In this document: piece by piece, positions 1-36,019 of the stretch
Position numbering within the stretch: the first letter of the stretch is position 1
How the letters are laid out: every line of letters begins with the position of its first letter
Origin: Sphingobacterium thalpophilum
GTDB taxonomy: Bacteria > Bacteroidota > Bacteroidia > Sphingobacteriales > Sphingobacteriaceae
Direction of reading: 5' to 3'
NCBI GenBank assembly: GCA_945878525.1
Contig: CAMCTU010000012.1
Span: forward strand, 1-36,019
Length of the DNA stretch: 36,019 nt
Translations under genes and position numbers: made by a program
The notes under the pieces: generated by a model
Database searches by the model: none
Told to the model about the DNA's origin: nothing
What the model saw: the letters and a program-made list of their open reading frames with translations, nothing else

Positions 1-92
1 ATTGTGCTCATAATATTTAATTGATTAAGGAATAAGGATCAACTTATTACTCTTTATTTTTCATTTTTTGACCAGTTGTCTGTTTCATCTCA

Positions 93-110
93 ACCCGATA
101 GCTATCGGGT
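93..110. repeat. 18-bp perfect palindrome (ACCCGATAG/CTATCGGGT)
   Basis: The two 9-base arms are exact reverse complements with no loop. Palindromes of this CCCGATAGCTATCGGG type recur in intergenic DNA of Bacteroidota, as I recall them. It could act as a dispersed REP-like element or part of a terminator for minus-strand transcription from fadA, but no T-run follows it. Confidence 0.6.
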
Positions 111-271
111 CTCAATCCCATACCTTTTGTCTTCCCGACGCAGGCGTGATCTTAGAACCTTTTAACCTATATTCTCAATATCAAACTCCTCATTACCTCT
201 CGCTAAGTTCCTTCGCTACACTCAGGATGACATCCTACTAAAATTTAAATACTAGTAGTATCCATTATCCC

Positions 272-299
272 TTCTCCACTCTCAATTCTCCACTCTCAA
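272..299. repeat. two tandem 14-bp copies of TTCTCCACTCTCAA
   Basis: Positions 272-285 and 286-299 are identical. They end just before the fadA stop codon. Similar pyrimidine-rich CTCAATTCTC-type tracts flank the four-helix-bundle gene, suggesting one family of low-complexity intergenic repeats. Confidence 0.7.
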
Positions 300-302
300 T
301 TC

Positions 303-1481
303 CTACATCATCTCAAATATCCCCGCAGCTCCCTGCCCCGTGCCTACACACATGGTAACCATTCCAAATTTCTTTTCCCTTCTTTTTAATTCATTGAAAA
401 GCTGCACCGAGAGTTTAGAACCTGTACAACCAAGCGGATGACCTAGCGCTATTGCACCACCGTTAACATTTACTTTATCCTGATCTAAATCAAGCGTTCT
501 TATCACAGCGAGCGATTGTGATGCAAAAGCTTCATTCAGTTCAATCAGATCTAAATCAGTTTGCTTCAAGCCTGCTTTTTTCAAAGCAAGAGGGATAGCC
601 TCTATCGGACCGATACCCATTATTCTTGGCGGAACTCCTGCAACACCATAACTAACCAGGCGGGCAATAGGCTTTACATTTAATTTTTTCAACATTCTTT
701 CTGAAACCACCAAGACAAAAGCAGCCCCATCTGATGTTTGAGATGAATTGCCGGCGGTAACTGAACCTCCTGCCGCAAACACTGGTTTGAGTTTAGCAAG
801 TTTATCAATTGCGGTGTCAGTACGCGGACCTTCATCAGTGTCTACAACATATTCCCTTGTCCTCTGCTTTAAATTTTCATCCAGAAAACTTTCTTTGATG
901 GTAATTGGAACAAGACCATCCTTCAGGTGCCCATTTTTTATCGCTGCAATAGCTTTTTGATGCGAATTAAATGAAAACTCATCCTGATCTTCACGACTTA
1001 CCTTATACTCTTTAGCAACGGCTTCAGCAGTAAGACCCATACCCCAATACCATTCTGGATTATTCTTCGCCACATCCGCATTTGGCACCAGTTTCCAACC
1101 TCCGAAGGGCATACCAGACATCACTTCAACACCACCGGCAACGATACAGTCGGCCATTCCTGATCTAATCTTTGCTGTTGCAATAGCGATGGTTTCCAAA
1201 CCCGAAGCACAGTAACGATTGACAGTTACTCCGGGCACCTTATCTGTATCCAGACCCATCAAAGCAACCATTCGGGCAATATTCAAACCCTGTTCAGCTT
1301 CCGGTGTAGCATTACCAACAATAACATCATCGATCTGATCCTTATCAAGATCTGGTACCGATGCTACCAAATGCCTGACTACTTCAGCGGCCAGATCATC
1401 AGCCCGGGTAAAACGAAATACGCCGCGAGGTGCTTTTCCTACTGCGGTTCTGTATGCTGCTATGATATATGCTTCTTCCAT
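303..1481 (-). CDS. fadA: acetyl-CoA acyltransferase (3-ketoacyl-CoA thiolase)
   Basis: This 392-aa thiolase catalyses the last step of beta-oxidation, cleaving 3-ketoacyl-CoA with CoA to acetyl-CoA and a shortened acyl-CoA. The nucleophilic cysteine is C91 in NRYCASGLE. The other catalytic motifs are NEAFASQ (about 316-322), GGAIALGHPLGCTG with H348, and CVGTGQGAAG with C378. The length is normal for the family. It is the last gene of the marR-fadN-fadA set on the minus strand. A four-helix-bundle gene and repeat DNA now separate it from fadN, so the 17-bp repeat at 1494 lies only 13 bases upstream of its ATG and no clear ribosome-binding site is seen. Thiolase identity is certain; degradative rather than biosynthetic role follows from the fadN neighbour. 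Confidence 0.95.
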   Translation of the reverse strand: MEEAYIIAAYRTAVGKAPRGVFRFTRADDLAAEVVRHLVASVPDLDKDQIDDVIVGNATPEAEQGLNIARMVALMGLDTDKVPGVTVNRYCASGLETIAIATAKIRSGMADCIVAGGVEVMSGMPFGGWKLVPNADVAKNNPEWYWGMGLTAEAVAKEYKVSREDQDEFSFNSHQKAIAAIKNGHLKDGLVPITIKESFLDENLKQRTREYVVDTDEGPRTDTAIDKLAKLKPVFAAGGSVTAGNSSQTSDGAAFVLVVSERMLKKLNVKPIARLVSYGVAGVPPRIMGIGPIEAIPLALKKAGLKQTDLDLIELNEAFASQSLAVIRTLDLDQDKVNVNGGAIALGHPLGCTGSKLSVQLFNELKRREKKFGMVTMCVGTGQGAAGIFEMM

Positions 1482-1493
1482 TGCTTTAGATTT

Positions 1494-1510
1494 GAGATGT
1501 GAGATATGAG
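1494..1510. repeat. left arm of 17-bp inverted repeat
   Basis: GAGATGTGAGATATGAG is the exact reverse complement of 1951-1967. It sits 13 bases upstream of the fadA start. The two arms bracket the four-helix-bundle gene. Confidence 0.75.
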
Positions 1511-1545
1511 ATTTGAGAAAATCCTACATATCACATGTACATTTT

Positions 1546-1914
1546 TTAACTACCTGAGGATTTCTTAATTAACATATTTTGAAAAGAGTAATTCATTTTT
1601 TGCAATTCATCTATTAATAAAAGTAACTTTTCTAACTCTTCAGAATTTATAAGCCCAAGTTTACTAGAAATAAATAATTGAGTTTGAAGCTCAAAAGATG
1701 ATCCATTTGCAATTCCCAAAAAATATTTAAACTCCTTCGATGAGCTCCTTCCAGCTCCTTCTGCAATATTTGAGGAAATCGAAACTGCTGCCCGTCTGGA
1801 CTGTGAAGTTAATCCGAACTTTTCTTCAGCAGGAAATGAACTAGTCACACGATAAACCTCAGCTGCAAGGTCAATCGCTTTAATCCAGATCTTAAGCTCT
1901 TTTAGATTATGCAT
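1546..1914 (-). CDS. four helix bundle protein (S23 / 23S rRNA intervening-sequence protein family)
   Basis: This 122-aa protein has the family signature SRRAAVSISSNIAEGAGRSS (about residues 39-58) followed by EFKYFLGIANGSSFELQTQL, predicted to form an antiparallel four-helix bundle. Relatives are encoded in intervening sequences of 23S rRNA in spirochaetes and stand alone in many Bacteroidota; the Avd protein of diversity-generating retroelements has the same fold. The biochemical role of stand-alone members is unknown. Here it lies between fadN and fadA on the same strand, within a perfect 17-bp inverted repeat, as if a small cassette had been inserted into the operon. ATG at 1914 is the only good start. 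No reverse transcriptase or rRNA is nearby. Confidence 0.9.
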   Translation of the reverse strand: MHNLKELKIWIKAIDLAAEVYRVTSSFPAEEKFGLTSQSRRAAVSISSNIAEGAGRSSSKEFKYFLGIANGSSFELQTQLFISSKLGLINSEELEKLLLLIDELQKMNYSFQNMLIKKSSGS

Positions 1915-1950
1915 TAGTTTAACCTACATTTTCAGTCTCAATTCTCATAT

Positions 1951-1967
1951 CTCATATCTCACATCTC
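1951..1967. repeat. right arm of 17-bp inverted repeat
   Basis: CTCATATCTCACATCTC is the exact reverse complement of 1494-1510 and runs into the first base of the fadN stop codon (1967-1969). A near copy, CTCATAT, precedes it directly, giving a short internal tandem. Confidence 0.75.
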
Positions 1968-4372
1968 TAATTCCTCAACGGCTTACCCTTAGTCAGAATA
2001 CTTTGAATTCGTTCAAGCGTTTTCTTTTCTGCACATAGCGAAAGAAACACTTCCCGCTCAAGGTCGAGCAGATATTGCTCGGATACTAATGTTGGAGATG
2101 AAAGATTGCCACCGCAAAGTACATATCCTAATTTTTCGGAAATCTTCTTGTCATGTTCAGAGATAAAGTTTCCGGCGAACATGGAGTTAGCACCTGCATA
2201 GACAATACCCATTCCCTGCTTACCTAATACCCTGATATCTTTGCGCTGGACTGGTTTTGTATAACCTGCATCTGCAAGTTCAATTGCTTTTTCTTTTGCA
2301 TCTACGATCAATCGGCTTCGATTCATGCTTATACCAAATTTGTCCTTTTGTAGGTATCCAAGTTCCATTGCTTCAACAGCAGATGTCGAAACCTTCGCTT
2401 GTCCGATTGTTAAAAAACGATCTCTGAGAGCTGCCTGCTCTATCTGACCTTCTTTAAATTCATCCGATAAACGAAGTGCAAATTCTTTTGTACCCCCACC
2501 ACCGGGGATCAATCCAACTCCAAACTCAACCAAACCCATATAAGTTTCGGCATTAGCCTGAACAAAATCTGCGTGCAAACATAATTCACAACTACCACCT
2601 AAAGTGAGGTTATGAGGAGCAGCAACAACAGGAATACTTGAATAACGCATCCGCATCATGGTATTCTGAAACATCCTGATTGCAATATTTATTTCATCCC
2701 AATCCTGTTCAACAGCTGCCATAAATATCATTCCGATATTAGCACCAGCTGAGAAATTGGCACCGTCATTCCCAACCACCAGTCCTCTATAATCTTTTTC
2801 AGCCAGTTCAATTGCTTTATTTAATCCTTGGATAACTTCACCGCCAATGGTATTCATTTTGGTGTGAAATTCAATATTCAGTATCCCGTCACCAAGGTCG
2901 GTTATTGTAGTTCCTGAATTTTTCCAGACAGTATTGGTTTGACGAATATTATCCAGAATAATGAATGAATCATAGCCAGGAATCGGCTTGTATGTTTTTG
3001 ATGGGATATCATAATACTTCCTGATCCCATTTTCTACCTTATAGAAAGACTCATTTCCGAACTGAAGCATCTCATGAACCCAGGCTGATGGCTCATTACC
3101 ATATTTCTTCATTCCTTCGATCGCCTTTTTCAGGCCGATAGCATCCCAAACCTCAAATGGTCCAAGTTCCCATCCAAATCCAGCCCTCATAGCATCGTCA
3201 ATACGGTACAATTCATCTGAAATTTCAGGAATACGGTCGGAGACATACTCAAAAAGTCCGAAAAAGGAATGGCGGAAAAAGTCACCTGCCTTATCCGTTC
3301 CATTCGCAAAAACTTTCATTCGCTCAGAAAGATTTTCAACCAGCTTAGTTGCTTCAAGGGTTGAAGATTTTATCTTCTGCTGTGGTTTATACTCTAATGA
3401 TTTAAGATCAAGAGCTAGAATTTCCGATTTTCCATCGGCACCTTTAACCTTTTTATAAAATCCCTGATTTGTTTTGTCTCCAAGGAAATTATTCTCCTGC
3501 ATTTTCTTAACATAAGACGGAAGTTCAAATAAATTATGTGCCTTATCCTCAGGCAGATTATTGTATAATCCACCTGCTACATTAATCATTGTATCCAGTC
3601 CGACTACATCTGTCGTACGAAAAGTGGCTGATTTTGGTCTGCCAAGTGCCGGGCCCGTATATTTATCAACCTCCTCAACCGAAAGATCCATTTTCTCAAC
3701 CAGATGCAAAAGCGCCATGATTGAATAAACTCCAACCCGATTTGCGATAAATGCAGGGGTATTTTTACATAAGACTGTGGTTTTTCCAAGAAACTTATCT
3801 CCGTAATGCATCAGGAAATCAACAATCTCAGGCTTGGTCTGAGCTGTTGGAATGATTTCAAGCAAACGAAGATATCGTGGAGGATTGAAAAAGTGAGTAC
3901 CACAGAAATGTGAACAGAAATCTTCTGATCGTCCTTCAGCCATCAAATGTATCGGAATTCCTGAAGTATTAGAACTAATAAGTGTTCCATGAGTCCGGTA
4001 TTGCTCTACCTGATCATAAATCAGCTTTTTAATTTCCAATTTCTCAACAACAACTTCTATCACCCAATCGCAGGATACAATATCTTTCATATTGTCATCA
4101 AAATTGCCGGTAGTAATGTTGGCAGCAAATTTTTTAGAAAAAACAGCTGATGGATTTGTCTTCAAAGTATTTTCAAGAGCGGAGTTTACAATCCTGTTCC
4201 TTACGTTTTTTGAATTCAAATCAGCACCTTTTGCCTGCTCCTCGCTTGTCAGCTCTTTGGGCACTAGGTCGAGGAGCAATACCTCAACTCCAATATTGGC
4301 AAAGTGGCATGCAATTCGGGATCCCATTATTCCAGAACCTAATACCGCTACTTTTTTGATGACTCGTTTCAT
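1967..4372 (-). CDS. fadN: 3-hydroxyacyl-CoA dehydrogenase / enoyl-CoA hydratase fusion
   Basis: This 801-aa bifunctional enzyme hydrates trans-2-enoyl-CoA and oxidises 3-hydroxyacyl-CoA with NAD. The N-terminal Rossmann domain begins with VLGSGIMGSRIACHFANIG (residues 9-27), then SSNTSGIP and GTHFFNPPR, which carries the catalytic histidine. Two 3HCDH C-terminal domains follow. The last third is a crotonase domain with GANFSAGANIG and GLIPGGGGTKEFALR. The order (dehydrogenase first, hydratase last) is that of Bacillus FadN, opposite to E. coli FadB, and the length fits FadN. It is transcribed after marR, with a 91-base gap, and was probably once directly followed by fadA. No acyl-CoA dehydrogenase gene is in the window. 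Confidence 0.93.
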   Translation of the reverse strand: MKRVIKKVAVLGSGIMGSRIACHFANIGVEVLLLDLVPKELTSEEQAKGADLNSKNVRNRIVNSALENTLKTNPSAVFSKKFAANITTGNFDDNMKDIVSCDWVIEVVVEKLEIKKLIYDQVEQYRTHGTLISSNTSGIPIHLMAEGRSEDFCSHFCGTHFFNPPRYLRLLEIIPTAQTKPEIVDFLMHYGDKFLGKTTVLCKNTPAFIANRVGVYSIMALLHLVEKMDLSVEEVDKYTGPALGRPKSATFRTTDVVGLDTMINVAGGLYNNLPEDKAHNLFELPSYVKKMQENNFLGDKTNQGFYKKVKGADGKSEILALDLKSLEYKPQQKIKSSTLEATKLVENLSERMKVFANGTDKAGDFFRHSFFGLFEYVSDRIPEISDELYRIDDAMRAGFGWELGPFEVWDAIGLKKAIEGMKKYGNEPSAWVHEMLQFGNESFYKVENGIRKYYDIPSKTYKPIPGYDSFIILDNIRQTNTVWKNSGTTITDLGDGILNIEFHTKMNTIGGEVIQGLNKAIELAEKDYRGLVVGNDGANFSAGANIGMIFMAAVEQDWDEINIAIRMFQNTMMRMRYSSIPVVAAPHNLTLGGSCELCLHADFVQANAETYMGLVEFGVGLIPGGGGTKEFALRLSDEFKEGQIEQAALRDRFLTIGQAKVSTSAVEAMELGYLQKDKFGISMNRSRLIVDAKEKAIELADAGYTKPVQRKDIRVLGKQGMGIVYAGANSMFAGNFISEHDKKISEKLGYVLCGGNLSSPTLVSEQYLLDLEREVFLSLCAEKKTLERIQSILTKGKPLRN

Positions 4373-4463
4373 CTGATTGTTTTTATTTATTTGTTATTCA
4401 GAACATGCGTAATTGAACCTTTGATATTCAAAATAAAAATTGAACCTCCTACTTGAGATTTTT

Positions 4464-4955
4464 TTAATCATCTAGGTTTTGTAACGAAATTTCAGATTTA
4501 CTACCCGGAATTTCCGGGTAGCAAAACTGAGGTTTATAATCAGTGGTTAGTTGATTTATTTTGTTTAGTGTGTTAATGAGCTTCAATCTTTCCTTATCAG
4601 AAATATGAGAATTGAGATACTCATTGAATTTTATCACAACATCTTTTGCAATCTGACGCTTCTCAATTCCAAATGGTGTCAAAAAAATCTTAACTGAACG
4701 CTTATCCTTCATGTCAGTTTCTCTGTAAATCAGACCGAGTTCTTCCATATTTTTTAGCATTCGGGAAAGACTTGTAGATTTCACACCCGACAAAGCCGCA
4801 ATCTGCGAAACTGCTGTGCCATGTTCATGAATATTAATCAGCATGTAACCTAAAGCCTGTGTTATTCCATAATCAGCGGCAATGTTATTGTATTTATTCG
4901 CAACGGTTTGCCAAACAATTTTCAAAAAATAATCTACAGTTTCTTCAGGCTTCAT
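4464..4955 (-). CDS. MarR-family transcriptional regulator of the fad genes
   Basis: This 163-aa winged-helix regulator has the MarR pattern: ITQALGYMLINIHEHG leading to helix-turn-helix TAVSQIAALSGVKSTSLSRM (about 54-73), then the wing ETDMKDKRSVKIFLTPFG. It is the first gene of the fad operon on the minus strand. A 24-bp palindrome lies five bases upstream of its ATG and overlaps a TAnnTTTG promoter box, so autorepression and repression of fadN-fadA, relieved by a fatty acyl-CoA or similar ligand, is the likely scheme. The ligand is inference. Confidence 0.88.
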   Translation of the reverse strand: MKPEETVDYFLKIVWQTVANKYNNIAADYGITQALGYMLINIHEHGTAVSQIAALSGVKSTSLSRMLKNMEELGLIYRETDMKDKRSVKIFLTPFGIEKRQIAKDVVIKFNEYLNSHISDKERLKLINTLNKINQLTTDYKPQFCYPEIPGSKSEISLQNLDD

Positions 4956-4959
4956 TCAA

Positions 4960-5009
4960 ATTTGCTATGCAAGCATAGCAAATGTAAAAAATAGATAAAT
5001 AGAAAGCAA
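4960..5009 (-). promoter_or_regulatory. marR-fad promoter with overlapping palindromic operator
   Basis: The palindrome at 4960-4983 has two perfect 11-base arms (ATTTGCTATGC / GCATAGCAAAT) around AA. On the minus strand TACATTTG (4979-4986) matches the Bacteroidota -7 box TAnnTTTG, and a TTG at 5007-5009 lies about 20 bases upstream as a partial -33 box. Transcription would start inside the palindrome, so a bound MarR dimer would block initiation. The divergent gene starting at 5080 may share the region. Confidence 0.65.
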
Positions 5010-5079
5010 GAGCAATTATGCTTTTATTTTAATCGCTGAGAAACCATGAATTGTATATTTAAGCTTAGCTTTGGAAAAA

Positions 5080-5505
5080 ATGAAGAAGTATAAAGTCTAT
5101 ATCCTTGCTATTTCTGTATTAATAATTATTGCGATAATTTGGAATACCTTAAGTGAACCAGGAATAAAAGATCTTAAAAGTGATTTTAAGGAAATTGCAT
5201 TCATCAGGAATGAACAAAATACCGGCCCGATTATTAGAATTTACGCTGTGAGCATGAAGGCTGAAAACTGGGAGGAAATGGAACGATATGGCAATTATAT
5301 GCCACATACAAAATATGGAACAACGAAGATTTACTTCTTTTTAAATAATAGTGAGGTTCCGGAAAATTTAAATTTCGGAGCAATTAACATCTCAGAGCAC
5401 TATCAAAAGAACTGCATAGCTATTTATGAAAAAGACGGTATGAGCCAGCGCTCAATTCGCCGGTATCCTTTTAATAAACATAAGCTTAAAAAAGATGAAA
5501 AATAA
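5080..5505 (+). CDS. small membrane-anchored protein of unknown function
   Basis: I do not recognise this 141-aa protein. It has a basic N-terminus (MKKYKVY) and one hydrophobic helix (about residues 6-24), then a soluble extracytoplasmic domain rich in Tyr, Asn and charged residues and a very basic C-terminus. ATG at 5080 is preferred over an in-frame TTG at 5071 because it gives a tidy signal anchor. Its end overlaps the next gene by 11 bases, so the two are probably translated together. It is divergent from the fad regulator. Confidence 0.7.
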   Translation: MKKYKVYILAISVLIIIAIIWNTLSEPGIKDLKSDFKEIAFIRNEQNTGPIIRIYAVSMKAENWEEMERYGNYMPHTKYGTTKIYFFLNNSEVPENLNFGAINISEHYQKNCIAIYEKDGMSQRSIRRYPFNKHKLKKDEK

Positions 5506-6007
5506 AGGTCTTAGGTTTACCATTTTACTTTTAATAACCTTGGGATGGATCATTCTGATGCGGAAAATGACTGCCCCCCTTGATCCGGGAAGTATTATCA
5601 CATTTGAATTTATCGGAACAGCCGCAAATGCCGATTTATTTCTTAAGCACCTGAATTCATTGGGCCATACAGAACTAATGAGCCTGAGCATTTATTTAGA
5701 CTTCATTTTCCCTCTTTTATATGGAGCTGCATTTTGCTATGGCAGTGCATGGGCTTGTGGCAGACTAGGCTATAGTCACCCTTTTAACAAATTCAGAATT
5801 TTAAGTAACATGGCAGTTATTGCTGTTGTCTGCGATTTTATTGAGAATATTTCTTTGCTGCAACTTATCAATAACGGACCGGATGATAATTATGCTAAGA
5901 CCGCTTTCATACTTGCATCCTTGAAATTTTTGCTGTTGAGCCTGATATTAATTCACTTTTTTATTTCAGTCCTTATTTCAGCTGTTAAAGGAACACAGCA
6001 TAGCTAA
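5495..6007 (+). CDS. integral membrane protein of unknown function
   Basis: This 170-aa protein has about four hydrophobic helices (near residues 7-24, 63-83, 105-125 and 142-165). The loop after the first helix (about 25-60) contains TFEFIGTAANADLFLKHLNS and the loop before helix 3 contains RLGYSHPFNKFR. The ATG at 5495 lies inside the end of the upstream gene, indicating translational coupling. It converges with the gamma-glutamyltransferase gene. No catalytic motif is evident and I assign no function. Confidence 0.75.
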   Translation: MKNKGLRFTILLLITLGWIILMRKMTAPLDPGSIITFEFIGTAANADLFLKHLNSLGHTELMSLSIYLDFIFPLLYGAAFCYGSAWACGRLGYSHPFNKFRILSNMAVIAVVCDFIENISLLQLINNGPDDNYAKTAFILASLKFLLLSLILIHFFISVLISAVKGTQHS

Positions 6008-6041
6008 ACCATAATGGCATTAATAATTCTTTATTGATAGT

Positions 6042-7733
6042 TTACCACCCCATTTTTGTATCATCTCCACGAGGGTCTGCTCCACCCTCATAATATCCCC
6101 ATTGAGTTTTGAGGATTGCGTCAACACGGCCGATTGCCCCTCTTTCCTTGAATTTATAACCCTTTTTCTCCAGTTTTTGTCTTGCAAGAGAATCTATTGC
6201 TCCTTTCTCTACGGTAATAACATCCGGATACCATTGATGATGGAACTTCTTTGCACTCACGGCTGCCTGTATACCCATATCAAACTCAATGACATTTAAA
6301 ATGGTTTGAAAAACAGAGGTAATTATTGTTGATCCACCGGGAGTGCCCAAAACCATAAAAAGCTCCCCTCCTTTTTCCAGGATAGTTGGAGTCATTGAGC
6401 TAAGCATCCGTTTTCCTGGAACGATTGAATTGGCTTCTCCACCTAGTAGTCCGTACATATTTGGAGACCCTGGTTTAACTGAAAAATCATCCATCTCATT
6501 GTTAAGAAGAAATCCAGCCCCTTTTACAAAAACCATTGAGCCATAACCGCCATTTAGGGTGGTAGTTACAGAAACCGCATTGCCTTCACGATCAACAATC
6601 GAAAAATGGGTGGTTTCCTCACTTTCTTTTGGCACCTCTCCTGCCTTAATATCCGTACTTAGAGTGGCTTTATTCCAGTTAAAATCTCGCATTCTATAAT
6701 TGGAATATATTGGGTTAAGCAGATATTTTTGAGGGACATTGTGAAAATCGGGATCACCCAAGTGGCTCGCCCTATCAGCATATACCCTCCGTTCAGCTTC
6801 AACCATTACCTGAACTGTAGAATCTGAATTATGCCCCCATCTTCTTAGAGGGAATGCTTCAACTGAATTAAGTAACTGCAATATGGCAATTCCACCGCTC
6901 GAGGTTGGAGGCATCGTAATAACCTTATAGTCTTTGTAATTTCCAATTATGGGTTCACGCCATTGCGACTGATACATTTTTAAATCCTCTTTCCTGATTA
7001 GGCCAGCACCGCCCTTCATCTCAGCTTCAATATAATCCGCTACCTGTCCGGCATAAAAGCCTTCGCGACCTTTATCCCGAATCAGTTCAAGCGTTTTAGC
7101 AAGATCTTCTTGTACCCAAAAATCTCCTTTTGACCACTTCTCCTTTATGAAATAGGATTTACCCGGATTATATTTTTTGATTTCTGCCTGTAATTCTGTA
7201 AATTCTTCTACCTGACTATCTGTAATCGGGAAACCATTTCTTGCAAGATCCAATGCGGGCTGTACAACTTCTTTCCAGCTTAATTTACCAAACTTCTCAT
7301 GAGCCTTAACCATACCATCTACGCTTCCCGGTACACCGGCTGCCAGATGTCCGTATAAACTTTTATCGGTAATGACATTTCCTGCCGAATCCAGATACAT
7401 GTCACGGCTTGCAAGTAAGGGAGCCTTTTCACGAAAATCAAGTGTCGCAAGTTCTCCACTTGCCGAGCGATAGACCATAAACCCTCCTCCTCCCAAATTA
7501 CCTGCGCCGGGATAAACCACTGCCAGGGCAAACTGAACTGCAACTGCCGCGTCAACTGCATTGCCACCTTTCTTGAGGATATCCAAACCAACTTTTGACG
7601 AAGACGGATGTGCAGAAACCACCATTCCATTTTTGTACTCAGCCGAATTGTTTTTGGACAGGCTTCCGCTAAGACATCCTGACAAAACCAGACTCACACC
7701 AATTAAAAAAGCCTTAGTACTTAAAAACTTCAA
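6042..7733 (-). CDS. ggt: gamma-glutamyltransferase, lipoprotein
   Basis: An Ntn hydrolase that transfers or hydrolyses the gamma-glutamyl group of glutathione and related amides in the periplasm. The proenzyme cleaves itself before the threonine of TTHFSIVD, about residue 374 from this start; NAVSVTTTLNGGYG and PGGSTIITSVFQTIL are further family motifs. The N-terminus reads KFLSTKAFLIGVSLVLSGC, a lipobox ending in Cys, so it is probably a lipoprotein. No in-frame ATG exists upstream of it. The frame offers TTG at 7769, which would overlap the ligase stop by 26 bases, and TTG at 7733, which leaves a 10-base gap and a canonical lipoprotein signal; I prefer the second. It follows the acyl-CoA ligase on the same strand. 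Confidence 0.92.
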   Translation of the reverse strand: MKFLSTKAFLIGVSLVLSGCLSGSLSKNNSAEYKNGMVVSAHPSSSKVGLDILKKGGNAVDAAVAVQFALAVVYPGAGNLGGGGFMVYRSASGELATLDFREKAPLLASRDMYLDSAGNVITDKSLYGHLAAGVPGSVDGMVKAHEKFGKLSWKEVVQPALDLARNGFPITDSQVEEFTELQAEIKKYNPGKSYFIKEKWSKGDFWVQEDLAKTLELIRDKGREGFYAGQVADYIEAEMKGGAGLIRKEDLKMYQSQWREPIIGNYKDYKVITMPPTSSGGIAILQLLNSVEAFPLRRWGHNSDSTVQVMVEAERRVYADRASHLGDPDFHNVPQKYLLNPIYSNYRMRDFNWNKATLSTDIKAGEVPKESEETTHFSIVDREGNAVSVTTTLNGGYGSMVFVKGAGFLLNNEMDDFSVKPGSPNMYGLLGGEANSIVPGKRMLSSMTPTILEKGGELFMVLGTPGGSTIITSVFQTILNVIEFDMGIQAAVSAKKFHHQWYPDVITVEKGAIDSLARQKLEKKGYKFKERGAIGRVDAILKTQWGYYEGGADPRGDDTKMGW

Positions 7734-7743
7734 CGCTCTGCCG

Positions 7744-9510
7744 CTATGTATTTTTGTATATTTTCTCAACCTGATCTTTATATTTCTGTAAAATAACTTT
7801 TCTTCTTAGACTTAGTTTCGGAGTAAGTTCACCACCGTCAATACTCCAATCATCAGTCAGTAGTTCAAACTTTTTAATTTGCTCCCAATTTCCAAAATTT
7901 TTATTGAAAATATCAACAACCGACTGAATTTTATCAATTATCCGCTGATCCTTTATCATGTCTGCATTGTTGCTGAAAGCAATTTGTGAGCGGCTACACC
8001 AGGCAGAAATAGCAGGGAAGTTAGGTAAGATCAACGCTGTAGGAAAACGTTCATTTTCGCCAATAACAATCATTTGTTCAATGTAAGGGGATTCTTTGAA
8101 CCTGTTTTCGAGTACCTGAGGGGCAATGTATTTACCACCTGCAGTTTTAAATATTTCCTTTTTACGGTCTGTTATTCTGAGGTATTTACCTTCGAGTAAT
8201 TCACCGATATCACCCGTATGGAAATACCCGTCCTTATCTATAACCTCATCGCTTAAATCCGGACGGTTATAATAACCTTTCATCACATTTGGCCCTTTAC
8301 ATAATATCTCGCCATCTTCAGCAATTTTAATTTGTATATCCTTAATGGCCTTACCAACTGTTGTAAATTTTGTGGCTCCCGGATCTAATCCGTTAACTGC
8401 TATAACCGGAGATGTTTCTGTAAGTCCGTAACCCTCAAGAACCGGCATTCCTGCAGCCCAGAAAACCCGTGCCAGCCGTGATTGTAATGCTGCTCCTCCT
8501 GAAATAATCGCTAGAATATTGCCGCCTAAAGCATCGCGCCATTTACTGAAAATCAACTTATTGGCCAATTTTAGCTGTATCTCATACCAAATACCGTTTG
8601 CTCCATTCATCTCATATCTTAGTCCGAGATCTAAGGCCCAGAAAAACAAAGCCTTTTTAACTCCGGTTAGCTCGGATCCTATAGCAACGATCCTGTCATA
8701 AACTTTCTCAAGTAAGCGAGGAACTGTAGTAAAACCATGTGGTTTAACTTCCACAAGATCAGCAGCTATGGTTTCCATACTTTGTGCATAATACACTGAA
8801 ACTCCCAGATAAAAATACATGTAAAGCACCATCCGCTCAAAAATGTGAGATAGTGGTAGAAAACTCAAAGCTTTCTTAAATCCTTGCGGATACATTACAG
8901 AAGATGAAATTACATTACTAACCAGATTACTGTGTGTAAGCATTACTCCCTTTGGCGTACCGGTTGTACCGGATGTATAAATTAAGGTTAGCAAATCTTC
9001 AGGCAGGATCCTGTCTCGATAAACCTGAAGATCTACAGGCTCTGCCCCTTCTCCGGTCTCAATCAATTCCTTCAAATGAGGAACACCTTCAATACTATCA
9101 AAACTAAAAATCTTAAAATCAAGTCCGTCGGTTTTTCTAACATTATTTAGCTTTTCATATAATGCAAGTTCAGAAACGAAAACTATTTTTACGTCTGCAT
9201 CTTTGAGAATGAATTTAATATCATTTTCGGCAAGAGTTGGGTACATTGGGACTTGGGTTGCTCCAATTTGCATGATCCCAAAATCACAAATATTCCACTC
9301 AGGACGGTTTGGAGACATGATTGCTATCTTATCATCCTTTTTTATTCCAGAAGCAATCAAACCCAGACTAACCGAATTAACCTGGGCTACAAATTTTTCT
9401 GTTGAATATTTATTCCAGATCCCATTCTGCTTTGCAGCCACCATATCTTCCTGAGGGTGCATTTCAAGAGAATATTGTAAAAGATCAAATACCCGTGTAA
9501 TTTCTACCAT
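7744..9510 (-). CDS. fadD: long-chain fatty acid-CoA ligase (AMP-forming)
   Basis: This 588-aa adenylate-forming enzyme activates fatty acids to acyl-CoA, feeding beta-oxidation. The P-loop-like AMP motif TLIYTSGTTGTPKGV is at about 175-189. YGLTETSP, FHTGDIGEL and the hinge region DRKKEIFKTAGGKYIAP follow in order. The length is typical of bacterial long-chain ligases. It has its own start (ATG at 9510) after a 418-base gap and is followed closely by ggt. I see no copy of the marR palindrome upstream, so co-control with the fad operon is not shown by the sequence. Confidence 0.93.
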   Translation of the reverse strand: MVEITRVFDLLQYSLEMHPQEDMVAAKQNGIWNKYSTEKFVAQVNSVSLGLIASGIKKDDKIAIMSPNRPEWNICDFGIMQIGATQVPMYPTLAENDIKFILKDADVKIVFVSELALYEKLNNVRKTDGLDFKIFSFDSIEGVPHLKELIETGEGAEPVDLQVYRDRILPEDLLTLIYTSGTTGTPKGVMLTHSNLVSNVISSSVMYPQGFKKALSFLPLSHIFERMVLYMYFYLGVSVYYAQSMETIAADLVEVKPHGFTTVPRLLEKVYDRIVAIGSELTGVKKALFFWALDLGLRYEMNGANGIWYEIQLKLANKLIFSKWRDALGGNILAIISGGAALQSRLARVFWAAGMPVLEGYGLTETSPVIAVNGLDPGATKFTTVGKAIKDIQIKIAEDGEILCKGPNVMKGYYNRPDLSDEVIDKDGYFHTGDIGELLEGKYLRITDRKKEIFKTAGGKYIAPQVLENRFKESPYIEQMIVIGENERFPTALILPNFPAISAWCSRSQIAFSNNADMIKDQRIIDKIQSVVDIFNKNFGNWEQIKKFELLTDDWSIDGGELTPKLSLRRKVILQKYKDQVEKIYKNT

Positions 9511-9928
9511 GGTTTCTATAATTTAAATCTGTAATATAGTAAAATAGGCAAAATAACATGAAGCCATGCAAAGAATTAAATCAGACTATTGTAAAAAATG
9601 GCTTATTTGGGATTTAATATTTAAATACTTAACCTGAGTTCTATGTAAAGGAATGTTGTATAATGTGGCAATAATTGGTCAGATAAGGTCTTTGAGCCAT
9701 AACATTTGATGTATGAAACCAATGTCTGTGTATTATAGGTTGGTTCGGCCCTTTCCTCCGTTTAGTTCCGGAAAGAAATCGCGTTCCATTTCAAATTACA
9801 AATAGCCGAAAGCCAAGTCCTTCGGCAAGGTTTATTTAACTCGGACTAGTTTTTCATTGGGACGTTCATTCCGACACAAGGGCAGTTTGCCTTTTCATAT
9901 CAATCTAAGCGGTAGCTATGTAGTTTAA
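9511..9928. other. 418-base non-coding gap
   Basis: No coding frame is credible here. It separates two minus-strand genes, so it must hold the end of the M61 transcript and the promoter of the ligase. The only structure I see is a small hairpin at 9805-9826. No TAnnTTTG box was found close to the ligase start. Confidence 0.6.
9805..9826 (-). terminator. possible weak terminator hairpin
   Basis: GCCGAA (9805-9810) pairs with TTCGGC (9821-9826) around a 10-base loop. On the minus strand the hairpin is followed by the T-rich TATTTGTAATTTG. The stem is short, so this is tentative. It lies about 100 bases past the M61 peptidase stop. Confidence 0.25.
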
Positions 9929-11734
9929 TTACAGCCTTAACCACCTCTTCCTTACTGCAATCTGTGCATCACTAAGATCTGATAAAGAAGCGATTCTAAA
10001 TTTGTGATTTGGATTTCTTAATATGGTCAGTTCAATTTGCCTAATTAATCCGTCACGATTTATAGTAATATGTAATTTATCACCTGGCTTTTTATTGCTT
10101 AAAAATCTATCCAATTCCGATAATCTGGGATCAGACACATTATTGATCCGGCTGCCATCGATTGAGAGTATCTCATCGTTTACATTTAAACCACTTATCC
10201 AGGCCGGACTCTGACGTACAATATTTGTGATCATGATTTTACCATCCTTCAAAGCAGTACCTGCACCTAAATAGGCCTCATTACCCTTCGCAGCATCATC
10301 AATCAAAGTAAATCCTGCATATCCAAAATATTTATTGTAATCTATGGTTTTTACCCCATTGACATAATCTTTATACACATCATCAAAAGATTTTCCTGCA
10401 ATCTTTTCTAAAGTTGCCTTAAACTCCGCATCTGTAAATCCTCGGTTCAATTTTGAATAATACTGAACATACATTGACTTCATAACTTCATCCAAGCCTA
10501 CTTTAGCCTGTGAAGAGTGAATAGTTTCCAGATCCATTATCAAAGCAATTAATGACCCTTTACTGTAGTATGAAATTGTAGTATTGGCAGAGTTTTCATT
10601 AGGCCTATATTGTTTGATCCATGCATCAAAACTCGCATCACTCACAGCTTCAACACGATTTCCAGGTTGATTCTCGACCGAGCTGATCGAGGCAGCCAGT
10701 GAAATCAGATAACGATCCGGACTTTGCAAACCAGCTCGTTTGGTATAGATATCCTGATAGTAGGCTGTAAAACCTTCGGAGATCCAAAGATTTCTGGTGT
10801 AATTTTCCTGTTCATAGTTGAAAGGCCCTAAAGCTATCGGACGTAAACGCTTTACGTTCCAAATATGAAAATACTCATGTGAAACAAGTCCGAGGAATCT
10901 CAAAAGTCCGGACTCTGTATTGTATGAATTACGGCTGGCTCCTAAAACTGTTGAATTTAAATGCTCGAGCCCGCCACCCCCAGAGTTAAAATTATGAACA
11001 ATGAATACAAACCGCTTGTTTGGGTTAATTCCAAAAGTCTTTGTTTGCTCTGTGACGATTTTAGAAATATCCCTCTTAAGAATTTCTTTATCATAATTAC
11101 CCCCACCATACATTGCAACTTCGTGCTTTACTCCTTCAGCCACAAATTCAAATATATCCTGATTACCAACTTCAAATGGCGAATCAAAAAGTATATCAAA
11201 ATCAGGAGCAAAAAAAGTATTAGGTTTTGAAGCTACCAATTCAAGCCCTGTGGAGATTTTAGACCATGTTTTATAAGGGTTTATTTTAATTTCTGATGAT
11301 GCATTGAGTTGTCCATCGGGGTACATAAATATTCCTGCCGGAGATAAAAAAGCATGAGATTCATCTACAAAACTTGTTCTCACGGAAATTTCAAAAGAAT
11401 AAACCCTGTAATTCACTTTAATTTTATCAGAATTGGCCGAATTAATTCTCCAGGTGTTTTTATTAATCTTCTCAAAAGGAATTTCCTTCCCATTTGAATC
11501 AAAGGCCTTAAAACCCTCTACATTTTTTGAAAATTCTCTGATCAGGTAAGATCCTGGTGTCCAGACAGGCATTTTCAAATCAATAAATGAAGCTTTCACC
11601 CCGGAAATATTCATTTGCACTTCAGCATAATGAGCCTGAGGCTCTGTGAATGAAACCTCAAAATTGATTTTATTTTGGGCAATAATAGAGACGGACATAC
11701 AGGCAAAAACAGTTAGAGAAATCAGAAATTTCAT
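9929..11734 (-). CDS. secreted M61-family glycyl aminopeptidase with PDZ domain
   Basis: This 601-aa zinc peptidase removes N-terminal glycine or alanine residues, by family analogy. A signal peptide (residues 1-19, ending SIIAQ) sends it to the periplasm or beyond. The zinc site is HEYFH (286-290) in the family motif HEYFHIWNVKRLRP, with E320 in WISEGFTAYY as the third ligand. A PDZ domain (about 490-575) carries LNVNDEILSIDG. Domain order and length are standard for M61. It is monocistronic between non-coding regions. A CAAAAATA sequence at 11760-11767 is a possible promoter. Confidence 0.92.
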   Translation of the reverse strand: MKFLISLTVFACMSVSIIAQNKINFEVSFTEPQAHYAEVQMNISGVKASFIDLKMPVWTPGSYLIREFSKNVEGFKAFDSNGKEIPFEKINKNTWRINSANSDKIKVNYRVYSFEISVRTSFVDESHAFLSPAGIFMYPDGQLNASSEIKINPYKTWSKISTGLELVASKPNTFFAPDFDILFDSPFEVGNQDIFEFVAEGVKHEVAMYGGGNYDKEILKRDISKIVTEQTKTFGINPNKRFVFIVHNFNSGGGGLEHLNSTVLGASRNSYNTESGLLRFLGLVSHEYFHIWNVKRLRPIALGPFNYEQENYTRNLWISEGFTAYYQDIYTKRAGLQSPDRYLISLAASISSVENQPGNRVEAVSDASFDAWIKQYRPNENSANTTISYYSKGSLIALIMDLETIHSSQAKVGLDEVMKSMYVQYYSKLNRGFTDAEFKATLEKIAGKSFDDVYKDYVNGVKTIDYNKYFGYAGFTLIDDAAKGNEAYLGAGTALKDGKIMITNIVRQSPAWISGLNVNDEILSIDGSRINNVSDPRLSELDRFLSNKKPGDKLHITINRDGLIRQIELTILRNPNHKFRIASLSDLSDAQIAVRKRWLRL

Positions 11735-11759
11735 AATGCTATAAATAATCGGTTAACTG

Positions 11760-11767
11760 CAAAAATA
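11760..11767 (-). promoter_or_regulatory. possible -7 box for the M61 peptidase gene
   Basis: On the minus strand this reads TATTTTTG, matching TAnnTTTG, 26 bases upstream of the ATG. No good -33 box is seen about 19 bases further on. Confidence 0.35.
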
Positions 11768-11851
11768 AGTTTTGAATTGGATTTTAATTAATCTTGGTCT
11801 TGATATTCAGTAAAATAGTTGCTACATCCAACTAATTACAAATGATAAAAA

Positions 11852-11873
11852 TAGATTTGCATAATTATTATGC
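11852..11873 (+). promoter_or_regulatory. efflux operon promoter with palindrome over the start codon
   Basis: TAGATTTG (11852-11859) matches TAnnTTTG. Its last base begins a palindrome, GCATAAT-T-ATTATGC (11859-11873), whose right arm contains the ATG of the marR gene. Transcription would start inside the palindrome, giving a very short leader. This is the same layout as at the fad operon. The -33 box is poor. Confidence 0.55.
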
Positions 11874-12337
11874 TCGAACCCTTAGCAAATCCTTTTATTG
11901 CCGTCTCTAAAAAATATCTTAGCGCTCTTTCAAAAATGGTTGCTCAGTTATCAATAGACAGATATCACTATGTGCTGATTCTTTTAGATTCCCATGATGA
12001 GAATCTAACCCAGAAAGCACTGGCAGAAATTTTAAATATTGATAAATCTTATATGGCAACAATTTTGGACTATCTGGAAGAAAAGGGTTTTGTTATCCGT
12101 GAGAAGAATCCCACTGATCGCAGGGAACAACTGATCAAATTAACCAAACTGGCGCAGGTCAGTATTCCAATAATTAAAGAGGCCATAATGAAACTTAATG
12201 AAAGAGCATTTCATAATATCTGTCAATCAAATAAGCAACTCTTCAACGAGGTACTCAATACAATACAAGAAAATTTAATAGACCCCTCACCTAAATTGCA
12301 GGGTAAAACACATTCCTTATTAAAGAATTATAACTAA
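11870..12337 (+). CDS. MarR-family regulator of an RND efflux operon
   Basis: This 155-aa protein shows a MarR fold: YHYVLILLDSHDENLTQKAL, helix-turn-helix AEILNIDKSYMATILDYLEE (about 56-75) and wing REKNPTDRREQLIKLT. The stop codon is directly followed by the ATG of the adaptor gene, so the four genes form one transcript. The palindrome over its own start codon suggests autorepression, with derepression by a substrate of the pump. The inducer is unknown. Confidence 0.87.
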   Translation: MLEPLANPFIAVSKKYLSALSKMVAQLSIDRYHYVLILLDSHDENLTQKALAEILNIDKSYMATILDYLEEKGFVIREKNPTDRREQLIKLTKLAQVSIPIIKEAIMKLNERAFHNICQSNKQLFNEVLNTIQENLIDPSPKLQGKTHSLLKNYN

Positions 12338-13420
12338 ATGAAAACAAAATATATCGTTTACACAATTCTTGTCATCCTGATTGGAGTTTTTGTGGCTTAC
12401 AGAATGAACAAGAACAAGGCTCAAAAAGTAGGTGCAGGTGCAGGTGCAGGTGTTGGTCGTGGACCCGGAGGGCCGGCTTCCGTATTAACGGTTAACGGTA
12501 TTGTTACCAAAGCTGAGAATTTTTCGAACTCGCTTGCAATTGCAGGAACCATAGAGGCAAACGAACAGGTTGATATAAGAAGTGAGGTGTCTGGCTTAGT
12601 AACTGATATTCAATTTAATGAAGGAACCAATGTTTCCAAAGGAAAAGTATTAGTGAAAATAAATGACCTTGAACTGCAGGCTCAACTTTCACAGGCTTTA
12701 ACGAGGCAAAAATTAGCAATGGAAACAGAATACCGGGCCGGTAAATTACTTGAAAAAGAGGCCATTAGTAAAGAAGAGTATGATGTTGCACTATCAGAGT
12801 TACGGTCTTTGCAATCCCAAACGCAACTAATTCGTGCTCAATTAGCTAAAACATTAATTCGTGCACCATTCAGTGGGAAAATTGGATTAAGAACGATCTC
12901 TGCAGGGGAATATATCACACCATCGAGCAGTATTGCCCGATTGGTTAGCACGAACCCTGTAAAGATTTTATTTTCAATTCCCGAGAAATATGCAGGTACA
13001 ATTAAGCTAAATACACCAATCTCATTTACAGTTGCGGGCTCTAATACGCCTTACTCAGGTACAGTTTATGCTATTGAACCGGGAATAGACATGTCTACCA
13101 GAACGCTTCAACTTAAGGCTAAAGCTTCAAACAACAATGGTGAATTGCTTCCCGGGTCTTTTGCTAAGATTGACCTGCCTTTAAGTAATGTAAATGACGC
13201 TATTTTAGTACCAACTGAATCAATAATTCCAGTGCTTCAGGGCAAGAAAGTTTATATCAGCTCAAATGGCAAAGCAAAAGAAATTTTGGTTGAAACAGGT
13301 ACCCGAACTGATAAATCGGTTTTGATTCTGTCAGGATTGAATATTGGAGATACCGTTTTAACGAGCGGTATCATGTCCTTAAAAAATGATATACCTGTAA
13401 AGGTTAAGGTTATAAACTAA
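12338..13420 (+). CDS. RND efflux periplasmic adaptor (membrane fusion protein)
   Basis: This 360-aa HlyD/AcrA-type protein links the inner-membrane pump to the outer-membrane channel. It has an N-terminal membrane anchor (about 4-21), a Gly-Ala-rich linker (about 32-46), a biotinyl-lipoyl half starting IAGTIEANEQVDIRSEVSG, a short helical hairpin (about 107-165), the second lipoyl half RAPFSGKIGLRTISAGEYI, and beta-barrel and membrane-proximal domains ending in ILSGLNIGDTVLTSGI. The linker is coded by three exact GGTGCA repeats (12431-12448). It begins directly after the marR stop. Confidence 0.92.
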   Translation: MKTKYIVYTILVILIGVFVAYRMNKNKAQKVGAGAGAGVGRGPGGPASVLTVNGIVTKAENFSNSLAIAGTIEANEQVDIRSEVSGLVTDIQFNEGTNVSKGKVLVKINDLELQAQLSQALTRQKLAMETEYRAGKLLEKEAISKEEYDVALSELRSLQSQTQLIRAQLAKTLIRAPFSGKIGLRTISAGEYITPSSSIARLVSTNPVKILFSIPEKYAGTIKLNTPISFTVAGSNTPYSGTVYAIEPGIDMSTRTLQLKAKASNNNGELLPGSFAKIDLPLSNVNDAILVPTESIIPVLQGKKVYISSNGKAKEILVETGTRTDKSVLILSGLNIGDTVLTSGIMSLKNDIPVKVKVIN

Positions 13421-13430
13421 TACAAGGCTA

Positions 13431-13448
13431 AACGGAAATGTTACCGTT
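13431..13448 (+). other. small hairpin between adaptor and pump genes
   Basis: AACGG (13431-13435) pairs with CCGTT (13444-13448), followed by AAAATAAAA. It lies in the 52-base gap before the pump gene and could tune relative expression. The stem is only five pairs, so this is weak. Confidence 0.2.
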
Positions 13449-13472
13449 AAAATAAAACCAGAAAATAATCTT

Positions 13473-16400
13473 ATGAGTTTATCAACCACCAGCATAAAAA
13501 GGCCAGTACTTGCAATCGTGATGAACCTGCTTTTGGTTCTTTTCGGCGTCATTGGTTTTCATTTTTTAGGAGTCAGGGAGTTCCCTTCCATTGACCCGCC
13601 AATAGTTTCTGTTCGGACCAGCTATCCCGGAGCCAACTCTGATATCATTGAATCACAAATTACTGAACCTCTTGAAAAAGCTTTGAATAGCATAGAGGGT
13701 ATTAAAAATATGTCCTCTTCAAGTAATCAGGGCACAAGTAATATCAATATTGAATTTAACCTTGACAAAGAACTCGAAGAAGCTGCTAATGATGTCAGGG
13801 ACAAAGTTTCACAGTCAGTAAGATCACTTCCTAAAGATATCGACGGACTTCCGGTAGTGTCAAAAGCTGATGCCAATTCGGAAGCAATTATATCAATGAC
13901 TTTACAAAGTGATCAGCGAAATCAACTGGAATTGAGTGATTATGCGGAGAATGTTATCTCGCAACGTCTACAGACAATCCCGGGAGTAAGCGGTATACAA
14001 ATTTGGGGACAGAAGCGCTTTGCTATGCGCATTTGGCTTGACCCTGCCAAACTTGCCGCATATCGTCTTACTGCATTGGATGTTAAAAATGCACTTGACC
14101 GTGAAAATGTAGAATTGCCTTCAGGTAAAATAACCGGTAATGCCACCGAGTTATCTGTAAAAACACTCGGTAATCTGACCAATGAAGAAGAGTTTAATAA
14201 TCTGATTATACTAAATTCCGGCGACAACATCGTTCGTATGAGGGATATCGGTACTGCTGTTTTGGGGCCAGAAAATGAGGAAACTATGCTTCGTTCATCC
14301 GGCACACCGATGATTGGAATGGGTCTTATTCCGCAGCCAGGTTCAAATTACCTGGAAATCTCCAATGAATTCTATAAGCGGTATGAGCAAATCAAAAAAG
14401 ATCTTCCAGAAGATTTCAGGACTGATATTGGAATGGATTCAACAATATTCATAAAACGCTCAGTAACTGAGGTAGCAGAAACAATTTTAATTTCTCTGAT
14501 TCTGGTAATTCTGATCATATTTCTTTTCTTCAGAGACTGGAGTATTGCGTTCAGACCATTAATTGATATTCCGGTATCATTGATCTCTACCTTCTTCATT
14601 ATGTACCTTTTTGGGTTTTCAATCAATGTACTTACCCTGCTTGCTATTGTTCTGGCTACCGGTTTGGTGGTGGATGATGGAATTGTTGTTACAGAAAATA
14701 TATTTAAAAAACTTGAAGAAGGCTACAGTCCGATTGAAGCTGCAATCAAAGGCTCAAATGAGATATTTTTTGCGGTAATTTCAATATCTGTAACTCTGGC
14801 AGCGGTATTTCTTCCGGTAATATTCCTTGAAGGATTTGTCGGACGACTATTTCGGGAATTTGGAGTGGTAATTGGTTCGGCTGTATTAATATCTGCGTTT
14901 GTATCCTTATCTCTAACTCCAATGTTGAATGCCTATATGATGAAGGCAAACAAAAAGAAGACTAAATTCTACAACTGGACTGAACCATATTTTGAAGGAA
15001 TGACCACAGGTTATGGAAATTCCCTTAAAAGTTTTATGAAGACACGATGGCTTGCTTTTCCCATAATTACCATATGTATTGGCCTAATCGCATTCTTTTG
15101 GACAGTTCTTCAAAAAGAGACTGCGCCTTATGATGACCGGGCAGCTGTAAGTATGCAGGTTACCGCTCCAGAAGGGTCTTCTTATGATTATACAGATAAT
15201 TTTATCTTGGAGCTTTCTAAATTGGTGGAAGATTCTATTCCTGAAAAAGTGTTTAACCTGACGGTAACCTCTCCGGGATTTAGTGGTTCAGGAGCCGCAA
15301 ATACCGGGTTTTTGAGGATTCGTTTGAGTGAACCTACAGAGCGTAAAACTACACAGGCACAAGTCACTGAAAAACTGACAAAAATTACAAAACCTTACAC
15401 ACAAGGACGTGTTTTTGTGATCCAGCAGCCCACTATTTCAGTGACACGACGGGGAGGATTACCTGTAAATTACATCATACAGGCACCAAATTTTGATAAA
15501 CTGCGTGAAAAATTACCTTTGTTCATGGATGAAATCAGTCAGGACCCCACTTTTACTGCAACTGATGCTAACCTGAAATTCAATAAACCTGAAATCAATA
15601 TTACCATAGACCGGGAGAAATCCAGGAATCTGGGAGTTTCAATCCTTGATGTTGCCCAAACCCTTCAATTTGCACTCAGCGGACAACGTTTTGCTTATTT
15701 CCAGATGAACGGCAGACAATACCAGGTAATAGGTCAATATGATCGACCAGACCGAAATGACCCACTGGATTTAACTTCAATTTTTGTAAGAAATAATAAA
15801 GGTGAGCTCATTCAGCTTGACAATCTAGTAACTGTTCAGGAAACGAGCACTCCACCACAATTGTATCATAATAATCGATTCATGTCTGCAACAGTTTCGG
15901 CCGGATTAGCCCCGGGAAAAAGTATTGGCGATGGAATTGACGTAATGGATAAAGCTGCTGCGAAAATATTGGATGATACCTTTACCACCGATCTTGGAGG
16001 AGAATCGCGTGATTATAGAGAAAGTTCATCCAATACCCTTTTTGCATTCGCATTGGCGTTATTACTGGTTTATTTGATACTTGCCGCTCAATTCGAAAGT
16101 TTTATTGATCCATTTATCATTATTCTGACTGTTCCTATGGCGGTAGCCGGTGCATTTCTTTCACTCTGGCTTTTTGGTCAGACCTGGAATATTTTCAGTC
16201 AAATTGGGACAATCATGCTCATCGGACTAGTCACGAAGAATGGCATTTTGATTGTTGAATTTGCAAACCAGTTGAAAGAACAGGGAATGCCATTGGCTGA
16301 AGCTATTATCGAGGCATCAGTCGCAAGGCTTAGACCAATACTTATGACAAGTCTTGCTATTGCATTGGGTGCCTTACCAATAGCCATGGCATTGGGCGCA

Positions 16401-16586
16401 GCAGCAAAAAGTAGAATGAGTATGGGTATTGTAATTATTGGAGGGACATTATTCTCTTTAATTCTTACACTTTATGTAATTCCTGCAGTTTATTCAATGT
16501 GGTCCAAAAAACATAAACCCCTCCCGGAAATTACCGGAATGGCAGAAACAAAGCCAGTCTTTGAAGCAGAATTGATTAACAGCTAA
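13473..16586 (+). CDS. RND-family multidrug efflux pump (HAE1 type)
   Basis: This 1037-aa proton-driven inner-membrane transporter has AcrB-like length and topology. The first helix (about 11-30) is followed by a large periplasmic loop, then helices 2-6, with the proton-relay pair D401-D402 in GLVVDDGIVVTENI. A second periplasmic loop precedes the C-terminal helices (LIGLVTKNGILIVEFANQL). These features mark the HAE1 drug-efflux class rather than heavy-metal pumps. It forms a tripartite complex with the flanking adaptor and TolC products. The substrate cannot be read from sequence. Confidence 0.95.
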   Translation: MSLSTTSIKRPVLAIVMNLLLVLFGVIGFHFLGVREFPSIDPPIVSVRTSYPGANSDIIESQITEPLEKALNSIEGIKNMSSSSNQGTSNINIEFNLDKELEEAANDVRDKVSQSVRSLPKDIDGLPVVSKADANSEAIISMTLQSDQRNQLELSDYAENVISQRLQTIPGVSGIQIWGQKRFAMRIWLDPAKLAAYRLTALDVKNALDRENVELPSGKITGNATELSVKTLGNLTNEEEFNNLIILNSGDNIVRMRDIGTAVLGPENEETMLRSSGTPMIGMGLIPQPGSNYLEISNEFYKRYEQIKKDLPEDFRTDIGMDSTIFIKRSVTEVAETILISLILVILIIFLFFRDWSIAFRPLIDIPVSLISTFFIMYLFGFSINVLTLLAIVLATGLVVDDGIVVTENIFKKLEEGYSPIEAAIKGSNEIFFAVISISVTLAAVFLPVIFLEGFVGRLFREFGVVIGSAVLISAFVSLSLTPMLNAYMMKANKKKTKFYNWTEPYFEGMTTGYGNSLKSFMKTRWLAFPIITICIGLIAFFWTVLQKETAPYDDRAAVSMQVTAPEGSSYDYTDNFILELSKLVEDSIPEKVFNLTVTSPGFSGSGAANTGFLRIRLSEPTERKTTQAQVTEKLTKITKPYTQGRVFVIQQPTISVTRRGGLPVNYIIQAPNFDKLREKLPLFMDEISQDPTFTATDANLKFNKPEINITIDREKSRNLGVSILDVAQTLQFALSGQRFAYFQMNGRQYQVIGQYDRPDRNDPLDLTSIFVRNNKGELIQLDNLVTVQETSTPPQLYHNNRFMSATVSAGLAPGKSIGDGIDVMDKAAAKILDDTFTTDLGGESRDYRESSSNTLFAFALALLLVYLILAAQFESFIDPFIIILTVPMAVAGAFLSLWLFGQTWNIFSQIGTIMLIGLVTKNGILIVEFANQLKEQGMPLAEAIIEASVARLRPILMTSLAIALGALPIAMALGAAAKSRMSMGIVIIGGTLFSLILTLYVIPAVYSMWSKKHKPLPEITGMAETKPVFEAELINS

Positions 16587-16641
16587 TAAATACACTAAGA
16601 TTTTGGTATCTAAAGGCTTTATCATTAGGATATTAACATAT

Positions 16642-17964
16642 ATGAACAGAAAAATAGTTAAATACGGTCCACTACTAATTATTATATGCCTGCTGCAGAT
16701 TTCGAAAATTTATGCCCAGAACAGACTTAGCCTGGAAGAAGCCGTACAAACAGCATTAGAAAACAATTATGATATTAAGTTGAATAAAAATGAGGTTGAA
16801 CAGGCAAAAATTAATGTAAACAGAGCAAATGCCGGTATGATTCCTATAGTAACAGGAAATTTAAGTACAAATAATACACTTTTAAATACCAAACAAACCT
16901 TATCGAATGGAATAGTTCAGGAAAGAAGCGGGGCGAGAAATTCTAATATGGTTTATGGTCCGGTAGTGAACTGGCAGGTTTTTGACGGTTTTCAAATGTT
17001 CGCCAGATACGACCGACTTAAAGAACTTGAAAACCTGGGTGAAGCAAATTTCAAATTAGCTATACAGACAACACTTGCGGATGTAATTAACAACTATTAT
17101 GACTTGGTACAGCAACAGCAGCAAATTGAAGCACTGACCGGGGCTCTTGAAATTTCGAGAATCCGACTTCGCAATTCCGAAAGCAGATATACCATAGGAA
17201 AAGCAGCAAAACTGGAAGTACTCGCTGCGTCTGTAGATCTGAACACCGACACCACGAACCTTTTAAGGCAAATTGACCAATACCGGAATACTAAAATCAG
17301 GCTTAATGAACTTCTTGCCAGGGATTTAAACACTGATTTTTCAGTTACGGATACCATTATTATAGGTAATAACCTCTTACTTCCAGAACTGCTTAATTCA
17401 GCATCTCAATTGAATCCATCATTACAATCCGCATTGATAAATAAACGGATTTCTGAAATTAACCTCAGAGAAGTGAAAGCGAATCGGTATCCAAACATCA
17501 ATATGATTATGGGCTACAACTTTAATAGATCATACTCTGAACTTGGTTTCGCAAGAAATTCAACTGGAAGAGGTTTGAACTATGGCCTTACTGCCTCGGT
17601 AAATATATTCAATGGTTTTTTACAGAAGAGGACAGAAAAAAATGCAAGTCTCCAGATAGAGAACAATCAACTGCAATATGATAGACTGAATCAATCAATA
17701 ACTTCACAGTTAAGTTCTTTGTTTCAAACCTATCAGACAAATCTTCAATTAGTAAAGCTTGAGCGGCAGAATCTGGAAGTAGCAAGGCAGAATATCAATA
17801 TAACACTTGAAAAATTCAGATTAGGTAGTGTTGCACCACTTGAATTCAGAGAAGCTCAACGAAACTATATTGATGCAAATGCACGCTATACAAATGCGCA
17901 ATTTGAAGCTAAATTGGCAGAAGTGGGCCTTATGCAGTTATCAGGAAGACTAAATCTTCAGTAA
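16642..17964 (+). CDS. TolC-family outer membrane channel
   Basis: This 440-aa protein is the outer-membrane channel of the efflux complex. ATG at 16642 is preferred to the in-frame TTG at 16603 because it starts a clean signal peptide (MNRKIVKYGPLLIIICLLQI, cut after YAQ). The mature part begins NRLSLEEAVQTALENNYDIK and shows the twofold OEP repeat, the second ending in GSVAPLEFREAQRNYIDANA. Full length for the family. Last gene of the marR-adaptor-pump-channel operon, 55 bases after the pump. Confidence 0.92.
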   Translation: MNRKIVKYGPLLIIICLLQISKIYAQNRLSLEEAVQTALENNYDIKLNKNEVEQAKINVNRANAGMIPIVTGNLSTNNTLLNTKQTLSNGIVQERSGARNSNMVYGPVVNWQVFDGFQMFARYDRLKELENLGEANFKLAIQTTLADVINNYYDLVQQQQQIEALTGALEISRIRLRNSESRYTIGKAAKLEVLAASVDLNTDTTNLLRQIDQYRNTKIRLNELLARDLNTDFSVTDTIIIGNNLLLPELLNSASQLNPSLQSALINKRISEINLREVKANRYPNINMIMGYNFNRSYSELGFARNSTGRGLNYGLTASVNIFNGFLQKRTEKNASLQIENNQLQYDRLNQSITSQLSSLFQTYQTNLQLVKLERQNLEVARQNINITLEKFRLGSVAPLEFREAQRNYIDANARYTNAQFEAKLAEVGLMQLSGRLNLQ

Positions 17965-17976
17965 AACTCAATAAAC

Positions 17977-18006
17977 TTGGTTAATTGTAAAGAATTAGTA
18001 ATTTTG
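17977..18006 (+). promoter_or_regulatory. promoter of the response regulator gene
   Basis: TTG at 17977-17979, 19 bases, then TAATTTTG at 17999-18006: a good match to the Bacteroidota pattern TTTG-N19-TAnnTTTG. The predicted start of transcription falls at or within a few bases of the ATG at 18012, implying a leaderless or nearly leaderless mRNA. Confidence 0.5.
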
Positions 18007-18011
18007 ATTAG

Positions 18012-18404
18012 ATGATTACTTTCAAATACAAAAGTTTATTATTAATAGATGACAGCTATATTGACAATCTGATCAACCGAAAGATATTAGATAATGACAA
18101 TTTTGCAGAGTCTATTACCGTAATCGAGTCACCAAAAGAAGCTTTTAATTATATCAGGGATTTATATCTTGAAGGCAAGGAATTGCCTGAAGTCATTTTT
18201 TTGGATTTGAGAATGCCTTTAATGAATGGATTTGAATTTCTTAAAGCATTGATGGATCTTCCTGACCTGGGTCCCGATAAAATTAGAATTTACGTTCTGA
18301 CATCTTCCCTCGATCCAGAAGATATCAAAAGGGTAAAAGAAAATCATTTGGTGACCAGGTTTATCAGCAAACCACTCACAAGTCAAATTCTACAGGATAT
18401 TTAA
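18012..18404 (+). CDS. single-domain response regulator (CheY/Rcp1 type)
   Basis: This 130-aa receiver domain stands alone. Acidic pocket LLLIDDS (9-15), phosphoacceptor aspartate in VIFLDLRMPLMNGFEFL (about D66), threonine/serine in VLTSS and lysine in ISKPL complete the set. It lacks an output domain, so it probably acts by protein contact or in a phosphorelay. No histidine kinase is adjacent. Only two bases separate it from the GlcNAc kinase gene, so they are cotranscribed. Confidence 0.88.
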   Translation: MITFKYKSLLLIDDSYIDNLINRKILDNDNFAESITVIESPKEAFNYIRDLYLEGKELPEVIFLDLRMPLMNGFEFLKALMDLPDLGPDKIRIYVLTSSLDPEDIKRVKENHLVTRFISKPLTSQILQDI

Positions 18405-18406
18405 AT

Positions 18407-19255
18407 ATGTTATTAGTTGCAGATAGCGGCTCAAGCAAAGCCGACTGGATATTAACACTCTCAAATACTGAACAAATCCCCTTCAGAACAAGTGGCATTA
18501 ATCCTTTTTTTTTGTCGGAAAAAGATATTGTCAAAATATTCCAGAACATTCCGGAAATACTTCCATATACAGATAAAGTAAAAGAAATTTACTTTTTTGG
18601 CGCAGGATGCTCAAGCCCTGATAGACGGGAGCAAATCTCAAATGCACTGACTAAAGTGTTTAAAAATGCCTTTGTAAGCGTTGATATTGATATTGTTGCA
18701 TCAATTTATGCTACTACCGGTAAATCAAAGGGTATTTGCTGTATAATTGGTACCGGTTCTAATATTACTTATTTCGACGGGTCAAAAATCTATGAAAGTA
18801 AACATGGTCTTGGTTATATTCTGGGTGATGAAGGCTCCGGGACATGGCTGGGAAAGCAATTAATTACCAGCTATTTGTATGGAAAAATGCCACGGGATCT
18901 TTCAGAGAAATTTGCTGCCAAATACAAAATCGATAAAGAATTGATTCTCAAATACGTTTATCAACAACCATCACCAAATTTCTATCTGACATCTTTTGCA
19001 CCTTTTTTAAGCGAAAACCTGAGCCATCCCTTTGTTATTGATACTCTGAAAAAAGGCTTTACAGAATTCATTGAAACTAACATTAAATCATATTCCGATT
19101 ATAAAGAACAGACTTGTCACTTTGTTGGCTCAATTGCTTTTCATTTTTCTGATATATTGACAGAACTATGCGAATCAAACCAGATTAAAGTGGGTAAAAT
19201 CTTGAAGCATCCCATTGATGAATTGTCTCAATTTATTTTAAAAAATGGCGTTTAA
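18407..19255 (+). CDS. N-acetylglucosamine kinase (BadF/BadG/BcrA/BcrD ATPase family)
   Basis: This 282-aa ASKHA-fold kinase phosphorylates N-acetylglucosamine or a related amino sugar, probably in salvage of murein or chitin sugars. Phosphate-1 motif VADSGSSKADW (4-14), phosphate-2 region CCIIGTGSNITYFDG (about 111-125) and GLGYILGDEGSGTWLG (134-149) are present. Members of this length in Bacteroidota are annotated as GlcNAc kinases; the exact sugar is not proven by sequence. Cotranscribed with the response regulator. Confidence 0.85.
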   Translation: MLLVADSGSSKADWILTLSNTEQIPFRTSGINPFFLSEKDIVKIFQNIPEILPYTDKVKEIYFFGAGCSSPDRREQISNALTKVFKNAFVSVDIDIVASIYATTGKSKGICCIIGTGSNITYFDGSKIYESKHGLGYILGDEGSGTWLGKQLITSYLYGKMPRDLSEKFAAKYKIDKELILKYVYQQPSPNFYLTSFAPFLSENLSHPFVIDTLKKGFTEFIETNIKSYSDYKEQTCHFVGSIAFHFSDILTELCESNQIKVGKILKHPIDELSQFILKNGV

Positions 19256-19269
19256 ACGGTCCGGAAGTA

Positions 19270-19298
19270 TAATTAAATTTAAAAGAAACATTTAATTA
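19270..19298. terminator. AT-rich hairpin between convergent genes
   Basis: TAATTAAAT (19270-19278) pairs with ATTTAATTA (19290-19298) around an 11-base loop. It lies between the ends of the GlcNAc kinase gene and the minus-strand 96-aa gene, whose stop codon is in the right arm. It may work as a bidirectional terminator, though the stem is all A-T. Confidence 0.35.
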
Positions 19299-19586
19299 AT
19301 CGATCTCAGGACTTAGATTTTTAGAATCCTGGTAGGCAGCGATTAGCTCCTTTAAAGAACTAACCTCAAAATCAATCCCCCAAGGAGTCCAGGAAATAAA
19401 ACGCATTTTTTCGATTTTTGCGTGTCCTACCAACTTTTTAGTGGATATTTCCTCATAGATGCCAAAATTTCCCAGATTGTAGTAGTTAATTTTAACTTCG
19501 TCGCCGCTCAAGTCATGAGATTTTACTAACTCAAATCCCATTACTTTGATCCAGTCTTTTACCGCGGCTATTTTGCTTTTCACCAT
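19296..19586 (-). CDS. conserved-looking hypothetical cytosolic protein
   Basis: I do not recognise this 96-aa protein. It has no signal peptide or membrane segment. A mixed helix/strand composition with aromatic-rich strands (NYYNLGNFGIYEEIS, MRFISWTPWGIDFEV) and a final helix (LKELIAAYQDSK) suggests a small folded domain. The base composition matches its neighbours. It converges with the GlcNAc kinase gene. Confidence 0.65.
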   Translation of the reverse strand: MVKSKIAAVKDWIKVMGFELVKSHDLSGDEVKINYYNLGNFGIYEEISTKKLVGHAKIEKMRFISWTPWGIDFEVSSLKELIAAYQDSKNLSPEID

Positions 19587-19925
19587 ATTGCTTTATATTA
19601 AATAGATTAATCATTTGTACTCGAAAATCAGACCAACTGTTTATGTGTTATGAACAAGCAATTGATATTGACTTAATTATCTTAAAAAAGGCTTTAAAAA
19701 AGGGTAAATGACCTGTAAATGATTTTCATTTATTATAAATCAATCATTGAAATAAATAGATTTTAACAAGCAATTGGCATCAAACTGTAGAAAATACTGT
19801 ACATAATATTGAACTTTTTTGCTTACTTAGGCTTGCTTTTTAGGGTTTAATCAAATACTGTGATTAATGTTACAGAAGAACTTAGACTGGCTTACTAAAT
19901 TGTACCGAAATCAAATGGAGCTGAA
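19587..19925. other. 339-base AT-rich intergenic region
   Basis: No coding frame is credible. It separates divergent genes and should hold both promoters, but I found no clear TAnnTTTG pair. AACAAGCAATTG occurs twice in direct orientation (19653-19664 and 19765-19776), 112 bases apart, and might be a protein-binding site. Confidence 0.5.
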
Positions 19926-20507
19926 ATGGGATTATTAAAATTTATCAAATCAAATATCAGTAATATTCTATTCGCAACAGCGGCACTTATTATTTTCCTC
20001 AGTGTAGATGCCAGAACAATTTTAATACAAGGGCTGATGAGTACCGGACTATACAATGCCAAGGCTCCATCCGGCAACCAGACAAAAAACAAATCTATTC
20101 CTTACGATCTAAGTTTCAAATCGGAAAATAGTGATATTCTTAATTTAGCCGAAAATAAAGGTAAAGTTTACTTTATCAATTTCTGGGCAACGTGGTGTCC
20201 TCCTTGTCGTGCCGAGATGCCTTCTATAAATTCATTAAAATCAAAGATATCCCATAAGAATAAAGTCAATTTTATTATGGTGGATGTGGATAATAAAATG
20301 ACATCCTCTGTAAATTTTATGACAAAACACAATTACCAACTGAAGGTATATTCAACAGTATCGGCTATTCCTGAAAATATATTTAGCGGTACGCTTCCAA
20401 CCACCTTGATCGTAGGCCCAAATGGAGATATCGTGTATCAACATAGTGGAATGGCAGATTATGATACAAAAGAAATGCTTAATTTTATAAATACAATAAG
20501 CAGATAA
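19926..20507 (+). CDS. TlpA-like thiol-disulfide oxidoreductase
   Basis: This 193-aa protein has an N-terminal membrane anchor (about 12-27) and a periplasmic thioredoxin domain. The active site is NFWATWCPPCRAEMPS with C91 and C94; the cis-proline loop is GTLPTTLIVGPNG. Such proteins reduce specific periplasmic disulfides, for example in cytochrome c maturation or oxidative-stress defence. The next gene, also secreted and cysteine-rich, is a possible partner. Confidence 0.88.
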   Translation: MGLLKFIKSNISNILFATAALIIFLSVDARTILIQGLMSTGLYNAKAPSGNQTKNKSIPYDLSFKSENSDILNLAENKGKVYFINFWATWCPPCRAEMPSINSLKSKISHKNKVNFIMVDVDNKMTSSVNFMTKHNYQLKVYSTVSAIPENIFSGTLPTTLIVGPNGDIVYQHSGMADYDTKEMLNFINTISR

Positions 20508-20577
20508 ATAAGCGTTTTTTAAACATATACAAACATCGCATAAGAATTAGCCATTTTAAAATCCCAAAATTAACCAT

Positions 20578-21042
20578 ATGAAAACTCTGATGTTAACCCT
20601 TCTATTTTCAGTATTTGTAAGCAGTTTGAGTTTTGCCCAAAGTACTATAAGGTCAAACCAAGCTTTGGATAAAAAAGATAACTGGACTCAAAAGGATCTT
20701 ATCGAGCCTACTGCTCTGGCTACAATCATTGCCAATCCAAAAGCAAATCAACCTAAAATATTTAATATCGGAGTTGTTGATAATATAAAAGGTGCAATTA
20801 ATATGGGTGGAGTTAGTGAAAAGGAGAATCTCCAGAAGTTAAATAATGCCTTATCAAAATTACCAAAAAGTACATTTTTGGTAGTTTATTGCGGTTGCTG
20901 TCCGTTTGAAAGATGCCCTAACATTCGTCCGGCAGTGACCCTTTTAAAAAACCTGGGATTCAAAAATGGAAGACTGCTGAACTTACCTACCAATCTTAAA
21001 CAAAACTGGGTAGATAAGGGCTATCCATTAGCAGCGAAATAA
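20578..21042 (+). CDS. secreted rhodanese-like protein
   Basis: This 154-aa protein begins with a signal peptide (MKTLMLTLLFSVFVSSLSFA, cut near AQ). The rest resembles a small rhodanese domain: IFNIGVVDNIKGAINMGG, then VVYCGCCPFERCPN where the catalytic loop is expected (C105, C107, C108, C113), and an end segment GFKNGRLLNLPTNLKQNWVD. The cluster of four cysteines in nine residues is unusual for a plain rhodanese and might bind metal or carry persulfide. It lies 70 bases after the TlpA-like gene on the same strand. Confidence 0.78.
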   Translation: MKTLMLTLLFSVFVSSLSFAQSTIRSNQALDKKDNWTQKDLIEPTALATIIANPKANQPKIFNIGVVDNIKGAINMGGVSEKENLQKLNNALSKLPKSTFLVVYCGCCPFERCPNIRPAVTLLKNLGFKNGRLLNLPTNLKQNWVDKGYPLAAK

Positions 21043-21137
21043 GTATAATCCTTTAACCAATGATTTGTTAGCCAAAAAATTTGGTTTCCTATCGGATTAA
21101 TTTGGTTTAAAGAGGTTATTTATGGAATTTATTGCAC

Positions 21138-21159
21138 AATCAATTTTGAAAAATTGATT
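21138..21159 (+). terminator. possible terminator hairpin
   Basis: AATCAATTT (21138-21146) pairs with AAATTGATT (21151-21159) around TGAA. A perfect nine-pair A-T-rich stem about 95 bases past the rhodanese-like gene. The following T-run is weak (AATTTCGGTTATT). Confidence 0.3.
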
Positions 21160-21215
21160 AATTTCGGTTATTCCAATAGCATAACGGAAATTTTAGGTTA
21201 AAATATTGCCATTAT

Positions 21216-21258
21216 TGTAGAATATTTTCTACACAGCATTGGGTATATTTTCTACACA
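21216..21258 (+). promoter_or_regulatory. paired upstream activator sites
   Basis: TGTAGAA-TATT-TTCTACA (21216-21233) is a palindrome with perfect seven-base arms. Its right part, TATTTTCTACACA (21223-21235), is repeated exactly at 21246-21258, 23 bases on, about two helical turns. The sites lie roughly 65-105 bases upstream of the predicted sigma-54 start, where enhancer-binding activators usually bind. Confidence 0.5.
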
Positions 21259-21295
21259 TGACCTATTTTACTGCATAAATCCAATATAAAGAAAT

Positions 21296-21311
21296 TGGCA
21301 CAAGCATTGTT
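21296..21311 (+). promoter_or_regulatory. sigma-54 (RpoN) -24/-12 promoter
   Basis: TGGCAC (21296-21301), five bases, TTGTT (21307-21311) closely matches the RpoN consensus TGGCAC-N5-TTGCW. The GG and GT doublets are spaced by ten bases as required. Transcription would begin near 21322, about 27 bases before the first ATG of the sugar transferase remnant. Confidence 0.6.
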
Positions 21312-21348
21312 GTGTTATCTATATGAAACTTAACCAATTTTTATCTTA

Positions 21349-21885
21349 ATGCTTAATATATTTTCAATATTTAAGTGCTTAGGTACCGGTTACAACATCT
21401 TTGATTTCTACAAGTTCAGGTCCATGCGGGTTAGTGCCGACAATCAATCAGAAAATTTATCAAACCTCAATCGATTAACTAAAGATGAATTGCCTGCTGG
21501 GGATGATGAAAACAAACGGTCTATATTTGTGAATTTACTTGATGATCCAAGAATAACAAGACTGGGTTCATTCATCAGAAGAACAAGTATAGACGAATTA
21601 CCTCAGCTTTTTAACGTTTTAAAAGGAGATATATCATTGGAAGGGAATATACCCTTGCCACTTTATGAAGCAGAATTGGAAACATCTAATGACTGCCTAC
21701 AGCGTCTTACGGGTTCGGCAGGTGTTGCAGGCCTGTTGCAAATAAAAAGTAAAGAAAAAAGAGACATTTCTGAGCGTGAACAGAAAAAATTTAATATCTC
21801 TTAAGTATCAAAATATTCATTCTGGTTAGATTTTCAAATACTAATAAAAACACTGCCAGTTGTATTGTATAAGGAAAAATTTTAA
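21349..21885 (+). pseudogene. truncated and interrupted bacterial sugar transferase
   Basis: The encoded protein matches the cytoplasmic core of polyprenyl-phosphate sugar-1-phosphate transferases that start exopolysaccharide synthesis. Motifs: DFYKFRSM, then DDPRITRLGSFIRRTSIDEL, PQLFNVLKGDISLEG, PLPLYEAE. The N-terminal membrane part is missing. VGPRP has become LEGNIP and the PGITGLWQ motif has decayed to SAGVAGLLQ. A TAA at 21802-21804 interrupts it, yet the same frame continues to 21885 with SFWLDFQILIKTLP, the expected family C-terminus. So it is 5'-truncated, has a nonsense codon, and is probably inactive. It directly follows a sigma-54 promoter and leads the exopolysaccharide genes. 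Confidence 0.85.
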
Positions 21886-21888
21886 AAT

Positions 21889-22566
21889 ATGTTAAAACGA
21901 TACTTTTTATTAGCAACGTTATGTTTACTTCTTCTGGGTAATTCGGCTAGGTCCCAGGAAACAATGATGACAGAGATCTCTTATGTCTTTCTCGAAAAAC
22001 TAATTGCTACCGCAAAAGAAAATTATCCCCGAATGAATAGTTTTGAAGGCAGGATAAAAGTTGCTAAAACAACCTTAGGACAAGAGCAATTATCATGGCT
22101 CGATGCCTTCTCATTCACTTACTTGTATAATCCCGATAACACATTGGATCTTGGAGCTGCAAGATTGTTTAACGGATATCAGGTTGCATTTAATTTAAAA
22201 CTGAGCGCCTTATTTCAAAAACCCGGGAATGTAAAACAAGCTAGAGAAAGTGTAAAGCTGGCTCAGTATGATCTTGATGAATACAATCTGACCATTGAAA
22301 CTGAAGTAAAACGACGTTATTTTACATATGTTCAGGCACTATCAAATTTACGTCTTCAAACTAAATTAAGCTCAGATGCATTGAATGTCAGTAATGATTT
22401 CAAAACCAGATATGAAAAAAGTGAAATAACTTTCCAGCAATATACTTTATCACAAATGTCCTATTCTGGAGCATTGCAATCTAAAATTGCTGCAGAATCA
22501 AATTTTTTAATCGCCAGAGCATCTCTTGAAGAGTTGTTGACAAAAAAGATCGAAGAAATACAGTAG
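21889..22566 (+). CDS. half-length TolC-like protein of an exopolysaccharide locus
   Basis: This 225-aa secreted protein has a signal peptide (about 1-22, ending ARSQ). The rest resembles a single OEP repeat of TolC proteins: LEKLIATAKENYPRMNSFEG, a predicted strand/turn section with LFNGYQVAFNLKLSAL, then long helices (about 105-220) with VKRRYFTYVQALSNLRLQ. Normal TolC proteins have two such repeats and over 400 residues. The frame is intact with its own start and a neat end nine bases before the Wzc-like gene, so it is likely a genuine short form rather than a fragment. It may help form the outer-membrane part of polysaccharide export. Confidence 0.72.
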   Translation: MLKRYFLLATLCLLLLGNSARSQETMMTEISYVFLEKLIATAKENYPRMNSFEGRIKVAKTTLGQEQLSWLDAFSFTYLYNPDNTLDLGAARLFNGYQVAFNLKLSALFQKPGNVKQARESVKLAQYDLDEYNLTIETEVKRRYFTYVQALSNLRLQTKLSSDALNVSNDFKTRYEKSEITFQQYTLSQMSYSGALQSKIAAESNFLIARASLEELLTKKIEEIQ

Positions 22567-22574
22567 ATGATCGT

Positions 22575-24773
22575 ATGCAAGGATTAAAAAAATTCGTCGA
22601 TTTATTACTACGCTATAAAATAGTATTAATCACTATACCGCTTATCACGGTCATGGTTACCTTCTATATTGTGCGTAATCTTCCAGATGTTTATCCTGCA
22701 CAAGCCCAAATAGCAACAGGTATCGTTGACGAAACTCAACAAATAGCCCTTTCAGAAGCCAGTGTTTTACAGGAATCAAGAATAAACCAGAAATTTATCA
22801 ATATGGTGCAGGTCATGAATTCAAAAAGCATGATCGATCTGGTTTCTTACAAACTAATCATTCATGATCTGAGCAGCAAGCCTCTCAGAGAGCCTAGCGA
22901 ACTTTTAAAAACTTTGAACCTTGAAGCAAAAAAACATGCTTTAAGCGTCTTCAAAGAAAAATACAGCAAAAAAAAAGGGTTAAATCTAAAAAATGATGAT
23001 GAAAACGGTTTGCACCGTATTCTTGGTTCAATGGGTTACGACTATATGTCATTGCTGAGGAATATTCTGATTTATCGTGCAGGAACTACAGACTTTATTT
23101 TCATTGATTATCAATCTGAAAATTCAGAGCTATCCGCATTTGTAGTCAATTCACTTTCCAAAGAATTTACCGACTATTACACAATTCTGGTAAAAGAGAA
23201 TCAGCGTTCCTCTGTTAACTTCCTGAAAAATCTGTTGCAAGTTAAATCGGACTCCCTTCAAGCCAGGATCAGCAGTCTGCGTGAATATAAAATAGAAAAC
23301 AAAATACTTAATCTCAGTGAACAATCCACACAGATCTATGCGCAGACAGCTGACTATGAATCGAGAATCCAGCAGGCTGAAAAAGATATTGTAGCATTAA
23401 AAGGAACCATCGCCAATATTGACAAAAGGTTTGATCCGGTTGACCGACGTAATATGGAATCTACTTTTACTGATATTAACCTGAAGATTATACGTTCAAA
23501 GGCACAAATGAACGCCCTTCAGGACAAATACATAAAAAGTGATTTTGATGAACGATACAAAAGCTCGATTGATTCACTTCAACGGATTATTAGTGCCCAA
23601 ATTAACACAATCTCTGATAAATACACAGACAATCCAATAAATTCCAAAGCTGCTTTAATACAAAAAAAGCTGGATCTTCAGATTGAACTTGACCGTACTG
23701 TTTATGGATTGAATTCATTAAAAAATCAGCTTGCTGTAATGAGTAAAAAATTCGAGCAGCTGGTTCCACATGAAGCCATCATTCAAACTTATGAGCAGAA
23801 TATCAAAACAGTAAGCGAAGAATATCAGGATTTATTGGCACAATACAACAAAGTAACGATGGAAGCTGAATTCCCTGTGAAACTTCGGCAAACCCAAGTG
23901 GCGATGCCAGGTGCAGCGCTTCCATCTAAAAAAATACTCTTGGTTATCACAAGCGGGATTTTGAGCGGTATTTTTTGTGTAATTATTCTATTTGTTATGT
24001 ATTTCCTGGATAATCGTATTCGGCGTCCGGCAGATCTTGTATTACTCACCAAATCACCGGTTCTTGGTTACCTCAGTTTAGTGGGTAAGTCTACCTTAAA
24101 TCTGACAGAAATCTGGAAAAATTTACATGGAACTGCAGAGATGCGTGAATTCAAAAAGCAACTGAGGTCTACCCGCTTTGAAGTATACCGTGAACTTGCT
24201 CTGACTTCAGATCGTGGGCAGGTTTTAAGTATTACCAGTATCAGTGATGGTGAAGGAAAAACATTGATTTCAGCCTGTATCGCATACACCTATGTAATGG
24301 TGAATAAGAAAGTTTTGCTTATAGATGGAAATTTCGATAATCCTTCAATTACCAGGAACTCTAACACGAAACTTTTCCTTGAAGATTTTCTGCATGATGG
24401 GGATTTGGGAGGGATCAATTTTAATCCCGGAATAATTGTTATGGGAAACAGAGGTGGCGACAAATCACTATTGGAAGTAAGTGACGAAGAAACAATTATC
24501 AAAAGACTTGAACAATTACGTTCTCATTTTGATGTAATTCTGGTTGAGACACCTCCACTAGATGCCCTCAACAAAGCCAAAGAATGGATATTTTTCACCG
24601 ATAAAACCTTAAGTGTATTTGAGGCTGATCAAACTTTAAATGAAATTAAGAATCAGCATATTAACTTCCTGACAAATCTGAATGGCCAATTTATTGGCTG
24701 GATTCTTAATAAAGTGAAGCAAGAAGGTAAACCGAAAGTGCAAATTGATCATGCAAACGTGTTAGAATCATAG
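22575..24773 (+). CDS. Wzc/GumC-like polysaccharide co-polymerase with ATPase domain
   Basis: This 732-aa inner-membrane protein controls chain length and export of exopolysaccharide. Order: Wzz domain with first membrane helix (about 12-30), long periplasmic coiled coil (about 200-440), second helix (about 452-478), then a cytoplasmic BY-kinase-type domain. Walker A is SDGEGKT with K562, followed by Walker A' KKVLLIDGNFDNP; DVILVETPPLDA matches the third motif. Walker A is slightly off the usual GEGKS/T context (DGEGKTLISACIA). The C-terminus ends VQIDHANVLES without the tyrosine-rich tail of true BY-kinases, so autokinase activity is doubtful. It is intact although genes on both sides are broken. 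Confidence 0.85.
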   Translation: MQGLKKFVDLLLRYKIVLITIPLITVMVTFYIVRNLPDVYPAQAQIATGIVDETQQIALSEASVLQESRINQKFINMVQVMNSKSMIDLVSYKLIIHDLSSKPLREPSELLKTLNLEAKKHALSVFKEKYSKKKGLNLKNDDENGLHRILGSMGYDYMSLLRNILIYRAGTTDFIFIDYQSENSELSAFVVNSLSKEFTDYYTILVKENQRSSVNFLKNLLQVKSDSLQARISSLREYKIENKILNLSEQSTQIYAQTADYESRIQQAEKDIVALKGTIANIDKRFDPVDRRNMESTFTDINLKIIRSKAQMNALQDKYIKSDFDERYKSSIDSLQRIISAQINTISDKYTDNPINSKAALIQKKLDLQIELDRTVYGLNSLKNQLAVMSKKFEQLVPHEAIIQTYEQNIKTVSEEYQDLLAQYNKVTMEAEFPVKLRQTQVAMPGAALPSKKILLVITSGILSGIFCVIILFVMYFLDNRIRRPADLVLLTKSPVLGYLSLVGKSTLNLTEIWKNLHGTAEMREFKKQLRSTRFEVYRELALTSDRGQVLSITSISDGEGKTLISACIAYTYVMVNKKVLLIDGNFDNPSITRNSNTKLFLEDFLHDGDLGGINFNPGIIVMGNRGGDKSLLEVSDEETIIKRLEQLRSHFDVILVETPPLDALNKAKEWIFFTDKTLSVFEADQTLNEIKNQHINFLTNLNGQFIGWILNKVKQEGKPKVQIDHANVLES

Positions 24774-24829
24774 GCTGTATCATATCACATTAAATTTTTA
24801 GGATAATACTCCAGGTAATGATCGGATGC

Positions 24830-25219
24830 AATCTTCTTTTGCCACCTGTACTCTTTTTTTACAAGATTGTTATTGAACTAAAAAATACTCTTTCGACATT
24901 CCATCGGATGGCGCAATTGACTATGCAGTAATTGGCAAAGCAATATGAGCAGACTGATTTTATTCCTGCAGCAGTAAATTCTATCCTTGAATTAAATTAC
25001 ATGAAATTTCTGGTCTATGTGATTGTTGATAATTGTGATATTTCAAACCTGAAATTCGAAGATAATTATTCTACATAAACACGAACAAATTCATGCAAGC
25101 AATACCGCATCCCATTTTTATGCAATCCGACATTTTAGAAGAGACATAGCCATCTTACAATAAACGATAGCGATAATATTGTTGACAATGAATACTCGAA
25201 TGAGCTTGATAAAGTTTTT
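24830..25219 (+). pseudogene. frameshifted GT2-family glycosyltransferase remnant
   Basis: Separate frames together spell a glycosyltransferase family 2 N-terminus. LLLPPVLFFYKIVIELKN (24833-24886) looks like the membrane helix; PSDGAIDYAV follows (24901-24930). After a shift, QYEQTDFIPAAVNSILELNY and KFLVYVIVDNCDISNLKFED run from 24941 to a TAA after 25073. After another shift, ASNTASHFYAIRHFRRD lies near 25095-25145. After a third, LTINDSDNIVDNEY (from 25154) supplies the Asp-rich DSDN motif. At least three frameshifts and one stop show it is dead. It is codirectional with the Wzc-like gene. Confidence 0.78.
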
Positions 25220-25744
25220 CTGTCCTTGAACTACCTCCGTCCCCTTTATTTACAAGTTTAACATCTTTCAACCCACGTATCTTGATGTTATGAGAGAGTT
25301 GTTCAAAATTTGCCGGGGATGGTTCCTACACTTAAGATATGGACAAAGTTCCTTCACCCCTATGGTAAAAAGACTTGTATTAGCTCCAATTTATAATTAA
25401 TGGGTCATTACTGGCTAAAGCCGGATAATCGTAGGACTCTTATACAAAAATTTGATTATATGTGTATAGAGACAAAAAATCAACAATGCAAAATGCCCCT
25501 CATTCTCTAAGTTTTAATCTTATCGGAGAATTGTAAAGATCAGGCAAGAATTTAAGTAACAATGCCAACCCATATTTTCATGACGCAACAAGGATCTCTT
25601 AGTGCTTTCTATGATTGGAAAAAATGAAGAATTAATTCAGGAACCAGTTAAGCCTCCTCATTTCAAGAATATCATAACTAGGAAGGTTGTTTAAAGAGAA
25701 AGAAATTATTGATTATATGCTAATAAAAAGACTGACAATATCCC
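25220..25744. other. non-coding stretch, probably decayed exopolysaccharide genes
   Basis: No frame of useful length survives. Short peptide-like runs continue on the plus strand (for example near 25600-25695), but I cannot assign them to a family. The region lies between the GT2 remnant and the end of the minus-strand OmpA gene. Confidence 0.5.
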
Positions 25745-27808
25745 TTATTCTTTGCAATTCAACTGGGAAATATTCACTCCATTCAAAATAACTTCAAACT
25801 CAGTCCTTCTATTCATTTGCTGTTCCGATTCCGGACAGTTAACGCCTTCCACGCATGAATTTACCAGCCTGCTTTTGCCATAATAATTCACTTCAATCCG
25901 ACTTCCATCAATCCCTTTGGATATCAAATAAGAACGTACAGCTTCACCTCTTCTTAACGAAAGTTCCCTGTTATAATTATTTGTTGCCCTGCTGTCGGTA
26001 TGGCTCGCAGAAATTACACTGATTTCGGGATTTTTTTGCATTAAAAGCGCCAGTTTATCTAATGCCGGGATAGCATCGGGGCGAATTTCATACTTATCAA
26101 AATCATAATAAATACTCTCAAGGCTAAAAGTCTTTTTCAATACTTCGCAATTGTCGTTCACCCATTGTTGAACATTGCCTGTCTTATTTAATTTAATAAG
26201 AACATTTAATGTAGAATCAGTAGTGATGCCAGTAGTGCTCAGAAAACTTTGACGGCTTACATAGGACATGCGTCTTCCACTTAATTCATAATCAGTTTGT
26301 TTTGAAAGAACCTGCGTAAATTCTCCATCATTATCTGCAAAAAGAGTGTCTGTCAGCCCATTATTCCGAAGAAGCACTCTGGCTCCTGGCAATGCAACAT
26401 TCGATCCTCCATCGATCACCTTACCCTTCAGAACCACGGTGTATACCGTTCGGGTAAATTCATAAATATCGTCATTTCCTCTTCTGTTGGAACTGAAAAA
26501 TCCGGTTTTTAGAGAATCGTCCATTATCAAGCCAAAATCATCGGAAGAAGAATTAATGTCTATTCCCATATTTTTAGGAGTTCCTACTGCTTTAAGATCC
26601 TTTAGAACCACCTCAAAAATATCTAGTCCACCTAAACCAGCATGTCCGGTTGAAGAAAAATAGAGTTTGCCATCTTTATGCAGAAATGGAAACTGTTCAT
26701 TTCCTTCAGTATTAATTTTAGGACCCAAATTAGTTGGTCGGCCCCATTTCTTACTTCCACTAGTACGAACACTGTAGTATAAGTCAGTACCTCCAAATCC
26801 TCTTGGTTTATCTGAAGCAAAAATCAATATTTGACCATCCGAAGAAATCGTTGGATGTCCGGTAGAATATTCATTATTGTTGTAAGGAAAAGGAGTGATT
26901 TTATTCCAATTTGACCCGGATGCTGTGTAAAGTTTTAATTTATTAACGCCGCTATTACTAACTGCTGCCTTTCCACTCACAAAATTATTCCTCGTAAAAA
27001 GTAAACTTCCTTCAGGCAATAGAACTGAAGGACCCTCATGAAAGCTACTCTTAACTTTGCCTCTTAACAGGTAAGGCTCGGAGCTGTCTTGTTTATTTTC
27101 AACTTTAGATGAAGAAATAAGATGCAATTTAGACCTATCAGTGCCTGAATTGGCAGCAACATCACTATCGGGGTCCGCCTCATTAATATCATCAAGATTA
27201 TCCATGATGTATAAATCTGAATAAGAGGTACGATCCCACTGAAAAACAAATTTGATTTTTTGTGCACGATTGCTGACAAAGATCAACCCGTTTTTATAAT
27301 ACATTGGTGAGTATTCTGAAGCGTCTGTATTAATACTTGAAAACTTTACAATGTAATCACCCGCATTTTTTGAGAAAGAGCTCAAATTTGCTCTCGAAAA
27401 TGCATCGGCCCTGCGATCGCCGGGTTTCATACTCAAAAATTTACGATACCATTGCTCTGATTCTTCATACTTCTCTTTATTAGCCAAGGCTTCAGCATAA
27501 TTTAAAGCCCATTCCGGTTTGATACTACTAAGCTTACATAATTTTCTATACCAATGTAGCGCCTCATCATAATCTTTAATATTTTTATTGCTACCTGCCA
27601 TCATCTCCATTGCGGCAACATTCCCGGAATCTTTTGCTAAAACCTTTTTAAGTTCCTTTATCGCATCAGCAAAACTAAGGGACTGATATTTAGTTATAGC
27701 CTTTCTTAACAACGGATTATTATCAACCGGCTGTGCTTTTGCAAATGGTAAGACCAGAAACAGCAAAACTGATAAGCAGATAATCGTAAATAATTTCCTT
27801 AATCGCAT
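25745..27808 (-). CDS. OmpA-family protein with TPR and PD40 repeats (type IX secretion-linked, PorE-like)
   Basis: This 687-aa envelope protein has a signal peptide (about 1-25), TPR repeats (about 30-145), beta-propeller PD40 repeats (for example GHPTISSDGQILIFASDKPR and GNEQFPFLHKDGKLYFSS), a carboxypeptidase-regulatory-like segment (LKGKVIDGGSNVALPGARVLL) and a C-terminal OmpA peptidoglycan-binding domain (about 565-685, SASHTDSRATNNYNRELSLR). This architecture is common next to PorP/SprF proteins in Bacteroidota and is linked to type IX secretion and gliding. Here the partner porP, directly upstream and cotranscribed, is broken, so its function may be reduced. Confidence 0.88.
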   Translation of the reverse strand: MRLRKLFTIICLSVLLFLVLPFAKAQPVDNNPLLRKAITKYQSLSFADAIKELKKVLAKDSGNVAAMEMMAGSNKNIKDYDEALHWYRKLCKLSSIKPEWALNYAEALANKEKYEESEQWYRKFLSMKPGDRRADAFSRANLSSFSKNAGDYIVKFSSINTDASEYSPMYYKNGLIFVSNRAQKIKFVFQWDRTSYSDLYIMDNLDDINEADPDSDVAANSGTDRSKLHLISSSKVENKQDSSEPYLLRGKVKSSFHEGPSVLLPEGSLLFTRNNFVSGKAAVSNSGVNKLKLYTASGSNWNKITPFPYNNNEYSTGHPTISSDGQILIFASDKPRGFGGTDLYYSVRTSGSKKWGRPTNLGPKINTEGNEQFPFLHKDGKLYFSSTGHAGLGGLDIFEVVLKDLKAVGTPKNMGIDINSSSDDFGLIMDDSLKTGFFSSNRRGNDDIYEFTRTVYTVVLKGKVIDGGSNVALPGARVLLRNNGLTDTLFADNDGEFTQVLSKQTDYELSGRRMSYVSRQSFLSTTGITTDSTLNVLIKLNKTGNVQQWVNDNCEVLKKTFSLESIYYDFDKYEIRPDAIPALDKLALLMQKNPEISVISASHTDSRATNNYNRELSLRRGEAVRSYLISKGIDGSRIEVNYYGKSRLVNSCVEGVNCPESEQQMNRRTEFEVILNGVNISQLNCKE

Positions 27809-27825
27809 AATTCAAATCCTCCAGA

Positions 27826-28672
27826 TTAAAAATATCTGGGTGCTAATACTTTGTTCCTATCAAAAGAAAGGTCATACCTCAACATAAACTCATGACTTCC
27901 GGAATTATATGTTCTTATATTAATAGTACTCTTATCGAAAGCATACCCTAAACTTACTCTGGTACGATATTCAGCACTAATTTCAAGAACTTCTTTGACC
28001 CATAAAGTAGCATTAAAATCACCCTGAACACGTTCACCTCTAACACCCTTTACAAGTACAGAAGTCCTTAGGTTAAAATCAAAGCCCAATGAAAAAGTAT
28101 AACCTGTTGCAAAATAAGCATGTTTAGATTGTCTTGCAGTAATATCATTCACATTAATTATGCCATCATTCAACCTGTTCCTGACAAACTCCTGAAATAA
28201 TAGACCAGCATAAAAGCGATTGTTTCTGTAATATGCCCCTGAACCAAAATTATACAAGGTTTTGTTTACATCGACGCCAAAAGCCATAGCAGGCACAGGT
28301 CCGTAAGGATCAATATTAACATTTGAGAAACCCGCAAAATAATTATTCATACTTCCCCGTAATCCAAATGAAAGAATCCCTCGTTAATAGGAATACGATA
28401 GGATCCACTCAATACCATACCTACAGTTCTTTTAATTCCAACCCCATCACTCATTAACTGAACCCCCAAACACAAGCTCTCATTGGCAAAAGGTACATCA
28501 ATAAATTAAGCATGTTCCAGTCTCCGGAGCCCCCCTCAATGCCTACCCTCTGGTTTCTGTAAAGCACATTTGCAGTTACAACGTTCCTGCTTCCTGCATA
28601 GGCTGGGTTGAAAGCTAACGTGTTAAACATATACTGTGAAAACAATACATTTTTTTTCGCATACTTAACCAA
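27826..28672 (-). pseudogene. porP/sprF-family outer membrane protein, two frameshifts and no signal peptide
   Basis: Three frames together spell a PorP/SprF protein. Frame 1 has FSQYMFNTLAFNPAYAGSRN and YRNQRVGIEGGSGDWNMLNL. A one-base loss near 28500 moves it to DVPFANESLCLGVQLMSDGV and then GSYRIPINEG. A second one-base loss near 28380 leads to LSFGLRGSMNNYFAGFSNVN and the intact barrel end. Both shifts are in the same direction. The N-terminal signal peptide is also missing: the frame opens MVKYAKKNVLFSQ from a TTG, next to an A8 run that could hide a further indel. Sequencing error is possible but three defects in one gene favour decay. Confidence 0.85.
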
Positions 28673-28704
28673 GTTATTGCAACAAAATTACAATAACAAT
28701 TTGA

Positions 28705-28740
28705 AATTTTAACGTTTTGCGCATCAATACCGTTAAAATT
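28705..28740. promoter_or_regulatory. 10-bp inverted repeat upstream of the porP remnant
   Basis: AATTTTAACG (28705-28714) and CGTTAAAATT (28731-28740) are perfect reverse complements separated by 16 bases. The site lies 33 bases upstream of the porP frame and could be an operator or a terminator for TauE transcription arriving from above on the minus strand. Confidence 0.4.
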
Positions 28741-28789
28741 CTCATTTAATTACCTGTTTACAGTAATAAAGCCTGTGTATGTTGGTTGA

Positions 28790-28820
28790 TTGGTTGATTA
28801 GTAAAATTCGAGTTCCATTC
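28790..28820. repeat. direct repeat copy 1 flanking the TauE gene
   Basis: TTGGTTGATTAGTAAAATTC followed by GAGTTCCATTC. The same core with a four-base gap and a few changes recurs in the same orientation at 29923-29949. A second TTGGTTGAT unit directly precedes it (28782-28790). Confidence 0.6.
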
Positions 28821-28861
28821 CATTTGCTATTCCCAATTCGCCAATTCTCTCATTCCCAGAT

Positions 28862-29782
28862 TCAAAATAACTTATCAATAGAATTCCAAATAATCCGTAG
28901 GCTTGAAATAATTACGATTACGCCAACACCGATAAACATTTTTTTAATCGGCAGTTTACCCGCAAACCTTGCCGCAATTGGGGCAGCGATTACACCCCCT
29001 ATAATCAATCCAAGAATAGTCTGCCAATGGCTTACTCCCAAAATAATAAAGAAAGTGAGCGCACTTGCCATGGTAACAAAGAACTCGGTTAAACTGACCG
29101 AACCAATGACGTATTTCGGGGTTCGTCCCTTGGAAATGAGCGTACTGGTGACCAGTGGACCCCAGCCTCCTCCCCCGAAAGAATCAAGAAATCCACCTGC
29201 ACCAGCAAGCCATCCGGCACGTTTCACTTTCTGTGCCTTTCGATTCTCTTTGAATGCATTTGTTAAGATTCTTATTCCAAGAATCATCGTGTATACCGAG
29301 ATGATAGGCCGGATAATCTGACCGTAATTTTCTCCGGCATAAGCCAGAAATACAGCTCCAACAATTGCCCCTAAAACCCCCGGTATCAAGAGCGTTTTAA
29401 ACAGCTTCATGTTCACATTGCCAAAACGATAATGACTAAAGCCCGATGCTCCGCTTGAAAACATTTCTGCAGTATGAATACTGCCGGAAATTACTGCCGG
29501 GTTCATGCCCCCTGATAATAAAAGCGTGGTAGATACAACCCCATAACCCATACCTAAAGCACCATCAACCATCTGGGCTAAAAAGCCTACAAGCAACATC
29601 CATAAAAATTTATCATCAATTTGTGCCGACAATTCTTTACCTAAAACAAGAACTGCCGGGTAAGAAACATAGGAATACACTGCGTACACAATAAAGAGTA
29701 TCGCCAGACTGAATAATGATAAATAGGCAATTTTCTTCCATCGCCTCTCTTGGGAAACTACCCTACCTTTTACTTCGTTCAA
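28862..29782 (-). CDS. TauE/SafE-family membrane permease
   Basis: This 306-aa protein has about eight membrane helices and the two pseudo-repeat signatures of the family: GFLAQMVDGALGMGYGVVSTTLLLSGG (residues 55-81, quoted in part: MVDGALGMGYGV) and GGFLDSFGGGGWGPL. Members export sulfite, sulfoacetate or other small organosulfur anions, or act in related transport; the substrate cannot be told here. It is transcribed alone on the minus strand between two direct repeats and non-coding DNA. Length is normal. Confidence 0.88.
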   Translation of the reverse strand: MNEVKGRVVSQERRWKKIAYLSLFSLAILFIVYAVYSYVSYPAVLVLGKELSAQIDDKFLWMLLVGFLAQMVDGALGMGYGVVSTTLLLSGGMNPAVISGSIHTAEMFSSGASGFSHYRFGNVNMKLFKTLLIPGVLGAIVGAVFLAYAGENYGQIIRPIISVYTMILGIRILTNAFKENRKAQKVKRAGWLAGAGGFLDSFGGGGWGPLVTSTLISKGRTPKYVIGSVSLTEFFVTMASALTFFIILGVSHWQTILGLIIGGVIAAPIAARFAGKLPIKKMFIGVGVIVIISSLRIIWNSIDKLF

Positions 29783-29922
29783 TGCTTTTATAACTATTAT
29801 TAATGCTAAATCTTATTTTATTTTAAAAAATTATAAATTCTATGGATTTAGTAGACAATTATAAATCATTTTTTCTTTTGCACCTAATTTATTTTGCGAT
29901 TTTTTGAATAAAAGTTGCTTAG

Positions 29923-29949
29923 TTGGTTAGTGAAATCCGAGTTCCATTC
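29923..29949. repeat. direct repeat copy 2 flanking the TauE gene
   Basis: TTGGTTAGTGAAATCCGAG plus TTCCATTC aligns with copy 1 at 28790-28820 after a four-base gap and two or three changes. Both copies are followed by CATTTGCT-type pyrimidine-rich tracts. Confidence 0.6.
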
Positions 29950-30027
29950 AAACTCCATTTCCTACTCCCCATTTGCTCATTTGCTAATGATCTCAATTTG
30001 TTAATTATAAAACTATTTTTCATTTTA

Positions 30028-30050
30028 CTAAAAATTTTAGCATAAATTTG
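30028..30050 (+). promoter_or_regulatory. polY-dnaE promoter with palindrome in the spacer
   Basis: TAAATTTG (30043-30050) matches TAnnTTTG and lies 20 bases before the polY ATG. Directly upstream is CTAAAA-A-TTTTAG (30028-30040), a palindrome with six-base arms, placed between the expected -33 and -7 boxes. A repressor bound there would shut the promoter. No regulator gene is adjacent. Confidence 0.45.
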
Positions 30051-30069
30051 TTGCCCCTGCTAATAAATT

Positions 30070-31227
30070 ATGTCAAAAGACACGCACATTATTCATATCG
30101 ATCAGGATGCATTTTTTGTATCCGTAGAGCTCCTGAAAAACTCTTCCCTGATCGGGAAACCGGTAATTATCGGGGGTGGTTCCGATCGGGGGGTGGTGGC
30201 ATCTTGCAGCTATGAAGCCCGGAAATTCGGAATCCACTCGGCTATGCCATCACGGATGGCCCGGCAGCTTTGTCCGCATGCGATCTTCATACGCGGCAAT
30301 ATGGATGAATACAGCAAGTATTCGCATATCGTAACCGACATCCTGCAGGAGCGGGTTCCTTTGCTTGAAAAGGCTTCTATTGATGAGCATTACATCGATA
30401 TGACCGGAATGGATCGCTTTTATGGCTGCATGAAATTTGCCCATGAACTACGGCTATACGTAATGAAAGAAACCGGACTTCCCCTTTCCTTCGGTCTGTC
30501 GGTCAATAAAACAGTTTCAAAGATCGCCACCAACGAGTGTAAGCCAAACGGAGAGCGGCAGGTTCCGAAAGATGAGGTTCAGCCTTTTCTAAACCCCCTA
30601 TCCATTAAAAAAATTCCCGGCCTGGGGCAGGCAACGTATATCCGGCTGAGCGAAATGGGGGTACGCTACATCTATACTCTGGCTCAGATCCCGCAGGATC
30701 AATTATTCAGAGTATTGGGGAATAATGGCACAAGTCTATGGCAAAAAGCACGTGGTATCGACAATTCGCCAGTACTACCTTACCGTGAGCAAAAATCAAT
30801 CGGAACACAAAGCACTTTCGAGAACGACAGCATTGATACCCAAAAGATCAAACAATTGCTCAGTTCTATGGTCATGGATATCTGCTTTCAGCTCAGATCA
30901 CAGCAAAAACTGGCTGCCTGTATCACCGTAACCATCCGCTATTCCAATTTTGAAACCCATACGCGGCAAGCAAGAATCCCATACACCTCATTGGATTCCT
31001 TCCTGATTGACAAAGCAAAGGAACTTTTTGATACCTTATACAACCGGCGTATGCTAATTCGTCTTGTTGGAGTTAAACTTTCGCAACTGGTAAGCGGGTA
31101 TGAACAAATCAGTCTGTACGGTGCTTCGGAAGAACAGTATAAACTTTATCAGGCAATGGATCGCATCCGGAACAGGTTTGGAGAGAAGGCGGTAAAACTG
31201 GCATCCAGCATTGATATCAATCTCTGA
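30070..31227 (+). CDS. Y-family DNA polymerase (DinB/Pol IV-like)
   Basis: This 385-aa translesion polymerase keeps all catalytic acids: D11 in HIDQDAFFVSVE, and D105-E106 in ASIDEHYIDMTG. The family motif SCSYEARKFGIHSAMP follows. A helix-hairpin-helix region (PGLGQATYIRLSEMGV) and a C-terminal little-finger domain complete the fold. SIDEHY instead of the usual SIDEAY is a minor variant. Because the active site is intact it is not an ImuB. It is three bases upstream of dnaE and the two are clearly one operon. The base composition is visibly richer in GC than flanking genes, which suggests horizontal origin. Confidence 0.9.
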   Translation: MSKDTHIIHIDQDAFFVSVELLKNSSLIGKPVIIGGGSDRGVVASCSYEARKFGIHSAMPSRMARQLCPHAIFIRGNMDEYSKYSHIVTDILQERVPLLEKASIDEHYIDMTGMDRFYGCMKFAHELRLYVMKETGLPLSFGLSVNKTVSKIATNECKPNGERQVPKDEVQPFLNPLSIKKIPGLGQATYIRLSEMGVRYIYTLAQIPQDQLFRVLGNNGTSLWQKARGIDNSPVLPYREQKSIGTQSTFENDSIDTQKIKQLLSSMVMDICFQLRSQQKLAACITVTIRYSNFETHTRQARIPYTSLDSFLIDKAKELFDTLYNRRMLIRLVGVKLSQLVSGYEQISLYGASEEQYKLYQAMDRIRNRFGEKAVKLASSIDINL

Positions 31228-31230
31228 GCC

Positions 31231-34167
31231 ATGTATCTGAATGTTCATTCTCAATATAGTTTGCGTTACGGCACCCTCTCTGTTGAAAAACTGGCAGAGC
31301 AAGCCCAAATTATAGGGATAGAACAAATGGCACTTACGGATATCAATAACTCTACAGGAGCGATGGAATTCATCAGGGAATGCCAGGCCAAGGGCATCAA
31401 AGCTATTACAGGTATTGAGTTCAGAAGATCATTCAAACTTCTGTTTATCGGAATCGCCCGCAACAGGGAGGGTATGAAAGAACTGAATGATTTTCTTAGT
31501 TTTTACAATCTGAACAGTATGGAGCTGCCCGACAAACCATGGGATTTTCAGAATGTTTATATCATATATCCATACAGCTCCGAACACCGCGATCTGAAAG
31601 AAAATGAATTTCTGGGTATCCCCTACCGGGATCTGAACAGTCTTTTCGGGAAGCCATTATCAGGAATCAGGGAAAAGCTGGTGGCGCTGCATAGCGTAAC
31701 TGTCAGCAATAAGATCGAGCATCGACTGCATACCTATTTAAGAGGAATAGACCTGAACACCCTGCTCTCCAAGATCGGAAAAAATGACTGCTGCGATGTG
31801 GATGATGTATTCCTTCCCCCTAATCAGCTGAAAAAACGTTATGAGGGCTATTCCTTCATTATTAGTAATACCGAGAAGCTGATGAACGACTGCAGTAGCA
31901 GCTTTGAAAAGGGCTCAAAGAACCGAAAAACATTTACCGGATCGGCAAAAGATGATAAAGCCCTGCTCGAAAAACTTGCCCTTGAAGGGATGGAATACCG
32001 CTATGGCCGCTCGAACAAGGAAGCTTTAAAACGGGTACAGAAAGAACTTGCGGTTATTGATGAGCTGCATTTCTCTGCCTATTTTCTGATCACCTGGGAC
32101 ATCATCCGCTATTCGATGGCACGTGGCTATTACCACATCGGGCGGGGCTCAGGGGCAAACAGCATCGTATCTTACTGTATGCGCATCACGGATGTGGATC
32201 CGATAGAACTCGACCTGTATTTTGAACGCTTTCTGAACCGGCAGCGGAGTAGTCCGCCCGACTTCGACATCGATTACAGCTGGGATGAACGGGAAGATGT
32301 GCAGGACTATATATTTAAACGTTATGGCAGTAATAACACCGCATTACTCGGAACGATGAGCACCTTTAAAGACCGGTCCATCATCCGCGAAATCAGCAAA
32401 GTGATGGGCTTGCCGGCCCAGGAAATTGACAGTTTCACCGATCCTACAAAACAGGTACAAAATCGAAACAACCCGACTTTCGCTAAAATACTGGCCATTC
32501 AGAGCATGATGCAGCATATGCCCAACCAGCGTTCCATCCATGCAGGAGGTGTGCTGATCTCTGAAGAACCCATCACCTATTATACCGCACTGGATCTGCC
32601 GCCCAAGGGTATGCCTGTTGTACAGTGGGATATGTATGAAGCCGAATCTCTCGGATATGAAAAATTCGATATTCTGAGCCAGAGAGGCATAGGACATATT
32701 AAAGAAGCAGTGCGGCTGGTACTCGAAAATCAGAAAACTAAACTGGATATCCATGCGGTCAGCTCCTTCATGAAAGACCCGAAAATCAATGCAAAATTAA
32801 AAAAAGGAGAAACTATCGGTTGTTTTTACATCGAATCCCCGGCCATGCGGCAACTGCTGAAAAAGTTGGGATGTGAGAGCTATCTCACACTCGTTGCCGC
32901 AAGCTCCATCATCCGACCCGGAGTAGCCTCTTCGGGAATGATGAAAACTTATATCAGCAATTACCATGATCCCGAAAATGTCGAATACCTGCATCCGGTG
33001 ATGAAAGAGCATCTTCGTGAAACCTTCGGCGTGATGGTGTATCAGGAAGATGTGATCAAGATCTGCTACCATTATGCCGGACTTGATCCTACGGATGCCG
33101 ATGTTTTACGCCGGGGTATGAGCGGAAAATACCGTTCTAAAAAGGAATTTGATCGACTTGTTCAACGATTTTTCGACTGTGCCAAAGAAATTGGAAGGGA
33201 TGAAAAAACTACCGAGGAAGTCTGGCGGCAGGTCTCCTCCTTTGCGGGATACAGTTTCTCAAAAGCCCATTCCGCTTCATTCGCTGTGGAGAGTTATCAG
33301 AGTCTTTTCCTCAAAACTTATTATCCCATGGAGTTTATGGTGGCTGTACTGAATAATTACGGTGGCTTTTACCAGCGCTGGGTCTATGTACATGAGCTAC
33401 AGAAATCGGGCGCCCGGGTACATTTACCCTGCGTAAACAGTAGTGAAGCGAAGGTCAGCATCAGGGGTAAAGATGCCTGGCTCGGTTTTATTGGCATCCA
33501 GGGGCTGGAGAACCAATATCTTGAACTTATCCCGGCTGAACGGGAAGCCAATGGCCCCTACCGCGACCTAGCTGATTTTATCAAACGAACCGGGATCACA
33601 CTCGACCAGACCATTATCCTGATCCGGATCGGAGCACTCAGATTTTGCGGAAAGAACAAAAAAGAACTGCTATGGGAAGTACATAATTACCTCGGCAGTA
33701 AGCTGGTACCGAAACAGGATAGTGAACTATTTTGTACCGAAGCGAAAGAACTCTATCTCCCCGAACTAGAAAGCTCGATACTGGAAGATGCCTATAATGA
33801 GCTGGAACTGCTTGGCTACCCGCTTAGCATGGACATGTTCGACCTGCTCAGAACCAGCTACCGCGGCGACCAGATGGCAGAGGATCTAAGCAAACATACC
33901 GGGCAGATCATCCGTACGGTAGGTAATTACGTGTGTGAAAAGCCGGTCCGCACGAAGAACAATAAAAAGATGTGGTTCGGAACTTTCCTGGACAATGATG
34001 GCAACTTCCTGGATACCATACACTTCCCGGCAAGTACTCCGGCATATCCCTTCCGTGGAAAAGGATGCTATCTGATTGAGGGTAAGGTGGTCGATGATTT
34101 CGGTTACCCGAGTATCGATGTGAACAAATTCGCTAAACTACCGATCAGGGATAATCCGGTATTTTAG
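31231..34167 (+). CDS. dnaE: short DnaE-type DNA polymerase III alpha subunit (error-prone, DnaE2-like)
   Basis: This 978-aa C-family polymerase has a reduced PHP domain (starting YLNVHSQYSLRYGTLS), the catalytic palm motif GRGSGANSIVSYCMRITDVD and PDFDIDY with D344 and D346, and the third acid in EKFDILSQRGIGHI. Helix-hairpin-helix and OB-fold domains follow (IIRTVGNYVCEKPVRTKNNK). Replicative DnaE is about 1150-1200 aa, so this is the short accessory type that partners a translesion polymerase. It is cotranscribed with polY. Unlike imuA-imuB-dnaE2 cassettes there is no imuA and no lexA here. GC content is raised as in polY. Confidence 0.9.
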   Translation: MYLNVHSQYSLRYGTLSVEKLAEQAQIIGIEQMALTDINNSTGAMEFIRECQAKGIKAITGIEFRRSFKLLFIGIARNREGMKELNDFLSFYNLNSMELPDKPWDFQNVYIIYPYSSEHRDLKENEFLGIPYRDLNSLFGKPLSGIREKLVALHSVTVSNKIEHRLHTYLRGIDLNTLLSKIGKNDCCDVDDVFLPPNQLKKRYEGYSFIISNTEKLMNDCSSSFEKGSKNRKTFTGSAKDDKALLEKLALEGMEYRYGRSNKEALKRVQKELAVIDELHFSAYFLITWDIIRYSMARGYYHIGRGSGANSIVSYCMRITDVDPIELDLYFERFLNRQRSSPPDFDIDYSWDEREDVQDYIFKRYGSNNTALLGTMSTFKDRSIIREISKVMGLPAQEIDSFTDPTKQVQNRNNPTFAKILAIQSMMQHMPNQRSIHAGGVLISEEPITYYTALDLPPKGMPVVQWDMYEAESLGYEKFDILSQRGIGHIKEAVRLVLENQKTKLDIHAVSSFMKDPKINAKLKKGETIGCFYIESPAMRQLLKKLGCESYLTLVAASSIIRPGVASSGMMKTYISNYHDPENVEYLHPVMKEHLRETFGVMVYQEDVIKICYHYAGLDPTDADVLRRGMSGKYRSKKEFDRLVQRFFDCAKEIGRDEKTTEEVWRQVSSFAGYSFSKAHSASFAVESYQSLFLKTYYPMEFMVAVLNNYGGFYQRWVYVHELQKSGARVHLPCVNSSEAKVSIRGKDAWLGFIGIQGLENQYLELIPAEREANGPYRDLADFIKRTGITLDQTIILIRIGALRFCGKNKKELLWEVHNYLGSKLVPKQDSELFCTEAKELYLPELESSILEDAYNELELLGYPLSMDMFDLLRTSYRGDQMAEDLSKHTGQIIRTVGNYVCEKPVRTKNNKKMWFGTFLDNDGNFLDTIHFPASTPAYPFRGKGCYLIEGKVVDDFGYPSIDVNKFAKLPIRDNPVF

Positions 34168-34196
34168 GAGGGTGCGGGAGACTGATCAGAGAGAAA

Positions 34197-34324
34197 CCTG
34201 ATCGGTGAAAATACCGACCAGAGGTAGATTTTTCTATTGCTCCTTTGGTAGGTGTTTCCACCGTACCAATTACATGAAGCACCTATAAACAAACCGAATG
34301 GTCAGTGAAAACACCAACCATAGG
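34197..34324. repeat. three REP-like palindromic elements in alternating orientation
   Basis: Element A (34197-34224, minus): CCTGATCGGTG, AAAAT, ACCGACCAGAGG. Element B (34245-34269, plus): TTGGTAGGTG, TTTC, CACCGTACCAA. Element C (34297-34324, minus): AATGGTCAGTG, AAAA, CACCAACCATAGG. Read in one orientation they align with each other and with the two copies at the end of the window, consensus TGGTCGGTG-n4-CACCG(T)ACCA. Each can fold into a hairpin of eight to ten pairs. Confidence 0.7.
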
Positions 34325-34663
34325 GAAATTTTACTTTGTTCAGCTAGCCTGATTTGCCTAAATTTTATATTTTTTGCTTACCGTTTACTAAATAATTACT
34401 ACCGTTTACTCATTTGTTTTTTTTTGCCGGAACCTAATAGTTTCTTAGTTTTTGCTGTTTTTATGAGTAGAACCAGGAAGTCTAATTCATTATATTTTTA
34501 TTCACTCAATCCAACAATTTCTGAATTGTAAATCCAACTTAGCATATATTTAAAGCTACTTTATAAAAACAAAGCAATCTTGACAGTAGCCTAAAATTGA
34601 CCTGGTTTATCACCCTGAAAAGTGCAAAAATTCAAACCAATTATAAAATAAATGACATTTCAA

Positions 34664-34700
34664 AATAATTTACCTCCCATTTTTTAGGAGGTAGATTATT
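34664..34700 (+). terminator. strong stem-loop with T-rich tail
   Basis: AATAATTTACCTCC (34664-34677) pairs with GGAGGTAGATTATT (34687-34700): fourteen pairs with one G-T wobble and a nine-base loop. TATTTTCTTTT follows. It looks like a rho-independent terminator in the plus direction, 500 bases past dnaE, and bounds the lipoprotein island on its left. The stem sequence is shared in part with the hairpin at 35926-35949. Confidence 0.65.
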
Positions 34701-34805
34701 TATTTTCTTTTAAAATAGTACTTACGTTTAATTAATGTTTGGCCAACAGCAAGAGGATACTGAAAATCTTTAGAAGAGTAGGTGTAAGTTTTAAATCAAA
34801 ATTAT

Positions 34806-34853
34806 ATGAAAGTTTTAAATTTAAAGGAAATGGAAGTTGTAGAGGGGGAGTAG
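34806..34853 (+). CDS. 15-codon double-glycine-leader-like reading frame
   Basis: ATG at 34806 opens MKVLNLKEMEVVEGE and stops at TAG (34851-34853). The pattern LNL-x-EME-x-VEG is that of bacteriocin-type double-glycine leaders, which end in GG before the cleavage site. The frame is one base out of register with the lipoprotein frame. At the G5 run (34844-34848) one extra G, or a -1 slip on GGG, gives VEGG followed by VGKYSNSKFLVMALLLTM and the lipoprotein. It may be a real start with slippage or phase variation, a broken leader, or chance. Confidence 0.45.
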   Translation: MKVLNLKEMEVVEGE

Positions 34854-34882
34854 GAAAATATAGTAATTCTAAATTTTTAGTT

Positions 34883-35704
34883 ATGGCACTACTATTAACA
34901 ATGGCTATTACAGGTTTGTATTCTTGTAAGAAAAGTGAATCATCACAGAATGAGTACAGCAATAACTTAAAAAAGAACGCTAAAGAATTGGCATCACTTC
35001 ATAATTCTGGGATGGACTTCATTAGCCTTAAATTCAATAACACTAATAAAATCAATCAAAAGACAGGGCCTTTCCGATTAATGCAATATACTGGCGAAGA
35101 AACAGTCAATGGCGATTTTTTGTTACAAGGTGCATCGGAATTTATTTATGGCTATGATAAGTCTAAAGAGATTGTATATTTAATTCCTGAATTAGCACCT
35201 GCTTTAAACTATTTATTGGATAATGGCACTGAGAGTGTCATAAAGCAACAATTTGCGAATGCGACTCAAGATGCTATATCATTAGCACCGGTCACAGCAC
35301 GTGAAGCAGATTTGGTTGCAGACGTATCGGAAATATTAAGTGAGGCATATTCGATGAATTTAAATCAAATCCAAACCTACAATTATATCCAGAGTGAATT
35401 GGATGGTTTACAGAAAAATATGGATAATATTACCTATATTGAAAATGAAGGTGAGTTAATTAATGGATTAATTGAAATCGGAACCCAGTCCAACATATAT
35501 TGGAGCGGGCATTCATCAAATATCAATATACCTACTGTCAGTTTGATACAAATGGATTTAGTAGGTTATATTTTCGGTTGGGCTCAAGCAGTGAGAGCAG
35601 ATTATAATGCTGGAACGCTTCGCCCGAGTGGTCAGCGGGCGCGTATTGAACAAGGGGTATGGGGCGCTTTAGGGTTTAGTGCAGGTGGTTTAAAATTTCG
35701 CTAA
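34883..35704 (+). CDS. lipoprotein of unknown function
   Basis: From ATG 34883 this is a 273-aa protein with a short lipoprotein signal (MALLLTMAITGLYSC). The frame is open upstream to a TTG at 34739, but that extension is basic and low in Met. The signal would be more normal if it began upstream (KYSNSKFLVMALL), which the out-of-frame leader at 34806 could supply by a one-base shift. The mature part has helical stretches (DAISLAPVTAREADLVADVS and DGLQKNMDNITYIENEGELI) and a glycine-rich end: VGYIFGWAQAVRADYNAG and WGALGFSAGGLKFR, which recalls the Gly-zipper-like ends of some Bacteroidota secreted peptides. I do not recognise a family. Confidence 0.65.
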   Translation: MALLLTMAITGLYSCKKSESSQNEYSNNLKKNAKELASLHNSGMDFISLKFNNTNKINQKTGPFRLMQYTGEETVNGDFLLQGASEFIYGYDKSKEIVYLIPELAPALNYLLDNGTESVIKQQFANATQDAISLAPVTAREADLVADVSEILSEAYSMNLNQIQTYNYIQSELDGLQKNMDNITYIENEGELINGLIEIGTQSNIYWSGHSSNINIPTVSLIQMDLVGYIFGWAQAVRADYNAGTLRPSGQRARIEQGVWGALGFSAGGLKFR

Positions 35705-35709
35705 TAGTT

Positions 35710-35901
35710 ATGAAAGGATTAATATTTTTAAAAGGATGTGCCATTGCCATATTTGGATTTTCCGTGATGAGGTTGCGAGATCCCATTATAGAAAATAAAC
35801 CTTTCAATACAAGTATAGATTGGTTTGATCTATTATTAGTGGCAGGATTTGGAGTTATTTATTATTTTTTCTTAAACAAGAGAAATACTAATAAAACCTG
35901 A
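35710..35901 (+). CDS. 63-aa two-helix membrane protein
   Basis: ATG at 35710 lies five bases after the lipoprotein stop, so the two genes are cotranscribed. Helix 1 (about 3-20, GLIFLKGCAIAIFGFSV) and helix 2 (about 39-55, LLLVAGFGVIYYFFL) flank a polar loop, and the C-terminus is basic (NKRNTNKT). Small proteins of this shape serve as immunity proteins or inner-membrane partners of secreted peptides, but nothing in the sequence proves this. No homologue comes to mind. Confidence 0.6.
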   Translation: MKGLIFLKGCAIAIFGFSVMRLRDPIIENKPFNTSIDWFDLLLVAGFGVIYYFFLNKRNTNKT

Positions 35902-35925
35902 TTTCCTGATAACCTCCAAATCTTT

Positions 35926-35949
35926 AATAACCTCCTTCGGGAGGTTATT
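35926..35949 (+). terminator. perfect 10-bp stem with TTCG tetraloop
   Basis: AATAACCTCC (35926-35935), TTCG, GGAGGTTATT (35940-35949). UUCG loops are very stable in RNA. A second copy of the left arm, ATAACCTCC, lies at 35909-35917 and could pair with the same right arm, so alternative folding is possible. No T-run follows. It ends the two-gene unit. Confidence 0.65.
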
Positions 35950-35956
35950 GATTCCC

Positions 35957-36019
35957 CTGTGGTCGGTGTTGTCACCGTACCACTTTACCCAGTGGTCGGT
36001 GTTGTCACCGTACCACTTT
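35957..36019. repeat. two direct copies of the REP-like element, reaching the window edge
   Basis: Two identical 28-base copies (35959-35986 and 35992-36019), period 33, each TGGTCGGTG, TTGT, CACCGTACCACTT within a GTGG...TTT frame. They belong to the same family as the elements at 34197-34324. The second copy runs exactly to the end of the window, so the array may continue. Confidence 0.85.

Follow-up and report, generated by a model that had tools for sequence, protein, structure and literature searches.

The locus analysed here lies near one end of a 36,019-nucleotide stretch of Sphingobacterium thalpophilum DNA (hereafter, the window) and raises a simple question: why does a short frame that looks like the leader of a double-glycine (GG) peptide stop right beside an open lipoprotein frame, one base out of register with it, at a run of five Gs? 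The first-pass annotation had offered programmed frameshifting, phase variation or a broken leader as possible answers. The features on which the argument turns are as follows:

34638..34831, + strand: 5′ cassette common to the window and contig C149 of a related genome, G011 (83% over 197 nt; blastn)
34662..34701, strand not assigned: terminator-like inverted repeat near the cassette start (plus/minus blastn match)
34750..34784, + strand: DUF805b RNA (Rfam RF02914, a cis-regulatory candidate; 35.7 bits, E 1.4e-8; Rfam)
34806..34853, + strand: GG-type leader ORF, MKVLNLKEMEVVEGE and stop (direct reading; spacing and relatives)
34844..34848, + strand: G5 run at the Gly-Gly codon position, where locus L215 has GGT GGA
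34853..34882, + strand: open part of the lipoprotein frame, GKYSNSKFLV, lacking a start codon (homologue alignments)
34883..35704, + strand: lipoprotein ORF, 273 aa from its ATG, with MALLLTMAITGLYSC followed by KK and an all-helical model (ORF reading, structure model)
35710..35901, + strand: downstream partner, a 63-aa membrane protein in which two stretches are likely hydrophobic (ORF reading)

Two frames at a run of Gs

Direct reading bears out the one-base offset at 34844-34848. The leader frame runs from ATG 34806 to GTA GAG GGG GAG TAG, giving MKVLNLKEMEVVEGE with its stop at 34851-34853; it ends VEGE, with neither an in-frame Gly-Gly nor an exported core after it. The lipoprotein frame, open from a TTG at 34739 through to 35704, reads ...CRGGVGKYSNSKFLVMALLLTMAITGLYSCKK at the junction and continues ...GGVGKYSNSKFLVMALLLTMAITGLYSCKK. 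A slip of −1 at the GGG codon (34845-34847) would bring back the exact Gly-Gly and carry reading into the lipoprotein frame, giving EMEVVEGGVGKYSNSKF. The joined reading proposed in the first-pass annotation is thus correct, with its length amended from 288 to 299 residues (14 + 285).

Two readings build on this junction. In the first, some of the products or cells would have leader and lipoprotein united, through programmed −1 frameshifting or through slippage on the G run (phase variation). In the second, the locus encodes a hybrid precursor with the GG leader directly before the lipoprotein signal, the frame being set by slippage or by the allele at the G run; if true, a single protein could be routed either to a C39 transporter or to the lipoprotein pathway. 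A frameshift switch would make the locus new, but it is not what the evidence favours. First, the zero frame, GAG GGG GAG TAG, offers no X XXY YYZ heptamer, and the RNA downstream of the frame break is no more stable than its shuffles (z = 0.16), leaving programmed frameshifting without a slippery site or a stimulator. Second, the run is only five Gs long and is not conserved in the G011 leader; the closest intact leader (L215) lacks it, and runs of at least five Gs occur in 4 of the 40 DUF805b-linked GG motifs. Plus-strand runs of at least five Gs number four in the window, three of them at 30172-30657, so that one run alone carries little meaning. We give the frameshifting and phase-variation reading hardly any credence, and we hold the hybrid precursor to be very unlikely.

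The same annotation had judged the lipoprotein to have a poor start, and here it was right. The signal read from ATG 34883, MALLLTMAITGLYSC, has a lipobox, but at 14 residues and with no Lys or Arg it falls short of a signal peptidase II lipoprotein signal, whereas the other lipoproteins encoded behind DUF805b RNAs have positively charged signals of 19-25 residues. The only charged stretch that could serve the window protein lies upstream of this ATG and has no start codon. A single-sequence scan of the genomes with the lipoprotein gave no match, and an alignment-based scan gave three loci. The four other homologues, those of G005, G042, Chitinophaga sp. sic0106 and G256, have clean starts and charged signals, and none carries a leader (MKTLKFIFPLILLLVIYSCKR, MKTRKTPARFLFALLSILLLTGCAK, MKTSHLNFRLSLLALFCGLLGVIACNK, MRKNYFMFLFYATIFMAVTISCKK). 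Their charged n-region aligns to KYSNSKFLV in the window, which places the lost start approximately, its exact position being uncertain as the termini align freely. Small ORFs resembling the 63-aa one downstream (the similarity is weak) follow the G005 and G042 homologues, and by its position only this ORF might be termed immunity-like.

The leader and the RNA before it

An exact pattern search for the leader core LNLKEMEV(V/I)E across 301 family genomes found it in three places, with none for the reversed control pattern. These are the window, G001 and G154. The latter two copies are functional-looking GG leaders, whose Gly-Gly continues in frame into a short core: the intact peptides are MKTLNLKEMEVIEGG (also given as MKTLNLKEMEVIEGGGMNQRNCG...) in G001, and MKTLNLKEMEVVEGG (also given as MKTLNLKEMEVVEGGDAGVTC...) in G154, which belongs to a different genus. 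The LNLKEMEVVE leader type therefore precedes Gly-Gly sites in two intact peptides. About 1.8 kb beyond the G001 peptide there is a match to C39 peptidase, and the DNA spanning RNA and leader is 75% identical between the window and G154 (89 of 118 columns). A C39 transporter (723 aa, 132 bits for PF03412) is also encoded in the genome of the window itself, beside two GG peptides on another contig (G000:C35) and not adjacent to the leader/lipoprotein locus. Judged by its sequence and relatives, the window leader is a genuine GG-type leader.

The leader ORF is preceded by a DUF805b RNA, whose score narrowly exceeds the gathering cut-off (35.7 against 35.6 bits) with support from its spacing and conserved position; the copy before the GG peptides of the same genome reaches 46.8 bits. 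This RNA was found over the cut-off in 100 of 201 family genomes. We read 110 distinct sites, 109 of them with a main gene, and in 86 of these 109 the main gene starts 15-35 nt past the terminal AGTAGG of the RNA. ATG 34806, at +23, sits in the usual place, while ATG 34883, at +100, is an outlier and the sole main start between +84 and +214. Because ATG 34806 shows the usual DUF805b spacing, the 5′ region of the locus reads as the 5′ end of a GG-peptide gene.

Many of the genes behind DUF805b code for GG-leader peptides, lipoproteins or small signal-peptide proteins, and the spacing pattern suggests a regulon for exported products. The modal spacing across loci L099-L243 is 22 nt past AGTAGG (e.g., L104, L107, L112, L162, L193 and L215), and a multi-spanning membrane protein also occurs behind the RNA (L112, L114 and L127). 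At two C39 loci (L095, 2308-1657 on the minus strand; L096, 4353-4970) about 215-240 nt rather than about 22 nt separate the RNA from the first GG peptide, and the intervening DNA includes a conserved stretch. A 12-codon ORF overlapping the RNA, MFGQQQEDTENL and stop (34736-34774), was considered as a conserved coding ORF and rejected: the RNA explains its conservation and the frame is not kept at other sites. The paper collection searched yielded nothing on DUF805b or fulvocin.

Exchanged and broken 5′ ends

The most telling comparison is with G011. There, on contig C149, the window's 5′ cassette (34638..34831) stands ahead of a different lipoprotein body. That body has an orthologue in the window's own genome (G000:C163), with which it shares 92% DNA identity; past about the first 44 codons of the open frame, the identity is 92-96%. 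The orthologue starts normally and cleanly, with MKKKLTPIFFTLILALVISCNK, and has a DUF805b match of its own upstream, a weaker one at 27.9 bits. The 5′ end of the G011:C149 gene was thus replaced, most simply through recombination. The replacement (L069, 5159-5558, against L248 in G000:C163) sits at an otherwise syntenic locus, and the C-terminus of the G011:C149 protein is rich in Cys and Ala, bacteriocin-like by appearance. Its leader, MKVSHLKEIRSKC and stop, has no Gly-Gly and is broken differently from that of the window; in its lipoprotein frame no ATG, GTG or TTG occurs between the leader stop and the lipobox cysteine. The first 115 nt of the cassette recur on G011:C27, ahead of a GG peptide whose leader carries an in-frame TAG. 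By these alignments, such 5′ ends evidently shift between genes and break. In G001 (contig C19, locus L066, 2172-2470), a leader-like start, MNSLNFKGILTKI, runs into a small membrane protein, and a degenerate version of the window's 5′ region lies upstream; this may be another scar.

The probable explanation for the window is, in our view, a recombination scar, in which the 5′ end of a GG-peptide gene was joined to a lipoprotein gene, the leader has since broken, and the lipoprotein is silent or weakly translated. The inverted repeat, the DUF805b RNA and the leader start would have been joined together before an exported lipoprotein gene, whose own start codon would have been lost. A one-base break at the Gly-Gly codons would then have disrupted the leader frame, yielding the 15-codon ORF. 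The lipoprotein body, still open, would now be either silent, as a young pseudogene, or expressed by weak re-initiation at ATG 34883. The identity of the leader, the DUF805b RNA and its spacing, the clean starts of the homologues and, in G011, the transfer of this very 5′ end to a different lipoprotein gene are established; from them we infer the order of events and the present state of expression. The broken-leader option of the first-pass annotation thus gains support, as the intact relatives of the leader continue in frame into short GG peptides rather than into a lipoprotein. That annotation had held that homologues starting cleanly, together with an unconserved leader, would undo a link between the two frames: the homologues do start cleanly with no leader upstream, but the leader is conserved elsewhere.

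Some observations pull the other way or limit the reading. The exact leader/lipoprotein locus is present in one genome only. The arrangement of leader followed by signal is present in both lineages and so seems older than their divergence, which speaks against a scar. The lipoprotein frame has stayed open for all 273 codons, and the G011 chimera for 221, which argues against genes that died long ago; for the G011 body compared with its orthologue, dN/dS is 0.74, neither clearly relaxed nor clearly constrained.

Two further alternatives bear on the same facts. The break might be an artefact of base calling or assembly, or belong to a minority allele, the true gene being an in-frame fusion of GG leader and lipoprotein from ATG 34806. 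The main-gene spacing of this ATG behind DUF805b, an open lipoprotein frame without a good start, the position of a single-base break inside a G run, and a draft of 242 contigs with the break about 1.2 kb from a contig end would all fit. Against this, no other site among the roughly 110 with DUF805b has such a fusion, and a search of 301 genomes with the joined N-terminus returned nothing convincing: beyond the loci already known, its matches were ordinary lipoprotein signals. The G011 locus, which is related, is likewise broken, and in a different way. We treat such an error or allele as a minor possibility. Palindromic repeat units like tggtcggtgttgtcaccgtacca occupy the contig end (35955-36019), and degenerate copies precede the locus (34170-34330).

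Alternatively, the short ORF might be a functional upstream ORF whose translation and termination steer re-initiation at ATG 34883. It begins at the distance from DUF805b that most main genes keep and stops about 30 nt before this ATG, both of which would suit such a role, and in G011 too the short ORF stops ahead of the lipoprotein signal. However, the G011 frame provides no start codon of any of the three kinds at which to re-initiate, the signal from ATG 34883 is short and uncharged beside those of the other DUF805b lipoproteins, and the genes of the latter lack the short-ORF architecture; we find this account improbable.

Returning to the scar, its wider import lies in the RNA. DUF805b emerges as a little-studied candidate RNA at a fixed distance before genes for GG peptides, lipoproteins and other exported proteins of the family. 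Recombination can exchange the 5′ end seen here from one gene to another, offering a testable link between the RNA and a regulon for export or competition. This 5′ element common to exported-protein genes is a more useful outcome than the frameshift idea.

Comparison with known families and elements

The lipoprotein (34883..35704) gave no named family over the cut-off, a Pfam search assigned none to it or to the 63-aa downstream ORF, and a fold search with its all-helical model (mean pLDDT 76.5) gave no significant match to solved folds. Against the fulvocin C-related bacteriocin family (NF033852) the window protein gives no match, and its homologue L094 a weak one below the cut-off (E 0.003; 18.3 against 35 bits). 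The nearest relatives are the homologues from G005, G042, Chitinophaga sp. sic0106 and G256, which share the body of the protein, including the ENEGEL and C-terminal SGQ-RI motifs, but differ in having their own clean start and charged signal and no leader.

The locus resembles the GG leader peptides of C39 ABC transporters (TIGR01847, TIGR03949; PF10439) in leader sequence and start context, in having intact relatives in frame with short cores, and in sharing its genome with a C39 transporter and GG peptides elsewhere. It departs from them in that its leader frame has neither Gly-Gly nor core peptide, and even the joined peptide scores under the family cut-off (12.9 against 15.7 bits). Finally, the window copy of the DUF805b RNA (RF02914) scores above the gathering threshold and keeps the distance to a start codon seen at most sites, but what follows it is a short, broken ORF rather than a complete gene.
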